Assembly: GCF_013409005.1 (NCBI RefSeq)
Contig: NZ_JACBZO010000001.1
Location: forward strand, 558,001 to 622,000
Reading direction: 5' to 3'
Length of the DNA stretch: 64,000 nt
Source: Demequina lutea
GTDB taxonomy: Bacteria; Actinomycetota; Actinomycetes; Actinomycetales; Demequinaceae
Part shown: positions 1 to 64,000 of the stretch, in pieces
How the letters are laid out: each line of letters begins with the position of its first letter
Position numbering within the stretch: position 1 is the first letter of the stretch
Position numbers and translations under genes: made by a program
Notes under the pieces: model-generated
What the model saw: the letters and a program-made list of their open reading frames with translations, nothing else
Told to the model about the DNA's origin: nothing
Databases searched by the model: none

Positions 1-158
1 AAGGAGGCAACTTCCCGGTCACGCACTGAACGCGCCGAGTCGGGACGGTTCCTGGCGGCGTAGTAACCCGACGGGGCAATCCGGCACCCGTGCTCGGTGA
101 GCACCCGGCAGATTGGCTCGACCCCGAACCGTGAGCGATGCTCATCGATAAAGGCCAC
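1..158 (-). CDS. IS3 transposase OrfB, N-terminal part only
   Basis: Start of the DDE integrase-type OrfB of the IS3 copy, cut by the window edge. It begins at a GTG at 156-158 that overlaps the orfA stop by one base (TAGTG), the same arrangement as in the full copy at 60078-61016. The visible residues (AFIDEHRSRFGVEPICRVL...) belong to the N-terminal helical region, before the catalytic DDE core. In IS3 elements OrfB is normally made as an OrfA-OrfB fusion by -1 frameshifting; I did not identify a slippery site with certainty. Confidence 0.85.
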   Translation of the reverse strand, partial: MAFIDEHRSRFGVEPICRVLTEHGCRIAPSGYYAARNRPDSARSVRDREVAS

Positions 159-493
159 TAGAACGGAAGTCGCGGGTCGAGCTCCCGCGCGAAGAAAGAA
201 GACGCGGCGAGCAAGATCTCGTTCGCGCGTTTAAGTTCTCGCACTTCTCGCTCCAACGCCTTGATCGTGGCCGCGTCCGTCGTCGTGACACCGGCAACCT
301 CTCCGGCATTGATCCGGGCCTGTTTCACCCAGCCACGCAGCGTGTCTGAGTTCACTCCGACCCGATGACCGACACGGACCACGGCCGCGTTCATCGACAG
401 CGACGTCTCCTGCGACATCGCTTCTCTCACAAGCCGCACGGAACGCTCCCTGAGCTCCTGCGGATACTTCCTCGGTGCTGGCATGACTCCCAT
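158..493 (-). CDS. IS3 transposase OrfA (helix-turn-helix)
   Basis: A 111-residue OrfA. It has an N-terminal helix-turn-helix of the IS3/IS911 type (RKYPQELRERSVRLVREA, then RVGHRVGVNSDTLRGWVKQAR) and a C-terminal leucine-zipper-like helix (IKALEREVRELKRANEIL), which in this family serves DNA end binding and multimerisation. It is the same protein as those at 23042-23377 and 61016-61351. It starts at the ATG at 491-493. A purine-rich stretch upstream on the minus strand (CCGAAAGGATGGG) gives a plausible ribosome site. Confidence 0.9.
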   Translation of the reverse strand: MGVMPAPRKYPQELRERSVRLVREAMSQETSLSMNAAVVRVGHRVGVNSDTLRGWVKQARINAGEVAGVTTTDAATIKALEREVRELKRANEILLAASSFFARELDPRLPF

Positions 494-536
494 CCTTTCG
501 GGGAATCAGACCCTCCACCAAACCCGGGGCGATTCA

Positions 537-744
537 CCAGATAGGTCAAGAATCCGCTAATCACGTCGGCGTCCAGGTCCGCCAGGTCCAGGTCCTGGGG
601 TGAGGTCCGGCGGGTCGCGGCGATGAAGCGCAGTAGCAGCCGCCAGGTGTCGCGGTAGGCGGCCAGGGTGTGCACGCTGACGCCGAACTCGCTGACCAGC
701 CGCGTGGTGAAGTACGCCTGCAGGGTCGGGGCCAGTGCCGTCAT
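537..744 (-). pseudogene. Third tyrosine recombinase of the trio, truncated by IS3
   Basis: Only the N-terminal core-binding domain remains (about 69 residues, MTALAPTLQAYFTTRLVSEF... to ...ISGFLTYL). After that the reading frame runs into the IS3 end at position 536. The start ATG (742-744) overlaps the stop of the second recombinase as ATGA, so the three genes formed one translationally coupled unit. The catalytic domain with the Arg-His-Arg-Tyr residues is missing, so this copy cannot recombine DNA. The lost C-terminal part may survive on the far side of the IS3 copy, outside the window. Confidence 0.85.
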
Positions 745-1679
745 GAGCGTTCACCTGCCTGGCCGTCGAGGGCCGCGTGGAGTCGGTCGGCGGCCGCGGC
801 CAGGAGCTCGGCGGTGCCGGTCAGGTACCAGTAGGTGTCCGAGGGTCGAGCGTGTCCGAGCCAGGTCGACAGCAGCGGTGCCACGGTGGCCGGGTCGGCG
901 CCGTTGCGGTAGGCGTCGAGCATCGTGTTCACCGCGAAGGTGTGCCGCAGGTCGTGCAGGCGCGGGCGGCAGGCCGAGGACACCGGCCTCAGACCGGCGC
1001 GGTCGGTCAGTCGGCGGAACATCGGGTGGACTATCCCGGGGCTCAGGCGGGTCCCGGCGGTGCTGATCAGCAATGCCGCAGAACCCGCTGCGGCCAGGTG
1101 GTCGGCGCGCACGGCCAGGTACTGGCCCAGGCCCGTGGTGACCGTCTCGTGCAGGGGCAGCATGCGGGTCTTGCCGAACTTACCGGTCACCGTCAACGTC
1201 CCGGCCTGGGCATCGAAATTGGTCAGATCCAACCCGAGGGCTTCTCCGGTGCGGATCCCGGTCGCACTCATCAACGCGACCAGAGTGTGGAACGTCGCGG
1301 CCCGGATCGCCGGGCGCAACTCGTCGGCGGCGTCCAGCAGGGCGGCGGCCTCGGCACCGGTGTAGAGGTAGGGCGCGGCGCGCGTCACCCGAGCGGGCAG
1401 CAACTTCGCCGGCGGGATCTGCACGTCCGCATCCAGGGTGTGCGCCCACCGGGCGAAGCACTGGATCGCGGACAGCCGTAGCGCATGCTGGCGCGGCGAC
1501 ACCCCAGGCCGGGATGTCGCGAAGCGGACGGCGTGCTCGACGGTGAGCGTCGGGGCGTCGTGGTCCTGCAGGTAGTCCACGAACGCGAACAGCACATGCT
1601 CGGTGCCCACGAGCTTGTAACCCAGCGACCGGCGCACCCGCAGGTAGTCGCCCACCATGGCGCGCAGCTGCGCGCTCAT
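741..1679 (-). CDS. Tyrosine recombinase, second of a trio (RIT-B-like)
   Basis: A 312-residue phage-integrase/XerD-type recombinase. The N-terminal SAM-like DNA-binding domain covers about residues 5-90 and the catalytic domain about 105-300. Active-site residues are visible: R143 in ATGIRTGE, H242/R245 in LHDLRHTF, H276 in WLGHA and the tyrosine in TYWYLTG (Y283 or Y285). I chose the ATG at 1677-1679 because it overlaps the upstream stop as ATGA; the longer open frame upstream is antisense noise over the first recombinase. Three consecutive, overlapping tyrosine recombinase genes are the hallmark of recombinase-in-trio (RIT) elements. Confidence 0.85.
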   Translation of the reverse strand: MSAQLRAMVGDYLRVRRSLGYKLVGTEHVLFAFVDYLQDHDAPTLTVEHAVRFATSRPGVSPRQHALRLSAIQCFARWAHTLDADVQIPPAKLLPARVTRAAPYLYTGAEAAALLDAADELRPAIRAATFHTLVALMSATGIRTGEALGLDLTNFDAQAGTLTVTGKFGKTRMLPLHETVTTGLGQYLAVRADHLAAAGSAALLISTAGTRLSPGIVHPMFRRLTDRAGLRPVSSACRPRLHDLRHTFAVNTMLDAYRNGADPATVAPLLSTWLGHARPSDTYWYLTGTAELLAAAADRLHAALDGQAGERS

Positions 1680-2896
1680 CGCGGGCCCCCTGCGCCCGGC
1701 CAGGGCCGGGCGATCTGGGCCAACCGGTTGCGGTCGGTCTTGGCGTAGATGACGGTGGTCGCCACCGACGCGTGCCGCATCAACTGGGCGACCTCCTGCA
1801 ACGACGCCCCCGCGTTCAACGTCTCGCTCGCCGCAGTGTGGCGCAGCCGGTGGGCGTGCACCGTGCCAAGCCCCGCCCGCCGGGCAGCGCGCGCCACGAT
1901 GCACGTCACGCTCACCGGCTCCAAAGGCGTGAACGGTGCCACCGCGCGGACGAACACTGTCCGGGCCGCAGTGCGGGGTCGCCCATGACGCAAATACTCC
2001 ACGACCGCCTCACCAACGTCGACCGGCAACGGCAACCGGTCCGTGCGAGCGCCCTTGCCGTGGATCGTCAGGGTCCCGGCGGACCAGTCGATATCCGAAA
2101 GCTCAAGCCCCGCCACCTCCGCGCAGCGCAGCCCGAGCCGGCGCAGCATCGTGATGACCGCGACGTCACGCCGCCCCACCGCGCTGGTCCGATCGCACGC
2201 GCCCAGCAACGCCTGCACCTGGTCGGCCGACAGTGCTTGGGGCAGGCCCGACAGCCTCCACGACGCGACCGCAGGAACCACATCCGCCAGCGGGCTCGGG
2301 ATCAGGCCCTGCGCGTGCAAGAACCGCAGGAGAGACCGCACCGAGCACGTCGTCATCTGCGCCGACTTGCGCGACATCACCGGCAACCGCGCAGCCAGGA
2401 ATCGACTCACGTCCGCCGCAGTCAACACCCCGACCCGGTCAACACCGTCGGGGAAAAGCACAACCTGCGTAAACGGCCGCACCCAATGGCAGTAGGCCAC
2501 CACCACCGGACCGGTCAGGGCCCACTGCCCAGCCAGATATTGCGCGAACCTCTCCAGCAAGACCTCGGCAGGTAAGACCGCGACGACCGACACGGGAACA
2601 GGTGTGACGCCCAGCCCGCGTAAGTACCCCAAGATGGGCGCCAGTCCCGCAACAGAACGATAGTTCGTATACCGTCGTCGACGCTCCACCACGAAGCGAT
2701 CAATCACCGTTCCGGTCAGATCGCCAGGGCCCACACCCAACGCCTCCAACCAACGGGACAGGTGCGCTGCGAGCTGCAGCAAGGTGGCCGTCGACGTCCG
2801 CGCATACCCCAGACGCGCCAACTCCTCGCGCAGCCCGGGCACGAACGGTTCCAACGGACCGGTGAACCTCACACGATCCGGATCAAGATTTCCCAT
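1676..2896 (-). CDS. Tyrosine recombinase, first of a trio (RIT-A-like)
   Basis: A 406-residue integrase-family recombinase. The N-terminal part (about 1-200) carries core-binding helices and is longer than in XerC/D. The catalytic domain is C-terminal, with R in RRLGLRCAEV, the HRLRH box, H in LMRHAS and the nucleophilic tyrosine in TTVIYAKTD. The ATG at 2894-2896 was chosen because a strong GGAGGGAG ribosome site lies seven bases upstream; the alternative start at 2938 lacks one. The stop overlaps the next start (ATGA). An inverted repeat at 2945-3032 just upstream probably marks the element end or a recombinase binding site. Confidence 0.85.
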   Translation of the reverse strand: MGNLDPDRVRFTGPLEPFVPGLREELARLGYARTSTATLLQLAAHLSRWLEALGVGPGDLTGTVIDRFVVERRRRYTNYRSVAGLAPILGYLRGLGVTPVPVSVVAVLPAEVLLERFAQYLAGQWALTGPVVVAYCHWVRPFTQVVLFPDGVDRVGVLTAADVSRFLAARLPVMSRKSAQMTTCSVRSLLRFLHAQGLIPSPLADVVPAVASWRLSGLPQALSADQVQALLGACDRTSAVGRRDVAVITMLRRLGLRCAEVAGLELSDIDWSAGTLTIHGKGARTDRLPLPVDVGEAVVEYLRHGRPRTAARTVFVRAVAPFTPLEPVSVTCIVARAARRAGLGTVHAHRLRHTAASETLNAGASLQEVAQLMRHASVATTVIYAKTDRNRLAQIARPWPGAGGPR

Positions 2897-2944
2897 AGCC
2901 GAACTCCCTCCAATAGTGGAGAGTCCAGCGTCCACCACGACCCC

Positions 2945-3032
2945 GGATTATGCCGACCTCACCGCGCCCAACACGCCCCTGAACAGGGACAACGCGAACC
3001 ACATCGGCATAACCAGGACGTCGGCATAATCC
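2945..3032. repeat. Inverted repeat at the edge of the recombinase trio
   Basis: GGATTATGCCGAC at 2945-2957 is repeated as its exact reverse complement GTCGGCATAATCC at 3020-3032. A third partial copy, TCGGCATAA, lies at 3004-3012. The spacing and position just upstream of the first recombinase gene fit a terminal or operator-type binding region of a RIT element. Immediately beyond it the sequence becomes a different transposase remnant, which supports this being the element boundary. Confidence 0.6.
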
Positions 3033-3135
3033 CTTCCACGTGGTCCGCCTGGCTGGCGACGCTCTCGATCAATGCAGCAGGCGCGTCCAGCAGCAACTCC
3101 ATGGCCATCGGGGCCGCGCGGGCGATTCCCTGTAC

Positions 3136-3556
3136 GTCTCACGCAGGACACTGCACACCGGGCTCGCGCTCCTCACCGGCCGCCAATGGAACCGGCTCGA
3201 CCGACTGTTCGACGTCGACGAGGACGCCCAAGTTGAGGTGATGCGGGCTGTGTACCAGCGCATGATCACCGCCTACCGCGACCCCGACCGCACCACCGGT
3301 CGCCGCGAGCTCACGACGCACCGGCGTGCCGACTGCGCTGGTCGAGCTAGGCCGACTCGGCCGGACCCTGAACGCTCGCTCGCACGACATCCTGGCGGCC
3401 CTCGACCGGACCGGGACATCGAACGGACCGACAGAAGCGATCAACGGGCGCCTCGAATACCTCTGCGGCTCCGCCCTCGGCTTCCGCAACCTCGCCAACT
3501 ACGTAGCCCGCAGCATCCTCGAGACCGGAGATTTCAGACCACTCCGACACCCCTAA
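3136..3556 (+). pseudogene. ISL3-family transposase remnant (C-terminal part, frameshifted)
   Basis: Two plus-strand frames together match the C-terminal third of an ISL3-type transposase. Frame one reads SRRTLHTGLALLTGRQWNRL...YQRMITAYRDPDR to about 3310. Frame two, from about 3320, reads ALVELGRLGRTLNARSHDIL then NGPTEAINGRLEYL and GFRNLANYVARS, ending at 3556. The N-terminal zinc finger and most of the DDE domain are absent and a frameshift separates the two pieces, so it is inactive. It directly abuts the recombinase-trio end. Confidence 0.8.
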
Positions 3557-3698
3557 CTGCGAAGAGCCAATTTCACGCTCGGACGTCGTGGCATCGCGTC
3601 AGCGAGTGCCTGCCGGGGCCAGCAAATCCAGCCCGTCGTTGTCGACCAACTGGAGGGCGAGTCTCCTCGCAACCGAGGTGCTCGTTGGTCGCGTTCGA

Positions 3699-4301
3699 CT
3701 AGACCAGGGAGGTGCTCTGCTGTGCTGGCGCGCCACCCTTGGTCCGCCGCATAGCAATGAGCACCGCGCCGCCCAAACACGCACCAAGCGCGGCACCTGA
3801 ACTATTGAGGATCACGTCGTTGATGTCGGCCACGCGGTTCATGGTCGATTGCGTCAGCTCGATCGAGGTCGAGAGGGCGGCTGCGAGCAGCCAGGCGAGC
3901 GCCACCCGCTTCACGAGCTGGCTGTGCAGCAACCACACAGTGACCACGCCCAACGGCACGTAGAGGGCGATATTTCCGTAGAAGTTCGCCGATGCATCCG
4001 GCGTCGCGTGTGGCCCTGCTGCGTGCCATAGCCCCTTGAAGGGGGCCAGGATCACCTCTCGGCCGGTGCCCGCTGGCGGTTGGTCGCCAATGCGGAAGGC
4101 CAGCGTGGCGATGATGATCCCGCCCACGCTCAGGCCGAGGCCGGTCCACAGCCAGCCTCGAGGGCCGTGCAACCAGCCGCGCCGCTTCGCAATCAGCGCG
4201 AGCGTCACCAGGACGGCCGCCACCAGGGTAATGGTGAATTGCGCGCTCGGCATGGGGCTGATGAGGCGGCGCAAGAACGCCACGATCCTGTCCCATGGCA
4301 T
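3699..4301 (-). CDS. VanZ-family membrane protein
   Basis: A 200-residue protein with four or five hydrophobic segments (near residues 20-38, 49-68, 107-125 and 130-150, plus the C-terminal glycine-rich helix). It carries the VanZ signature: NIALYVPLG, then SIELTQ and ADINDVILNSSGAALG. VanZ proteins are small membrane proteins, some tied to glycopeptide resistance but most without known role; no van genes are nearby. A paralogue sits at 15471-16067. Each lies on the same strand as and near a GH10 xylanase gene, suggesting an old segment duplication. Function here is unknown. Confidence 0.8.
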   Translation of the reverse strand: MPWDRIVAFLRRLISPMPSAQFTITLVAAVLVTLALIAKRRGWLHGPRGWLWTGLGLSVGGIIIATLAFRIGDQPPAGTGREVILAPFKGLWHAAGPHATPDASANFYGNIALYVPLGVVTVWLLHSQLVKRVALAWLLAAALSTSIELTQSTMNRVADINDVILNSSGAALGACLGGAVLIAMRRTKGGAPAQQSTSLV

Positions 4302-4322
4302 GTAGATCCCCTTCGCTGTTGC

Positions 4323-4354
4323 GCTCAGGCTAGATCATGCTCAGGCTAGATCAC
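4323..4354. repeat. Two 16-bp direct repeats between VanZ and xylanase
   Basis: GCTCAGGCTAGATCA occurs twice head to tail (4323 and 4339). Related CTAGATCATG sequence lies after the collapsed xylanase at 10784-10795, where IS481 has inserted. It marks the 3' flank of the xylanase repeat unit. Confidence 0.7.
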
Positions 4355-4367
4355 GCCCAGGCGACGG

Positions 4368-5660
4368 CTACGCGAGGGTGACGGTGACCTCGTGCTTTCC
4401 GGGCGCGGAGGCGTTCACCTTGGTGGTCTTGTCGTTCGCGGTCACCGAGTACTCGCCGGCTATCCCGTCAATCACGACGCACCCCGCGTCGTCCGTGACG
4501 ACGGTGGTGGGCTTCATCCACCATTCGCCCTTGATGAGTTCCTGGAGTGCGACGTAGGAGGGCTTGGGGGTGCCGTCGACGCGCACGAGCCCTGAGGGTG
4601 CGCCGAGCCATGAGCCCTCGTCGGCGAAACCCCAGTAGGTGAGCGACTCGGTCGCTGGGTGAGCGAAGACGTTGCGGTAGTGGCTCACCATTTCTTGGGC
4701 CTGGCGCTCCTCGCCCTCGGGCGTCGAGGGCCACGATTCCACCTGGTAGTCGTTGAGATCGACGATGTCGGCAGGCATGATCTCGCCGGAGACCAGCGTG
4801 GTCTCCGTCATCTGGACGGGCAGACCGAAGCGGCCGAACCGGTCCAGGATGGACGTGATCGCGTCCTCCCCGCGGTAGCCCTGGTGCATGTGGGTCTGCA
4901 CGCCGATCGCATCGATTTGAATGCCGGCCTCGAGGCACCGCTCGATGAGGTTCTCGTAGTCGGCGCTCAGGTCGAAGTCGTTGAGCACCAGCCTCGCCGA
5001 GGGGTTGGCCGCGTGTGCCTCCTCGAACGCCATGCGCACCATCTCGAGCTGGCCCTTGGAGAGCGCCAGCCTGGTCACGGCGTTCTCCTCCGCCGTGAAC
5101 ACGGGCAGGATGACCGCCTCGTTGATCGCGTCCCACAGGTCGATCACGCCCGCGAAGGCCGTGACGTCGCGGCGAATCCTGGCACGGATGGCCGCCTCTA
5201 CGTCGGCATCGGACTTGTCCATCAGCCACTGTGGCGCGAGCGTGTGCCACACGAGCGGGTGCCCCTTGATGGTGGTGCCTCGCTCGGCGAAGTAGCGGGC
5301 GGTCGCCATCAGGCGGTCGGTATTGGGGTGGCCCTCCGCGGGCTCGAAGCGACGCCAATAGAACGGCAGCGTGACGGTGTTGTAGAGCCCGAACCACAGG
5401 GGCTCAAGTGTGGTCGCACGTGACGGCTTGGCGCCCCCAAAGATGCTCTCAGCGTCGGCGTCGGTCTCACCGTTAGCGGATCCGATGAAGTCGAAGCCGG
5501 TGTTGCCAAAGCCGAAGGCGTGACGCGTCTGCTCAACGGTGACCTCGCGACCGGCCAGCGGGACGCCGGCGGCGTCGAGGACGGTAACGGTCGTGGAGGT
5601 GGTGCGGTGCGCGTACTGGGAGGCGACGGCGTGCGCTGCTCTTTTGGGCGCGGCGTTCAT
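4368..5660 (-). CDS. GH10 endo-1,4-beta-xylanase, copy A
   Basis: A 430-residue glycoside hydrolase family 10 enzyme, cleaving internal beta-1,4 bonds of xylan by a retaining mechanism. Residues about 20-50 form a beta-rich N-terminal region (TTVTVLDAAGVPLAGREVTV). The TIM barrel follows, with GHPLVWH (133-139), the acid/base E181 in WDAINEAV and the nucleophile E286 in QMTETTL. Residues about 384-430 look like a small beta-sandwich add-on. No signal peptide is visible (MNAAPKRAAH start), so export is uncertain and an intracellular role on imported oligosaccharides is possible. Copy C (17198-18490) differs at only four residues, all outside the catalytic core. Confidence 0.9.
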   Translation of the reverse strand: MNAAPKRAAHAVASQYAHRTTSTTVTVLDAAGVPLAGREVTVEQTRHAFGFGNTGFDFIGSANGETDADAESIFGGAKPSRATTLEPLWFGLYNTVTLPFYWRRFEPAEGHPNTDRLMATARYFAERGTTIKGHPLVWHTLAPQWLMDKSDADVEAAIRARIRRDVTAFAGVIDLWDAINEAVILPVFTAEENAVTRLALSKGQLEMVRMAFEEAHAANPSARLVLNDFDLSADYENLIERCLEAGIQIDAIGVQTHMHQGYRGEDAITSILDRFGRFGLPVQMTETTLVSGEIMPADIVDLNDYQVESWPSTPEGEERQAQEMVSHYRNVFAHPATESLTYWGFADEGSWLGAPSGLVRVDGTPKPSYVALQELIKGEWWMKPTTVVTDDAGCVVIDGIAGEYSVTANDKTTKVNASAPGKHEVTVTLA

Positions 5661-5699
5661 GTGGGTGCTCCTGTGCCCGTGCGGGGCGGTGCGTCGGCG

Positions 5700-5722
5700 T
5701 TAGAAAACGATATCGAACCCAC
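5700..5722. promoter_or_regulatory. Possible operator upstream of xylanase A
   Basis: An AT-richer element centred on the palindrome CGATATCG (5708-5715, within GAAAACGATATCGAAC) lies about 50 bases upstream of the xylanase start. The same sequence precedes copy C at 18538-18545. LacI-type sugar regulators use such palindromes, but no regulator gene is nearby and homology alone would conserve it, so this is only a candidate. Confidence 0.3.
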
Positions 5723-5746
5723 TGTAGCGCGGCGGGAGTTCCCGCG

Positions 5747-6625
5747 TTACACGTCCTCGTCGACGCGGTCCAATAGCGTCTCAACGAGAGCGTTCAGCGC
5801 CGCGGATTCCACGAGGAAGCCATCGTGGCCCACGTCGGAGTGCAGGAGGTCAACTCCCTCGCAGCCCGGCAACGCGGCCGCCAGTTCCTTGGAGTGCGAG
5901 AGCGGGTACAGCCTGTCCGAGTCGACCGCCGCCACGAGCGCTGGCCCCGCAAACCCGGCGAGCGCCGCCTCCGCGCCGCCCCGCCCACGGCCAACGTCGT
6001 GAGTGTTAACCGCGTGGACGATGCGCAGGTAGGTGTTCGCGTCAAACCGGCGGGCTAGCTTGTCCGCGTGGTGGGCCAGGTAGGACTCGATGGCGTGCTG
6101 GCCCGAGCCGGGCTCGCCCGGCCCGCGCAGCACGTCGCCCTCGATGCCGTCGTCATCCGGCTGTACCGACCGCCCAAACCGCGTGTGCAGTTCGGGTTCC
6201 GAGCGGTACGTGGTGTGGGCGATCATGCGCGCGATGCCCAGTCGCACGTGCGGGCCCTCGCCGTCGGCCGCGTCGTAGTAGTCGCCGCCCGCGAACCGGG
6301 CGTCGGCGCGGATGGCGGCCGTCTGTGCGGCGGCCCAGGCGATGTGCTCCGCCGTGGTGGCGGCCGTGGTGCCCACGGCCGCGATAGACCGCACGCGCGT
6401 CGGGTGGGTGGCCGCCCATTCGAGCGCGCGCATCCCTCCCATCGACGGCCCCAGCATGAGCCTCTACGCGTAGATGCCGAGCGCGTCGGTGAGCCGCACC
6501 TCGGCCGCCACCATGTCCCGGAGCGTCAGCCAGGGGAAGCGCAAACCCCACGGGCGGCCGTCCGTGGAGTGAGGGTGAGCGGGGCCGGTGGCGCCCTGAC
6601 AGCCGCCCACAATGTTGGCGGACTC
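5747..6625 (-). pseudogene. metX: metX copy 1, truncated and with an in-frame stop
   Basis: Homologous to the complete metX at 20413-21624. Homology starts abruptly at codons for [10 protein letters not shown], so about the first 115 codons are missing. A TAG at about 6473-6475 replaces the tryptophan codon of ALGIDAW just before the GPSMGGM nucleophile loop. The rest (catalytic serine, DSDRLYPL aspartate, VGHDGF histidine) is still readable, so the damage is young. The next gene downstream on the same strand is xylanase A; the collapsed locus at 10806-11415 shows the same metX-then-xylanase order. Confidence 0.85.
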
Positions 6626-6835
6626 GAATTCGTGACGCGGAAGATGACCAATGTAGTTGCGCGCATCAGCCTCGGTCAGCAGAGTCACATCGATCCATAT
6701 GAGCTGTGGTCCAAACGGGATGGGGGCTATGCCGACGACTTCGTGCTTGCACCCGCCGAGACGGTCCTTGGTTGGGATATCGCCACCCTCATGGTTGCGA
6801 ATGACATCACACTCGAACGCTCGAACGTCAGCTGA
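6626..6835 (+). pseudogene. C-terminal fragment of an unrecognised protein
   Basis: A plus-strand open frame starting exactly where metX homology stops and ending with TGA at 6833-6835. The readable tail is about 65 residues ([21 protein letters not shown]... to ...[11 protein letters not shown]). I do not recognise the family. It lies two bases before the start of a sugar-nucleotide epimerase pseudogene, so it was probably the preceding gene in a polysaccharide cluster, cut when the metX segment arrived. Confidence 0.4.
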
Positions 6836-6837
6836 AA

Positions 6838-7766
6838 ATGCCGGAGAAGACTGGTTCGGTCATCATCACTGGCGTCGATGGCTTTGTCGGCCGACACGTC
6901 GCGCGGCAGGCGAGAGCCGCTGGTATGGCGGTCCACGGCATCGGATACTCCAGTGACCCTGATTCGAGCGTCTCGGATTCGCTCGACAGTTACACCACGG
7001 CGGACCTACGGCAAGGGTGGCCGTCGACGCCGAGTGCCGACGCCGTCATCCATCTCGCCGCGCTTGCGGCCGTGGGGCCGTCCTCCGACCACCCCAGGAG
7101 TACATCGAGGCCAACTCGGCGATGGTGACGCACATGGCCGAGTCTCTCGTGTCGAGCGGCTTTGAAGGAACCGTGCTCGCGGTGAGCCGCGGGGCGGTGT
7201 ACGAACCCATGGGCGGCGGCACACAAACCGAGGCATCACCGATTGGCTTCACATCACCGTACGTAGTGAGCAAGATGCTGGTCGAAAGCCAGATGGACTA
7301 ATACAGGCGGCGGGGACTTCGCACCGTGGTGGCGCTTACCTTCAATCACATAGGCCCCGGGCAGCGCCCGGGATTTCTGGTGCCGGACCTTTGCCAACAA
7401 CTCGCGGACCATGACCCGTCTCAGCCGATGCCTGTCGGCAACTTGAGCACGTATCGCGACTACTTGGATGTGCGAGACGTCGCACAGGCGTACTTGGCCC
7501 TAGTCGCCTCGCCCACTCATCAGCACTTGGTCTACAACGTGTGCTCAGGTGTCTCGATCGCGGGCACGGAGATTCGGGGACGCATTTGCGCAGCCATGGG
7601 TATCCCTATGCCGGCTACTTGCGCTGATCCGACGTGCTATCGATCCGTTGACGCGCAAAAAGTCACCGGCTCGAGCGAGCGTCTCCGTGAGGAATTCGGG
7701 TGGGCTCCGCAATATGCGCTCGCGCAATCAATCGAGGACGCTGTTGCGTACGTCGCCGACGCGTAG
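6838..7766 (+). pseudogene. NAD-dependent sugar-nucleotide epimerase/dehydratase, broken
   Basis: An extended short-chain dehydrogenase (GDP-mannose 4,6-dehydratase/epimerase-like) spread over three segments. The Rossmann glycine motif TGVDGFVGRH lies near residue 11. A frameshift falls at about 7085-7095 (after IHLAALAAVGPSSDHP). The next piece contains SPYVVSKMLVE (the YxxxK-type catalytic region) and then an in-frame TAA at about 7300 (MD*YRRRGLRTV). The last piece has the substrate-domain motifs TYRDYLDVRDVAQAY and VYNVCSG. At least two lesions make it non-functional. Confidence 0.8.
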
Positions 7767-8129
7767 CCACGAGTAAGTACTGAGGAGCGTCGCCATCGGC
7801 CCCACCGCCAGCAACCAGGGACTGCCCATGGGCAGTCCCACATGGCCGCCAACACTACGGCTCCAAGGGGCGAGTTCAGACTGACACACTGCGCTTGCGC
7901 AACGCCGAACGGCAGACCGCATGGAGACCCAGCGCCGCTGACGTGGGAACTGCGGATGGCGCCTGTCCGTTGCTGACCCAAGCATCTGATCGGGTCCGTC
8001 GCTGTCGATTCCGGCTTTGAGGGAGGACGGAGGGATCCCATACAGTTGGGCGTCACAGTAATTGGCAACGATTCGACGAACAGGCCGAAGGACTGAAGTC
8101 AGATGGCGTCATGCACGGAGGGGGAGTAA
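7767..8129. other. Intergenic stretch between the two epimerase genes
   Basis: About 360 bases with no convincing coding region; minus-strand open frames here have no recognisable domain. The only structure I see is the perfect palindrome at 7818-7839. A GGAGGGGG ribosome site for the next gene lies at its right end. Confidence 0.5.
7818..7839. promoter_or_regulatory. 22-bp perfect palindrome
   Basis: GGGACTGCCC followed by AT-centred mirror GGGCAGTCCC; the full 22 bases equal their own reverse complement. It lies about 50 bases after the broken epimerase. It could be a hairpin terminator stem (no T-run follows) or a dimeric regulator site. Confidence 0.5.
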
Positions 8130-9062
8130 ATGGAGCGGACACTAGCTGTCGTCGGTGCGAGAGGATTCCTTGGGGGTGCTGTCGCCCACATCGCCGCGCG
8201 CTCTGGTTGGCGTGTGCAGGAGTTCACGCGGTCGGCCCCAGCGATCCGAGACGGACAGCTGCATCCGACGGCGCCGAAATGGGACGCCGTCGCATGGTGC
8301 GCAGGCGCCATCAATCCGCACATGGTCCAGACAAGCAGCGCCACTCAGGACCTTGAGCCGAACGGAGTGTCGGAGTTCTTGCGCGCGCTGCGTTCCGCAC
8401 AGTTGACGCCAACCTTTGTCTACGCGTCATCTGGAGGCACTGTGTATGGTGCGCCTGAGACACCCCCATTTCGCGAGGATTCGCCGACCCACCCGGCCAA
8501 CTCATATGGACACATAAAACTTCAGACTGAGAATCTCATTCTTGAAATTGCGGAAAAGCCGCGGGTCCTGCGACTGTCTAACCTCTACGGACCCCGTCAG
8601 CCATCCACTCCCGGTCAGGGAGTCATCGGCCACTGGCTCCGGGCGGTTGCTGCAGGGGACGACATCGCGATGTTCGGCAACCCAACCTCTACGAGGGACT
8701 ACGTCTACATCGAGGATGCTGCCGAGGCCGTCATCGCGGCAGCAGCAGTGTATGAAGTTGTAGGCGGCATCCTTAATGTCGGAAGTGGAAACGGCACCTC
8801 GCTCGGTGAACTGATTGACCACATTGAGGCGGCGATCCATCCCCGCGTAGTCACCGTCCGACGGGAAGCGGCTCGCCCGACGGACACCAACCATTCATGG
8901 CTCGACATCGAACGCGCACGACTGGTCCTCAACTGGTCCCCCAAGGTCGACTTGGATGACGGGATCCGCCGGGCGTGGCAGTACTACGAAAGTCTCATCA
9001 CGGCGTTGCCGCGCCCATCGCCGCCGTCGATCTCGGGTCCTCTGCCAAATTCGAGCGAATAA
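8130..9062 (+). CDS. NAD-dependent epimerase/dehydratase
   Basis: A 310-residue extended short-chain dehydrogenase. It has the Rossmann motif VGARGFLGGAV at residues 8-18, a VYASSGGTVYG strand with catalytic serine/threonine, the YGHIK pair (Y and K) and the substrate-domain TRDYVYIEDAAEA. It resembles UDP-glucose 4-epimerase or related sugar-nucleotide enzymes; the exact substrate cannot be told. The start ATG at 8130 follows GGAGGGGG by four to five bases. With the broken epimerase upstream and DUF4012/sugar transferase at 11.5-15 kb, it is likely left over from a surface-polysaccharide cluster. Confidence 0.8.
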   Translation: MERTLAVVGARGFLGGAVAHIAARSGWRVQEFTRSAPAIRDGQLHPTAPKWDAVAWCAGAINPHMVQTSSATQDLEPNGVSEFLRALRSAQLTPTFVYASSGGTVYGAPETPPFREDSPTHPANSYGHIKLQTENLILEIAEKPRVLRLSNLYGPRQPSTPGQGVIGHWLRAVAAGDDIAMFGNPTSTRDYVYIEDAAEAVIAAAAVYEVVGGILNVGSGNGTSLGELIDHIEAAIHPRVVTVRREAARPTDTNHSWLDIERARLVLNWSPKVDLDDGIRRAWQYYESLITALPRPSPPSISGPLPNSSE

Positions 9063-9204
9063 ACTGGACCAACTCCGACGGCTAGTTGTTCGGTGTTTCG
9101 AGGCGCTTCGCAATTGAAGGTGGAGTTCGTAGCCCGCGCAATCCCTACAAAGCGGAGGGGCGGTGTCATAGCGTCGTGGCAACGGTGCAGGTTTCGACGG
9201 AGGG

Positions 9205-9480
9205 TTGCTGGTGCGCAGTATGTTGACGGTGGCGGACAGGGTGGAGATCGCGCAGGGGCTCAAGGCGGGGTGGTCGATTCGGGTAATCGCGGCGCATATT
9301 GATCGCTCACCGTCGATGGTCTCGCGGGAGGTGCGTCGCAACTGGCTCAAGACTCGCGGGTATCGCTTGGTGCATGCGGATTGTGCTGCGCAGAAGCGGC
9401 GTCGTCGCCCGCAGGTGGCCAAGGTCGCATCCGATGAGGTGTTGCGGGCACGGGTCTTGGTGTCGCGCGTCAGAATGTTT
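9205..9480 (+). pseudogene. IS30-family transposase, N-terminal remnant
   Basis: About 90 residues of the IS30 N-terminus: the HTH_38-type segment (LTVADRVEIAQGLKAGWSIR then IAAHIDRSPSMVSREVRRN) and the following basic region (GYRLVHADCAAQKRRRRPQ). Homology breaks at about 9470 and a stop follows at 9493. No DDE integrase domain remains. Confidence 0.8.
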
Positions 9481-9530
9481 GGCAGGGGTCGCTAGTCGCC
9501 GATGCAACGCCCGGGCTGAAGGGTCTGAAT

Positions 9531-9700
9531 GTGACGAGTCGCCCACCGACGATCCCGGCGGAGAAGAAGATCAGCATGGCGTTTTCCGTGAGCCAGGGCG
9601 AAATCTCTGTCCCCGAGGCGGCTCGATGGGATAGGCTCTCCGGGCAATTGATCGGGAACTGGAAACGCCAGTTCCTTAGAGGTCGTCGAGGATGTCGCGG
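9531..9700 (+). pseudogene. IS3-like OrfA remnant
   Basis: A short frame reading SVSQGEISVPEAARWDRLSG then LIGNWKRQFL, a helix-turn-helix N-terminus related to the transposase running off the right end of this window (IGNWKRQFLEGGKAG there). It degenerates after about 9690. It sits between the IS30 remnant and the IS481 element, so three different IS families are stacked within 1.6 kb. Confidence 0.65.
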
Positions 9701-9755
9701 CGATCCTGCTGGATGCATGTGGTCGGTAACGCCCTGTTTGCGCACGGGCCCTAGA

Positions 9756-10783
9756 TGTAAAACTGATAGAGGTTGTTGACAGTTGGTCTTCCTGATGGAA
9801 GGAAGACTTCATGACATCAACACTTTCTGCCTCGGCCGAGCGGGAGTTCGAGCGGCGGGCCAAACACAAGTTCGCTGTGCTTCAGCACGTTGACGAAGTC
9901 AGCGGCAGCGTGGCGGCGACTTGCCGCTAATACGGCATCACTCGAACCTGCTACTACAAGTGGCGCAAACGCTACGAAGAGAAAGGCTTCGAGGGGCTAA
10001 AGGAACGCTCAAGCGCGCCGCATCGTTCGCCGAACGTGATCAGCGCGGAGGTGATTGAGAAGATCCTGTGGCTGCGCCACCAGTATCACTTCGGCCCGCA
10101 CAAGATTGCGATGTATCTCAAGCGCTATCACGACATCACGATCAGCCCGTCCGGGGTCTGGCGGATCTTGAACAAACTCGGGCTAAGCCGACTGCCAGCA
10201 TCCCAGCGTTACAAACGCAAACAGACGCGCTGGAAACGCTACGAGAAGCAACGCCCGGGCCACCAGCTACAGGTTGACGTGAAGTTCATCGAGCCTTTGG
10301 GTCAGGTCGGTCGCAAGAAGCGCTACTACCAGTACACCGCGATCGACGACTGCACCCGCCTGCGGGTGCTGCGCGCCTACCCGACCCATGACCAGAAGAC
10401 CGCAATCCGGTTTGTCGATCACGTGCTCTCGAAGCTGCCGTTCAAGGTTGAGAAAGTCCAGACCGACAACGGCAAAGAGTTCGGGCAGATCTTCCACTGG
10501 CATCTACTCGACAAAGGCATCGGCCACCTCTATATCAAGCCGACCACACCCCGACTCAACGGCAAGGTTGAGCGCTCGCACCGCATTGACTCCGAGGAGT
10601 TCTATCGACTCCTCGAAGGCCAGGTCATCGACAACGTCAACCTGTTCAACGACAAACTCCAACAATGGGAGGACTACTACAACTACGATCGACCCCACGG
10701 CGCCCTCGCAGGCAACACCCCTTACGAGCGTCTCAAACAGAAAACCCAAGACCCACTGTCATAGACCTACGTCAGCTGCACAA
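9756..10783 (+). mobile_element. IS481-family insertion sequence
   Basis: Imperfect terminal inverted repeats begin TGTAAAACTGATAGAGGTTG (left) and TTGTGCAGCTGACGTAGGTC (right, reverse complement), sharing the CTGA, AGGT and TGACAGT blocks. The sequence CTAGA flanks both sides (9751-9755 and 10784-10788), a plausible 5-bp target duplication. The element landed just beyond the 3' end of the collapsed xylanase gene. Its single transposase gene has a premature stop, so this copy is probably immobile on its own. Confidence 0.8.
9811..10764 (+). pseudogene. IS481 transposase with an in-frame stop
   Basis: A complete IS481-type reading frame (about 317 codons) except for TAA at 9928-9930, 39 codons after the ATG (VAATCR*YGITRTCYYKWRKRY). 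The HTH domain surrounds the stop. The rve catalytic core is intact: D in QVDVKFIE, D in VQTDNGKEF and E in GKVERSH. A shorter product could start at the internal ATC/ATG codons near 10036 but would lack the DNA-binding part. The lesion looks like a single-base change, so the inactivation is recent or a sequencing error. Confidence 0.85.
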
Positions 10784-10805
10784 CTAGATCATGCGCAGTC
10801 GACGG

Positions 10806-11415
10806 CTATGCGAGCGTGACGGTGGCCTCGTGCTTTCCTGGCGCGGAGGCATTCACCGTGGTGGTCTTGTCGTTCGCGGTCACCGAGTACTCGCCGGCTA
10901 TCCCGTCGATGACCACGCGGCCGACGTCGTCCGTCACCACGGTGGTGGGGCTCATCCACCATTCGCCCTTGATGAGTTCCTGGAGTGCGAAGTAGGAGGG
11001 CTTGGGGGTGCCGTCGAGGCGCACCAGCCCGGAGGATGCACCCAGCCATGCGCCCTCGTCGGCGAACCCCCAGTATGTGAGCGACTCGGTGGCGTGGTGG
11101 GCGAAGACGTTGCGGTAGTGGCTGACCATCTCCTCGGCCTGACGGTCCTCGCCCTGGGGCGTCGAGGGCCACGATTCCACCTCGTAGTCGGCGCTCAGGT
11201 CGAAGTCGTTGAGCACGAGCCTCGCCGAGGGGTTGGCGGCGTGTGCCTCCTCGAACGCCATGCGCACCATCTCGAGCTGGCCCTCTGCGGGCTCGAAGCC
11301 GATGTTGCCAAAGCCAAAGCCGAAGGCGTGACGCGTCTGCTCAACGGTGACCTCGCGACCGGCCAGTGGGGCGCGGGCGATCGGCCCCTCAACCAGCGCA
11401 TTCAGCGCCTGGAAT
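10806..11415 (-). pseudogene. Collapsed metX-xylanase locus (copy B)
   Basis: The minus strand reads a short metX C-terminal piece (ALNALVEG, about 11390-11415) joined to xylanase N-terminal codons (PLAGREVTVEQTRHAFGFG), then FEPAEG, GQLEMVRMAFEEAHAANPSA...SADYE and VESWPSTP... to the normal xylanase C-terminus at 10806. Compared with copies A and C, three internal blocks are missing, including both catalytic glutamates, yet the frame is kept throughout. Each xylanase deletion joint sits in a 7-base direct repeat. The product cannot be a xylanase; whether it is expressed is unknown. Confidence 0.85.
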
Positions 11416-11556
11416 CCGGGGCCACGGGCCGCCGAGTGCCGGGCGTCGGGTGCGTGCGTGGATTTCTGAGGGTAGTCGTCTACTCTGTTCACAGATAGGA
11501 GCGACGCGTTCGCCCGTGAAATGCCCCGGCGGGCTGTGTGTCGTGAGAGGAATGTA

Positions 11557-13410
11557 GTGGCTACTCAGGAGTGGGAAGACGGTGTACTCCGTGTAGACGA
11601 CGAGCCGGTCCCCGGAGATCGACGTCGTGCCCGCCACGGGCGCCACTGGTCGGGGAAGGGCCTGCGGGGTCGCGACGTCCGCAGGCTTGTGGGGTTGTGT
11701 CTCGTCGGATTGGTGAGCGCCGTCGCCGTGGGAACGCTCACCACCTTCGGGCTGCAGGTGCTCGCGGCCAAGGACGCCGCGGATCACGTTCAGGCGAGCA
11801 TCCAGCCGGCCAAGGACGCCTTGAAGGCCCGCGACGCGGAGAAGATCACGGAGGTTCTGACCCAAATATCTGCCGCGTCCGCCGCGTTCGATGAGTACAC
11901 GCATGGGCCCCTGTGGGATCTTGCCGCGAAGGTACCGTGGGTCAAGTCGCAGGTGGTGCCGCTCATGGCCGCAGGCTCCGCGATGGGTGAGCTCAACACG
12001 CAGGTCATCGAGCCGCTGTCGCGGCAGAACTTGTCGCTCATTCAGAAGTTTCCCATTAAGGACGGCCGCATCGATCCATATGTTGCGCAGCCGTTCGTGC
12101 CCATCCTCGCCGACGCGCAGACGGTCATTACCGAGCAGGACGCCAAGCTCGGCGCGGTGGATCTGACGGGCACCACTGGCAAGATCTCGAGCGGATTCAT
12201 CAAGCTCAGGGACAACCTGACGCAAGTGCTTCCCTCGCTGACGACGGCGAACAATGTGTTGCCGATGGTGCCGCAGCTGCTCGCTGCGGGGACTGAACGT
12301 ACGTACTTGGTGATGGTGCAGAACAATGCCGAGATTCGGGCGACGGGGGGCATCGGCGGCGCACTCATAGAGGTGCACGTGACCGATGGCAAGATTTCGA
12401 TGGGCGAATATCGGTCGCTCGGCGACCTCACTCACTCAACCGTGCTACCGGAGACCGATGAGGAGCTCGCGCTCTTTGGCGGAAGCATGACCTACTTCGG
12501 TCAGGATATGAACTACACGCCGGAGTTTCCGCGAATCGCCGAAATTGCATCGGCCTTCTGGGCCCGCGATTTTGGCGACGTGCCGTCTGGCGTAATCTCG
12601 ATCGACCCCGTCGCGCTGCAGTACATTCTGGCCAAGATCCAGCCGGTCACGATTGAGGGCCTCACCTTCAAAGGTTCGAACATTGCCGACACGCTCTTGC
12701 GTGACTCCTACCTCACCTTCCCGGATTCAGCGAACCAGGACAGGTTCTTCGGACTGGCCGCTTCATCGCTCTTCTCGCAAGCGATGAAGGGTGACGTCGA
12801 CATCAAGGGCGTGATCAAGGGGATCAAGGAGCGACGGATCATGGCTTGGAGTCCCGCCGCGGACGAGACCGCGGTGTTCGATGCCTTGCACGTGGACGGC
12901 ACCTTCCTGGGCCACGGAGACACGGTGGGGTTGTTCATCAACGACCGCACAGGTGCCAAGCTCGGCTATTACGTGGACGCCAAGGCAACCCTTGCCTTCA
13001 GCCAGTGCGCGGCGGGGAAGCCCACCGAACTCACGGTGAACTACGATCTCAACTTCAACTTCTCCGGCGAGATGGCAGCGCTTCCCGATTATGTGGCGGG
13101 AGGCTTCTACTTCTCGGATGCGCCTCGCGGCGACTTCGCCGCATACGTGTTCATGTATGCGCCGCTCGGCGCGCAGGTCACGGACTTCAAGGTCAATGGC
13201 GAGTCGACGGCCTTTGAAATCCTGCCACACGACGGCCGGAGCGTGCTGAAATACCGGATTCAGATCTCGCCCGGCGAGAGCGTGTCGCTGACGTATACGT
13301 TGACGGGGGACATTTCCGCCAACGTCACCCCGGTGGTGACCCCGCTCTCGACTCCGGATGTGTATACCAAGTGGGTCGACACCACGGGGCTGACGTGCGG
13401 TCCCGGGTGA
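11557..13410 (+). CDS. DUF4012 domain membrane-anchored protein
   Basis: About 617 residues with a basic N-terminus, one transmembrane helix (VGLCLVGLVSAVAVGTLTTFG, about residues 44-66 counted from this start) and a large extracytoplasmic DUF4012 domain marked by ERTYLVMVQNNAEIRATGG and the following glycine-rich strand. The GTG at 11557 was chosen because GAGAGGA precedes it; the frame extends upstream to 11521 without a better site. DUF4012 proteins are common in actinobacterial exopolysaccharide loci, and here a polyprenyl-phosphate sugar transferase follows in the same direction. The biochemical role is unknown. Confidence 0.75.
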   Translation: MATQEWEDGVLRVDDEPVPGDRRRARHGRHWSGKGLRGRDVRRLVGLCLVGLVSAVAVGTLTTFGLQVLAAKDAADHVQASIQPAKDALKARDAEKITEVLTQISAASAAFDEYTHGPLWDLAAKVPWVKSQVVPLMAAGSAMGELNTQVIEPLSRQNLSLIQKFPIKDGRIDPYVAQPFVPILADAQTVITEQDAKLGAVDLTGTTGKISSGFIKLRDNLTQVLPSLTTANNVLPMVPQLLAAGTERTYLVMVQNNAEIRATGGIGGALIEVHVTDGKISMGEYRSLGDLTHSTVLPETDEELALFGGSMTYFGQDMNYTPEFPRIAEIASAFWARDFGDVPSGVISIDPVALQYILAKIQPVTIEGLTFKGSNIADTLLRDSYLTFPDSANQDRFFGLAASSLFSQAMKGDVDIKGVIKGIKERRIMAWSPAADETAVFDALHVDGTFLGHGDTVGLFINDRTGAKLGYYVDAKATLAFSQCAAGKPTELTVNYDLNFNFSGEMAALPDYVAGGFYFSDAPRGDFAAYVFMYAPLGAQVTDFKVNGESTAFEILPHDGRSVLKYRIQISPGESVSLTYTLTGDISANVTPVVTPLSTPDVYTKWVDTTGLTCGPG

Positions 13411-13528
13411 CGCACGCGTGGCAAAAGCGACCGGAGACATTGACGTGGGAAGGCGCGCTCACTCCACGTTGGTAGCCTGGGGGCACAAAGGGTGGTAGTT
13501 AAGGACGAAATTGCGCCCTGAGGGGGAA

Positions 13529-15034
13529 ATGGTGTCGGCACAGACCACGGTGGGAGGGGCACAGGTGGACAAAGGGAATGCCGCAGTGGGGGCGGATCGT
13601 CCTCGGGCGATGATTGGACGCCGCGGGTGGGCTGCGTGGATGCGCGCTGCCCTCGGGTTGTCCGACGCCGCTGTCATTGCCGTGGCTCTCGCCGTCGCCC
13701 AGGGCGTGCGGTTTGGCTTTGATTCCGAGGTCAATGTCACGGGCCCCTGGTCGCCTTCCTACGTGCTGATGAGCGTTGCGATCGGCGTGGCGTGGTGGCT
13801 CGCTCTTTCGTGGACAGGTACCCGGGAGGCCGGAGTGCTTGGCCACGGCCCGCAAGAACTGCAACGACTCGTAGCCGCGTCGTGGCGCACCTTCTCAGTG
13901 GTGGCGGTAATCGCGTTCCTGACCCGATGGCAGATCTCACGGGCATACTTGCTTGTCGCCTTGCCCATGGGGCTTGCCACGTTGCTCGTCGTTCGAAGCG
14001 TATGGCGCCTGTGGATCCACGGACGCCGCGACAAGGGAGGGCTCCAGGCGAATGTCTTGATAGTTGGCTCCGGGCCGAGTGTCGATGAACTCGTCATGCG
14101 GTTCAGGGGCGGCAGACGGGCCGGGTTCCGCGTGGTCGGTGTGGCTTCCGTGCGCGGTCGTCAGGACGATTGGTCTTTGCTCGATCAGTCGATCGTCCGT
14201 CTTGGCGAACTCAGCGATCCTGTCGCGCAGGCGCGCGCAATCGGCGCTGACTACATCGTCGTCGCCGGTACCGAGTCGTTGTCGTTTAAGGAGAGCCGGA
14301 CGCTCGGCTGGGCTCTGGAAGGCACCGACATAGGACTGCTGGTTGCGCCCGGACTCGCAGATGTGGCCGGACCTCGCGTCAAGGTTGCTCCGGTGGCGGG
14401 TTTGCCACTGATCCATGTGACAGCTCCGACATTCTCCGGCGCAAAGTACTTAGCGAAGGCGGTCTTTGACAAGTTTGTAGGTCTTGCGATTGCTCTCGTG
14501 CTCGCGGCGCCCATGTTTTGTATCGCTGTTGCAATACGACTCACCTCGCCGGGACCGATCATCTTCCGTCAACAGCGCGTGGGACTCAACGGTCAAGTGT
14601 TCGGCATGCTGAAGTTTCGCTCCATGGTGCCCAACGCGGAAGCCCGGCTTGAGGAAGCAATGGGTGGCAAGGTCGGCCTCTACTACAAGGCCGAGCACGA
14701 TCCGCGCATCACCCCATTTGGTCGAGTGCTTCGTCGATACTCCCTTGATGAACTCCCGCAGATATTCAATGTGCTGTGTGGCGACATGTCGCTAGTGGGG
14801 CCGCGGCCGCAGATCGCTGCCGAAGTCGCGTTATACGACAAGGTGGCGCATCGTCGACTATTGGTGAGGCCCGGCATGACGGGGCTATGGCAAGTGAGCG
14901 GCCGCTCCAGCCTGTCTCCGGAGGAGTCGATCAGGCTCGACGCTTACTATGCTGAAAATTGGTCGCTGGGCGGAGACATCGTCATTATGCTCCGTACGGT
15001 CTATGCAGTCATCAGTCCAAGTGGCGCGTACTGA
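13529..15034 (+). CDS. Polyprenyl-phosphate sugar phosphotransferase (exopolysaccharide initiation)
   Basis: About 501 residues of the WbaP/WcaJ-like family, which loads the first sugar phosphate onto undecaprenyl phosphate. Four hydrophobic segments lie in the N-terminal third, then a CoA-binding-like middle domain (VLIVGSGPSVDEL), a fifth transmembrane segment (FVGLAIALVLAAPMFCIAVA) and the catalytic domain with FGMLKFRSM, RYSLDELPQIFNVL, MSLVGPRPQ and RPGMTGLWQVSGR. An ATG (13529) and an adjacent GTG (13532) follow a GAGGGGG site; a TTG at 13511 is an alternative. The gene follows the DUF4012 gene, consistent with a polysaccharide locus now broken up by repeats. Confidence 0.85.
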   Translation: MVSAQTTVGGAQVDKGNAAVGADRPRAMIGRRGWAAWMRAALGLSDAAVIAVALAVAQGVRFGFDSEVNVTGPWSPSYVLMSVAIGVAWWLALSWTGTREAGVLGHGPQELQRLVAASWRTFSVVAVIAFLTRWQISRAYLLVALPMGLATLLVVRSVWRLWIHGRRDKGGLQANVLIVGSGPSVDELVMRFRGGRRAGFRVVGVASVRGRQDDWSLLDQSIVRLGELSDPVAQARAIGADYIVVAGTESLSFKESRTLGWALEGTDIGLLVAPGLADVAGPRVKVAPVAGLPLIHVTAPTFSGAKYLAKAVFDKFVGLAIALVLAAPMFCIAVAIRLTSPGPIIFRQQRVGLNGQVFGMLKFRSMVPNAEARLEEAMGGKVGLYYKAEHDPRITPFGRVLRRYSLDELPQIFNVLCGDMSLVGPRPQIAAEVALYDKVAHRRLLVRPGMTGLWQVSGRSSLSPEESIRLDAYYAENWSLGGDIVIMLRTVYAVISPSGAY

Positions 15035-15204
15035 CGGCTTGCGTTAGCCGCGTAGCCCGTTCCGACATTCACCTGCGCGGCCTCGTCGTCACGACGGATG
15101 AGGGCGGGCAGTACGTGCGACCCGGCGGGAATCCGCAACGACCCACGCGTCTGTCCGGTCCACAACCCTCACGGCACCTGCCATGAGCCTCACCACCGCG
15201 AGCT

Positions 15205-15400
15205 ATCACTCCAACTCCAACCTCGCGCGCCTCGCAAGACCCGTACGTGCCCTCGAGGCAGTCGCCCGGCACGATCACGCCTTCGAATTGGCCGCGTACG
15301 CGACGGACTCCTCATTGACGATGTCGCCCGAGATCGGCTTTGGCTCAAAGCGTTCAAGGCGCACGCTCGCCACACGGCGGTTAGCCCCGGTCCAAGTTGC
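15205..15400 (-). pseudogene. Decayed fragment of a ferredoxin-type reductase
   Basis: Minus-strand frames reproduce part of the reductase at 16098-17066: VASVRLERFEPKPISGDIVN, then a deletion of about 20 codons and a frameshift, then VIVPGDCLEGTYGSCEAREV. One of the [2Fe-2S] cysteines has become tyrosine (TGSC region, TGC to TAC). The flanks (15035-15204 and 15401-15470) hold no gene I can recognise. It lies just downstream of the second VanZ gene on the same strand. Confidence 0.7.
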
Positions 15401-15470
15401 GGTGCGGTCATCGTAGGTGGCACAAACGGGGTGCGGCAGCGCAAGTTCGCATGGCCGATTGGCTCGACGG

Positions 15471-16067
15471 TCATGGAGCTGACGCATTGGCACGCGAAGC
15501 GGCCCTGGCCAGCCGACTAGCAACGAGCACTCCACACCCGAGGCCCGCACCCAACGCCGCGCCCGAACTATTGAGGATGATGTCGTTGATGTCGACCACC
15601 CTGTCCATGGTCGATTGCGTCAGCTCAATTGAGGCCGACAGCGTCGCCCCGATCACCCAGGCGAGAGCCACCCGCCCGATGAGCCAGCCATACAACAGCC
15701 ACGCAAGGATCATGCCCAACGGCACGAACAGGGCGATGTTCCCGTAGAAGTTTGCGGACTCAAATGTCGACGCGTGAGGGCCTGCCGCGTGCCGCAGTCC
15801 CACGAAAGCCCGGACGTTCACCGATCGACCCGTGCCCGGAGGCACCCGGTCGCCGATGCGAAAGGCCAGGGTCGCGACGATGATCCCGCCAACCGTCAGC
15901 CCGAGGGCGGTCCACAGCCAGCCTCTAGGGCCCCGCAGCCAGCCGCGCCACGTGGCGATCAGCGCCAACGCCAGCAAGACGACGACGACTCGGAGGATGG
16001 TGATCTGGGCGCTCGGCATCGGGCTGAAGAGGTGGCGCAGAATCGTCACCAAGTGGTCCCACGTCAC
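15471..16067 (-). CDS. VanZ-family membrane protein, paralogue 2
   Basis: A 198-residue paralogue of the protein at 3699-4301, about two thirds identical by eye. It keeps the SPMPSAQ N-terminal loop, the RGPRGWLW turn, NIALFVPLG, SIELTQSTMDRV and DINDIILNSSGAALG. Four to five hydrophobic helices are visible. It follows the reductase gene (16098-17066) on the same strand with a 30-base gap, so the two may be co-transcribed. Function unknown; no glycopeptide-resistance genes are near. Confidence 0.8.
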   Translation of the reverse strand: MTWDHLVTILRHLFSPMPSAQITILRVVVVLLALALIATWRGWLRGPRGWLWTALGLTVGGIIVATLAFRIGDRVPPGTGRSVNVRAFVGLRHAAGPHASTFESANFYGNIALFVPLGMILAWLLYGWLIGRVALAWVIGATLSASIELTQSTMDRVVDINDIILNSSGAALGAGLGCGVLVASRLARAASRANASAP

Positions 16068-16097
16068 GCGATCGCACCCTCCATCGTCGGCGCGGAC

Positions 16098-17066
16098 CTA
16101 GAGGTCCAACTCCAGCCGCGCACACCCTCGCTTGGCCCGAGACACGCAAATCATCATGGTCTCCGACGCCGCCCTTGCCGGTGGGCTCAGAATGGAGTCG
16201 CGGTGCTCTACCTCGCCGCTGAGCACGCGCGTCTCGCACGACCCGCACGTGCCCTCGAGGCAATCTCCCGGCACGATCACGCCTTCGAAGTCGGCCGCCA
16301 TAAGAATGCTCTCGTCTTCGGGGACCACGAACTCGATGTCGGACTTGGCCGCGTACACGACGAACTCCTCATTGACGATGTCCCCGGAGATCGGCTTTGG
16401 CTCGAACCGTTCCAGGCGCACGCTCGCCACGCGACCGGCCTCTTCCATCGTCGTCTCAATGGCGCCCAAGAGCCGCTCGGGTCCGCAGCAATAGACAAGA
16501 GCCTCATCAGGCACCGTCGCGAGCGCGGCGCCGACGTCGTAGCGGCTGCCTTCCGTGCTGACAAAGGCCTCTACCTTGGATCCGAACTCCTCCAAGAGAT
16601 CGTCGAGATAGGCCATGGCCTCCCTGCTGTGGCCAAGGTAGGCGAGCGACCAGTCCGCGCCGTTCGCCTCGGCAAGCCTGCACATCGCGATGAGCGGCGT
16701 GACGCCGATGCCTCCCGCGATGAAGCGGTAGGACGGCGCCTGTTCAAGGGCGAAGTGGTTGCGCGGGCCCGAGCTGTCGATGGTGGCGTCCACTGTCAGC
16801 TGCTCGCCGATCCGAACGGAGCCTCCGCGGCCCTTGGGGTCAACCAAGACGGCCACGCGCCACGTGTCGCCGGAATCAGCCGTTTCCACCAGTGAGTACT
16901 GGCGGATCATGTCCGGGCGGAGCCGCAGATCAATGTGGGCGCCCGGCTCGAGCGGGGGGAGCGGTGCGCCGGTGGCGTCGGAAAACTCGAGTTCGATCAC
17001 GGACGGGGCGAGGTCGCGGCGGGCCACCACCACAAGGGTGCGCACCGGTTCGGCCTCACCCACCAT
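16098..17066 (-). CDS. PDR/VanB-type oxidoreductase (flavin reductase with C-terminal [2Fe-2S])
   Basis: A 322-residue phthalate-dioxygenase-reductase-like protein. It has an N-terminal flavin-binding beta barrel with RQYSLVE (about residues 63-69), an NAD(P)-binding domain with GGIGVTPLIAMC and YCCGPERLL, and a C-terminal plant-type ferredoxin domain with CLEGTCGSC and the fourth cysteine in MMICVSR. Such proteins pass electrons from NAD(P)H to a Rieske oxygenase or P450; no oxygenase gene is nearby, so the partner is unknown. A decayed partial copy lies at 15205-15400. Confidence 0.85.
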   Translation of the reverse strand: MVGEAEPVRTLVVVARRDLAPSVIELEFSDATGAPLPPLEPGAHIDLRLRPDMIRQYSLVETADSGDTWRVAVLVDPKGRGGSVRIGEQLTVDATIDSSGPRNHFALEQAPSYRFIAGGIGVTPLIAMCRLAEANGADWSLAYLGHSREAMAYLDDLLEEFGSKVEAFVSTEGSRYDVGAALATVPDEALVYCCGPERLLGAIETTMEEAGRVASVRLERFEPKPISGDIVNEEFVVYAAKSDIEFVVPEDESILMAADFEGVIVPGDCLEGTCGSCETRVLSGEVEHRDSILSPPARAASETMMICVSRAKRGCARLELDL

Positions 17067-17197
17067 GCGATCGAACCTCTCCGTCTACCGTCTGCCACTG
17101 CGTCGAGTCAGTCTACGGCCCCGTCCACGCGCGACGGAAAGTGATGTGGTGGGTGCCCAACCCCGGCGGTGACCTACACCGTTCCGTCACGCATCGG

Positions 17198-18490
17198 CTA
17201 TGCGAGCGTGACCGTGACCTCGTGCTTTCCGGGCGCGGAGGCGTTCACCGTGGTGGTCTTGCCGTTCGCGGTCACCGAGTACTCGCCGGCTATCCCGTCG
17301 ATGACCACGCACCCCGCGTCGTCCGTGACGACGGTGGTGGGGCTCATCCACCATTCGCCCTTGATGAGTTCCTGGAGTGCGACGTAGGAGGGCTTGGGGG
17401 TGCCGTCGACGCGCACGAGCCCTGAGGGTGCGCCGAGCCATGAGCCCTCGTCGGCGAAACCCCAGTAGGTGAGCGACTCGGTCGCTGGGTGAGCGAAGAC
17501 GTTGCGGTAGTGGCTCACCATTTCTTGGGCCTGGCGCTCCTCGCCCTCGGGCGTCGAGGGCCACGATTCCACCTGGTAGTCGTTGAGATCGACGATGTCG
17601 GCAGGCATGATCTCGCCGGAGACCAGCGTGGTCTCCGTCATCTGGACGGGCAGACCGAAGCGGCCGAACCGGTCCAGGATGGACGTGATCGCGTCCTCCC
17701 CGCGGTAGCCCTGGTGCATGTGGGTCTGCACGCCGATCGCATCGATTTGAATGCCGGCCTCGAGGCACCGCTCGATGAGGTTCTCGTAGTCGGCGCTCAG
17801 GTCGAAGTCGTTGAGCACCAGCCTCGCCGAGGGGTTGGCCGCGTGTGCCTCCTCGAACGCCATGCGCACCATCTCGAGCTGGCCCTTGGAGAGCGCCAGC
17901 CTGGTCACGGCGTTCTCCTCCGCCGTGAACACGGGCAGGATGACCGCCTCGTTGATCGCGTCCCACAGGTCGATCACGCCCGCGAAGGCCGTGACGTCGC
18001 GGCGAATCCTGGCACGGATGGCCGCCTCTACGTCGGCATCGGACTTGTCCATCAGCCACTGTGGCGCGAGCGTGTGCCACACGAGCGGGTGCCCCTTGAT
18101 GGTGGTGCCTCGCTCGGCGAAGTAGCGGGCGGTCGCCATCAGGCGGTCGGTATTGGGGTGGCCCTCCGCGGGCTCGAAGCGACGCCAATAGAACGGCAGC
18201 GTGACGGTGTTGTAGAGCCCGAACCACAGGGGCTCAAGTGTGGTCGCACGTGACGGCTTGGCGCCCCCAAAGATGCTCTCAGCGTCGGCGTCGGTCTCAC
18301 CGTTAGCGGATCCGATGAAGTCGAAGCCGGTGTTGCCAAAGCCGAAGGCGTGACGCGTCTGCTCAACGGTGACCTCGCGACCGGCCAGCGGGACGCCGGC
18401 GGCGTCGAGGACGGTAACGGTCGTGGAGGTGGTGCGGTGCCCGTACTGGGAGGCGACGGCGTGCGCTGCTCTTTTGGGCGCGGCGTTCAT
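17198..18490 (-). CDS. GH10 endo-1,4-beta-xylanase, copy C
   Basis: A 430-residue GH10 xylanase, same architecture as copy A, with acid/base E181 and nucleophile E286. It differs from copy A at only four residues (17, 383, 410, 414). The DNA from about 17351 through 18558, including 60 bases of upstream sequence, is essentially identical to 4521-5728, while the last 150 bases of the gene differ at about ten positions, a mosaic pattern. No signal peptide is visible. A HipA gene lies upstream on the same strand. Confidence 0.9.
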   Translation of the reverse strand: MNAAPKRAAHAVASQYGHRTTSTTVTVLDAAGVPLAGREVTVEQTRHAFGFGNTGFDFIGSANGETDADAESIFGGAKPSRATTLEPLWFGLYNTVTLPFYWRRFEPAEGHPNTDRLMATARYFAERGTTIKGHPLVWHTLAPQWLMDKSDADVEAAIRARIRRDVTAFAGVIDLWDAINEAVILPVFTAEENAVTRLALSKGQLEMVRMAFEEAHAANPSARLVLNDFDLSADYENLIERCLEAGIQIDAIGVQTHMHQGYRGEDAITSILDRFGRFGLPVQMTETTLVSGEIMPADIVDLNDYQVESWPSTPEGEERQAQEMVSHYRNVFAHPATESLTYWGFADEGSWLGAPSGLVRVDGTPKPSYVALQELIKGEWWMSPTTVVTDDAGCVVIDGIAGEYSVTANGKTTTVNASAPGKHEVTVTLA

Positions 18491-18563
18491 GTGGGTGCTC
18501 CTGTGCCCGTGCGGGGCGGTGCGTCGGCGTTAGAAAACGATATCGAACCCACTGTAGTGCGGC

Positions 18564-19775
18564 TCAGGCTGGGCCGTCACGCAGGTTGGCGATGAAGACC
18601 AGGATCTGCTCCCGTAGGGCAGGGAAGGATCCCTCCAGCGGGGCCTCTTCCTTTACGGCCTCCTCAAGTTGGTCGAGCGTGTCCCCGATCACGGCCGCGG
18701 CCCGCCTCAGTCCCCACGAGGTGAACTCGGCGAGCAGATCGTCCCCGGTGATGTCGGCGTGACGGTACTTTCCGTTGACGGCCAAGGCGAGCTTGCCGTC
18801 GTTTCTCATGTGGGCCTGCGGCACCACGTCGTAGGCGGGCGCGAGGCGCACCTGGCCGTCGGTCGGGTGCAGCAGCCCGATGTTCTTGGTGTGCATGTCG
18901 AGGTTGCCGATGCCGACCGCGAGGATCACCATGCGCGCGAGGGCCACCAAGTCCTGTTCGGGGGCGTGCCGCACGAGCGTCTCTGCGACGCGTGGGAGGC
19001 TGACGACGCCGCCCATCTCCTGGTACTTCTGGTTTCCACGCGCCCCAAGCGCCTGGCTGAAGTCCTCCTGATGGACGCGTCGTCCGCCCGCTCGGTCGTA
19101 ACGCTCGATCACCAGCGTGGCAAGGCCATCGAAGTCCTCGATCCGTGTCGCGAATGAGGCGAGCCCGATCCTGCGTGCGAGCCGCGACCCATATTCCTCA
19201 TCGAAGATCACCGTCGCCTTGTCATCCTTGAGCTGGGGCTTCAGGATGTGCGTACTGGGGTACCCGCCGAGAGCCTGCGCCCACCCCTCACCCGTGCGCA
19301 CCAGAACGATCTTCGGCTGGACACCACCGAGAGACGACTTGCCCGTGTCGGGCGCATTGGCGAGCGGCGATCCGATCGGGTCCTCGAGGAGGCCGCGAAT
19401 CTCCGCGGGCGAGACGGGCTTGAGGCTGGGCGTTTTGGGTTCCGTGGGGTCGCCCGGGTCCCACAACTGCAATGCCCCCGCAACATCCCGCCCGTAGCGG
19501 GCCAGGAACCCCGGCGTGTCGCCCGCGCGGAGCCCGCTCTGCTGCAGCATGTAGTCGTGCTGGTCGCCCTCGGGAAGCAGTTCGGCGAACCAGTTGCGCC
19601 GCCGACCCGACTGGTCGCGCCGTTGTCGGGCGACCAAAGGGACCGCGACCGAGAGCACGGGGCTGTTCGCGCCAAACCGCTCGATTCCCTCGGTGCTGGG
19701 GATGAAATCGAAGCTCTGTGCGTCGCCCTCTAGTGTGCCGACGATTGTCCCGTGAAGCTCAACCGCGAGGAGCAT
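18564..19775 (-). CDS. hipA: HipA-family serine/threonine kinase toxin
   Basis: About 403 residues from the ATG at 19773-19775, which overlaps the end of hipB. HipA kinases phosphorylate targets such as glutamyl-tRNA synthetase and cause growth arrest or persistence. Visible motifs are the N-terminal subdomain (FAELLPEGDQ), the P-loop region SSLGGVQPKIVLV, the catalytic loop GNLDMHTKNIGLL (aspartate and asparagine) and the metal-binding APAYDVVP. All kinase residues look intact. It is coupled to the antitoxin gene hipB, whose upstream region carries two good operators. Confidence 0.9.
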   Translation of the reverse strand: MLLAVELHGTIVGTLEGDAQSFDFIPSTEGIERFGANSPVLSVAVPLVARQRRDQSGRRRNWFAELLPEGDQHDYMLQQSGLRAGDTPGFLARYGRDVAGALQLWDPGDPTEPKTPSLKPVSPAEIRGLLEDPIGSPLANAPDTGKSSLGGVQPKIVLVRTGEGWAQALGGYPSTHILKPQLKDDKATVIFDEEYGSRLARRIGLASFATRIEDFDGLATLVIERYDRAGGRRVHQEDFSQALGARGNQKYQEMGGVVSLPRVAETLVRHAPEQDLVALARMVILAVGIGNLDMHTKNIGLLHPTDGQVRLAPAYDVVPQAHMRNDGKLALAVNGKYRHADITGDDLLAEFTSWGLRRAAAVIGDTLDQLEEAVKEEAPLEGSFPALREQILVFIANLRDGPA

Positions 19776-20004
19776 CGTCGCCTCCCCAGGTCGCGGTGAA
19801 CTCGATTCCCGTGGCACGCGCGAGGCTCAGCAGCCGGCGCAGGTAGATGGTCGACTTGCCCGCCTCGATCTCGCTGATGGTGCTCTGTGGGACGGCGAGC
19901 TGCGTGGCGAGCTGCTGTTGAGACATCCCACGATCGAGACGCGCCTGCTGGATGGCCAGTCCGAAGTCGGCGGGAGCATGCAGAGCGGCGGTCTGCTTAG
20001 ACAT
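19759..20004 (-). CDS. hipB: HipB-type antitoxin (XRE family)
   Basis: An 81-residue Cro/C1-type helix-turn-helix protein: LAIQQARLDRGMSQQQLATQ, VPQSTISEIEAGKS and LRRLLSLARATGIEF are the usual helices. It precedes and overlaps hipA by 17 bases, the standard hipBA order, and would neutralise HipA and repress the operon. The C-terminal tail (TATWGGDDAPRG) is short. Two TATCG-N8-CGATA sites lie directly upstream. Confidence 0.9.
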   Translation of the reverse strand: MSKQTAALHAPADFGLAIQQARLDRGMSQQQLATQLAVPQSTISEIEAGKSTIYLRRLLSLARATGIEFTATWGGDDAPRG

Positions 20005-20017
20005 GACGATCCTTCCG

Positions 20018-20089
20018 TATCGTTATTTCACGATACCGCATGCTCATCGGAATATCACGATATTCGGTGAGTATCGTGTTTTTCCGATA
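20018..20089. promoter_or_regulatory. Two HipB-type operators upstream of hipBA
   Basis: TATCG-N8-CGATA occurs at 20018-20035 and again at 20072-20089, 54 bases apart. Between them the AT-rich palindrome GAATATCACGATATTC (20050-20065) may be a promoter or third site. The spacing and dyad match the published Escherichia coli HipB operator form TATCC-N8-GGATA with one changed base per half-site. The first site overlaps the ribosome-binding zone of hipB. Confidence 0.75.
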
Positions 20090-20134
20090 CTGCCCACGGC
20101 GTCGCGCCCACTCCGCGCCGTCCGCTCTTTCGCC

Positions 20135-20256
20135 CCGTCCCGCCCCGCCACGCCCCGTCCCGTCCCGCCACGCCGCGCCCGCCACGCCGCGCCCGCCCCG
20201 CCCCGTCCCGTCCCGCCCCGCCCCGCCCCGTCCCGTCCCGCCCCGCCCCGCCCCCC
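20135..20256. repeat. C-rich low-complexity tract
   Basis: About 120 bases of CCGCCCCGTCCCG-type repeats on the plus strand, almost pure C/G with T and few A. The minus strand is therefore rich in GGGG/GGG runs and could form G-quadruplexes. It lies between the hipBA operators and the palindromic repeat at 20257-20352. No gene. Confidence 0.7.
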
Positions 20257-20352
20257 GACGCTACGAACCAATCACGCCTGCGTCGGCCGGCGTGTCCGCG
20301 TTGAGTCGGGGCCGGCAACGGCGTGTCGTGCCGCCAATTGGTTCGGAGCGTC
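20257..20352. repeat. GAACCAAT palindromic repeat, locus 1
   Basis: GACGCTACGAACCAAT (20257-20272) pairs with ATTGGTTCGGAGCGTC (20337-20352), 15 of 16 positions complementary, across a 64-base loop that itself contains GC-rich self-complementary stretches. It is one member of a family also found at 24626-24851, 31576-32175, 33166-33310 and 44641-44945, always between genes. It lies 60 bases past the metX2 stop, so it could also serve as a terminator hairpin. Confidence 0.75.
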
Positions 20353-20412
20353 GGGGGACGGGTGTCGCGGGTGCCCCGAGTTCCCCGGGTGCCCCGAGTT
20401 CCCCGACGCCCC

Positions 20413-21624
20413 CTAGACCAGAGTCCGCGTGAGCAACCCGTCGACCAGTGCGTTGAGCGCTTCGGACTCGACAAGGAATCCATCGTGGCCCACGTCCGAG
20501 TGGAGCAGGTCCACCCCTGCGCAACCGGGTAGGGCGGCCGCCAGTTCCTTGGAGTGCGACAGCGGGTACAGCCTGTCCGAGTCGACCGCCGCCACGAGTG
20601 CCGGGCCCTCGAATTCTGCCAGCGCTTTTTCGATGCCGCCGCGTCCTCGGCCCACGTCGTGCGTGTTGACGGCGTGGACGATGCGCAGGTAGGTGTTGGC
20701 GTCGAAGCGCCTTGCCAGCTTCTCGGCGTGGTGCTCCAGGTACGACTCGACGGCATACTTGCCCGCCCCTTCGACGCCGGGGCCGAGGAGCACGTCAGCG
20801 ACCTCGTCCTTGACCGCGGCTTGCGCCGACCGCCCAAACCGCTCCTGCAGCTCCGGCTCGCTCCGGTATGTGGTGTGCGCGATCATGCGCGCGATGCCCA
20901 GGCCCACGTGGGGCCCCTCGCCGTCGGCCGCGTCGTAGTAGTCGCCGCCCGCGAATCGGGCATCGGCGCGAATGGCCGCGGTCTGCGCGGCGCCCCACGC
21001 GATCTGCTCCGCCGTGGTGGCCGCGGTGGTGCCGACGGCGGCGATGGACCTCACCCGGCGGGGGTAGGTGGCCGCCCACTCGAGCGCGCGCATCCCACCC
21101 ATCGACGGCCCGAGCATGAGCAGCCACGCGTCGATCCCGAGGGCGTCGGTGAGCCGCACCTCTGCCTCCACCATGTCCCGCAGCGTCAGCCACGGAAAGC
21201 GCGAACCCCACGGGCGTCCGTCCGTGGGGTGAGGGTGAGCGGGTCCGGTGGTGCCCTGACAGCCGCCGACGATGTTGGCGGAGACGATGAAGTGGCGAGT
21301 GGGGTCGAGCGGTCGCCCCGGCCCGATGAGCGAGTTCCACCAGCCGCCCGTGAGGTGGCCTGGACCGGCGTGGCCGAATGCGTGGCTGTCGCCCGAGAGG
21401 GCGTGCGACACGTAGATCGCGTTGTCGCGCGCCTCGTTGAGGGTGCCCCACGTCTCGTAGGCGAGGGTCACGTCGGGAAGCACCTCGAGCGGGTCCGCCT
21501 CGAGCGGCAGGTCGCCGATGTCGAGAAACCTTCTCTCGCCGGGGTGGTCGCCTGGGCGCCACGCCCCCGACGCCGGTACAGGCGTCGGGGGAGCGTCAAC
21601 CCATTCGGACGCGTCGTCGTCCAT
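20413..21624 (-). CDS. metX: Homoserine O-acyltransferase MetX, copy 2
   Basis: A 403-residue alpha/beta hydrolase-fold enzyme that acylates homoserine in methionine synthesis. It has the oxyanion region [14 protein letters not shown], the nucleophile serine in LGPSMGGM, the catalytic aspartate in DSDRLYPL and the histidine in DVGHDGFL. It follows metY by 18 bases on the same strand, forming a metY-metX operon in which the acyl-homoserine product is used by MetY. Two other metX copies are present: one broken (5747-6625), one intact but diverged (24901-26097). Confidence 0.9.
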   Translation of the reverse strand: MDDDASEWVDAPPTPVPASGAWRPGDHPGERRFLDIGDLPLEADPLEVLPDVTLAYETWGTLNEARDNAIYVSHALSGDSHAFGHAGPGHLTGGWWNSLIGPGRPLDPTRHFIVSANIVGGCQGTTGPAHPHPTDGRPWGSRFPWLTLRDMVEAEVRLTDALGIDAWLLMLGPSMGGMRALEWAATYPRRVRSIAAVGTTAATTAEQIAWGAAQTAAIRADARFAGGDYYDAADGEGPHVGLGIARMIAHTTYRSEPELQERFGRSAQAAVKDEVADVLLGPGVEGAGKYAVESYLEHHAEKLARRFDANTYLRIVHAVNTHDVGRGRGGIEKALAEFEGPALVAAVDSDRLYPLSHSKELAAALPGCAGVDLLHSDVGHDGFLVESEALNALVDGLLTRTLV

Positions 21625-21642
21625 GGTGTGTGCAGGCCTCGC

Positions 21643-23052
21643 TTACGCGTTCGCCGTGATGCTCGACCGCGCGGCGCCCGTTGAACGCACCGCCGCCGCG
21701 GCCGCAAAGCCCGTCGCGAGGTCGGCCAGGATGTCGTCGATGTGCTCAATTCCCACCGAGAGCCGCACCAACCCGGGCGTGACGCCCGCGGTCAACTGCT
21801 CCTCCGGGGTCAGCTGCGAGTGCGTCGTGGTCGCCGGGTGGATCACGAGCGAGCGCACGTCGCCGATGTTGGCCACGAGCGAGTGCAGTTCCAGAGCGTC
21901 GACGAACGCGCGGCCCGCCTCGACCCCGCCCTCGATCTCAAACGCGAGCACCGAGCCGGCTCCGCGCGGCGCGTACTTGAGCTGGAGAGCGTGCCACGGG
22001 GAGGACTCGAGGCCCGCGTAACTGACGCTTTCCACATCGTCACGGGCATCAAGGTAGCGCGCTACCTTAGTTGCGTTCTCGACGTGACGCTCGATGCGCA
22101 GCGACAGCGTCTCGATGCCCTGCGCGATGAGGAACGCGTTGAACGGCGAGATCGCGGGGCCGAGGTCGCGAAGCAGTTGGACACGCGCCTTGAGAATGAA
22201 CGCGAGGTTGGCACCAAGCGCGGAGCCGACGCCAAGGTCGCGGGCATAGACGATGCCGTTGTAGCTCGGGTCGGGGGTGTTGTACTGCGGGAAGCGCTCC
22301 GGGCTCTGCGCAAAGTCGAAGGAGCCGCCGTCGACGATCACGCCGCCGATCGCGGTGCCGTGGCCGCCCAGGTACTTGGTGGCGGAGTGGGTGACGATGT
22401 CCGCGCCCCACTGGAACGGCTGGATCAGGTACGGGCTCGCGACGGTGTTGTCCACGATGAGGGGAACGCCCACCTCGTGAGCCACCGCGGCGACGGCCTC
22501 GATGTCGAGGAGGTCCTGCTTGGGGTTGGAGATGGCCTCGCCGAAGAAGGCCTTGGTGTTGGGGCGGACGGCCGCGCGCCACGACTCGGGGTCATCGGGG
22601 TTCTCCACAAAGCTGACCTCGATCCCGTACTTGGGAAGCGTGTAGTGGAACAGGTTGTACGTGCCTCCATAGAGCGAGGGGGAGGAGACGATGTGGTCGC
22701 CCGCCTCGGCCAGGTTCTGGATGGCGAGCACGTTGGCGGCGCTGCCTGAGGCCACCAGCAGGGCGGCAACACCACCCTCGAGCGCGGCGACCCGCTGCTC
22801 CACGGCGTCCTGCGTCGGGTTGCCGATGCGCGTGTAAATGGGGCCGAGGTCGGACAGCGCGAAGCGGGCGGCCGCCTCGTTCGTGTCCTTAAAGACGTAC
22901 GCCGTGGTCTGGTAGATGGGCAGCGCACGTGCGCCGGTGGCGGCATCGGGCGTCTGTCCTGCGTGAACCTGCTTGGTTTCGAAGGCCCAGTTGTCATGTG
23001 AATCGCCCCGGGTTTGGTGGAGGGTCTGATTCCCCGAAAGGATGGGAGTCAT
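21643..23052 (-). CDS. metY: O-acetylhomoserine sulfhydrylase MetY with an IS-derived start
   Basis: PLP-dependent Cys/Met metabolism enzyme, converting O-acylhomoserine plus sulfide to homocysteine. The native protein begins MTNWAFETKQVHAGQTPDA; the PLP lysine is in HSATKYLGGHG. An IS3 copy (22999-24307) sits directly on the start. The sequence kept next to the gene reads ATGACAACTGG, one C short of ATGACCAACTGG, so its own ATG is out of frame. The coding frame stays open into the IS, where an ATG at 23050-23052 would add about 20 foreign residues (MTPILSGNQTLHQTRGDSHD). Expression would depend on the IS; the native promoter is stranded beyond 24307. Confidence 0.85.
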   Translation of the reverse strand: MTPILSGNQTLHQTRGDSHDNWAFETKQVHAGQTPDAATGARALPIYQTTAYVFKDTNEAAARFALSDLGPIYTRIGNPTQDAVEQRVAALEGGVAALLVASGSAANVLAIQNLAEAGDHIVSSPSLYGGTYNLFHYTLPKYGIEVSFVENPDDPESWRAAVRPNTKAFFGEAISNPKQDLLDIEAVAAVAHEVGVPLIVDNTVASPYLIQPFQWGADIVTHSATKYLGGHGTAIGGVIVDGGSFDFAQSPERFPQYNTPDPSYNGIVYARDLGVGSALGANLAFILKARVQLLRDLGPAISPFNAFLIAQGIETLSLRIERHVENATKVARYLDARDDVESVSYAGLESSPWHALQLKYAPRGAGSVLAFEIEGGVEAGRAFVDALELHSLVANIGDVRSLVIHPATTTHSQLTPEEQLTAGVTPGLVRLSVGIEHIDDILADLATGFAAAAAVRSTGAARSSITANA

Positions 23053-23377
23053 GCCAGCACCGAGGAAGTATCCGCAGGAGCTCAGGGAGCGTTCCGTGCG
23101 GCTTGTGAGAGAAGCGATGTCGCAGGAGACGTCGCTGTCGATGAACGCGGCCGTGGTCCGTGTCGGTCATCGGGTCGGAGTGAACTCAGACACGCTGCGT
23201 GGCTGGGTGAAACAGGCCCGGATCAATGCCGGAGAGGTTGCCGGTGTCACGACGACGGACGCGGCCACGATCAAGGCGTTGGAGCGAGAAGTGCGAGAAC
23301 TTAAACGCGCGAACGAGATCTTGCTTGCCGCGTCTTCTTTCTTCGCGCGGGAGCTCGACCCGCGACTTCCGTTCTAG
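23042..23377 (+). CDS. IS3 transposase OrfA (copy 2)
   Basis: Intact 111-residue OrfA, identical by eye to those at 158-493 and 61016-61351, with the helix-turn-helix and C-terminal leucine-rich helix. Its start region overlaps, in antisense, the IS-derived start now serving metY. The ribosome site AAAGGATGGGAG lies upstream. Without a working OrfB next to it, this copy could only supply OrfA. Confidence 0.9.
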   Translation: MGVMPAPRKYPQELRERSVRLVREAMSQETSLSMNAAVVRVGHRVGVNSDTLRGWVKQARINAGEVAGVTTTDAATIKALEREVRELKRANEILLAASSFFARELDPRLPF

Positions 23378-24292
23378 TGGCCTTTATCGATGAGCATCGC
23401 TCACGGTTCGGGGTCGAGCCAATCTGCCGGGTGCTCACCGAGCACGTCCTGACCGGCTCGCTCTCGCACCCATAACGCCATCTCAAGCGCATCAAGGGGC
23501 AAGTCAGTGGGCATTTTCGACATCGTCCGCCACCCGACGATCCGGCGCGAGAACACGTCGGTGACGAACGCGGTGAACGCCATCCCTTCCCACGTCGGAA
23601 CATAGGTGAAGTCCACGACCCACAGTTCGTTGGGACGCTCGGCGCGGAAGTTGCGTTGAACGTGATCCGGCGGACGCGTCGCCGCAGCATCTGGTCTTGT
23701 GGTGATGAACTGCTTGCCACGACGCGTTCCCCGCAGTCCCTGAACACGCATCAGGCGTTCCACGGTGCACCGAGCGACCTCGACCCCGTCGCGGTGCAGC
23801 AAGCGCCACACCTTACGGGGGCCGCTGATGCCTCGGCCGCGGTTGCGGTCCCAGAACACCGCCTCGATCAAGGAGGCAACTTCCCGGTCACGCACTGAAC
23901 GCGCCGAGTCGGGACGGTTCCTGGCGGCGTAGTAACCCGACGGGGTCATCCAGCATTCGGACGCGGGAGCTCAATACACCGCGCTGCGCTATTCGGAACG
24001 GCTCGCAGACGTGGGAGCGATCGCGTCGATCGGGACCGTCGGGGACTCCTACGACAACGCCCTCGCAGAGACCGTCGTCGGGCTCTACAAAACCGAGTGC
24101 GTGACAATCGACGGCCCGTTCCGCACCGCTGACGAGCTTGAATACGCAACCCTGTCCTGGGTGCACTGGTTCAATGAAAACCGGCTGCACTCCTCGATCG
24201 GATACCTCACCCCGATCGAGATGGAAGACCTGTACTACCGTGAGAACACGACCCAGGAGCAGCCGCTCCTGGGAGAACTCACCCTCCACTAA
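23377..24292 (+). pseudogene. IS3 transposase OrfB broken by internal inversion
   Basis: Codons for the first 22 or so residues (to ICRVLTEH) are in the normal plus orientation, then about 500 bases (23444-23945) are inverted so that the middle of orfB reads on the minus strand (SGYYAARNRPDSARSV... to ...PLDALEMALWVRERAGQD). The C-terminal part (IQHSDAGAQYTALRYSERLA... to the end at 24292) is again plus-strand. The first catalytic aspartate lies in the inverted block, so no working OrfB can be made. Confidence 0.9.
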
Positions 24293-24307
24293 ACCCGGGG
24301 CGATTCA

Positions 24308-24434
24308 AGGCCCAGTTGGTCATGGTGTATCTCCTGGTGGTGGGGTAGGTCATTACTGTGTGGGGGAAGAGGGTGACCTATCACTGCCCGGAGCTGGGCG
24401 GGGGATGCCGCCAGTCCCGCGACCATGACAGGTC
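24308..24434 (-). promoter_or_regulatory. Stranded native metY start and leader, with a possible structured RNA
   Basis: On the minus strand the sequence ends CCAGGAGATACACCATGACC, the original metY ribosome site (AGGAG) and ATG, followed by codons TNWA and then the IS. Further upstream GACCTGTCA (24426-24434) pairs with TGATAGGTC (24375-24383) through nine pairs including one G-U, enclosing an inner hairpin CTGGCGG/CCGCCCAG. Actinobacterial met genes often carry SAM-binding leaders, but I cannot match this to SAM-I, SAM-II or SAM-IV cores, so the class is undetermined. Confidence 0.4.
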
Positions 24435-24625
24435 TGCGGTTGCGACACGTGGGGTGTGGGCCCGCGGAGGTTCTTGCTCGCGACTCAAGGGTGCGAGCGG
24501 GACGCCCTGTGCGGGCGCACGCCAAACGTGCGCTGGACTAGCGACACATTCGGCGGAACATGGTGGTGAGTTTAGAAGCGAGTGCTCGAAAATTGCAAAC
24601 CGGGGCTTGGCCCCGCCCCGCCCTG

Positions 24626-24851
24626 CCCCGCTAGTGGCTCAATCCGTACCGGATTTCGCGGGTCTGGCCCCGCTGGTGGCTCAATCCGTACCGGATTTCG
24701 CCGTCCCCGCTGCGACGCTGCGAACCAATTCGGGCGCCACGTCGGCCGTCCCCGCTGCGACGCTGCGAACCAATTCGGGCGCCGACGCGCCGGTAGCTTG
24801 GGTGCTGGCGCCATCTGCATCGGCGAGTCGCATGCAAATTGGTTCGTACCG
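24626..24851. repeat. GAACCAAT repeat cluster, locus 2
   Basis: Two tandem pairs followed by a single arm. CCCCGCTRGTGGCTCAATCC recurs at 24626 and 24668 (period 42). CCGTCCCCGCTGCGACGCTG recurs at 24701 and 24746 (period 45), each followed by CGAACCAATTCGGGCGCC. The opposite-strand arm AAATTGGTTCGTACCG lies at 24836-24851. It fills the gap between metX3 and the metY leader; no gene is seen between 24435 and 24900. Confidence 0.7.
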
Positions 24852-24900
24852 TTGGGGGTGCGGACTGCGGACTGCGGACTGCGGAGTAACGGCCGACGGC

Positions 24901-26097
24901 CTAAAGCCCGGCCTCAAACTCCGCGATGAACGCATTGAGTTGCCCGGACTCGACCAAGAACCCGTCGTGACCCACTGGCGAGTGGACCACCTTCACCCCG
25001 TTCGAACCCGACAACCCTGCATCGAGCAGCTGCGAATTCTTGAGCGGATACAAGCGATCGGAATCCACCGCGACCACGAGCGCCGGTCCCGTGTACCGGG
25101 CCAGCGCCGTCTCGACGCCGCCGCGCCCGCGCCCGACGTCGTGCGACTGGATCGCCTGCACCAAACGGATGTACGTATTTGCGTCGAACCGCCGCGCCAA
25201 CTTGCGACCATGATGCTGCAAGTAGGACTGGACCGAAAACAGTCCGCCACGGCCCAGCGGATCGCCGGCGCCCTGATACGAGCGACCAAAGCGCTCCGCC
25301 AACTCGCCCTCAGACCTATACGTCGTGTGCGCGATCATGCGTGCGATGCCGAGGCCAACGTGCGGCCCCTCGCCATCGGCCGCGTCGTAGTAGTCGCCTC
25401 CACGGAAGTTCGGATCGGCGAAAACCGCCGCCAGCTGCGACGTGGACCACGCGATCTGGTCGGCGGTGGTCGCAGCCGCGGAGCCGACCGGGGCGATCGC
25501 CCCCACGCGATCCGGCACCGTCACGGCCCACTCGATCGCGCGCATGCCGCCCATCGATGGCCCGGTGATGAGGCGCCACCGGTCAATTCCCAAGTGGTCT
25601 GCCAGGGCGATCTCGGCCGCGACCATGTCGCGCATCGTCACATAGGGGAATCGCGAGCCCCACGGCAGGCCATCGACGGGATGCGGAGACGCGGGCCCTG
25701 TCGATCCCTGGCAGCCGCCCACCACGTTCGCCGAAACAACAAAGTGCCGCGTCGGGTCGATGGGCCTGCCGGCGCCCACCATCGCGTTCCACCAGCCGCC
25801 GGTGTGGTGCCCAGGCTCGGCGGGTCCCCACACGTGGCTGTCGCCGGTGAGGGCGTGCGCGATATACACGGCGTTGTCGCGCGCGGCATTGAGTTCGCCC
25901 CAGGTCTCATACGCGAGCGTCACTCCGGGAAGCGTGCCCACCGGGTCCGCCTCGAGCGGCAAGTCGCCCACATTCAAGAACTGGCGGTGCCCCGGGTGGT
26001 CTCCCGGCCGCCATGCGGACGACGCGGGAATGGGGGAGTCGGCCGCAGCGCCTTCGTCTGCCGCCCACGCGTCTGTCTCGATGCCGTCGTCGTCCAT
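24901..26097 (-). CDS. metX: Homoserine O-acyltransferase MetX, copy 3 (diverged)
   Basis: A 398-residue MetX from the ATG at 26095-26097; the frame continues upstream but MDDDGIETDAW aligns with the start of copy 2 (MDDDASEWVDA). It keeps SANVVGGCQGSTGP, the nucleophile GPSMGGM, DSDRLYPL and PVGHDGFL. It differs from copy 2 at many positions throughout, so it is an older paralogue, possibly with a different acyl donor or regulation. It lies upstream of metY on the same strand, separated by repeats and the metY leader. Confidence 0.85.
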   Translation of the reverse strand: MDDDGIETDAWAADEGAAADSPIPASSAWRPGDHPGHRQFLNVGDLPLEADPVGTLPGVTLAYETWGELNAARDNAVYIAHALTGDSHVWGPAEPGHHTGGWWNAMVGAGRPIDPTRHFVVSANVVGGCQGSTGPASPHPVDGLPWGSRFPYVTMRDMVAAEIALADHLGIDRWRLITGPSMGGMRAIEWAVTVPDRVGAIAPVGSAAATTADQIAWSTSQLAAVFADPNFRGGDYYDAADGEGPHVGLGIARMIAHTTYRSEGELAERFGRSYQGAGDPLGRGGLFSVQSYLQHHGRKLARRFDANTYIRLVQAIQSHDVGRGRGGVETALARYTGPALVVAVDSDRLYPLKNSQLLDAGLSGSNGVKVVHSPVGHDGFLVESGQLNAFIAEFEAGL

Positions 26098-26281
26098 GCC
26101 GACACCAACCCTAGGGCAGGACAGGGGGCTAGGTGGCATCGATCGACCCTCCGCCGCTTCAGGCGGCGGCGCCATCTGCCGATAAACCAAAGGGCCCGGG
26201 CCGAAGTGGGACATCTCACTCGAAAGGTCCATAGCCGGTCATGCCGACTTATGATCGGCAAATTGAGAAGGAGGATCACGC

Positions 26282-27730
26282 GTGGTGCGAGTGCTGTCGT
26301 TCCGTTCGCTGCGTGCGTTCGCTCTCGCGTGCCTCGTCGCCATCGCGGCCTCGATCCTCGTCGCCTCCTCACCTCGCACGGCCGGCGCCGACACCTACCC
26401 GGGACTCGCGGATATCGCCGCCGCGAAGGCCGCCGTCGCCGATGCCCAAACCAGTGTCGCCCAACTCGATGCGGCCATCGTCAGCTTGGAAAACGCGAGC
26501 GCCGCCGCACAGAACGAGGCTGCCGCCGCCGCGGATAGGTATTCGGGAGCGAAGGCCACGGCGGACCGCACCCAACTCGAATCCGATGCGGCCGCCAAGA
26601 GCGCGAGCGACGCCGCGGCCAGTCTCGCTACCGCCCGTGCGAATCTCGCAGGAGTCGCCCAACAGGCTTACCAAGATGGCGGGACGTTCACGTCGATCGA
26701 GGCGATCGTCGGAGCCAGCGGCTTCCAGGATGCCATCGCGCGCGCCGAGGACAACGACCTGGCCGCCGCCCAACTCGACGCGGTGACCCAGAAGGTCAAG
26801 GCTGCGCAGCTGTACGCCGACACGTTGAGCGACTTCGCCAAGAAGACCGCCGATGCTGCCGCGGTCGCGGCCAACGACGCGGCGATCGCGCTGGCAGCGG
26901 CCGAGGACGCCCAGCGCACGGCGGAGCAGGCAGTCGCCGACGCTGCGGCCACGCGGACGGCGGCGATGGTTCGCCTCGCGTCGCTGCAAAACACGACAGT
27001 CGCGCTTGAGCAGGCGCGTCAACAGGGGCTCGCCAACGAGCGCGCGGCGCAGGCGCGGGCCGCGTATGAGGCCGCCGTCCGCGCAGCCGAAGCGAAAGCG
27101 GCCGCCGATGCTGCTGCGAAGGCTGCGGCGGCTGCTGCCGCAGCGGCTGCGTCCAACTCCAGCGCCGGCGGCACGACCGGCGGCACGACCGGCGGCACTA
27201 CTGGCGGCACTACTGGCGGCACTACTGGCGGCACTACTGGCGGCACGACCGGCGGCACGACCGGTGGCACCACTGGCGGCACGACCGGCGGCACCACTGG
27301 TGGCACGACCGGTGGCACGACGAGCGGCGCCCCTCAGACCGGGGCCTGGTCCTCGTCCGCCAGCCAGGGCCAACAAGCTGCGAACTACGCGCTGACGCTC
27401 ATGGGTACGCAATACGTGTGGGGAGGCAACGGGCCCGGTTACGACTGTTCGGGTATCACGTACGCCGCCTGGGGGTCCGCGGGCTACAGGCCGTCCCGGA
27501 CTGCGCAGGGTCAGTACAACTCGACCACGCACATTCCGATCTCCGAGATGCGCCCGGGCGACCTCGTGTTCCACGGCACCGGCCGCAACTCGGGTGCGAT
27601 TTACCACGTCGGGATCTACATCGGCAATGGCCTGGTGGCCGAGGCGAGAACGTGGGGCGAGGTGGCCATCGTTCGCGCCTACGACGCGTGGAACGTCGGC
27701 GACCTGATCCCGTACGCGGGACGCCCGTAA
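26282..27730 (+). CDS. Secreted NlpC/P60 peptidoglycan endopeptidase with coiled coil and Gly-Gly-Thr-Thr linker
   Basis: A 482-residue cell-wall hydrolase. Residues 1-36 form a signal peptide (basic start, LRAFALACLVAIAASILVA, cleavage near AGA). Residues about 40-290 are alanine-rich coiled coil of the RipA/PcsB type. A linker of about thirteen GGTT units follows, then the NlpC/P60 domain with catalytic cysteine in YDCSGITY and histidine in IYHVGIYIG. The GTG at 26282 follows AGGAGGATCACGC. It should cut peptide stems of peptidoglycan, likely at cell separation. The gene is divergent from metX3. Confidence 0.9.
   Translation: MVRVLSFRSLRAFALACLVAIAASILVASSPRTAGADTYPGLADIAAAKAAVADAQTSVAQLDAAIVSLENASAAAQNEAAAAADRYSGAKATADRTQLESDAAAKSASDAAASLATARANLAGVAQQAYQDGGTFTSIEAIVGASGFQDAIARAEDNDLAAAQLDAVTQKVKAAQLYADTLSDFAKKTADAAAVAANDAAIALAAAEDAQRTAEQAVADAAATRTAAMVRLASLQNTTVALEQARQQGLANERAAQARAAYEAAVRAAEAKAAADAAAKAAAAAAAAAASNSSAGGTTGGTTGGTTGGTTGGTTGGTTGGTTGGTTGGTTGGTTGGTTGGTTGGTTSGAPQTGAWSSSASQGQQAANYALTLMGTQYVWGGNGPGYDCSGITYAAWGSAGYRPSRTAQGQYNSTTHIPISEMRPGDLVFHGTGRNSGAIYHVGIYIGNGLVAEARTWGEVAIVRAYDAWNVGDLIPYAGRP
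27167..27320 (+). repeat. 12-bp tandem repeat coding for GGTT
   Basis: About 13 copies of a 12-base unit GGCGGCACNACN inside the NlpC/P60 gene, encoding the flexible linker. Third-codon positions vary between copies in blocks (ACC-ACT runs), which suggests repeated slippage and local homogenisation. The copy number is likely to vary between strains. Confidence 0.85.
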
Positions 27731-27801
27731 CAGGTCAGCAGGCCAAGCAGGGGTGTTGGGTCCGCGTAGCCACGCGTCGGCCACGCCAGCGGTGCGGCGT
27801 C

Positions 27802-27890
27802 GGCCTAGCGCCCCTGCGGCCTAGCGCCCCTGCGGCCTAGCGCAGCACTGTCCTAGTGCAGCACTGTCCTAGTGCAGCACTGTCCTAGTG
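27802..27890. repeat. 16-bp tandem repeats at the ppa 3' end
   Basis: Unit GGCCTAGCGCCCCTGC occurs twice (27802, 27818) with a partial third. Then CAGCACTGTCCTAGTG occurs three times (27843, 27859, 27875). The last unit includes the final codons and stop of ppa (CAGCACTAG on the minus strand), so the array seems to have grown out of the gene end. It lies between two convergent genes. Confidence 0.8.
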
Positions 27891-28406
27891 CTGCGGCGGG
27901 ATCAGCGGGTTGAGGTGCTCAAAGAGCGTGCCCTTGGCGCGGGCAAACGAGGTGAGAATCTCGGCCTCGGCCTCGTCGCGGCCCACCCAGTGCGCGCCTT
28001 CGACCGACTTGCCTGGCTCGAGGTCCTTGTAGACCTCGAAGAAGTGCTGGACCTCTAGGCGGTGAAAGTCGGACACGTCGGAGAGTTCCTGGCGCCATGC
28101 GGCGCGCTGGTCGGCAACCGGCACACACAGCACCTTGTCGTCGCCCCCTGCCTCATCACGCATGCGGAACATGCCGAGAGCGCGGCAACGAATCTGGCAA
28201 CCGGGGAATGTCGCCTCTTCGAGCAGAACGAGAGCGTCCAGAGGGTCGCCATCCTGGCCGAGGGTGCCCTCGATGAAGCCGTAGTCGTCCGGGTAGCGCG
28301 TCGAGGTGAAGAGCATGCGATCGAGAACGATCCTGCCCGTGTGGTGATCCACCTCATATTTGTTGCGCGAGCCCTTGGGGATCTCGACCGTGACGTTGAA
28401 TTCCAT
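27885..28406 (-). CDS. ppa: Inorganic pyrophosphatase (family I)
   Basis: A 173-residue soluble pyrophosphatase hydrolysing PPi to phosphate and pulling biosynthetic reactions forward. It starts at [20 protein letters not shown] (ATG at 28404-28406) and has the signature [10 protein letters not shown] with metal-binding aspartates, [12 protein letters not shown] and the KDLEPGK segment. Length is normal for the family. It is divergent from dacB. Confidence 0.95.
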
Positions 28407-28469
28407 GTGTACCTCGCGCCTGACGTTCGATTGCAGGCTATTAGTCTGGCGCATGAAGGGAGGTGGCGC

Positions 28470-29915
28470 GTGCGCGGAAGGGTAATTGCGGGTGTTTTGA
28501 CGCCGATTCTCGTCCTCGCGGGCGCGGCCGGGTACCTTGCGGCCGATGCCGCGGACCTCGTCCCCGGCTGGATCACCACGTCGCCGGAGCCCGTCGCCCC
28601 GGCGCCCTTTCTCACCGCCGAACCCGTCGAGGCGAGCGCCGCGCCGGGGACCGAGCTCGCGCCGCTCTTCGATCCAGGGGCGCCCTTGCCTGACGCGGCC
28701 CGCATCCAAGCGCTCGCGCAAGCGTTGCGAGACGACCCCCGGACGGGGCCGTCCACCAACGTCTCCGTGATCGACCTCATTACGGGCCAGACGCTCGCGG
28801 ACCTGGATGCCGACGACGGCCAGGTCCCCGCTTCGACCACCAAGTTGCTGACCACGATCGGCGTGGTCGCGAAGCTGGGCCCCGACCATCGGCTCTCGAC
28901 CGTCGCCCGCTATGACGCCGCGCGCGGGGAGGTCGCGCTCGTCGCGGGCGGTGACATGCTCCTCGCCGCGGACAAGGGCGTGCCAAAGACCCCCGATCCG
29001 GGCGACACGCGTACGGCCGCCGAGCGGGCGGTGGGCTACGCGGGTCTCGGCGATCTCGCCGATCAGGTCGCCGCCGGTCTCATCCAGCGAGGTGTCACGT
29101 CCGTGACCGTCGTCGCCGACACGTCGGCGTTCCCCGGCCCCGCCTACCCCATCGAGTGGCCGGCCTACGCGCTACAGCAGGGCTATGCGGCGCCCGTGAC
29201 GGGGCTGGCAATCGACGTCGGCAAGAAGAATTTGGATGAGGAGTACCCGCAGCGGTGGGCGGACCCCGCCGCGAACGCCGCCGACGAGTTTGCCGCGAGG
29301 CTCGCCGAACGAGGCATCACCGCGACGAGGGGCAAGGCGCGGGTGGGTGCCACGGGCGACGACGTGGGTCGCGTCGAGTCCGCCCCGCTCTCCGACGTCG
29401 TGGCGTACATGCTGCACCATTCGGACAACACGGTGGCCGAGGACCTCTCGAGGGTGCTCGCCATCGAGACGGGCGTCCCGGCAACCCCCCAGCATTCGAT
29501 GGCCGCCATCACCGCGTCGCTCGTCGCGCTCGGCGTCGACACGTCGGGGCTGCAGCTGTACGACGGCGCGGGTTTCTCCACGCGAAATCGCATCCCTCCG
29601 CGGGTGCTGACGCAGGCGATCCGTGCCGCCGTTCAGGCCGGGCCGACCCATGACCTTCTGGGCTGGCTCGCCGAGGCGGGGCTGACGGGAACCCTGCAGA
29701 ATCGCTTCACTTCGTCTCCTGGGACCGGTGTGGTGCGCGCCAAGACCGGTTCGCTCACGGGAGTCACGGCCCTTGCCGGCGTGGTGATCACGGCCGACGG
29801 CAGGCCGCTCGCGTTCGCTGCGCTCATCGACGGAATGCCGTACGGTCCTGAGAGGCCACAAGCGGCGATCGACGAGTTCGCCGATGGGTTGGCACAATGT
29901 GGTTGTCAGCCGTGA
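28470..29915 (+). CDS. dacB: D-alanyl-D-alanine carboxypeptidase/endopeptidase (PBP4, DacB)
   Basis: A 481-residue class C penicillin-binding protein acting outside the membrane on peptidoglycan stems. It has an N-terminal hydrophobic signal/anchor ([20 protein letters not shown]), then the serine motif ASTTKLL (SxxK), SDNTVAED (SxN) and the KTGSLTG box. The large insert domain between motifs one and two (about residues 130-300) is typical of PBP4. The GTG at 28470 follows GGGAGG by seven bases; the longer open frame reaching back over ppa is spurious. tilS follows 40 bases later. Confidence 0.9.
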
Positions 29916-29955
29916 GAGAGCGCGGCGGGATTCATTGCCTTAACGAGGGAGAAAA

Positions 29956-30981
29956 GTGACGGGTCCCCATCCCGCAGTGGCCGCAACGCGCAACGCCGTG
30001 CGCGAGGCGCTCGACGGCGTCGACATGGGTTCGCGCATTTGGGTCGCGTGCTCGGGTGGCCCCGACTCCCTCGCGCTTGCCGCGGCGACCGCGTTCGTGA
30101 GTCGCAAGGAGGGCTTCCTCCCAGGGGTCATCGTCGTTGACCACGGGCTCACCCCCGAATCGGCCATTGTTGCCGAGAAGGCGGTCGCTCAGGCGCGTAA
30201 GGCGGGCATCCACACCATCTTTGTCGAGAGGGTCCTCGTGGGGCGAGAGGGCGGTCTCGAGGCCGCCGCGCGCAAGGCGCGGTACGCCGCCCTCGATAGC
30301 AGGGCCGATGCGGAGGGTGGGCTCACGCCGCACATCCTCTTGGGTCACACCATGGACGACCAGGCCGAGACGGTTCTGCTGGCGTTGGCGCGAGGATCGG
30401 GAGCGCGAGCCCTCGCGGGAATGCCGGTCAAGAGGGGACGATACGTGCGCCCCTTCCTGTCCCTGCGTCGCAAAGACACCGTGACCGCGTGCGAGGCGCT
30501 CGAACTCACGCCCTGGTTCGACCCGACGAATGAGCCCGATGGTGGCCCGCGCCGTTCGGCCTTGCGCGGCGTCGTCATGCCTGCGCTGGTTGATGTACTC
30601 GGTCAAGGCGTCATCTCAGGGCTTGCGCGGTCGGCGGCGCTGTTGCAAGCCGATGCGGACGAGCTCGAGCGTCAGGCACGATCCGCGATCCGAGAAACCG
30701 AGCCGCAGGCCCACGGCGACGAGTGGCAGTGCGACATGCTCGCCGCGTTGCCAGACGCGATCAGGACCCGCATGCTCAAGATGATCGCCGAGAACAAGGG
30801 GACGGGACCGCTTGCGGCTTCACACGTCGCCGCGCTCGACCGCCTGATCATGACGTATTCGGGTCAAGGCGCCGTCTGGCTTCCCGGCGGGTACGAAGCA
30901 CGGCGCGAGTATGGCAGGCTGATCTTTACCCACCCTCTGGAGCGCTTTGAGCACCCCGACGAGAACGGAAACCCCGAGTGA
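29956..30981 (+). CDS. tilS: tRNA(Ile)-lysidine synthase
   Basis: A 341-residue N-type ATP pyrophosphatase that converts C34 of tRNA-Ile(CAU) to lysidine. The P-loop SGGPDS is at residues 33-38; HTMDDQAETVLLALARGSG and the downstream conserved segment are present. It starts at GTG 29956 after GAGGGAGAAAA. It overlaps hpt by GTGA, the common actinobacterial tilS-hpt-ftsH arrangement. Confidence 0.9.
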   Translation: MTGPHPAVAATRNAVREALDGVDMGSRIWVACSGGPDSLALAAATAFVSRKEGFLPGVIVVDHGLTPESAIVAEKAVAQARKAGIHTIFVERVLVGREGGLEAAARKARYAALDSRADAEGGLTPHILLGHTMDDQAETVLLALARGSGARALAGMPVKRGRYVRPFLSLRRKDTVTACEALELTPWFDPTNEPDGGPRRSALRGVVMPALVDVLGQGVISGLARSAALLQADADELERQARSAIRETEPQAHGDEWQCDMLAALPDAIRTRMLKMIAENKGTGPLAASHVAALDRLIMTYSGQGAVWLPGGYEARREYGRLIFTHPLERFEHPDENGNPE

Positions 30982-31550
30982 GCCCCGACTTCTCCCACGC
31001 AGCCTTCACGATGGACGACTTCACGCGGGTTGTGGTGACGGATAAGCAGATCGGCGCCAGGCTCGACGAGCTCGCGGTGAAGATTCGCGCCGACTATGCG
31101 GGCAAGGATCTGCTCCTTGTGGGCGTGCTTAAGGGAGCGGTCATGGTGATGGCCGACCTTGCGCGCAGGCTCCCCCCGTATGTGCAGATGGACTGGATGG
31201 CGGTGTCGTCGTACGGCTCCGGCACGCGATCCTCCGGGGTGGTGCGCATCCTGAAGGACCTCGACGCCGACCTCACAGGCCGTCACGTGCTGATCGTCGA
31301 GGACATCATCGACACGGGTGTGACGCTGTCGTGGCTGCTTGGCAACCTGCGCTCGCGGGGCGCGGAGTCGGTCGAGGTGGCCGCCCTCTTGCGCAAGCCC
31401 GATGCGATTCAGGTCGACATCGACGTCAAGTACATCGGCTTTGACATCCCCAACGAGTTCGTCGTCGGTTATGGCTTGGATTGGGCGGAAAAGTACCGCA
31501 CCCTGCCCTTTGTCGCGATTCTCAAGCCAAGCGTCTACGCGGAGGGATAG
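30978..31550 (+). CDS. hpt: Hypoxanthine phosphoribosyltransferase
   Basis: A 190-residue purine salvage enzyme making IMP/GMP from hypoxanthine/guanine and PRPP. The PRPP-binding loop VLIVEDIIDTGVTL and the flexible-loop SSYGSGTRSSG are intact, as is the LLVGVLKGAV strand. It starts at GTG 30978 within the tilS stop (GTGA). ftsH normally follows directly, but here about 1.9 kb of repeats and a DUF559 gene intervene. Confidence 0.9.
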   Translation: MSPDFSHAAFTMDDFTRVVVTDKQIGARLDELAVKIRADYAGKDLLLVGVLKGAVMVMADLARRLPPYVQMDWMAVSSYGSGTRSSGVVRILKDLDADLTGRHVLIVEDIIDTGVTLSWLLGNLRSRGAESVEVAALLRKPDAIQVDIDVKYIGFDIPNEFVVGYGLDWAEKYRTLPFVAILKPSVYAEG

Positions 31551-31575
31551 GTCCCGCAGGGTCGCGAGCGCCGCT

Positions 31576-32175
31576 GCGCCGCTCCGAGCCACGCCGCGTC
31601 ACGCCACTCGGCAGCCCCGAGCCACGCCACTCCGAACCAATCCAGTTGCATCACTCGGCAGCCCCGCGCCACGCCACTCCGAGCCACGCCGCTCCGAACC
31701 AATCCCGTTGCGACTCGCCGCAGTCTCCGTCGGAGAGCACCGGTCACTCGGCGTGTCCCGGCGAGTATTGGTTCGTAGCGTCGGACGGGTCCGGTGTGGC
31801 GTACCGCCGAGCGCGTCGCCACGGCCCCGCGTCGCTCCGAGCCAATCCAGTTGCGCCACTCGGCAGCCCCGAGCCGCGCCGCTCCGAGCCACGCCGCGTC
31901 ACGCCACTCGGCAGCCCCGAGCCACGCCACTCCGAACCAATCCAGTTGCATCACTCGGCAGCCCCGCGCCACGCCACTCCGAGCCACGCCGCTCCGAACC
32001 AATCCCGTTGCGACTCGCCGCAGTCTCCGTCGGAGAGCACCGGTCACTCGGCGTGTCCCGGCGAGTATTGGTTCGTAGCGTCGGACGGGTCCGGTGTGGC
32101 GTACCGCCGAGCGCGTCGCCACGGCCCCGCGTCGCTCCGAGCCAATCCAGTTGCGCCACTCGGCAGCCCCGAGCC
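31576..32175. repeat. Exact 300-bp tandem duplication containing GAACCAAT palindromes (locus 3)
   Basis: The block 31576-31875 is repeated base for base at 31876-32175; for example 31621-31860 equals 31921-32160. Each unit holds CCGAACCAATCC arms at two places, the reverse arm TATTGGTTCGTAGCGTCGG and a GAGCCAATCC variant, plus short GCCACGCCACTCCGA repeats. The 300-base period keeps one long open frame running through both copies, but it encodes only low-complexity residues. There is no gene from 31551 to 32274. Confidence 0.9.
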
Positions 32176-32274
32176 ACGTCGCTCCGAACCACGTTGTCAC
32201 CAGGCACGCGGCGGATGCGTCGTCCACAGGTTTCGCCGACGCGGGCGCTGCCACTCAACGGACCCGGCAGGATC

Positions 32275-33225
32275 GTGCGGGTGGAGATCGAGCAGGCGTT
32301 GCGGTCGTGTGGTGGTGCGGCGCGGTGGAAGGAGCTCGACGCGCTCGGATTTTCCAAGAGCGCGCTCGCGCAGGCGGTGAGGACCGGCCGCATCGACCGC
32401 GTGCATCGTGGCTGCTACGCGCTTCGTGACGCTCATCGCGCAACCGTGATGGCGACCGTGTTTCGTGCGCAACCGACGTGTGTCTCATGGTGCGAGCGGG
32501 CGGGATTGCCGCTCGAGACAGTGCCTACCACCATCCATCTGGGGGTACCGCAGTCGCGTGGCATCGGTGAACCGCGCGCCCGCCCAATCGCAGGAGTGAC
32601 CTTGCACCGACACGGCTCCTACGGCGACGAATTCCCCCTCGCGCACCTTGACCTCGTGGCGCTCTGTACCACCCCAATCGCGCAACTGGCCCTCATCGAC
32701 GCCGCCCTTGCACGCGGTATCGTCGCCCGGTCCGAGCTTGCGGAGCTCCAGCATGGAGAGCAGCGTCGGCGTGACTGGTTGCGTGAACACGCCGACGCGA
32801 GGTCGGGGTCGCTCGCGGAGACGTATGCGCGCATTGCCCTGACCGAAGCAGGGCTCCGAGTGGTTCCACAGGCACGAATCGGAGCAATCGGCTGCGTTGA
32901 CTTGCTGGTTGAAGGTACGGTCGCGGTCGAGGTTGACGGCTATGCGCACCACTGCGACCGGCGGCACTTCGCGAGCGATCGACTCCGGGATCGTGATCTC
33001 ACGCTTGCCGGGTTGGTGCCCTTGCGATTCACCTATCACGATGTCGTGACGCGCGCTCCGGAACTGGTCGCCGATGTGTCGGCGGCAGTGTGGCGTGCGG
33101 GCGCGCAGAGGGCCGATCGCGCATCGATCGGTGACGTGGATCCTCCAGCGAGGGCATCCCTCGCGACACTACGAACCAGAATGAACGACGCCGCACGCGT
33201 GTCGAGCGCGCAGTGGTGGCGATGA
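32275..33225 (+). CDS. AbiEi-like wing plus DUF559 (VSR-type PD-(D/E)XK) nuclease-fold protein
   Basis: About 316 residues. Residues 1-60 resemble the winged-helix wing of AbiEi-type regulators (WKELDALGFSKSALAQAVRT, then GRIDRVHRGCYAL). The C-terminal half has the DUF559/very-short-patch-repair-like fold: SGSLAETYARIALTEAG, then VDLLVEGTVAVEVDGYAHH with likely metal ligands E, D and E-V-D, then RDRDLTLAGLVPLRFTYHDV. GTG starts at 32275 or 32281. It is inserted between hpt and ftsH and flanked on both sides by GAACCAAT repeats; its own 3' end contains CACTACGAACCA. The substrate and role are unknown. Confidence 0.75.
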   Translation: MRVEIEQALRSCGGAARWKELDALGFSKSALAQAVRTGRIDRVHRGCYALRDAHRATVMATVFRAQPTCVSWCERAGLPLETVPTTIHLGVPQSRGIGEPRARPIAGVTLHRHGSYGDEFPLAHLDLVALCTTPIAQLALIDAALARGIVARSELAELQHGEQRRRDWLREHADARSGSLAETYARIALTEAGLRVVPQARIGAIGCVDLLVEGTVAVEVDGYAHHCDRRHFASDRLRDRDLTLAGLVPLRFTYHDVVTRAPELVADVSAAVWRAGAQRADRASIGDVDPPARASLATLRTRMNDAARVSSAQWWR

Positions 33226-33241
33226 CGGCGTGTCGCGCTTT

Positions 33242-33310
33242 GGATTGGTTCGGACCGCCTGGGCGGATTGGTTCGGACCGCCTGGGCGGATTGGTTCGGA
33301 CCGCCTGGGC
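33242..33310. repeat. 23-bp unit repeated three times (GAACCAAT family, locus 4)
   Basis: GGATTGGTTCGGACCGCCTG plus GGC, in exact tandem at 33242, 33265 and 33288. Each unit contains the ATTGGTTCGG arm and a short hairpin-forming GGACCGCCTGGGCGG. An opposite arm, CACTACGAACCA, lies at 33168-33179 inside the end of the upstream gene. Confidence 0.9.
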
Positions 33311-33427
33311 GGGCGGATGGGCTCGAGGGCAACAGACGCCTCAGGCGCGGCCGTTGTCGCATCGTCATCCCGCTGAGCGCGAAACCGGGACAAGCCCGGC
33401 AGGGACTCGCGTAAAGTCGTGCTCACC

Positions 33428-35407
33428 ATGAAAAGACTTCGCTGGTCCTACATCCTCCTCGGCGCGCTCGTCCTTTCTCTCGTCATGTTTGTTTTCACGA
33501 CGCTGAGTCAGACGCCCGTCACGCACATCACCACATCGCAGGGCTTTGACGTGCTCGCGACCAAGACCGTCGATCAGGTCAAAGTGACCGATGGCGACCA
33601 AAGTGTCCGCATCAAGTTGGGCACCACCGTCCCCGCGACTCTTGTGGACTACAAGCTCACCGCCGGGGCGCTCGTCGAGTTCTACTACGTCGCGCCTCAG
33701 GGGCCGTCCGTGGCCGCGGCCGTTGCGGCGTCGGCGCCCACCGAGGGCTATGACTCCGTCGTGCCGCACGGGTCGCTGTGGCAATCGCTCTTGCTCAACA
33801 TGCTCCCGCTGGTCCTGGTGCTCGGGCTGTTGTGGTTCCTCATGTCGAACATGCAGGGCGGCGGCAACAAGATCATGCAGTTTGGCCGCTCAAAGGCCGC
33901 GCTGGCCTCGCCCGACACCCCCAAGGTCAAGTTCGAAGACGTCGCGGGTTGTGAGGAGGCGGTCGAGGAACTCAAGGAGATTCAGGAGTTCCTGGAGAAC
34001 CCGGCTAAGTTCCAGGCGGTCGGCGCCAAGATCCCCAAGGGCGTGCTTTTGTACGGCCCCCCCGGTACCGGAAAGACGCTCTTGGCGCGCGCCGTCGCTG
34101 GCGAAGCAGGCGTGCCGTTCTTCTCGATTTCCGGCTCGGAGTTTGTCGAAATGTTCGTCGGCGTGGGCGCCTCGCGCGTTCGCGACCTGTTCGACCAGGC
34201 AAAGAAGGCAAGTCCGGCGATCATCTTTGTCGACGAGATCGACGCGGTCGGCAGGCACCGTGGCGCCGGCATGGGTGGCGGCCACGACGAGCGCGAGCAG
34301 ACCCTCAACCAAATGCTGGTCGAGATGGACGGCTTCGACGCGACCACCAACGTCATCATGATCGCGGCCACCAACCGGCCCGACATCCTCGACCCCGCAT
34401 TGCTGCGCCCCGGTCGCTTTGACCGCCAGATCGGCGTCGACGCCCCCGACTTCAAGGGCCGGCAGAAGGTGCTCGAGGTGCACGGCAAGGGCAAGCCCCT
34501 GTCGCCGGACGCCAACCTCACGGCGATCGCCAAGCGCACGCCCGGCTTCACCGGTGCCGACCTCGCGAACGTGCTCAACGAGGCCGCGCTGCTCACGGCA
34601 CGACGGGGACTCACCATGATCGGCCCCCGCGAGCTCGACGAGGCGATCGACCGCGTCATTGCCGGCCCGCAGAAGCGCACACGTGTCATGAACGATCACG
34701 ACAAGTCGGTGACGGCCTATCACGAGGGCGGACACGCCGTCGTGGCCGCCGCGATGAACCACACCGACCCGGTCACCAAGGTGACGATCTTGCCGCGAGG
34801 CAGGGCACTCGGTTACACGATGGTCATGCCCACGGAGGACCGCTACTCCAAGACGCGCAACCAGCTTCTCGACAACCTCGCCTACGCGATGGGTGGCCGC
34901 GTGGCTGAGGAGATTGTGTTCGGGGACCCGTCGACGGGCGCGAGCAATGACATTTCCCAGGCCACCGAAATTGCCAAGCAGATGGTGACCGAGTACGGAA
35001 TGTCGCCCAAGGTCGGCTCGGTGCGTCTGGCGAGCGCCTCGGGCGAGGTGTTCATGGGTCGCGACATGGGTCACGGACGCGAGTACTCCGAGGATCTGGC
35101 CGCGACCGTCGACATCGAGGTGCGCGCGCTCATGGACAACGCGATGGCCGAGGCGACCGCCGCGCTCACCGCGAACCGCAAGGTTCTCAATGCGCTCGCC
35201 GAACAGTTGCTCGAAAGCGAAACCCTCAACGAATCCGAACTCGCCGTGCTCTTTACCAAGATCAAGAAGGCGCCCGAGCGCACGGGTTGGACGAGTGGGG
35301 ATTGGTCGACCAAGCCTTCTCGCCTCAGCAGGACCAAGGGACCCGCGCCCCGCAAGGTCGAGCCCAAGGACATTCTCGCAACGGAGTCCCCAGAGGACAC
35401 GGTGTGA
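33428..35407 (+). CDS. ftsH: ATP-dependent zinc metalloprotease FtsH
   Basis: A 659-residue membrane AAA protease degrading misfolded membrane and regulatory proteins. Transmembrane helices lie near residues 7-26 and 115-137. The AAA domain has GPPGTGKT (Walker A), [11 protein letters not shown] (Walker B) and [21 protein letters not shown] (second region of homology). The peptidase zinc site is [11 protein letters not shown] with the distal aspartate in the [18 protein letters not shown] region. The ATG at 33428 is chosen; GTG at 33419 is possible. It overlaps folE by GTGA. Confidence 0.95.
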
Positions 35408-35976
35408 ATCAGCCCATCGATGGCCAACGCATCGAGGCCGCCGTGCGCGAGATCCTGGCGGCCATCGGTGAGGACCCCGATCGCGACGGCCTGAAGGACA
35501 CTCCCGCGCGAGTGGCTCGTGCGTACGAAGAGATGTTCGCGGGCCTGGCTCAGAAGCCAGGGGATGTCCTCAGCGCGGTATTCGAGCTGGGTCACGAAGA
35601 GATGATCCTGGTCAAGGACATCGAGCTGTACTCGATGTGCGAACACCACCTGGTGCCCTTCCACGGCGTCGCCCACGTGGCGTACATCCCGGGCGTCGAC
35701 GGCCGCATCACGGGGCTGTCGAAGATCGCTCGCCTCGTGGATGTCTACGCCAAGAGGCCTCAGGTCCAGGAGCGCCTCACCACTCAGGTCGCCGACGCTC
35801 TTGTCGAGCACCTTGGTGCCCGCGGCGTCATCGTCGTGGTCGAGGCCGAGCACTTGTGCATGTCGATGCGGGGAGTCCGCAAGCCAGGCTCGCGCACGGT
35901 GACGAGCGCGGTCCGCGGGCTCATGCGCGACGGCGCCACCCGCGCCGAGGCCATGAGCCTCATCGTCGGGAAGTAG
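35404..35976 (+). CDS. folE: GTP cyclohydrolase I
   Basis: A 190-residue enzyme, first step of folate synthesis (GTP to dihydroneopterin triphosphate). Zinc ligands are in [13 protein letters not shown] and [24 protein letters not shown] and RPQVQERLT are typical. GTG at 35404 overlaps the ftsH stop. It heads the folE-folP-folB/K run. Confidence 0.95.
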
Positions 35977-35979
35977 CCG

Positions 35980-36954
35980 ATGCCGGCGCCCGCGGCCGAT
36001 CAAGACCACACGGCCGGGCCCGCCTTACCCGTGGCTCCCCGCACGATGGTGATGGGGATTCTCAATGTCACGCCAGACAGCTTCAGCGACGGCGGCCTCT
36101 ACGCGACCACCGACGCGGCGATCGCCCGCGGACTGGCCCTGGCCGCCGACGGCGCCGACATCGTCGATGTGGGGGGCGAGTCGACGCGTCCGGGGGCGCG
36201 GCGCGTGGACCCTGCCGAGGAGCTCGCGCGCGTGATCCCTGTGATCGAGGCGCTCGCCGCCGCCGGTGTGCCCGTGAGCGTCGACACGATGAGGGCGGCT
36301 ACGGCGCGCGCCGCGGTCGCCGCGGGAGCGTGCCTCATCAATGACGTCTCGGGGGGCCTCGCCGACCCCGACATGGTCGCGACAGTCGCCTCGCTCGACG
36401 TCGACTACGTCGCGATGCACTGGCGAGCGCACTCGACCGACATGGACCGTCGCGACCACTACGCCGACGTCGTTGCCGAGGTGAGGTCCGAACTCGCCGC
36501 CAGGGTGGCCGCGCTTGTCGCGGCGGGGGTCGACGAGCGCCGCATCATTCTCGATCCAGGGCTTGGCTTCTCCAAGGTGGCCGATAGCAACTGGCCGCTG
36601 TTGGCGCGCATGGCCGACTGGAGCGGCGGCGCGCGAGTGCTCGTGGGTGCGTCGCGCAAACGATTCCTTGGCGCTGTGATTGACAGAGCAGCGATTGACA
36701 GAGCAGCGATTGACAGGGCAGCGATTGACAGAGCTGTGATCGCCGATCGCTCGCCGTCGGCGGCGGGCCCGGCAGCGGCGGGCCCTGAGGGCCGCGCGGC
36801 ACGGCCATCCGCCAGGGAGCACGCGACCACCGCGGTCACGACCCTGGCGGCCGAGGCGGGCGCGTGGGCCGTGAGAGTTCACGACGTGAGCGCGGCGTGT
36901 GACGCGATCGCGGTCGTGTCTGCTTGGCAAGAAGCGACAAAGGCGACACGATGA
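35980..36954 (+). CDS. folP: Dihydropteroate synthase
   Basis: A 324-residue enzyme joining p-aminobenzoate to the pterin pyrophosphate; target of sulfonamides. Motifs are MGILNVTPDSFSDGG, DVGGESTRPGA, INDVSGG, ILDPGLGFSK and GASRKRFLG. It is longer than the usual 270-290 residues because a four-fold AIDRA repeat and an alanine/proline-rich stretch follow GASRKRFLG, where a flexible loop lies in known structures. ATG 35980 is three bases after the folE stop. Confidence 0.95.
   Translation: MPAPAADQDHTAGPALPVAPRTMVMGILNVTPDSFSDGGLYATTDAAIARGLALAADGADIVDVGGESTRPGARRVDPAEELARVIPVIEALAAAGVPVSVDTMRAATARAAVAAGACLINDVSGGLADPDMVATVASLDVDYVAMHWRAHSTDMDRRDHYADVVAEVRSELAARVAALVAAGVDERRIILDPGLGFSKVADSNWPLLARMADWSGGARVLVGASRKRFLGAVIDRAAIDRAAIDRAAIDRAVIADRSPSAAGPAAAGPEGRAARPSAREHATTAVTTLAAEAGAWAVRVHDVSAACDAIAVVSAWQEATKATR
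36675..36734 (+). repeat. 15-bp tandem repeat inside folP
   Basis: Four near-perfect copies of a 15-base unit (GCGATTGACAGAGCA with small variants) encode IDRAA/AIDRA repeats. The unit length is a multiple of three, so copy-number change keeps the frame. Confidence 0.85.
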
Positions 36955-36958
36955 ACTC

Positions 36959-37978
36959 ATGACCTGGACGTCGGGCCCCTATATGCGGGCAGGAATCGAA
37001 CTTGACCGGATCTCCGTCGAGGGGATCCGGGTAACCGCGCACCACGGAGTGCTCGACACGGAGCGCTCGACGGGGCAGGTGTTCTTCGCCGACGTGGTCG
37101 CACACGTGTCGACCCGCGCCGCCGCCGCCAAGGATGATCTTTCCAAGGCCGTCGACTACTCGGAGATTGCCGACAGGGCTGCGGCCGTGCTTGGGGGCGA
37201 TCCCTCCTACCTCATCGAGACCGTCGCAGAGCACGTCGCGTTGGCCGTGCTCGACATGGACGGCGTCTATTGCGTCGAAGTCCGCGTGCACAAGCCGCAG
37301 GCCCCCCTCCACGTGGAGTTCAAGGACGTCACCGTCGCGATCAGACGCGATGTTCGCACGGGGGGGCTGTGGGCCGACAAGCGCATCGGTTCCTCCGCAG
37401 GCATGCCCGATGACCCGCTCGACCTGTTCGCCCAGGCGCCGGTTCGTGACCAGTTCGACCAGCGACCCGTGAGGGCCGTGCCTGCCCTTCTCGCGTTGGG
37501 CGGCAACATCGGCGATGTCGAGCCGACACTGCGGGCGGCCGTCGATGACCTCAGCAGGATCACGGGAATCGACGTCATCGCCACGTCGCCCTTGTACGCG
37601 TCGACGCCCGTTGGCGGCCCGCCGCAACCCAACTACCTCAATGCGGTGGTGCGTATCCGGACCATCCTGTCTCCGCGCGAGGTGCTCGGGGCGTGCCAAG
37701 GCATCGAGATGGTGCACGGCCGCGAACGCCAGGAGGCCAACGGTCCGCGCACGCTAGACATCGACATCATCGACTTCGATGGCGCCGAGGCGACGGCGAG
37801 CGACCTCACCCTTCCCCACCCGCGCGCGCACGAGCGGGCGTTTGTTCTCGTGCCGTGGTACCACCTTGAGCCGGACGCCACGCTGCCAGGCGCGGGCCCG
37901 ATTGCCCCGCTGGCATCCGCAGTGCACACGACGGTTTCCGTGGTCGCGAACCCATGGCCGTCGCCCTCCAGATCGTGA
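36959..37978 (+). CDS. folBK: Bifunctional dihydroneopterin aldolase / HPPK (FolB-FolK fusion)
   Basis: About 339 residues. The N-terminal 120 are FolB (GIRVTAHHGVLDTERSTGQ, DYSEIAD, SYLIETVAEHVA, VEVRVHKP). A linker of about 40 residues leads to FolK from about 175 (ALLALGGNIGDVEPTLR, SPLYASTPVGGPPQPNYLNAVV, NGPRTLDIDIIDFDG, PHPRAHERAFVL). The two act in consecutive folate steps. ATG 36959 follows the folP stop; an ATG at 36983 is an alternative. Confidence 0.9.
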   Translation: MTWTSGPYMRAGIELDRISVEGIRVTAHHGVLDTERSTGQVFFADVVAHVSTRAAAAKDDLSKAVDYSEIADRAAAVLGGDPSYLIETVAEHVALAVLDMDGVYCVEVRVHKPQAPLHVEFKDVTVAIRRDVRTGGLWADKRIGSSAGMPDDPLDLFAQAPVRDQFDQRPVRAVPALLALGGNIGDVEPTLRAAVDDLSRITGIDVIATSPLYASTPVGGPPQPNYLNAVVRIRTILSPREVLGACQGIEMVHGRERQEANGPRTLDIDIIDFDGAEATASDLTLPHPRAHERAFVLVPWYHLEPDATLPGAGPIAPLASAVHTTVSVVANPWPSPSRS

Positions 37979-38005
37979 CGGCCACCTCGTGAGTGGGAGC
38001 GGGCG

Positions 38006-38491
38006 GTGAGGCCGCTCAAGTGGCGCGTGCTCGCCTGGGCGCTAGTGGCGGCAGGCGCCGTGGGCGCCGGTGGCTCGTTCCTCGCGCTGCGCGGGGGCGC
38101 GGCGCCCGTCAAGCTCCCGTGGTCGACGCTCGTCATTGGGATCGCCTTGGGTGCGGTCGCGCTGTTCATGGCGTGGCCCATTCGCCAACTGAAGCGCGGA
38201 AAGCGCCGTCGGATCGACTCAACCAGGGCCGTGAGGACGGCAATGCTTGCTCAAGCATCGGCCTACGCCGGGGCCCTGCTCGGCGGGTTGTATGGCGGCT
38301 TTGGCCTCGTGTTGCTGCGCGACTGGTCGCACGAGCCGCGTAGGGAAGCCGCGATCGCGGCAGGGGTGGCCGCCTTGGGAGGACTCATCATGCTTGCCGC
38401 GGGGGTTATCGCGGAGTGGTGGTGCCGCATCACCGACCCCGGAGACGATGAGTCGGCCCACGAAGTCCGCGCGCCTGGGGTGGCACACTAG
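38006..38491 (+). CDS. DUF3180 membrane protein
   Basis: A 161-residue protein with four hydrophobic helices (near 8-28, 42-62, 86-106 and 115-140). DUF3180 proteins are actinobacterial and almost always follow folK, as here. The start is GTG 38006 after GGAGCGGGCG. Function is unknown. Confidence 0.8.
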   Translation: MRPLKWRVLAWALVAAGAVGAGGSFLALRGGAAPVKLPWSTLVIGIALGAVALFMAWPIRQLKRGKRRRIDSTRAVRTAMLAQASAYAGALLGGLYGGFGLVLLRDWSHEPRREAAIAAGVAALGGLIMLAAGVIAEWWCRITDPGDDESAHEVRAPGVAH

Positions 38492-38495
38492 CCGT

Positions 38496-38975
38496 ATGAC
38501 CTGGTTCGCCCCCGAGGCCGTGGCGTGGACCGCCGCATCACGCCGACTCATTCCCACCCGCCTCATTTCGCTTGGGGTGGTGCTCGTTCCCGCGCTTGCC
38601 GCCGCGGTCGTGGGGGCGCTGCTCCTGACGCCGTTCTTGTGGTGGGTCGTGGGGGGCGTCGCGCTACTTGCCGCATGGTCCGCCTGGATCACGGTGCGCA
38701 TCGTCCTCGCCCATGGTTGGGCGGAGCGCGACGACGACCTCTTGGTGAAGCGCGGGCGGATGTGGCGATCGGTCACGGTGGTTCCCTACGGCCGCATGCA
38801 GTACGTGGAAGTCACGGCAGGGCCGCTTGCGCGCGCCTTCGGTATCGCCACTGTGCAACTGCACACCGCGTCTCCAGGCACCGACGCCTCGCTCGCGGGC
38901 GTGCCCGCCGACGATGCCGCGCGGCTGCGGGACAGGCTCACGTCGCGCGGCGAGGCGCGCCTGGCAGGCCTATGA
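38496..38975 (+). CDS. Bacterial PH-domain (YdbS-like) membrane protein
   Basis: A 159-residue protein with two N-terminal transmembrane helices (about 20-65) and a bacterial PH_2 domain (LVKRGRMWRSVTVVPYGRMQ then AFGIATVQLHTAS). It overlaps the next gene (ATGA), a second PH protein. Such YdbS/YdbT pairs are conserved and of unknown role, possibly membrane stress. Confidence 0.8.
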   Translation: MTWFAPEAVAWTAASRRLIPTRLISLGVVLVPALAAAVVGALLLTPFLWWVVGGVALLAAWSAWITVRIVLAHGWAERDDDLLVKRGRMWRSVTVVPYGRMQYVEVTAGPLARAFGIATVQLHTASPGTDASLAGVPADDAARLRDRLTSRGEARLAGL

Positions 38976-40537
38976 GCCTCGCAAGCGAACGCGTCTACTC
39001 GGCTCCGCGCGAGTGGGTGCACGTGCACCCCGTGTCTCCGCTCTTGGGCGGATGGGCGGCCTTCGCGGCAGTGGTGGGCCTGTGGTTCTACAACGGTCCC
39101 GCCAAGCCCGCCCCCGGGCAGCCGCGCGAACTGCACGTATCCATCTTCCTGCTCGCGGGCGCGGCCGTGGTGGCCGCGATCTTCGCGATTGCGTTCGGGT
39201 ACCTCACGTGGTGGTTTCACACCTTCCGGATCACCGACGAGGCGGTGGAGCAGCGCAAGGGCTGGCTCTTCCGCCAGCAGCGACAAGCGAGGCTCGACCG
39301 GCTCCAGGCCGTCGATGTGGTGCAGCCGTTGCTCGGACGGATCTTCGGCTTCGCGAAGATCACGATCGAGGTAGCGGGCGGTAGCAAGTCGGGGATCCAG
39401 CTTCATTTCTTGCGCCTGGCCGATGCCGAGGCGCTGCGGAATGAAATCCTGGCGCTCGCGGCGGGATTCAGGGCCGACGTCGCTTCGGCTCGCGGCTCGG
39501 TTCCCGAGCACGGTGCCAGGGAATTTAGCCTGCGGACCGAGGCTGAATCGTTCAGGCTCGCTCCCGCTCCCGGCTCGGCGCGGACGTCGATCGCCGCGGC
39601 GGTGGAGCGGCCGCTCGTCGCGGTTCCGGTGTCGCGGCTCGTGGCGTCGATCCTCCTGTCCTGGGGAACCATCGTCGGCGCGATCGCGATGCTCGTCGCG
39701 GTGGCGGTCTCAATCGTCGTTGGGCTGCTGGTGCCGGACGTGAACATCGTCGGTGCGATCTTTGGCGGCGGCTTCATCGGCGTGCTGACGGGTGTCGCTG
39801 GCATGGCCTCGTCGGCTCTCAAGACCCTCAATCGCGGACTCAACTTTCGCCTCGGCATCTCGAGGGACGGGGTGCGCATCGCCCATGGCCTCCTGGAAAC
39901 GACAAGGCAAACCGTGCCGCCGGGACGCGTGCAGGCCGTGAGTTTTTCGCAGTCCGTGTTGTGGCGCCGCAGGGACTGGTGGCAGGTGGTCATCAACGTG
40001 GCGGGCTATCAGGACAACCAGGACGCCGTGTCCACGCTGATTCCAGTGGGAACCACTCCGGAGGCGCTCCTGGCCCTGTGGGCGGTCATGCCGGACCTCG
40101 GCGACCCCGACGCCCCTGGAACCATTGCGCGAGCGCTGGTGGGCCAAGGGGGCGACGGCGGGTTTGTTCCCTCCCCACCATCGGCGCGCTGGGTCGATCC
40201 GTGGCAATGGCACAGGCGCGGGGTGCGCGCGACGGACACCGCGCTCCTCATTCGAAGTGGCCGCTGGGTGCGCAGGCTCACGGTGCTGCCCCACGAGCGC
40301 ACCCAATCGCTCTCGCTGAGGCAGGGCCCTCTGCAGCGCGCGCTCGGCTTGGCGACGGTCGAGGTGCACTCGACCAAGGGGGTGGTCAAGCCGGTCGCAC
40401 ACCACCTCGCGGTGGCGGACGCGATCGAGTTGGTGAATGCGCAGGCCGCAAGGGCGCGCCAGCGGCGCTCGCTGCAGACTCCGGAGCAATGGATGGTCAA
40501 GGTTGGCATCTCGGAGGTCGCCGATGAGCGCCAGTAG
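38972..40537 (+). CDS. Bacterial PH-domain (YdbT-like) membrane protein
   Basis: A 521-residue protein with paired transmembrane segments at about 22-42/52-75 and 215-240/248-272 and three PH_2 modules (VEQRKGWLFRQQRQARLDRL near 90; RIAHGLLETTRQTVPPGRVQ near 300; LIRSGRWVRRLTVLPHERTQ near 425). It partners the shorter PH protein upstream and overlaps the next gene by 14 bases. Confidence 0.8.
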   Translation: MSLASERVYSAPREWVHVHPVSPLLGGWAAFAAVVGLWFYNGPAKPAPGQPRELHVSIFLLAGAAVVAAIFAIAFGYLTWWFHTFRITDEAVEQRKGWLFRQQRQARLDRLQAVDVVQPLLGRIFGFAKITIEVAGGSKSGIQLHFLRLADAEALRNEILALAAGFRADVASARGSVPEHGAREFSLRTEAESFRLAPAPGSARTSIAAAVERPLVAVPVSRLVASILLSWGTIVGAIAMLVAVAVSIVVGLLVPDVNIVGAIFGGGFIGVLTGVAGMASSALKTLNRGLNFRLGISRDGVRIAHGLLETTRQTVPPGRVQAVSFSQSVLWRRRDWWQVVINVAGYQDNQDAVSTLIPVGTTPEALLALWAVMPDLGDPDAPGTIARALVGQGGDGGFVPSPPSARWVDPWQWHRRGVRATDTALLIRSGRWVRRLTVLPHERTQSLSLRQGPLQRALGLATVEVHSTKGVVKPVAHHLAVADAIELVNAQAARARQRRSLQTPEQWMVKVGISEVADERQ

Positions 40538-41417
40538 TCCGCGTCCTGGCCGCCTCGCGATTGGCATCGTGGGTGCGGGCCGAGTGGGGGCCGTCGTGGG
40601 GGCGGCGCTGCTGCGCGCCGGTCACCGGATCGTCGGCGCTTCCGGGGTTTCCGAGGAGACCCTCAGCCGGATCGATGCGCTGCTGGAGGGAGTTCCTCGC
40701 CTCGATGTCGAGGAGGTGGTGGGAGCCGCGGAGCTGGTGTTCCTCACAGTTCCCGACGACGCGATTGCGGAAGTGGCGGCCGGCCTTGCGGCGCTCGACG
40801 TGTGGCGGCCCGGCCAGATCGTGATCCACTGCTCTGGCAGGCACGGGCTGGCGGCCCTCGAGGCCGCGGCCGCCAAGGGCGCGATCCCGATGGCGATTCA
40901 TCCGGCCATGACGTTCACCGGCACGTCGCTCGACCTCGACAGGATGATCGGCGCAACCTTTGCCGTCACCGCGCCAGGGGCGTTCCTGCCCATTGCCCAA
41001 GCGCTCGTCGTCGAGATGGGAGGGGAGCCTCTTGCGCTCGAGGACGCGGCGAGGCCGCTGTATCACGCGGCGCTCGTCCACGGCGGGAATCACGTGGTGA
41101 CCCTGGTGACCCAGGCCGCGGCGCTGCTCGCGGCCGCGGGTGTGGAGGAGCCGGGGCGAGTATTGTTGCCGCTCGTGCACGCCTCCGTCGACGGAGCCTT
41201 GGCGGATGCCGCGGGAGCGGTGGCAACGCTCACCGGCCCCGTCGTGAGGGGCGACGCGGGGACGGTTGCCGCACACGTGGCGGCCCTCGAGCATCGGCCC
41301 GAGGCGCTTCATGCGTACCGGGCCATGGCCCTGGCCACGGCGGACCTCGCGTTGTCGGGGGGTCGCATTGGACCCGTGCAATACGCCGACCTCATCATTG
41401 CCCTAGGAAAGGACTGA
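40524..41417 (+). CDS. Rossmann-like plus DUF2520 protein
   Basis: A 297-residue protein with an N-terminal NAD(P)-binding motif IGIVGAGRVGAVVGAAL, LTVPDDAI and HCSGRHGLAAL, then a C-terminal helical DUF2520 domain (ALVHGGNHVVTLVTQAA). The overall layout recalls ketopantoate/6-phosphogluconate dehydrogenase-type proteins. It directly precedes panC (two-base gap), so it may serve pantothenate synthesis, perhaps in the ketopantoate reductase step; this is inference from position. Confidence 0.75.
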   Translation: MSASSPRPGRLAIGIVGAGRVGAVVGAALLRAGHRIVGASGVSEETLSRIDALLEGVPRLDVEEVVGAAELVFLTVPDDAIAEVAAGLAALDVWRPGQIVIHCSGRHGLAALEAAAAKGAIPMAIHPAMTFTGTSLDLDRMIGATFAVTAPGAFLPIAQALVVEMGGEPLALEDAARPLYHAALVHGGNHVVTLVTQAAALLAAAGVEEPGRVLLPLVHASVDGALADAAGAVATLTGPVVRGDAGTVAAHVAALEHRPEALHAYRAMALATADLALSGGRIGPVQYADLIIALGKD

Positions 41418-41419
41418 GC

Positions 41420-42418
41420 ATGCACGTGGCACACACCGCCGCAGAGCTCGCAGAGCTTGCGGCGCTTGCGGGAAAGAAGCACAAGACCCGTGCGGTCGTC
41501 ATGACGATGGGGGCGCTTCACGAGGGCCACCTCGCGCTGGTCCGGGCCGCGAGACAGGCGGCCGACGAGGTGGTCGTCACCATCTTCGTCAACCCCTTGC
41601 AGTTCAACGACCCCGCCGACCTGGAGCGCTACCCGCGCACCCTCGATGCGGACTGTGCGCTGCTAGAGCCGCTGGGTGTCGACATCGTGTTCGCCCCGTC
41701 CGTCGACGAGATGTACCCGAGCGGCGAACCCCTGGTGCGCGTCAACGCGGGTGGGTTCAACGAGGTGTTTGAGGGCGTGTTCCGCCCCGGCCACTTTGAC
41801 GGGGTGCTGACGGTCGTGCTCAAGCTGCTGAACCTCACGCGGCCGGACATGGCCCTGTTTGGCCAGAAGGACGCGCAACAGGTCATCGCCATCAAGGCCA
41901 TGTGCAGGGACCTCTCCGTTCCCGTGGAGATCATCGCGAATCCCACGGTGCGTGACGCCGATGGACTGGCGCTCTCGAGCAGAAACGTCTTCCTTTCGGC
42001 CGACGAGCGAACCGATGCCCTGGCCCTGTCGCGCGCGCTCGGCGAGGCCGAGCAGGTGCTGGACGAGGGCGGGCCGATCACCCTGGCACTCGCGGTGGGG
42101 CGTGCGGTGCTCGCCGAGGTACCAGGAGTTGACGTCGAATACTTCGCCGCTCTTGATCCCGATACGGCGCAGTCGGTCCCTGATGGGTATCGGGGCGACG
42201 TGACCGTCGCGGTCGCCGCGCGCGTTGGCGCGACCAGGCTCATCGACAACGTGGCGGCGCGTGTGGGACCGCGCGAGGTCGCACGCGCGACTGCACCCGC
42301 GACCGCGACTGCACCCGCGACGGCGACCGCGACCGCACCCGCGACGGCGACCGCACCCGCGACGGCGACCGCACCCGCGACGGCGACCGCACCCAAGAAG
42401 AAGCGAGGCGGCGCGTGA
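41420..42418 (+). CDS. panC: Pantoate-beta-alanine ligase with a repeat tail
   Basis: A 332-residue ligase condensing pantoate and beta-alanine with ATP. Motifs are [10 protein letters not shown] (nucleotide site), [28 protein letters not shown] and [10 protein letters not shown] (KMSKS-like). The family normally ends near LIDN; here about 50 extra residues follow, an Ala-Thr-Pro repeat ending KKKRGGA. ATG 41420 follows GGAAAGGACTGAGC. It overlaps panD by GTGA. Confidence 0.9.
42290..42395 (+). repeat. Tandem repeat coding for the PanC tail
   Basis: An imperfect run of the 18-base unit GCACCCGCGACGGCGACC (with GCGACC/GCGACT variants), four to five copies, encoding TAPATA-type repeats. All lengths are multiples of six, so the frame is kept. 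Confidence 0.8.
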
Positions 42419-42906
42419 CCTACGAGACTCCGCCCCACAAGACCCTGCAGCGCCCCATGATGATCTCCAAGATCCATCGGGCGACGGTGACCCAGGCGGA
42501 CCTGCACTACGTCGGCTCGATCACGATCGACCAGACCCTCATGGAGGCGGCCGATCTCATTCCAGGGCAACAGGTGGACGTCGTCGATGTCACCAACGGC
42601 TCGCGCCTGACCACCTATGCGATCCCTGGCGAGGCGGATACCGGAGTGATCTGCATCAACGGTGCGGCCGCCCATTTGGTGCATGAGGGCGACCTGGTCA
42701 TCATCATCGGTTACGGGCTCATTGGCGACGAGGAGGCCCGACGGTACGAGCCGCACGTGGTGTTCGTCGACGGCGCCAACCGCATCGTCGATGTCGGTGA
42801 CGAGCCCGGTCAGGTGCCCGCCGACTCGGGTCTTGAGCGCTCCGGGTTGGCCATTCACGACTTCCGCTCGGGCGGATGGCGGGCCTACAAGTCGGGCCTA
42901 GGCTGA
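42415..42906 (+). CDS. panD: Aspartate 1-decarboxylase
   Basis: A 163-residue pyruvoyl enzyme making beta-alanine for PanC. Self-cleavage should occur at Gly34-Ser35 in [35 protein letters not shown] and [10 protein letters not shown] are typical. If the GTG at 42415 is used the protein has a 14-residue N-terminal extension; the ATG at 42457 (MMISKIHR) matches the usual start but the GTGA overlap with panC favours coupling. Confidence 0.9.
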
Positions 42907-42910
42907 GGTC

Positions 42911-44605
42911 ATGACCCGCTTTGTGCAGCGCCTGTCGGCGCCCGCGACCGGTTGGACAGCCACGGCCGATGTCATCGTGGTGGGATCCGGTATCGCCGGA
43001 CTCACCGCAGCCCTCGAATTGCGCCGCGTGGTGGGCAAGGTGCTCATCGTCACCAAGGGCCCGTTGAGCTCGGGGAACACGGTGTGGGCTCAAGGCGGCA
43101 TCGCGGCGGCGCTCGACCCGGAGGACACGGCCGAGGAGCATCTGCAGGACACCCTCGTCGCCGGTGCGGGGCTGTGCTCAGAGCAGGCAGTGCGCGCGCT
43201 CGTGACCGAGGGCCCCGAGCGGGTGCGCAAGCTGGTGGACCGCGGCGCGCACTTCGACACCCAGGCCGACGGCTCGATCACCCTCACGCGCGAGGGCGGT
43301 CATCACCGTGACCGCATCGCGCACGCGGGCGGCGACGCGACCGGCGCCGAGATCTCCCGTGCGCTCGTGGCGCGGCTCGAGTCGGTGCGCAGCGATCCGC
43401 ACATCGAGGTCATCGAAAACGCCATGGTCGTCGACCTCCTGACCGCGGCCCCCGATGCCGACGGGCGCCCGGGTCCCGTGTGTGGTGTGACCCTCCACGT
43501 CATCGGCGAGGGCACGCGCGACGGAGTCGGCGCGGCGCTCGCCAAGGCCGTCGTGGTGGCGACCGGCGGCATCGGCCAGGTGTATTTGTCGTCGACGAAC
43601 CCGGCATCGGCCACCGGCGACGGTGTCGCGGCGGGATTGCGCGCTGGCGCCGCGATCGCGGACATGGAGTTTGTGCAGTTCCACCCGACCGTGCTGTGGC
43701 AGGGCGCGGCCGCGCGAGGCCAGCAGCCGCTCATTTCGGAGGCCGTGCGCGGCGAGGGCGCGTACCTCCTCAACGCCGCGGGCGAGCGCTTCATGGTGGG
43801 CAGGCACGAGTTGGCCGAGCTTGCACCGCGCGACGTGGTGTCGCGCAACATCGTGCGCGTGATGGAGGAGGAGGGTTCCGAGAACGTCTTCCTCGATTGC
43901 AGGCACCTGGGCGAGAGCTTTGTGCACGAGCGGTTCCCCACCATTTGGGACCGGCTCGAGGAGCGCGGCATCGACATGGCGCACGACCTCATTCCCGTCG
44001 CGCCCGCACAGCACTTCCACTCGGGAGGCATCCTCACGGAACTCCATGGCCGGTCGACGCTGCGGGGGCTGTACGCGGTGGGGGAGTCAGCGTGTAGCGG
44101 GGTTCACGGGGCGAATAGGCTCGCATCGAATTCGTTGGTTGAGGGTCTCGTGTTCGCGACCAGGGCGGCCGCCGATGCTGCGTCGTTGGTCGCAGATGGG
44201 ACCCTCACTCAAGCGGAGCCGGTCGTCAGGCAGGGCCCGGCCTCTCTCGTCCCCGCGACGATGCGCCCGCGGATCCAACAGATTGCGCACAAGGGTGCGG
44301 GTCCATTCCGCACCGCAGCGGGCCTCGCGACCGCGGTGACCGCGTTGGCCGACATCCGTGGACGGTTCCACACGATGGATGCGCCAGGGGTCATGCCTCA
44401 AGTTGCCGAGTGGGAGACGTCGAATGTCTTGGCGTGTGCCTCGCTCATCTCGGAGGCGGCGCTCGCTCGGGAGGAGAGCAGGGGCGGACATCAGCGCACC
44501 GACTTCCCCGAGACGGACGACGTCCGGTTCAAGGTGAGGCTGGCCGCGTCCCTCGACCCGGACGGCCACCTTGGCTTGACGGCCGCGCCGCTCGAGCTCG
44601 AGTAG
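42911..44605 (+). CDS. nadB: L-aspartate oxidase
   Basis: A 564-residue flavoprotein oxidising aspartate to iminoaspartate for NAD synthesis. FAD motif VVGSGIAGLTAALELR (about 19-34), SSGNTVWAQGGIAAAL, VKNGGI-equivalent ATGGIGQVYLSSTNP, the catalytic loop EFVQFHPT, and SACSGVHGANRLASNSLVEG are intact. It follows panD by four bases. nadC lies 4 kb away rather than adjacent, and no nadA is seen in the window. Confidence 0.9.
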   Translation: MTRFVQRLSAPATGWTATADVIVVGSGIAGLTAALELRRVVGKVLIVTKGPLSSGNTVWAQGGIAAALDPEDTAEEHLQDTLVAGAGLCSEQAVRALVTEGPERVRKLVDRGAHFDTQADGSITLTREGGHHRDRIAHAGGDATGAEISRALVARLESVRSDPHIEVIENAMVVDLLTAAPDADGRPGPVCGVTLHVIGEGTRDGVGAALAKAVVVATGGIGQVYLSSTNPASATGDGVAAGLRAGAAIADMEFVQFHPTVLWQGAAARGQQPLISEAVRGEGAYLLNAAGERFMVGRHELAELAPRDVVSRNIVRVMEEEGSENVFLDCRHLGESFVHERFPTIWDRLEERGIDMAHDLIPVAPAQHFHSGGILTELHGRSTLRGLYAVGESACSGVHGANRLASNSLVEGLVFATRAAADAASLVADGTLTQAEPVVRQGPASLVPATMRPRIQQIAHKGAGPFRTAAGLATAVTALADIRGRFHTMDAPGVMPQVAEWETSNVLACASLISEAALAREESRGGHQRTDFPETDDVRFKVRLAASLDPDGHLGLTAAPLELE

Positions 44606-44640
44606 CGCGTCGCCCGCAATCCCGGCTCTCCCGACGACGC

Positions 44641-44945
44641 GCGCGTCCGCGCGTGGCACAGCCCGGTGCCGCTACGAACCACTTTCCCGACGACGCGCGT
44701 GGTGAGGAGGTCGATTCCGGCGCGTGCGCGGCGTGTCTCGCGCCAGATTGGTTCGTAGCGAAGGGCGAAGGGCGCAGGGCGCAGGGCGCCAGGGCGAAGG
44801 GCGAAGGGCGCCAGGGCCCGACGTGCGCGTCCGCGCGTGGCACAGCCCGGTGCCGCTACGAACCAGTCTCACCGTGGCCACGCCAGCGAATCGGCGTGCG
44901 AGACCGGCGTGCCGGCGTGTTGCGCGCCAGATTGGTTCGTACCGC
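44641..44945. repeat. GAACCAAT repeat cluster, locus 5
   Basis: About 40 bases (GCGCGTCCGCGCGTGGCACA onward, to CCGCTACGAACCA) at 44641-44680 recur at 44825-44864. Each is followed about 75 bases later by the opposite arm CGCCAGATTGGTTCGTA (near 44742 and 44926), so two hairpin units lie in tandem, about 184 bases apart. GAAGGGCGCAGGGCG-type short repeats fill the middle. It lies between convergent nadB and the CoA-disulfide reductase; no gene is seen here. Confidence 0.75.
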
Positions 44946-45064
44946 GGTGTGCGTGGGGACGCCTCGGGGGTACCCGGACGCGACATCGGCGGGAGGCCCT
45001 AAGGCCCTCCCACCGACGGAGATCCCCACGATCTCTGTCGCGACGGCCGGTGGGCCGTCACTCC

Positions 45065-46744
45065 CTATGCGCCGACGGTAGCCAGCGCGGGTCCGGTCTC
45101 GAGCTCGAGCTCGGGCAGTGCGGTCTTCATGGTGAGCATGCCGCCGTCGAAGTTCGCGGAATCAAACCCGCTCTGCGCGAGGATGCGGTGTGCCAGGTAG
45201 GAACGGAATCCGGATGCGCAGTGGACCCGCACCGGCCGGCCGGCCGCGCGCTCGCGGATGAGCTCCAGGTTCTCGCGAATCTCATCGTGAGGAATGTGCA
45301 TGGCCTCTGGCAAGTGACCGGAGGCGAACTCGCCCGCCGAGCGCACGTCGATGATGAGGGCATTCTCGCGGGCCCATTCGAGGTCCGAGGAGTCCCACAC
45401 CTTGAGCGTGCCCTGCACGGAGTTCTGCATCATGAAGCCGAGCATGTTGACGGGGTCCTTCGCCGAGCCAAACGGCGGCGCGTACGACAGTTCGAGCTCG
45501 GCGAGATCGTCAGCGCCGAAGCCCGCTCGCAATGACGTGGCGAGCACGTCGATGCGCTTGTCGACGCCCTCGCGTCCCACTCCTTGGGCGCCGAGCAGCG
45601 TGCCGTCGGGCGCGAAGACACCCATGAGGTGCACCTGCTGGGCGCCTGGAAAATAGCCCGCGTGGTCGAGGTGGTGCGTGTGGTGCACCACGTAGTCGAT
45701 TCCTGCCTGGTCGAGCATGCGTGGGCTCGCGCCCGTGACGGCGGCGGTGAGGCCGAAGACGCGCACGATGGCGGTGCCGAGCACGGGCTTCGCCTCGTGG
45801 GTCTTGCCCATGATCGCCTCGGCGGCGCGGCGTCCCTGGCGGTTTGCCGGGCCGGCGAGCGGAACGGGGCCCATGACCCCGGTGACCGCGTTGCGGACAG
45901 CGATCGCGTCCCCGACGGCCCAGATGGACGGGTCGTTGGTGCGCTGCTGGCCGTCAACAAGGATGGCTCCGCGCTCGTCGACGTCGAGGCCCGCCGCGAC
46001 GGCGAGACCCGAGTTGGGGCGCACGCCCACCGACACCACGACGATGTCGACGGTCGCTGCCGCGCCGTTCGAAAGCGTGACGGTGACGCCTCGTTCCGCG
46101 GGCTCGATCGCCGTGGCGGCGACACCCGTGAGTACGTCAACGCCGTTTGCGGTGAGCTCGAGCTCGACCAGGCGGGCGAGCTCGGGTGCAAGCACCGGCA
46201 GCACTTGCGGGGCGAACTCCACGAGCGCAACCTCAAGCCCGCGCTCCTTGAGGGCCTCGGCCGTCTCGAGCCCGATGAATCCCGCGCCGAGCACCACGGC
46301 GCTCTTGGCGTCGCCGACGCGCTCAGAAAGCGCAATCGCGTCGTCCACCTGGCGGAGGTGGGTCACCTCGGGCAGGTCGACTCCGGGGATGGGCGGCATG
46401 AACGCATTCGCGCCTGGCGATAGCACCAGCGCGTCATAGGAAACCGTCTCGACGCCGTTGGGGCCGGAGACGGTCACTGTCTTGGCCGCGCGGTCGATGC
46501 TCGTCACCTCCGTGTGGGGGCGGACGTCGAGACCAAGCGAGGACTTCAAGGTCTCGGGAGTGTGGAGCAAGAGAGCCTCGCGAGACGTGATCTCGCCGCC
46601 CACGTAGTACGGAAGCCCGCAGTTTGCGAACGAGACGTAGGGGCCTTTCTCAAAGACGATGATCTCGGCACTTTCGTCGAGACGGCGCGCGCGGGCGGCG
46701 GCAGACATGCCGCCTGCAACTCCGCCAACAATCACAATTCTCAT
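45065..46744 (-). CDS. CoA-disulfide reductase with C-terminal rhodanese domain
   Basis: A 559-residue CoADR-RHD flavoprotein. The FAD motif VIVGGVAGGMSAAARARRL is at residues 4-22, the active cysteine C42 lies in SFANCGLPYY and the NAD motif VVLGAGFIGLETAEAL is near 150. The C-terminal rhodanese domain (from about 450) has the persulfide cysteine in VHCASGFRSYLA. These enzymes reduce CoA persulfide/polysulfide or CoA disulfide. A perfect CsoR/CstR-type palindrome sits about 65 bases upstream, and a CstR-like gene is nearby, pointing to sulfide/persulfide control. Confidence 0.9.
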   Translation of the reverse strand: MRIVIVGGVAGGMSAAARARRLDESAEIIVFEKGPYVSFANCGLPYYVGGEITSREALLLHTPETLKSSLGLDVRPHTEVTSIDRAAKTVTVSGPNGVETVSYDALVLSPGANAFMPPIPGVDLPEVTHLRQVDDAIALSERVGDAKSAVVLGAGFIGLETAEALKERGLEVALVEFAPQVLPVLAPELARLVELELTANGVDVLTGVAATAIEPAERGVTVTLSNGAAATVDIVVVSVGVRPNSGLAVAAGLDVDERGAILVDGQQRTNDPSIWAVGDAIAVRNAVTGVMGPVPLAGPANRQGRRAAEAIMGKTHEAKPVLGTAIVRVFGLTAAVTGASPRMLDQAGIDYVVHHTHHLDHAGYFPGAQQVHLMGVFAPDGTLLGAQGVGREGVDKRIDVLATSLRAGFGADDLAELELSYAPPFGSAKDPVNMLGFMMQNSVQGTLKVWDSSDLEWARENALIIDVRSAGEFASGHLPEAMHIPHDEIRENLELIRERAAGRPVRVHCASGFRSYLAHRILAQSGFDSANFDGGMLTMKTALPELELETGPALATVGA

Positions 46745-46809
46745 GACAACTCCTCAGGATTTCTGGGCCGGAGATGTGGGGTTACCCGGCAACCGCGTCA
46801 GGCTATCAG

Positions 46810-46825
46810 ATACCCCCGGGGGTAT
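46810..46825. promoter_or_regulatory. CsoR/CstR-type operator
   Basis: ATACCCCCGGGGGTAT, a perfect 16-base palindrome, lies between the divergent CoA-disulfide reductase (start 46744) and the gene at 46853. CsoR-family repressors bind G/C tracts flanked by AT/TA of exactly this form. Regulation by the CstR-like protein at 48513-48782 is inferred. Confidence 0.75.
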
Positions 46826-46852
46826 GCGAACCGGAGGTCCCGCTATTCTCTG

Positions 46853-47413
46853 ATGGTGAACCGCTTCCAGCGTGCGCTCTGGCTCGTAGTTGTAGCCGTG
46901 ACCTTGGTCGCGTTTGGACTCGTGATTCCGCTTTTGCCCTCGCTCGGCCCGGTTACCAGGCATCTCGAGGCTGACCACACGACGCAACTTGCGATGGCCA
47001 GCGTGACTCTTCCCGCGGGGTGGGACGTCAACATCGCCTCCGCGTCGCAAAGTCAACCCGTTGCGAGCCTTGGAGGCGTGCAGATCGCGATTACCGATGC
47101 CGTGTGGCTCGGCAAATCGAGTCAACTGGTCACGCATGCGGCCGGCCTGGTCTACTCCCAACCGCCCGTGCTGCCAGACGTCCCCCCCAAGGCTGACGGA
47201 GCCGGCGGCGAGAAGTGGCAGATCCTGCCGGGCCCCAACGCCCCAACCTCAGATCCGCGCCGGGTGATCGTCCTCAGGAGAGACAAGTCCGTCGTGCTCG
47301 TGATCGTTCGTGGTCCCGCAGTCGATGTCGCGGCGGCGTCCGTCGCCATCGACTCCGTTGTCGCGTCCGTCGCCTTCGAAGGCTTCACTGCGAATGTGGG
47401 CGCGGCCTCGTGA
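46853..47413 (+). CDS. Single-pass membrane protein of unknown function
   Basis: A 186-residue protein with an N-terminal transmembrane/signal segment (LWLVVVAVTLVAFGLVIPLL) and an extracytoplasmic region with no motif I recognise (SVTLPAGWDVNIA, SVVASVAFEG). It overlaps the PrsW gene by GTGA, so the two are coupled. ATG 46853 and GTG 46856 are both possible; GGAGG lies about 15 bases upstream. It shares the palindromic operator region with the divergent reductase gene. Confidence 0.6.
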   Translation: MVNRFQRALWLVVVAVTLVAFGLVIPLLPSLGPVTRHLEADHTTQLAMASVTLPAGWDVNIASASQSQPVASLGGVQIAITDAVWLGKSSQLVTHAAGLVYSQPPVLPDVPPKADGAGGEKWQILPGPNAPTSDPRRVIVLRRDKSVVLVIVRGPAVDVAAASVAIDSVVASVAFEGFTANVGAAS

Positions 47414-48516
47414 GGGAGCTCGCGCGGAGACGGTTCGCGGTCACTTTCGCGCCCCGCCGCGTCGGTTGGTGGTTGCTCATCGCTGCGAGCCTCGTCGGTG
47501 CGGGAATGGCCGTATCGGCGCTGCTTCCCGGCGCGAGGGTGTTCCCTGTTGCCGCCGTCATGGGCCTCGTCTTTACCGCTCCGCTCCTCCTCGGGTGGTG
47601 GTTGCTCCTCAGGCTGCCGCAATTGTGGTTCCGCGTCTCCGGGTCGGGCGCGATCGCCGCAATGGCCTGGGGGGCGTTTGCCGCGGCGGGGATCTACGCC
47701 CTCCCGGCCAACAGCGCCCTCATTACCGTCCTTGGCCAACACCTGGGAATCGATGCGGCTCAACAGTGGGGAGCGGCACTCATCGCGCCGTTGACGGAAG
47801 AGACGGGCAAGGCGTTCGGGATTGTGGTGGTCCTTCTCGCCGCGGGCCAGCGACTACGGACGCCGATGGACGCGGCACTGTTGGGCGCGTTCTGCGCCGT
47901 GGGCTTCACCGCGACCGAGGACATGTTGTACGGCCTCAACATCGCCTATCTTAACCTTGGCGAGAACCAGGTGATCTCGACCACGGTGATCTACGCGGCG
48001 CGCGCCATCGTGTTTGGTCCCGTGTCTCACATCGTGTTTTCTTCTGTGGTGGGGGCGGGCATTGGGGTGTTGGCCGTGGGAAGGCGCCGCGGAAGGATCC
48101 CGATGGGAATCGCGCTCATCACCCTCGGGGCGGGTCTCCATGGACTGTGGAATTCCCCGTGGCTCGGCGCGGTGTGGACGAGGGTCGTCTACCTCGTCGT
48201 GGTGCCGTTCGTGGTGTGGGCGGTGCTTCGCTACCTGCGCACCGAGGAGCACCGATGGTTCACCGAGGTGCTGGGTCGGCCAGGGGCTTTGGGCGCCGTT
48301 CCGGCGACGTACGTGGGAACTGTTGGGGCGACGTGGTGGAAGCGTCGGGCGTATCGGAAGGGTGTGGTCGAAGCCTTTGGCGAAGAAGCCCTGGAACTGC
48401 AACGGGTTCTTGAAGCGGAACTCACGGATTTGGCCGAGGCTGTCGACACGGGCGACGACGAATCGAGCGCACGGATCAGGAGGTCGCTCGAAGCCCGACT
48501 TGCGTTGCCTTCCTAA
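47410..48516 (+). CDS. PrsW-family intramembrane metalloprotease
   Basis: A 368-residue polytopic protein (eight or so helices) of the PrsW/CPBP-related family. Conserved elements are PLTEETGKAFGI (glutamates), GFTATEDMLYGL (glutamate/aspartate) and histidines in FGPVSHIVFSS and GAGLHGLWNS, which together form the likely metal site. PrsW proteins cleave anti-sigma factors in other species; no anti-sigma gene is adjacent, but the coupled membrane protein upstream could be a partner or substrate (inference). A cytoplasmic C-terminal tail of about 90 residues follows. Confidence 0.8.
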   Translation: MRELARRRFAVTFAPRRVGWWLLIAASLVGAGMAVSALLPGARVFPVAAVMGLVFTAPLLLGWWLLLRLPQLWFRVSGSGAIAAMAWGAFAAAGIYALPANSALITVLGQHLGIDAAQQWGAALIAPLTEETGKAFGIVVVLLAAGQRLRTPMDAALLGAFCAVGFTATEDMLYGLNIAYLNLGENQVISTTVIYAARAIVFGPVSHIVFSSVVGAGIGVLAVGRRRGRIPMGIALITLGAGLHGLWNSPWLGAVWTRVVYLVVVPFVVWAVLRYLRTEEHRWFTEVLGRPGALGAVPATYVGTVGATWWKRRAYRKGVVEAFGEEALELQRVLEAELTDLAEAVDTGDDESSARIRRSLEARLALPS

Positions 48517-48782
48517 GACAGCGACATGAACATCTTCTCGAGGCGCACGCGGGCCTCGGTCTCGTCTTCGTCCGAGCGGATGCACTGCTGGAGGCCCGCG
48601 GCAATCATGGTAAATCCGGCGCGATCGATCGCTTTCGAGACCGCCGCAAGTTGAGTGACGACGTCCCCGCAGTCACGACCCTCGGCGATCATGTTGAGCA
48701 CGCCTGCAAGTTGCCCCTGTGCGCGCCGTAGGCGCTTGATGACGGGCTCGAGGTCCTCGGACTCCAAGTGAACGGCGGACAT
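48513..48782 (-). CDS. CsoR/RcnR-family regulator, CstR-like
   Basis: An 89-residue all-helical repressor (VIKRLRRAQGQLAGVLNMIA at the conserved N-terminal helix). Cysteines are C38 and C67. The histidine that CsoR uses for Cu(I) between them is not seen, which matches the persulfide sensor CstR type with two cysteines. The start at 48782 has GGAGTGCCA upstream. Convergent with PrsW (four-base overlap of ends). Its likely target is the palindrome at 46810 controlling the CoA-disulfide reductase. Confidence 0.8.
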   Translation of the reverse strand: MSAVHLESEDLEPVIKRLRRAQGQLAGVLNMIAEGRDCGDVVTQLAAVSKAIDRAGFTMIAAGLQQCIRSDEDETEARVRLEKMFMSLS

Positions 48783-48898
48783 TGGCACTCCTTCGTCGCG
48801 CGGGGCGTGATACACCGCTACCGCCTTGAGGATACCCCCACCCGTACCCGTACGGAAAGGCCATTCGTCCCGGCGCCCCGGTGCGCAACAATAGGCAA

Positions 48899-49801
48899 AT
48901 GATGCCTGAAGACCTGCCCCAGGACCGCCCGCTCGACGAGGAGTGGCTCTCACGAGTCGTCGCCACCGCTCTCGACGAGGATCTCGGCGGCTGGCCGGGC
49001 CGCGACGTCACGACCCAGGCCACGATTTCGCCCGACGCGACGGTCACCGGGGACATCGTGGTGCGCGAGGACGGCGTCGTCGCTGGTCTCGGGGTGATTG
49101 CCGAGACCCTCACTCAGGTGGCCGACCGGTTCGGACTTGTCGCTCCGACCGTGAAAGCGATGGTGGCGGACGGCGACAGGGTGGCGGCGGGGACGGTCGT
49201 GGTCGGCATCGAGGGGGTGGGGCACGTCGTACTCATCGCGGAACGCACCATTCTCAACCTCGTGTCGAGGGCGTCGGGTGTTGCCACTCACACGCGTCGC
49301 TGGGTGGAGGCGCTCGAAGGCACGCCCGCCCGGGTCCTCGACACGCGGAAGACGACCCCTGGGCTGCGCGAGCTCGACAAGTACGCGGTGCGGTGCGGTG
49401 GCGGAACGAACAAGCGCTTTGGTCTGTACGACTGTGCGATGGTCAAGGACAACCACATCGTCGCGGCCGGTTCGGTGACCGGCGCGATCGCCGCGATTCG
49501 GGTGGCGTTCCCCGGCGTGCCGATTCAGGTCGAGGTCGAGAGCCGCGACCAGGCGATCGAGGCGCTCGATGCGGGGGTGCGGTTCCTCATGCTCGACAAC
49601 ATGACGCCCGCAGCGATGGCGACGCTGATCAGCGAGCTGCGAAATCGTGACCCGGAGTACGGATCCGTGCGGTTCGAGGCGACGGGTGGGCTGACGCTTG
49701 AGACGGCCGGCGCGGTCGCCGCATCGGGAGTGGACTTCCTGTCCGTCGGGGGATTGACCCACAGTTCACCCATCCTCGATATCGCGCTCGACCTGCACTG
49801 A
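48899..49801 (+). CDS. nadC: Nicotinate-nucleotide (quinolinate) pyrophosphorylase
   Basis: About a 300-residue enzyme converting quinolinate and PRPP to nicotinate mononucleotide. Motifs are [65 protein letters not shown] and FEATGGL. Starts ATG 48899 or 48902. It is separated from nadB by the reductase/PrsW/CstR block. Confidence 0.9.
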
Positions 49802-49803
49802 TC

Positions 49804-49823
49804 CCCCGGACGCCCGTCCGGGG
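49804..49823. terminator. Hairpin between nadC and lysS
   Basis: CCCCGGAC-gccc-GTCCGGGG, an eight-pair stem with four-base loop directly after the nadC stop. No T-run follows, so termination strength is uncertain. Confidence 0.5.
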
Positions 49824-49850
49824 CCCCCGCACCCGGGTAACCTTGAGCGC

Positions 49851-51380
49851 GTGACTGAAGAACCCATCGTCCCAACGTCCGACGCCTCGACGCCAGACGA
49901 ATTGCCCGAGCAGATGCGCGTGCGGCGCGACAAGCGCGACCGCATCCTTGCCGCCGGGGGCGAGGCCTACCCGGTGGGCGTCCCCGTGACTCACGCGATT
50001 GCGGACGTGGGTGCCGCCTACGCGGGACTCGCGGACGGAGAGGAGACGGGCGACGTCGTCGCCGTCGCAGGGCGAGTCGTCTTTGTGCGCAATACCGGCA
50101 AGTTGTGTTTTGCGGCGGTTCAAGATGGCGAGGGAAACAGGGTCCAACTGATGGTGAGTTTCGCCGAGGTTGGTGAGGATTCACTCGCCGCATTCAAGGG
50201 TGATGTCGATTTGGGCGATCACCTCTTTGCAAAGGGCCGTGCGGGAAAGTCGCGCAGGGGAGAGGTGAGTATTTTCGTCACCGAATGGGCCATCGCCGCG
50301 AAGGCCCTGCGCCCGCTCCCCGTTCTCCACAAGGACCTGGCTGAGGACACGCGCGTCCGCCAGCGTTACGTCGACCTGATTGTGAGACCCGCCGCTCGAG
50401 AGATGGCACGCAATCGCTCCCACCTGATGCGTTCTCTGAGGGAGTCCCTACATTCCCGCGGATTTATCGAGATTGAGACGCCGATGCTGCAGACCCAGCA
50501 CGGCGGGGCGAGCGCACGTCCGTTCGTCACGCATATGAACGCATTCGACATCGACCTGTATTTGCGCATTGCCCCCGAGTTGTTCCTCAAGAGGGCCGTG
50601 GTCGGGGGCATCGAGAAGGTGTTTGAAATCAATCGAAATTTCCGCAACGAGGGCGCCGACTCTTCTCACTCTCCCGAGTTCTCGATGCTTGAGGCGTACG
50701 AAGCGTATGGCGACTACATGACCATGGCGACCCTGACGAGGGACATTGTTCAAGGCGCGGCTGTCGACCTGTTTGGTTCGACGGAAGTCACTCACGCCGA
50801 CGGGACTCAATACGACCTCGGCGGAGAGTGGGCGTCGCTCACGTTGTACGGATCCTTGTCCGAGGCCCTCGGCGTAGAGATCACGCCCGAGACGCCCGTC
50901 GCAGAGCTCGAGCGACGGTGTGAAACCGCGGGTATCTCGGTCGATCCCAAGCGGGTCAACCACGGCAAGTTGGTCGAGGTGTTGTGGGAGCACCATGTGG
51001 GCGACCACTTGTCGGCGCCGACTTTCGTGATGGACTTTCCTGTCGAGACGAGCCCCTTGACCCGCGATCACCGCACTCAAGCGGGAATCGTCGAGAAATG
51101 GGATCTGTACGTCAAGGGTTTTGAACTGGGAACCGCATATTCTGAGCTCGTGGACCCTGTGATTCAGCGCGAGCGCTTTGAGCAGCAGGCCCGCATGGCC
51201 GCTCAGGGCGATGATGAGTCGATGCGCCTCGACGAGGACTTCCTGACCGCCATGGAGCACGGCATGCCGCCAGCTGGTGGGATGGGAATGGGAATCGACC
51301 GGCTCCTCATGGCGCTTACGGGACTCGGAATTCGGGAGACCATTCTCTTTCCGTTGGTCAAGCCCGAGGAGGGCCGATGA
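49851..51380 (+). CDS. lysS: Lysyl-tRNA synthetase (class II)
   Basis: A 509-residue synthetase with an N-terminal OB-fold anticodon-binding domain (about 60-160) and a class II catalytic core: motif 1 around [12 protein letters not shown], motif 2 [13 protein letters not shown], motif 3 [18 protein letters not shown] 49851 start. It is followed with ATGA overlap by a small membrane protein. Confidence 0.95.
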
Positions 51381-51577
51381 ACGTCGTAGCGATACTTACT
51401 GGAGTAGTACCCTCGCTGGGGGTGCTCGGAATCTTTGTCTATGTGATGCGCGGAATCACTCGCGGCGACCGACACGAACGCGAGGCGATCGCGGCCTACG
51501 ACCGCGAGCAGGCGGCGGCCGCGGCGAAGCCGACCGAGGCTCACCGAGAAAGCGATTTGAACGACTCCGTGGGGTAG
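51377..51577 (+). CDS. Small membrane protein coupled to lysS
   Basis: A 66-residue protein: one transmembrane helix ([20 protein letters not shown]) and a charged cytoplasmic tail ([16 protein letters not shown], then an alanine/lysine end). The ATGA overlap with lysS supports real translation. No function known. Confidence 0.65.
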
Positions 51578-51628
51578 CGTAAATACCCCGTGGGGCTTAT
51601 GTATCTCGAGTAACGCTCTTCCTCGCCA

Positions 51629-51644
51629 TTGTGGAATCCCACAA
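51629..51644. promoter_or_regulatory. Small inverted repeat upstream of lsr2
   Basis: TTGTGG-aatc-CCACAA in an unusually AT-rich leader (51600-51720) before lsr2. It may be a regulator site or a minor hairpin; Lsr2 itself prefers AT-rich DNA, so the whole leader could be autoregulatory. Confidence 0.35.
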
Positions 51645-51726
51645 CATTCTTGAGGGATTCTTCATCTTTTGTCATTTGGGGTCCCGTGTGTGATCATTGG
51701 GCATACACCTTTGAAGGGAAATCGGC

Positions 51727-52038
51727 ATGGCACAGAAAGTCCAAGTGGTACTTCTTGATGACATCGACGGCGGATCTGCCGACGAGGCCTTGAAGTTTTC
51801 GTTCGAAGGCGCGTCGTACGAGATCGACCTGTCGACTGCGCACGCAGCCGAGTTCCGGGCTTCCGTCGCGCCGTGGATAAAGGCGGCCCGCAAGGTCTCC
51901 GGTCGTACCGCGGGGCGCGTCGTCGCGAACTCGGACACGAGCAAGATCAGGGCGTGGGCCAAGTCCAGCGGCCTTGGCGTGTCGGAGCGCGGGCGGATCT
52001 CTGCCGCGATTCGGGCCGCCTACACCGCAGCCCACTAA
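51727..52038 (+). CDS. lsr2: Nucleoid-associated silencer Lsr2
   Basis: A 103-residue xenogeneic silencer that binds AT-rich DNA. The N-terminal dimerisation part is QKVQVVLLDDIDGG...EGASYEIDLS; the C-terminal DNA-binding domain ends with IRAWAKSSGLGVSERGRIS, whose RGR is the AT-hook-like minor-groove contact. GAAGGGAAATCGGC precedes the ATG. lsr2 after lysS is a common actinobacterial order. Confidence 0.95.
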   Translation: MAQKVQVVLLDDIDGGSADEALKFSFEGASYEIDLSTAHAAEFRASVAPWIKAARKVSGRTAGRVVANSDTSKIRAWAKSSGLGVSERGRISAAIRAAYTAAH

Positions 52039-52102
52039 CTGCAGCCGCCTAGCCGCAGCCCACTAGTTGCGGCGCTTCAAACATTGTGGCGCCCTCGGGC
52101 GC

Positions 52103-52135
52103 GGGCCCCGACGCGAGAGCGGCCGGGGCCCTTTC
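52103..52135 (+). terminator. Terminator after lsr2
   Basis: GGGCCCCG (52103-52110) pairs with CGGGGCCC (52124-52131) and is followed by TTTC, a good intrinsic terminator. Confidence 0.7.
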
Positions 52136-52151
52136 ACGTGGAGGTTGATTC

Positions 52152-53231
52152 ATGACGACGCTATGGGTGGGCACGTACCCCGCGGCGGGCCTGGGCGCAC
52201 CGGTCGGGCATGGCGAGGGCGTGTGGCGCCTGTCGCTCCAGCCCGGCCGCCTCGACCACGCGATTCAGGTGACGACGCAGGCGGCGCCCTCCTTCGTAGC
52301 GAGGCACCCGGCCTTGCCCGTCCTGTACGCCGTCGAGGAGGCGGAACCGACGGCCTTGAGCGTCCTGGCGGTGGGCGCCGACGAGGCCGCACATGAAGTT
52401 GCCAGGGTTGAGCTCGTGGGCGCGTATGGGTGCCACGTGCTGGTCGCTCCCGATGCATCGGCGCTGTACGTGTGCAACTACGGCACCGGAGAATTGGTGG
52501 TGCTGCGCCTCACTCGCGAAGGTTTCCCCCTCTCCGACCGCCCGCAGCAGATCTGGACCCACGCGGGCTCTGGTCCGCGTACGGATAGGCAGGAGTCGTC
52601 GCATGCCCACTCCGCCTGCATGAGCCCCGACGGCACACGCGTGCTCGTCGCTGACCTCGGAACCGATGAGATTCGGCGGTACCGCGTGGGGGAGGGCGGG
52701 CTGTTGAGCGATGAGGGGATCGCCGCGACGCTACCCGCGGGTTCCGGTCCGCGCCACATGGCCATCAGGGGAGAGCTGCTGTATGTCGTGTGCGAGCTCG
52801 ACCACCGGTTGCGCACGCTGCGCTGGGACCGCCAGTCCGCCACCGCAGAGGTGATCGCAGAGCAGCCGACGACTCTTGCTCCACAACGCACGGGCGACAC
52901 GACCTGCGACGCGCATGTCGCCCTCGTGGCCGGGCGCAACGGCGACGTCCTGCTGGTGTCGGTCAGGGGAGCCGACGTCATTTCGGTGTTCGATGTCGCA
53001 CCCGAGGGCGAACTCAGTTATCGGTGCGCGTTCGACGTCGGCCATTGGCCACGCTACTTCGCCGTCGTTGACGAGTCGGTCGTGGTGGCCGTCGAGAGGG
53101 GACACGAGGTGCGGGCGTACGGCTTGGATAGCGTGTTGGCGCTGTCCCCAGAGTCGGAATCCGGCGCGGTGGCCACGCTTGACTACGCCGCGGCGCAGGT
53201 CACAAGTCCGGCTTGCGTGGTCGCGCTCTAA
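52152..53231 (+). CDS. Lactonase-family beta-propeller (YbhE/Pgl-like)
   Basis: A 359-residue seven-bladed propeller of the 6-phosphogluconolactonase/lactonase family: WVGTYPAAG start, AVEEAEPTALSVL, GCHVLVAPDASALYVCNYGTG, the SSHAHSACMSPDGTRVLVADLGTDEIRRY blade and GSGPRHMAI. A cytosolic pentose-phosphate role (lactone hydrolysis) is the usual assignment, but members are functionally mixed. AGGTTGATTC precedes the ATG. Confidence 0.8.
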   Translation: MTTLWVGTYPAAGLGAPVGHGEGVWRLSLQPGRLDHAIQVTTQAAPSFVARHPALPVLYAVEEAEPTALSVLAVGADEAAHEVARVELVGAYGCHVLVAPDASALYVCNYGTGELVVLRLTREGFPLSDRPQQIWTHAGSGPRTDRQESSHAHSACMSPDGTRVLVADLGTDEIRRYRVGEGGLLSDEGIAATLPAGSGPRHMAIRGELLYVVCELDHRLRTLRWDRQSATAEVIAEQPTTLAPQRTGDTTCDAHVALVAGRNGDVLLVSVRGADVISVFDVAPEGELSYRCAFDVGHWPRYFAVVDESVVVAVERGHEVRAYGLDSVLALSPESESGAVATLDYAAAQVTSPACVVAL

Positions 53232-53233
53232 AA

Positions 53234-53251
53234 CCTCGACGTGCTTCGAGG
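53234..53251 (+). terminator. Short hairpin after the lactonase
   Basis: CCTCGA-cgtgct-TCGAGG just after the stop; six-pair stem, no T-run. Weak candidate. Confidence 0.35.
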
Positions 53252-53312
53252 CCTCGGCGCGCTGGGACGTTAGCCGTGCGAAGAGGCGCGTGAGATGCGC
53301 GAAGATAGAGGC

Positions 53313-54053
53313 ATGACGTACACACTCATCCTGCTCCGCCACGGCGAGAGCGAATGGAACGCCAAGAACCTCTTCACCGGTTGGGTCGATGTCCCCCTGA
53401 ACGACAAGGGTTGGGGCGAGGCCAAGCGCGGCGGCGAATTACTGAAGGCCGAGGGCGTCTTGCCCGACGTCGTTCACACTTCGCTTCTGCGCCGCGCCAT
53501 CATGACCGCGAACCTGGCCCTCGATGCCGCCGATCGCCACTGGATCCCCGTGAAGCGCGACTGGCGCCTCAACGAGCGTCACTACGGTGACCTCCAGGGC
53601 AAGAACAAGGCCGAGACCCTTGAGCAGTTCGGCGAAGAGAAGTTCATGATTTGGCGCCGCTCCTACGACGTGCCGCCGCCCGCGATTTCGGACGACAACC
53701 CGTACACGCAGGTCGGCGACGTGCGCTACGACGGCGAGCCCATCCCCAAGACGGAATGCCTCAAGGATGTGCTCGAGCGCGCGCTTCCGTACTGGGAGTC
53801 CGCGATCGTTCCCGACCTCAAGGCGGGCAAGACGGTCATGGTCGCCGCGCACGGCAACTCGCTGCGTGCCATCATCAAGTACCTCGACGGCATCGCCGAC
53901 GACGCGATCGTTGGCGTGAACGTGCCCACTGGCATTCCGCTGGTCTACCACCTGGACGAAAACCTGAAGCCGACGAACCCAGGTGGCACGTACCTCGACC
54001 CAGAAGCCGCGGCCGCCGCGATTCAGGCAGTAGCCAACCAGGGCAAGAAGTAG
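53313..54053 (+). CDS. gpmA: 2,3-bisphosphoglycerate-dependent phosphoglycerate mutase
   Basis: A 246-residue glycolytic enzyme. Catalytic histidine in [10 protein letters not shown] (phosphohistidine), [17 protein letters not shown] and the second histidine in [16 protein letters not shown] are intact. ATG 53313 gives the standard N-terminus [11 protein letters not shown]; an in-frame ATG 18 bases upstream is possible. Confidence 0.95.
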
Positions 54054-54107
54054 TAGAACTGAAGTAACGAAGACGGACGGTCAGCCTCTCATAGCCTGGC
54101 CGACGCG

Positions 54108-54139
54108 ACGGGGCCCCGACCTAGCGGTCGGGGCCCCGT
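54108..54139. terminator. Bidirectional terminator between gpmA and phoU
   Basis: ACGGGGCCCCGACC (54108-54121) pairs perfectly with GGTCGGGGCCCCGT (54126-54139) around a four-base loop, followed by CTCCGTCTT. The genes on both sides converge on it. Confidence 0.85.
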
Positions 54140-54200
54140 CTCCGTCTTGACGCTCGTGCGTGGCCTGCCGTGTCGGCGCCGCGTCTGTGGAGCGGCGCCT

Positions 54201-54860
54201 CTAGATCAGGGCGCGCCCTCCCGTGTGGTCGCCGGTGACCAAGTACACGATGCGGCGCGAGACGCCGACCGCGTGGTCGCCGAAGCGTTCGAAGTAGCGC
54301 GAGAGGAGCGCGATGTTCAAAATCTCCTGAGGAGTCGCCGTGTAGCCATCCTCGAGCATGAGGCGGTATGACGTCGCGTGAAGCTCGTCGAGGGTGTCGT
54401 CATCGCTCACGATTCCCGCCGCGACGTTGAGGTCGCGCCCTTCGATGAGCTCGACGATCTCGAGGGCAACTTTCTTGGAGGCCGCTACCATCGCGGTGAT
54501 CGTCTCGGTGTGCGATGCGGGAATCGCGCTGTCGGGGTACGCGCGGCGAGCAAACTCGGCGATGTGCTGCGCGAGGTCGCCCATGCGCTCAAGGGCGGCA
54601 GAGATCCGCAAACCGACGATGATGGTCCGCAGGTCGAGGCCGACCGGCTGCTGCTGCGCGATGAGGAGCACGCAACGCTCGTCCACCGTCTCCTCAATCG
54701 CGTCGAGCTCGGCGTCCTCGGCGATCACCTGCTGGGCCAGCTCGGCATTTTGGGTCAGCAGCGCCTCACCGGCGCGATCGATGGCCACGGAGACATGACG
54801 GGCCATCGCGGCCAGGTCATCGGCCAACTCCGACATCTCGGCAGTAAACAGCGTGCGCAT
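54201..54860 (-). CDS. phoU: Phosphate signalling protein PhoU
   Basis: A 219-residue protein of two three-helix bundles, each with the metal-site pattern (ERMGDLAQHIAEFARR near 90; SRYFERFGDHAVGVSRRI near 190). PhoU links the Pst transporter to the phosphate two-component system; no pst or phoR/phoP genes are in the window. Direct repeats upstream (54941-54974) may be PhoP binding sites. Confidence 0.9.
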   Translation of the reverse strand: MRTLFTAEMSELADDLAAMARHVSVAIDRAGEALLTQNAELAQQVIAEDAELDAIEETVDERCVLLIAQQQPVGLDLRTIIVGLRISAALERMGDLAQHIAEFARRAYPDSAIPASHTETITAMVAASKKVALEIVELIEGRDLNVAAGIVSDDDTLDELHATSYRLMLEDGYTATPQEILNIALLSRYFERFGDHAVGVSRRIVYLVTGDHTGGRALI

Positions 54861-54939
54861 GGGACTCCCTTGGTATTGCTGATCGTTCTAAGTGTGACAC
54901 CGACGCGGCCCAAGAGCCTTGAGGAACGCTCCGGAGCAG

Positions 54940-54974
54940 GTGAACAATCGGTAACCTCCGTGAACATTCGGTAA
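54940..54974 (-). promoter_or_regulatory. Direct repeats upstream of phoU (candidate Pho box)
   Basis: TGAACAATCGGTAA (54941) and TGAACATTCGGTAA (54961) are 13 of 14 identical with a 20-base period. On the phoU coding strand they carry GTTCAC half-sites, the core used by actinobacterial PhoP. The period (20, not 22) departs from the Streptomyces pattern, so the assignment is tentative. Confidence 0.5.
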
Positions 54975-55142
54975 AGCCGATCTCGGTCGACGGCTCGGGA
55001 CCACTCGGCGCGTTCTCGCGGGGTGGCATCATCGCGGTTCGGGCCTTTCCCCGACCAGTCGGTCCCGCTGGCACCGTCCGGTACGGCTCCGCCGCGCGCA
55101 ACGCAGCGTCGACAGGGCCCGTCCGGCAGGCAGTAGCCGCGT

Positions 55143-56348
55143 CTAGCCCAAGGTGAGCTCTGGGCGGCCGAGCAGGTAGCCCTGGCCGATTGTGACGCCG
55201 AGCTTGAGCATGGTGTCTCGTTCGGCCGCCGTCTCGACCCCTTCCGCAAGCACGTGCATCCCTGTCCGCTCGGCGAACGTCACGAGCATGGTGACGAGCG
55301 CTGCCCTGCTCGGATCAGTGTCGACGCCGCGGGTAATGCCGATGTCGATCTTGATGGTGTCGGGCTTGAGGTCGAGAATGTGGCGCAGGCTCGCGAATCC
55401 GGCACCTGTGTCATCGACCGCGACCTGTGCTCCCTGCTCCCGCAGCGGGGCGAGCGCCGAGTTGAGTTTGTCGTAGTCCGCGACGGGCACGTGCTCGGTC
55501 AGCTCAATCACGACCCGCTCCCACGGGACAAGGCCCAGCTTCTCAGGGAGCCCGTCGATCACGGTGCTCGGTGAGAAGTTGATCCCGAGCTTCGAACCGT
55601 CGGGCTGTCCCGGAAGTAGTTCGAGCGCCTTGAGGGCGCAGGCGATCTCGAGCTCGGGGGTCAGCCCGACCTCGAGCGCCGCGGCGAACCAGGCTGCCGG
55701 GTGAGGGAAGGGCTCGGCTGGGAAACGCGCCAGTGCCTCGGCGCCTATCAGCTCGCCCGAGCGCATGTCCACGACGGGCTGCACTGCGATGCGGATCGCG
55801 TCGCTCTCAATCACCGCGAGGATCGCCCGTCGCGCGTCGTCGGCGGTGCCCGCGAGATCCGCGAGGTCGGGCTCGAACAGGCCAAGTCGCGCCTTGAGCC
55901 AGGCGCGGTTGCGCCGTTGCTCGAGATACGCCGAGCGGGTCGCCAGCAGGTTGCGCACCCGCAGTACCAGCTCGACGGTGTCGAAGGGTTTGCGCACGAA
56001 GTCGTGCGCGCCCATGGCGAGCGCACGCTCCACGCTTTCGTGGGAGTCGTCCGCGGTGATGACCACGACAGGGAGGTAGGTGTCGCCTGCGTAGCGCTGA
56101 ACGACTTGGAGAACCTGGTAGCCGTCCATGACCGGCATGCGCAGGTCGAGGAGCACCAGGTCTGGATCGTGCGTGACGAGCAGCCCCGCCACCGCGGTCG
56201 GGTCCTGCGCCTCGATGACTTCGAGCAGACCGGCCCGTCGCAGCACCTGGCTGACGAGCGCGGTATTCGAGGGGTTGTCGTCAACCACCAGCACTCTGCT
56301 ATCAGCGGTGCGGGCGAGCGCGCGGGACAAGGTACTGGAGCGCGACAC
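55143..56348 (-). CDS. Response regulator with EAL c-di-GMP phosphodiesterase domain
   Basis: About 401 residues: a REC domain (VLVVDDNPSNTALV, phospho-acceptor in LVLLDLRMPVMDG, lysine in FVRKPFD) and a C-terminal EAL domain. Catalytic residues look complete: E of IGAEALAR, N of INFSPS, E of ELTEH, the DD of VDDTGAGFASL, K of TIKIDIG, E of LAEGVET and Q of IGQGYLLG. It should hydrolyse c-di-GMP under phosphorylation control. GTG 56348 (GAAGG eight bases upstream) is preferred; an in-frame GTG at 56384 overlaps the kinase gene. Confidence 0.85.
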   Translation of the reverse strand: MSRSSTLSRALARTADSRVLVVDDNPSNTALVSQVLRRAGLLEVIEAQDPTAVAGLLVTHDPDLVLLDLRMPVMDGYQVLQVVQRYAGDTYLPVVVITADDSHESVERALAMGAHDFVRKPFDTVELVLRVRNLLATRSAYLEQRRNRAWLKARLGLFEPDLADLAGTADDARRAILAVIESDAIRIAVQPVVDMRSGELIGAEALARFPAEPFPHPAAWFAAALEVGLTPELEIACALKALELLPGQPDGSKLGINFSPSTVIDGLPEKLGLVPWERVVIELTEHVPVADYDKLNSALAPLREQGAQVAVDDTGAGFASLRHILDLKPDTIKIDIGITRGVDTDPSRAALVTMLVTFAERTGMHVLAEGVETAAERDTMLKLGVTIGQGYLLGRPELTLG

Positions 56349-56350
56349 GA

Positions 56351-58342
56351 TCAGGGCCTTCGCGCGATCGGGTGGTCGATCCACGCCAGGATCTCGCCGA
56401 CGTCGACCGGCTTGGTGAGGACGGCCTCCGCACCCAGGGACTTCAGCCGGGCACCCAGGCCTGGGGTGGCGTCGGCGGTGACCACCACGATGGGAACTCC
56501 GTCCATCGTCGGTAGCTGCAGTAGGCGCTCGAGCACGGTCTCGCCCGTCATATCGGGCAGGTGCAGATCGAGGAATACCAGGTCGGGGCGATCTTCGGCG
56601 GCCGCTACCAGACCGGCCGAGCCGTCGGCCGCGGTCCGCAGCTCGGTAGCGCCGTGAAGTGCCGCGATCCGAACCATGAGCTGGGTGTTCGTCGGGTTGT
56701 CCTCGATGGAGAGCACACGGGTCGCGCGACCTCCCGGCGCATGAGCCACGGTGACCAACGGGATTTCGTCGATCGGGTCCGCGGTGGAGATCGGCAGAAT
56801 CAGGGAGAACACGCTGCCCTCACCCGGGGTGGAGACCACCTCGAGGCGTCCACTCATGACATGAGCGAGGCCCTGACTCAGCGTGAGCCCGATCCCTGTC
56901 CCCTCCACCGCGGTCTGCTCCGCCCCAAGCCGGTCGAAAGGTTCGAAGACGCGGCTGAGCTGTTCGGGACTCAGCCCGTAGCCGGTGTCGCGCACATGCA
57001 GGGCGAGCATCGCATCTTCGCGCGCCTCACACCAGACGACGACCGAGCCCCCCGGGCGGTTGTACTTGACCGCGTTGCTCACCAGGTTGAGCAGTATCTG
57101 AATGACCCGCTGTCGGTCGGCCCACACGTAACCGGTTCGATCGGGCGCTTTGGCCCAGCCAATCGTCACTTCCGTTTGTTCCGCGACGGCACGCGCGAGG
57201 TCCAGGGCCTCGTCCACGGCATCTGCGACCGAGACCGACTCCATCGACAGCGAGATGCGCCCCGAGTCGATCCGCGAGATGTCCATGATCTCCGTGAGGA
57301 GTCTGAGCAGGTGCTTGCCGCCGGTACGGATCTGACGGACCGCGTCGCGCTGGTCTTCAGTGAGGTCGTCCATCGCCAAGAGCTGCGCGAACCCCAGCAC
57401 GGCGTTGAGAGGGGTTCGCAGCTCATGGCTCATGCGTGACAAGAACACCGTCTTTGCCAGGTTCGCCTGCAGCGCCTCGTTGCGCGCGGCCTCGTAGCGG
57501 TCCGCGAGGTCGTGGGCTTGAGCCTCCGACGCGACGAGAGCGTCGCTCGCCCTGTGCACCTCCTCCGCGTCCCACCAGCCGGCCACTCGACCCACGACCA
57601 CGCCGTGCTCATCGAGGACCGGTCGGACTCTCACGTTCAACCATCGGTAGGCGCCGGATTTGCAACGCAGCCTGACCTCGAACTGGCCGAGCTCGCCCTG
57701 GGAGACGCCCAGCTGCACGGCAGCGACGCTCCCGACGTCGTCGGGGTGGACGAACTCGCCGAACGAGACCCCTGCCATCTCCTCGGGTGACCAGCCCAGC
57801 ACCGCCGTCACGGACGGGAGCACCCACACGATCACGCCGTCATTGTCGCCAAGAACCACCACGTCGTTGACGTTCTCCGCTAGCAGGCGATAGCGCTCGG
57901 CCAGCGCCCAATGCTCGGAGACGTCCACGATCTGCGAGATGAAGTACTCCACCGCTCCGGAGTCCCGCCGGACGCATGCCACCGATAAATCGCCATGGAC
58001 GACCGCCCCGTCGGGCCGTAGGTAGCGCTTCTCGAGTCGGTAGCCCTCACTGTGCGACTCGAGCAGTTCTTGGACGAGCGCGGCGTCCTTTGCGAGATCG
58101 TCAGGGTGGGTTAACTGTTGCCAGGTCGCGGCCAGGAGCTCCGCTTTGGTGCGGCCGAGGATCTCGCACAACGCGTCGTTGACCTCAAGGAACGACCCGT
58201 CGGGCGCGACTAGTGCCGTGCCGACGCCCGAGTGGCGCATCGCAAGCCCGAAACGTGGGTCAGACCAGGGATCGCTCATCTCCTCACCGTGGAGAGGGCG
58301 TTCCACTCGGCCCGCAGCGTGAGTTGTGGAGCCATTCCTCAC
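56351..58342 (-). CDS. Hybrid sensor histidine kinase (PAS-PAS-HisKA-HATPase-REC)
   Basis: Up to 663 residues, with no transmembrane segment, so probably a cytosolic sensor. Two PAS domains lie near 30-140 and 165-280 (with PAC tails), HisKA with phospho-histidine in MSHELRTPLN, HATPase_c with NLVSNAVKYNRPGG, DTGYGLSPEQ and GTGIGLTLSQG, and a C-terminal REC with LVFLDLHLPDMTG. It ends just before the REC-EAL gene, which is the obvious output partner. GTG 58342 gives the longest form; ATG at 58279 (MSDPWSDPRFG) is an alternative. Confidence 0.85.
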   Translation of the reverse strand: MRNGSTTHAAGRVERPLHGEEMSDPWSDPRFGLAMRHSGVGTALVAPDGSFLEVNDALCEILGRTKAELLAATWQQLTHPDDLAKDAALVQELLESHSEGYRLEKRYLRPDGAVVHGDLSVACVRRDSGAVEYFISQIVDVSEHWALAERYRLLAENVNDVVVLGDNDGVIVWVLPSVTAVLGWSPEEMAGVSFGEFVHPDDVGSVAAVQLGVSQGELGQFEVRLRCKSGAYRWLNVRVRPVLDEHGVVVGRVAGWWDAEEVHRASDALVASEAQAHDLADRYEAARNEALQANLAKTVFLSRMSHELRTPLNAVLGFAQLLAMDDLTEDQRDAVRQIRTGGKHLLRLLTEIMDISRIDSGRISLSMESVSVADAVDEALDLARAVAEQTEVTIGWAKAPDRTGYVWADRQRVIQILLNLVSNAVKYNRPGGSVVVWCEAREDAMLALHVRDTGYGLSPEQLSRVFEPFDRLGAEQTAVEGTGIGLTLSQGLAHVMSGRLEVVSTPGEGSVFSLILPISTADPIDEIPLVTVAHAPGGRATRVLSIEDNPTNTQLMVRIAALHGATELRTAADGSAGLVAAAEDRPDLVFLDLHLPDMTGETVLERLLQLPTMDGVPIVVVTADATPGLGARLKSLGAEAVLTKPVDVGEILAWIDHPIARRP

Positions 58343-58857
58343 CCCTCATCCGACGTGCCGGTCCTCAATAACCCTAGCGCCAAGAGGCCGGGCGCTGCAG
58401 TGTACTGCGACTTGAATCACTCGGACCATGGGCCGGCCAGGGTGTCTTGTGCCCGCCATTTGCCGTACCGAGAACTCCCCACACGCGGCTCAAATCAGCG
58501 AAGATGCGGCCCCTGGGATCGGAGGAATTCGAGCAGCGCCGTGACGACGTCGCTCAGAGCGAACTTCTCGCTGGCGGAGTCGTTAACCAGGTGTGGAGCG
58601 TACGTGTCAACGGACGGCTCGCGGTTGGTCGTCTTGTCACCTGCAGCGAAGCCGATCCTGTGTGGGAGACCGACTCGAGTCGCGGTCGGCTCGTGTTTCG
58701 TCCAGACCTGGCTATGCGACAGACGCATATCGGGTGTCGCGTGCGCGGAACCGCCGGACCGAGCGGACGTCGAGGCGGCCGTGGCCGATCACGCCGCCCC
58801 GTTCGTCGGATCGTGACCTGGGCCCCTTAGTCGAGCTGCTTGAGTCCTCCGCCAGCA
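58343..58857. other. Stretch without a recognisable gene
   Basis: About 510 bases upstream of the hybrid kinase. Open frames exist on the plus strand but none shows a domain, ribosome site or plausible composition. It leads into the decayed phoU-leader copy and IS remnants, so it is probably degenerate DNA. Confidence 0.5.
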
Positions 58858-58931
58858 CCGACACGGCTCAAGAAGCTTGAGGAACGCTCAGGAGCGAGGG
58901 AACAATCGGTGACGACCTGACATTCGGTAAA
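58858..58931. repeat. Decayed copy of the phoU leader
   Basis: About 75 bases (CGACACGGCTCAAGAAGCTT, GAGGAACGCTCAGGAGCGAG, GGAACAATCGGTGACGACCT, GACATTCGGTAAAG) align with 54901-54976 upstream of phoU, with roughly ten changes and a small indel. Both candidate Pho-box repeats are recognisable but altered. No phoU coding sequence follows; an IS3 orfA remnant begins 95 bases later. Confidence 0.75.
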
Positions 58932-59027
58932 GGGACTCATCGCAGTTGAGCGCGTAGTTGGGTTCTGATGCCGCGCGTCGAACTTCGTGGCAGGACCGTT
59001 TGTTGAGTCCTGAAGGAGGGCCTGGCC

Positions 59028-59201
59028 TTGGGAAGACCTCGTCGGGAGGTTGTTCCCGCGTGCAAGGACGAGGCCGTGAAGTTGGTTTTCAGCACGGGTT
59101 GCCCAATCGCTTTGGTAGCTCGCGAGTTCGGCATCAAAGAGCAGACGGTGGGTGGGGGCAACTTGCTCAAGGATCGCCAGGACGCGGGTGGCGTTGAGTG
59201 A
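59028..59201 (+). pseudogene. IS3-family OrfA remnant
   Basis: About 57 residues from a TTG start after GAAGGAGGG: GRPRREVVPACKDEAVKLVF, STGCPIALVAREFGIKEQTV, GGGNLLKDRQDAGGVE, stop. It matches the N-terminal helix-turn-helix of IS3-type OrfA but the recognition helix context is altered (GGGN for the usual GRWV) and the rest is gone. From 59202 to 59401 I see no gene. Confidence 0.7.
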
Positions 59202-59401
59202 GACCCCGCGGGCCGACTGCCACACCGTCCCACTCAACGGGAAGCCGTCCAGCAGCCGCCCGATCGAGGTCCAGTTCGGTCCGGCAAGACGACGATCAGG
59301 GCCCTACTGGCTCTGCGCCTTTCCCGACCGTCCGTGGATGCGGACGATCTCGACCTCGCAGTAAACACTTGGAAAGTGGTATGCGACGTTCTGCGGAGCG
59401 A

Positions 59402-60062
59402 TCATGACGGGATGACGACGGTCTTGATTCCCTCCCCAGCGGCAGCAGCATCGAAGGCCGCACGGAACTCGTCGATCGGCACCGCGCGCGTCACGAGCGG
59501 GCCGAGGGTCACAAGCCGCTGCTCGATGAGCGCCATGGCCCTGCGCCATGACACCGGCGTGGACGCGAAGCCGCTTGTCACGCTGAGTTCCTTGTAGAGC
59601 ACGAGGTCGAGCGGCACCGTGACATCCCTGCCGAAGATGCCGACCTGCACGTAGCTTGCGCCCCGGCGAGCGGCGCGCATGGCGGTCGCCGCGCCGGGCG
59701 CGCTACCGGAGCATTCGATCACCACGTCGTAGCTGTCGGCCTCGGGAGTGCTCGTCGTTGTGCCGATGCCCAGGCTTGCGGCGGTGGCCAGCCGTTCGGC
59801 GTCCTTTTCCAAGCCAGCGAGCACCACCAGGCCGCCCTGTGCTTTGGCGACCTGGGCGGCGAGTTGGCCCATCGCCCCGGGGCCGGTGACCAGCACACGA
59901 TCCCCGGCATTCACGATCGGCGGATCGAGCAAGCACTGCGTGACGCAGGCCAGCGGTTCGGAAAGCACGCCGTCTAAATCGCCGAGGTCGTCGGGCAGCA
60001 CGTGCAGGTTGAGGACAGGCATGACGGCGAAACGAGCGAAACCACCATTCTCAAAGGAGCCG
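59402..60062 (-). pseudogene. Zinc-type alcohol dehydrogenase, N-terminus removed by IS3
   Basis: The C-terminal two thirds of a medium-chain dehydrogenase (threonine/sorbitol-dehydrogenase-like). It begins GSFENGGFARFAVMPVLNLH, with PLACVTQCLLDPPIV, the NAD motif VLVTGPGAMGQLAAQVAKAQGG, VVIECSGSAPGA and an end at VVIPS. The N-terminal catalytic-zinc domain is missing: an IS3 copy begins at 60063. The frame happens to stay open into the IS, but the fusion would not be an active enzyme. Confidence 0.85.
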
Positions 60063-60077
60063 TGAATCGCCCCGGGT

Positions 60078-61016
60078 TTAGTGGAGGGTGAGTTCTCCCA
60101 GGAGCGGCTGCTCCTGGGTCGTGTTCTCACGGTAGTACAGGTCTTCCATCTCGATCGGGGTGAGGTATCCGATCGAGGAGTGCAGCCGGTTTTCATTGAA
60201 CCAGTGCACCCAGGACAGGGTTGCGTATTCAAGCTCGTCAGCGGTGCGGAACGGGCCGTCGATTGTCACGCACTCGGTTTTGTAGAGCCCGACGACGGTC
60301 TCTGCGAGGGCGTTGTCGTAGGAGTCCCCGACGGTCCCGATCGACGCGATCGCTCCCACGTCTGCGAGCCGTTCCGAATAGCGCAGCGCGGTGTATTGAG
60401 CTCCCGCGTCCGAATGCTGGATGACGCCGGCGACGTCCTGACCGGCTCGCTCTCGCACCCATAACGCCATCTCAAGCGCATCAAGGGGCAAGTCAGTGGG
60501 CATTTTCGACATCGTCCGCCACCCGACGATCCGGCGCGAGAACACGTCGGTGACGAACGCGGTGAACGCCATCCCTTCCCACGTCGGAACATAGGTGAAG
60601 TCCACGACCCACAGTTCGTTGGGACGCTCGGCGCGGAAGTTGCGTTGAACGTGATCCGGCGGACGCGTCGCCGCAGCATCTGGTCTTGTGGTGATGAACT
60701 GCTTGCCACGACGCGTTCCCCGCAGTCCCTGAACACGCATCAGGCGTTCCACGGTGCACCGAGCGACCTCGACCCCGTCGCGGTGCAGCAAGCGCCACAC
60801 CTTACGGGGGCCGCTGATGCCTCGGCCGCGGTTGCGGTCCCAGAACACCGCCTCGATCAAGGAGGCAACTTCCCGGTCACGCACTGAACGCGCCGAGTCG
60901 GGACGGTTCCTGGCGGCGTAGTAACCCGACGGGGCAATCCGGCACCCGTGCTCGGTGAGCACCCGGCAGATTGGCTCGACCCCGAACCGTGAGCGATGCT
61001 CATCGATAAAGGCCAC
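60078..61016 (-). CDS. IS3 transposase OrfB (DDE integrase)
   Basis: A 312-residue catalytic subunit with an HTH_21 region (RFGVEPICRVLTEHGCRIAP...) and rve core. D in LWVVDFTYVPTW, D in GDSYDNALAETVVG and the glutamate of ALAET make the DDE set, with the typical C-terminal YNH-type WVHWFNENRLHSSIGYLTP. It starts at GTG 61016 overlapping the orfA stop; a frameshift fusion with OrfA is expected. Confidence 0.95.
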   Translation of the reverse strand: MAFIDEHRSRFGVEPICRVLTEHGCRIAPSGYYAARNRPDSARSVRDREVASLIEAVFWDRNRGRGISGPRKVWRLLHRDGVEVARCTVERLMRVQGLRGTRRGKQFITTRPDAAATRPPDHVQRNFRAERPNELWVVDFTYVPTWEGMAFTAFVTDVFSRRIVGWRTMSKMPTDLPLDALEMALWVRERAGQDVAGVIQHSDAGAQYTALRYSERLADVGAIASIGTVGDSYDNALAETVVGLYKTECVTIDGPFRTADELEYATLSWVHWFNENRLHSSIGYLTPIEMEDLYYRENTTQEQPLLGELTLH

Positions 61017-61351
61017 TAGAACGGAAGTCGCGGGTCGAGCTCCCGCGCGAAGAAAGAAGACGCGGCAAGCAAGATCTCGTTCGCGCGTTTAAGTTCTCGC
61101 ACTTCTCGCTCCAACGCCTTGATCGTGGCCGCGTCCGTCGTCGTGACACCGGCAACCTCTCCGGCATTGATCCGGGCCTGTTTCACCCAGCCACGCAGCG
61201 TGTCTGAGTTCACTCCGACCCGATGACCGACACGGACCACGGCCGCGTTCATCGACAGCGACGTCTCCTGCGACATCGCTTCTCTCACAAGCCGCACGGA
61301 ACGCTCCCTGAGCTCCTGCGGATACTTCCTCGGTGCTGGCATGACTCCCAT
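61016..61351 (-). CDS. IS3 transposase OrfA (copy 3)
   Basis: The intact 111-residue helix-turn-helix subunit, same as in copies 1 and 2. One base in the gene differs from copy 1 (GCGGCAAGCAAG against GCGGCGAGCAAG), a silent-type difference, so the copies are nearly identical and recent. Confidence 0.95.
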   Translation of the reverse strand: MGVMPAPRKYPQELRERSVRLVREAMSQETSLSMNAAVVRVGHRVGVNSDTLRGWVKQARINAGEVAGVTTTDAATIKALEREVRELKRANEILLAASSFFARELDPRLPF

Positions 61352-61430
61352 CCTTTCGGGGAATCAGACCCTCCACCAAACCCGGGGCGATTCACCGAGC
61401 GAACGGCGGTTCGGGCACAAGTTGGGTTGC

Positions 61431-62833
61431 GTCCAATAGCGTGGTGTAAGGCCCGGTGTTGATGGGCGTGTTGCACGAGTGTGAGGCGGCCACCGCGTGA
61501 TTCTTGGAAAGACCGATTCAAAGTCTCTTCGAAGGAGTACACGCGATGACCGCGCCCCCCTTTATCGACCCTTCCCGTTTCCTGTCCGAACAACTCGAGC
61601 AGGCCTCACCGGATCTGATGCGGCAGATGCTCACGACGTTTATCAACACGTGGATGTCGGCTGAAGCGGAAGCTGTTTGCGGCGCCGTATACGGCCAGTT
61701 GTCGCCCGGCCGGGTCAATTCCCGCAACGGCTACCGTCACCGCGATTTCGGCACCCGCACCGGCACCCTCGATGTCGCGATCCCGAAGCTTCGCACCGGC
61801 ACGTACTTCCCGGACTGGCTCCTTGAGCGGCGCCGCCGTGCTGAGGCTGCCCTGACCTCCGTCGTGGCGACGTGTTACCTGCTTGGGGTGTCGACCAGGC
61901 GGATGGAGAAACTCGTCGAGTCTTTGGGCGTGACCCGCCTGTCGAAGTCGCAGGTGTCGATCATGGCCCGTGACCTTGACGAACAAGTCGAGCAGTTCCG
62001 CACCCGCCCCCTGGACGGCGGCCCCTACACGTTTATCGCAGCCGACGCACTGGTGCTGAAGGTGCGTGAGGTCGGCCGCGTCGTGAACGTCCACGCACTC
62101 CTGGCAACCGTGGTCAACGCAGACGGACATCGTGAAATCCTGGGTTTGCAGGTCACGAGCGCCGAAGACGGTGCAGGCTGGTTGGGTTTCTTCCGCGACC
62201 TGACCGCACGCGGCCTGACCGGCGTGAAACTCGTCACGTCCGACGCGCACGCCGGTCTCGTGTCCGCGATCGGGGCTACCCTGCCCGGCGCGACCTGGCA
62301 ACGGTGCCGCACCCATTACGACGCGAACCTGATGTCCGTGACCCCGAAGTCCGGTTGGCCATGGGTGAAGACCGTGCTCCACTCCGTCTACGACCAGCCC
62401 GACGCCACATCCGTGCACGCCCAGTTCGACCGGGTCTTGCACGCTTTCGAAGACAAACTCCCCCCGTCGCCACCCACCTCGAAGGCGCCCGCACGGACGT
62501 GCTCGCGTTCACCGACTTCCCGAAGGAACTGTGGCGACAATTCTGGTCCAACAACCCTCAAGAACGCCTCAACCGTGACATCCGCCGCCGCACCGACGTC
62601 GTCGGCATCTTCCCCGACCGCGCCTCCCTGATCCGCCTCGTCGGCGCGGTTCTGGCCGAACAACACGACGAATGGATCGAAGGCCGCCGCTACCTCGGCC
62701 TCGACGTCCTGGGCCGCTCCCGCCTCACCCTCGTCACCACCGAAAGAGAGGAACCGACCACCGAACTCGGCGCCCTCAGCGCCTAACAAATCCAAGAATC
62801 ACACGGCAAACGCCCTACACCACGCAAATGGAC
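61431..62833 (+). mobile_element. IS256-family insertion sequence
   Basis: Ends read GTCCAATAGCGTGGTGTAAG (left) and, reverse-complemented, GTCCATTTGCGTGGTGTAGG (right), a matching inverted repeat of about 26 bases. About 1.4 kb, one transposase gene. No convincing 8-base target duplication is seen. It sits 36 bases from IS3 copy 3 and 17 bases from the next IS3-like element. Confidence 0.8.
61546..62786 (+). pseudogene. IS256-type (mutator) transposase with a frameshift
   Basis: The ATG at 61546 (GAAGGAGTACACGCG upstream) opens a mutator-family transposase: NGYRHRDFGTRTGTLDVAIPKLR, TSVVATCYLLGVSTRRMEKL, LSKSQVSIMA, DALVLKVREVGRVV (first aspartate) and [13 protein letters not shown] (second). 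After FEDKLP a run of six C at about 62459-62464 shifts the frame; the correct continuation ([19 protein letters not shown]... [20 protein letters not shown], with the catalytic glutamate) is one base out, ending at 62786. One-base indel in a homopolymer: inactive copy or sequencing error. Confidence 0.85.
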
Positions 62834-62850
62834 TTGACCGTTGTCTCGCG

Positions 62851-64000
62851 TCAAGTGGTTGGCAGGGTTTCTTTGATTTCGAAGTTGGGGGTGGTGTGGT
62901 CGGCGAGGCTGGCATGGACGTCGGCGGGCCGGTTCCAGGCGAGCGCTTCGTGGGGGCGGACGTGGTTGTAGTCGTGCCGGTAGGCATTGATCTGTTCAAC
63001 GAGTTCGAGTCCGTGGTCGATCTCTTCACGGAACAGCCACTCGTACTTCATCGTTCCGAAGCCGCGTTCGCGTGACCCGTTCTGGCGCGGCGTCCTCACC
63101 CGGGTCCTGACGTGACGCAGCCCGGGATGAGCTGTGATGAGCGCTTCGAAGGTGAACGAGCGGAACGGGCCGCCGTTGTCGGTCACGATCGTCACGACTG
63201 GTTCGATCTCACCCGTGTCCGGGTCCACGAGGGCCTCCTCGATGAGCGGATGACCGAGGAGGAGCTCAGCCTCGGCGAGGGCTTTCTCGACCGCTGTGAC
63301 GGCGTCGTGCATGTTCGCCGTCGGTGACACGTGAGCGTCGAACTCGTACTTGGACCAGTAGTCCCGGCACGACGCGATCCGCCACGTGCCACCACCGGTT
63401 GTTTCGTACTCGGAGAAATTCAGCTGCCAAACCTGGTTCGGCCCGGTCGGCTCTTTCGCGAACGCCGCCTTACGGCGTTGCGCGAGTTTGCGGCGCTCCC
63501 GCTGAAATTGAGCGGGCAGGATCAGCCTTTCATCACGCAGCAGCCGCAGCACGGTCGCCTGCGAGACACGGTGCCCGTCATAGCGGGTCATCGCCCACAC
63601 CTTCCGGTGACCCCACGCCGGATGCGCGGTCGCGTGCTTGAGCGCGAAATCCCTGGCGGCCCGCCGCGCAGGCTGCGGCCACGGCCCCTTCGGAGGGTGC
63701 AAGGCGCGCGCTTTTGCTTGCCAACGTCGCCAGGTCCGTTCGGGCATGTCGATCAGTTCACAAAACCTCGCGGTCGACATGCCCGTCTGGATGCGGATCA
63801 CCTCTTTGGTCTAGAAGGGCCCAAGCGACCCTCCGCGCTCTTCTTCCACACCCGGATCTCGACCGCAGCCTCACCGAGGGCTTGGGTCAACTCCGTGACC
63901 TCGTCCTCGAGTTGCTGCTCATGGGTCGAGGGCTTCGATTCGCCCGCCTCGATACCCGCCTTTCCTCCCTCAAGGAACTGGCGCTTCCAATTCCCAATCG
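62851..64000 (-). pseudogene. IS3-like transposase with an in-frame TAG, cut by the window edge
   Basis: One long frame entering from the right edge. The N-terminal part (IGNWKRQFLEGGKAGIEAGE, LEDEVTELTQALGEAAVEIR, VWKKSAEGRLGPF) is a helix-turn-helix plus coiled coil. A TAG at 63811-63813 interrupts it; the same frame continues with EVIRIQTGMSTARFCELIDM, RTWRRWQAKA, an HTH, and the rve core (D in QLNFSEYE region, D in IVTDNGGPF, E in GSRERGFGTMKYEW). If the TAG replaced a GAG-like codon, the gene was a single-ORF transposase; otherwise a downstream GTG at 63801 could start the second part. Confidence 0.75.

Follow-up and report, generated by a model that had tools for sequence, protein, structure and literature searches.

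In Demequina lutea, a CstR-type persulfide-sensing repressor acting on one palindrome would, in the explanation that we regard as somewhat probable, control both a CoA-disulfide reductase-rhodanese (CoADR-rhodanese) and a divergent operon for a small membrane protein and a PrsW-family protease. The analysed stretch of DNA, referred to as the window, comprises 64,000 nucleotides and contains the following features:

45065-46744, minus strand: CoA-disulfide/CoA-persulfide reductase-rhodanese fusion, 559 aa (Pfam Pyr_redox_2, Pyr_redox_dim, Rhodanese)
46800-46805, minus strand: likely -10 element of the putative CoADR promoter, TAGCCT, preceded by TGA, 4 bp downstream of the operator
46810-46825, no strand: operator, perfect 16-bp palindrome ATACCCCCGGGGGTAT, fitting the ScCsoR consensus ATACCN6GGTAT; binding putative
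46844-46849, plus strand: likely -10 element of the putative PrsW operon promoter, TATTCT (6/7 genomes have a TANNCT element 6-7 bp upstream of the GTG)
46856-47413, plus strand: membrane-anchored 185-aa protein with an N-terminal helix and a predicted Mog1/PsbP/LpqN-like domain (alignment; model pLDDT 83.9)
47410-48516, plus strand: PrsW-family intramembrane protease, 368 aa, with EETGK at 130 and HGLWN at 244 (PF13367, E 4.7e-33)
48513-48782, minus strand: CsoR/CstR-family repressor, 89 aa, with Cys38, Gly63 and Cys67 (PF02583, E 2.1e-21)
48832-48848, no strand: imperfect site ATACCCCCACCCGTACC upstream of cstR, a possible weaker autoregulatory operator

As long as sulfane sulfur is absent, the repressor encoded at 48513-48782 would occupy the palindrome, which would overlap two divergent promoters, lying just upstream of the CoADR-rhodanese -10 and over the -35 of a leaderless PrsW operon. 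Persulfides or polysulfides would modify Cys38 and Cys67, the repressor would leave the DNA, and both units would be produced; the reductase would clear CoA persulfide and the PrsW pair would work at the membrane on some substrate. This model draws on the genes, their residues, the operator, the genome-wide motif set and a conserved spacing, all read from the DNA, and the single short promoter region makes the coupling easy to test.

The initial annotation had described the regulator as CstR-like, keeping Cys38 and Cys67 and lacking the copper-ligand histidine, and we come to the same view. The protein scores 76.6 bits against the Pfam family PF02583 (cut-off 22.8), is the sole match to this family in the 3.1-Mb genome, and has Gly63 aligned with the histidine of copper sensors, leaving the Cys-His-Cys copper site incomplete; its single histidine is His5. 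Cys38, Gly63 and Cys67 are invariant in all 11 aligned same-family sequences, and the closest sequences of solved structure are 7mq1 and 7mq3. That the regulator senses copper (or nickel), like CsoR or RicR, could be argued from the top NCBIfam match, RicR, though this lies far under its cut-off (41.9 versus 175 bits), and from the resemblance of the palindrome to CsoR/RicR operators. Against this stand Gly63 and the kind of neighbouring genes: judged by translations, none of 11 examined motif sites precedes a copper gene, and several precede sulfur genes. We therefore reject metal sensing as highly improbable. A second CsoR-like match (G000:C1:462744-462923; 35% identity over 60 residues) was discarded as a working regulator on account of an in-frame TAG and of arginine in place of both sensor cysteines, and PF02583 does not detect it; it continues in frame into a truncated protein in which HATPase_c is the only strong Pfam domain. 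The match could be either what is left of a CsoR or a coincidental resemblance.

The identification of the target enzyme as a CoADR-rhodanese, made at the outset, is confirmed by its Pfam domains and by its best solved-structure match, the Coenzyme A-persulfide reductase 8a56 (E 1.4e-154). With cysteines at positions 42 and 509, it joins a CoADR domain containing Cys42 to a rhodanese domain containing an active-site cysteine, as expected of a CoA-persulfide reductase, its predicted activity; against the CoA-disulfide reductase equivalog TIGR03385 (NCBIfam) it scores 402.7 versus 578.8 bits, below the curated cut-off. The perfect operator first reported between this gene and the divergent membrane-protein/PrsW operon is indeed found there, at 46810-46825, and Pfam confirms the CoADR-rhodanese, PrsW and regulator genes. 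It is the only match in the window at up to 3 mismatches; shuffled windows gave a mean of 0.10 matches at this tolerance, with at least one match in 10 of 100 shuffles. At the position of ATACCCCCACCCGTACC, some relatives carry a symmetric ATACCCC...GGGGTAT-like site and others a ATACCCCnnCCCGTACC-like one. The cstR promoter here has an imperfect site only, a point against the full model.

A search for the palindrome across the genome, proposed in the initial annotation, returned 18 places at up to 3 mismatches versus 3 for the reversed control, and 5 exact matches to ATACCCCNNGGGGTAT versus 0. We examined 11 of the 18 places, namely all 8 at up to 2 mismatches and 3 of the 10 at 3 mismatches, two of these three weaker sites being hand-picked, so that the weaker part of the regulon list is a selected sample. 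Behind the other sites lie genes for a rhodanese lipoprotein, a YgaP-like transmembrane protein, a CoADR-Rhd-TusA-DsrE protein, a sulfide:quinone reductase relative, thioredoxin and sulfite reductase. Some sites adjoin genes without a known sulfur role (an aldehyde dehydrogenase in L014; L010). The site at 713611 (L010) falls inside a called ORF, whose start may be wrong. Operators of the ATACCN6GGTAT type stand ahead of sulfur genes in this genome. The CstR-like reading agrees with the sequence, the published ScCsoR operator and the sulfur genes behind the same motif, and the evidence for a persulfide regulon of the CstR type is good. Across the family, the exact operator occurs in 42 of 43 genomes with a regulator match and in 1 of 4 without (reversed control 0/47); the exceptions are G044, with a regulator match and no exact operator, and G036 (85% complete), with an operator and no regulator match.

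On the other side of the palindrome, the PrsW protein scores 114.8 bits against PF13367 (gathering cut-off 23.5) and keeps the EExxK and HxxxN motifs, with E130, E131, K134, H244 and N248 invariant in 8 of 8 sequences; against the PrsW equivalog NF033739 (NCBIfam) it reaches 20.6 of the 225 bits of the curated cut-off. Its 185-aa partner gave only weak Pfam matches, none above cut-off. The model of the partner aligns with 2xb3 (VIA-align Z 10.2, rmsd 3.8, 133 residues), and the best Foldseek match has E 1.5e-3 and TM about 0.5. A likeness to RseB/MucB was set aside as too weak for use (VIA-align Z about 6). We revise the start of the partner from ATG 46853 to, probably, GTG 46856, because the GTG codon is common to close relatives; this start is likely leaderless. 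Small-membrane-protein/PrsW pairs were also seen at 5 of 6 inspected loci in other families of the order.

Seven genomes of the genus have PrsW close to cstR, and in every one of them a perfect operator separates CoADR from the pair. In six of these the operator ends 30-32 bp ahead of the shared GTG with its TANNCT element, a geometry by which the operator would overlie the -35 of the PrsW promoter; in G026 the operator is present and the called membrane-protein start lies 106 bp away. On the CoADR side, a TANNNT element follows the operator by 3-4 bp in 6 of 7 pair loci (the exception, G039, has TGTGGT) and in 15 of 16 measured pair-less loci (exception L075).

Since the operator is kept before CoADR even where the pair is missing, PrsW could be a bystander: CstR would govern CoADR-rhodanese, the divergent operon would be constitutive, and the shared intergenic region would be an accident of gene order. 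In all 16 measured pair-less loci the operator lies 38-43 bp before CoADR; G037 has a pair without an operator yet with a similar start and a -10-like element; and in G026 the spacing to the pair is not maintained. Against a constitutive operon stand the operator in its putative -35 and the constancy of the 30-32 bp to the GTG in 6 genomes, the distant G032 included, across which the distance to CoADR varies from 37 to 75 bp, although five of the six are close relatives with a fairly steady CoADR distance (65-75 bp), so that G032 is the only distant test. Distances to CoADR were sought at the 7 pair loci and at L051-L075 and obtained for 6 and 16, respectively, the omissions (L021, L056, L064, L067, L069-L074) having no exact 16-bp match or recognised start; the operator spacing of L021 (G032) was measured separately. 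We give the constitutive alternative a real but minor chance.

A further, quite unlikely alternative is that the pair has long sat between nadB and nadC and is now disappearing from the genus, with little function for any CstR control. On the nadC tree (without G012, which has only 19 residues on its contig) PrsW presence must have changed about 3 times, many genomes of the genus have no pair at this position but another one elsewhere, and PrsW of G037 is split over two frames past residue 299. Against decay stands a PrsW frame open across the whole match in the 7 CstR-bearing genomes, with catalytic motifs kept and start geometry kept in 6, at PrsW identities of just 36-63%.

Shared control of both units remains our preferred explanation. 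The operator is absent from the G037 pair, where neither a regulator match nor an adjacent CoADR is found, from all 22 of the other PrsW loci fetched within the genus and from 7 of 7 fetched in other families of the order. Among 31 PrsW loci from a contig collection it occurs at 5 (L105-L109, with CstR and CoADR) and is absent at 26; four of these five are from Demequina, and L108 is labelled 'Actinobacteria bacterium'. An order-level search gave PrsW matches in 203 of 297 genomes, and among the best 30 loci, which were fetched, the operator occurs at 2 (G000, G034) and is absent at 28, comprising 21 same-genus loci (overlapping the 22 above) and 7 from other families. The initial suggestion that the PrsW side is under the same control is strengthened by the spacing, kept in 6 of the 7 genomes, and by the operator-less G037, and is weakened by the spacing in G026; we keep it as conditional as it was first put.

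If the coupling is real, one operator would link reactive sulfur to regulated membrane proteolysis, beyond persulfide clearance, and the inducing condition would offer a first handle on small-membrane-protein/PrsW pairs, for which we know of no substrate. More speculatively, and rather improbably, the Demequina persulfide sensor might induce an intramembrane protease whose extracytoplasmic partner would be Mog1/PsbP-like. Reactive sulfur would then be converted into proteolysis at the membrane, with an anti-sigma factor as a conceivable substrate, as a second layer of the sulfide response.

CstR-type circuits govern persulfide-clearing enzymes, and the target set of S. aureus CstR differs from the one here. 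PrsW of B. subtilis cleaves the anti-sigma factor RsiW; the Demequina protein shares its PF13367 family and EExxK motif, but falls far below the NF033739 cut-off and is preceded by a membrane protein with a predicted Mog1/PsbP-like domain. A paper on polymorphic toxins (PMC3482391) mentions PrsW 37 times. Judged by titles, the open-access literature yielded no report of persulfide control of PrsW. Like S. aureus CstR, the regulator is a two-cysteine CsoR-family protein of the persulfide-sensor type (cited in PMC7533328). The circuit resembles that of S. coelicolor ScCsoR (SCO0620), a two-cysteine CsoR-like repressor that binds ATACCN6GGTAT, requires Cys37 and Cys66 for polysulfide release and has a rhodanese as target (PMC7533328). 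One ScCsoR site lies at -48 from the transcription start, and the operator here would span -46 to -31 if transcription starts at GTG 46856. The targets given in the accessible text of that article are a persulfide dioxygenase, a rhodanese, TauE and the regulator itself, with no mention of PrsW and, unlike here, no CoADR, the term 'CoA' being missing from the main text (PMC7533328). In E. faecalis, a CoA-persulfide reductase with a C-terminal rhodanese (CoAPR) is under CstR control, with Cys42/Cys508 corresponding to 42/509 here; this system belongs to a different phylum and, in the accessible text, is described without a protease (PMC9405070). The CstR regulon part is hence of an already known type, represented by E. 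faecalis CstR-CoAPR and S. coelicolor ScCsoR, and the proposed link to PrsW is new.

In the initial annotation, a perfect operator had been placed between the CoADR-rhodanese gene and a membrane protein-PrsW operon, and a palindrome does lie there, in the following arrangement:

46744-45065, minus strand: CoADR-rhodanese (CoA-disulfide/CoA-persulfide reductase fused to rhodanese), left of the palindrome
46810-46825: palindrome ATACCCCCGGGGGTAT, single occurrence in the window
right of the palindrome: two-gene operon of a 185-aa membrane-anchored protein gene and a PrsW protease gene (PF13367), together the PrsW pair
48513-48782, minus strand: 89-aa PF02583 regulator (cstR), beyond the PrsW operon

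The block is flanked by nadC (quinolinate phosphoribosyltransferase) and a FAD_binding_2/Succ_DH_flav_C protein gene, which we take to be nadB. The regulator had been described as keeping two cysteines and lacking the copper-ligand histidine, which holds: Cys38 and Cys67 are present, Gly63 occupies the position of the copper-sensor histidine, and each is invariant in all 11 aligned sequences. The closest solved sequences, 7mq1 and 7mq3, were deposited under the name CsoR and are presumably pneumococcal CstR. The regulator is the sole PF02583 match in the 3.1-Mb genome. A weaker CsoR-like stretch elsewhere in the genome (L136:2738-3424; contig C1 about 462237-462923, match at C1:462744) is interrupted by TAG, has arginine in place of both cysteines, continues in frame into a truncated HATPase protein and adjoins a DUF302 gene; either it is left over from a CsoR gene or the similarity arose by chance. 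At 48832-48848, 5' of cstR, lies a conserved element that is asymmetric (ATACCCCnnCCCGTACC) in one genome set and a symmetric palindrome in another.

The palindrome matches ATACCN6GGTAT, the sequence to which Streptomyces coelicolor ScCsoR binds; release of that protein by polysulfide requires both Cys37 and Cys66 (PMC7533328). A search of the whole genome, as the initial annotation had suggested, returned ATACCCCNNGGGGTAT five times (reversed control, 0), ATACCN6GGTAT six times (control, 1) and, with up to three mismatches, 18 places (control, 3). The five exact sites lie upstream of, or overlap the start region of, genes for CoADR/PrsW, a YgaP-like TM protein, a rhodanese lipoprotein, a 59-aa Cys-rich protein and a CPVC-motif membrane protein. 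The Cys-rich protein (L008:4086-4265; MCSPATCPTCGKATW...) belongs to no Pfam family and has the operator 38 bp ahead; the CPVC protein (L011:3332-3844), likewise without a Pfam family, adjoins an OsmC gene and has the operator at its start region. In a selected sample of 11 of the 18 places, weaker sites were found 4 bp upstream of a CoADR-rhodanese-TusA-DsrE protein gene, 56 bp upstream of a gene related to sulfide:quinone reductase (top PDB hit, E 1.1e-37), 47 bp upstream of a thioredoxin gene and 248 bp upstream of a sulfite reductase gene, while the aldehyde dehydrogenase site (L014) and the L010 site had no sulfur link.

Across the family, a regulator match is found in 43 of 47 genomes and at least one exact operator also in 43 (reversed control, 0/47). 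The operator occurs in 42 of the 43 genomes with the regulator, G044 being the exception, and in one (G036, 85% complete) of the four without a match (G027, G036, G037, G046). As it lies 38-43 bp upstream of CoADR in each of the 16 printed loci from which the PrsW pair is absent, we regard regulator, operator and CoADR as the core. A second palindrome, GGGACC[A/T]AGGTC, which resembles a DosR/OsdR-type response-regulator box, stands directly upstream of the CoADR operator, within 20 bp, at 11 of 21 CoADR/CstR loci without the pair (L051-L054, L057-L061, L063, L065) versus 0 of 7 with it.

A related PrsW is encoded near cstR in seven same-genus genomes (G000, the source genome, and G033, G034, G039, G012, G032, G026), and in 7/7 the interval separating CoADR from the PrsW pair holds a perfect operator; the arrangement recurs at five loci in named database records, which probably represent five of these same species. 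In G000, G039, G012, G033, G034 and G032, the operator ends 30, 32, 31, 31, 31 and 30 bp before a GTG and lies 65, 75, 73, 68, 68 and 37 bp from CoADR, respectively, and TANNCT stands 6-7 bp upstream of the GTG in all six. This geometry has the look of a leaderless transcript, with a putative -35 element under the operator. Since five of the six are closely related (PrsW 57-63% identical to that of the window), G032, at 40%, is the most telling case. In G026 the spacing departs from this, the operator lying 106 bp from the called membrane-protein start. In G037 the pair stands between the two nad genes, CoADR is absent there, and the genome yielded neither a regulator match nor an operator; its PrsW match (L022:1321-2400; G037:C1:693921-695014) splits into two frames after about residue 299, through either decay or sequencing error.

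More distant PrsW proteins occur in 35 further same-genus genomes, and at the 22 loci fetched from them no operator was found (0/22; up to three mismatches, within about 1.5 kb). In 15 of the 22 the pair is downstream of a relative of Cys/Met-metabolism PLP enzymes (tblastn, L024 gene as query). The small-membrane-protein/PrsW pair at these loci (L024-L045) is of a second type, often flanked by Cys/Met PLP enzyme and P-type ATPase genes. No second PrsW turned up in the eight genomes whose pair lies at the nad locus (window protein as query, E 0.001). At PrsW loci fetched from the order's other families, a small membrane-protein gene precedes PrsW in 5 of 6 printed cases and the operator is found at 0 of 7, which argues that the pair is older than operator control. 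A nadC tree (27 rows) requires about three changes of PrsW presence; repeated loss of an ancient pair would fit this, gain and loss both being possible. The 185-aa partner, modelled from eight sequences (pLDDT 83.9), is predicted to form a single helix at the N terminus plus an alpha/beta domain; the model appears to resemble cyanobacterial PsbP (VIA-align Z 10.2), with Mog1 and LpqN nearby, and the best Foldseek E is 1.5e-3. The likeness is one of fold and implies no function. An ECF sigma factor and an RskA-type anti-sigma factor (L008:498-1843) are encoded 2.2 kb from another exact operator, and the latter is, as a lead, a possible PrsW substrate.

The most likely reading, which we hold to be rather probable, is a persulfide switch in which the repressor would occupy one operator common to two divergent promoters and, when persulfidated, would leave it. 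Two points temper our confidence slightly: the order outside the family is represented by only 7 control loci, and close relatives account for five of the six genomes with kept spacing. Predicted control of the CoADR side is well supported by sequence; that of the PrsW side we infer from geometry and co-occurrence. Judged by title, no open-access paper joining PrsW to a persulfide sensor was found. The regulator-operator-CoADR core is an already known kind of system. The best structural relative of CoADR-rhodanese is a CoA-persulfide reductase (8a56), probably the E. faecalis enzyme, and E. faecalis CstR governs a CoA-persulfide reductase (PMC9405070), much as the operator precedes CoADR here.
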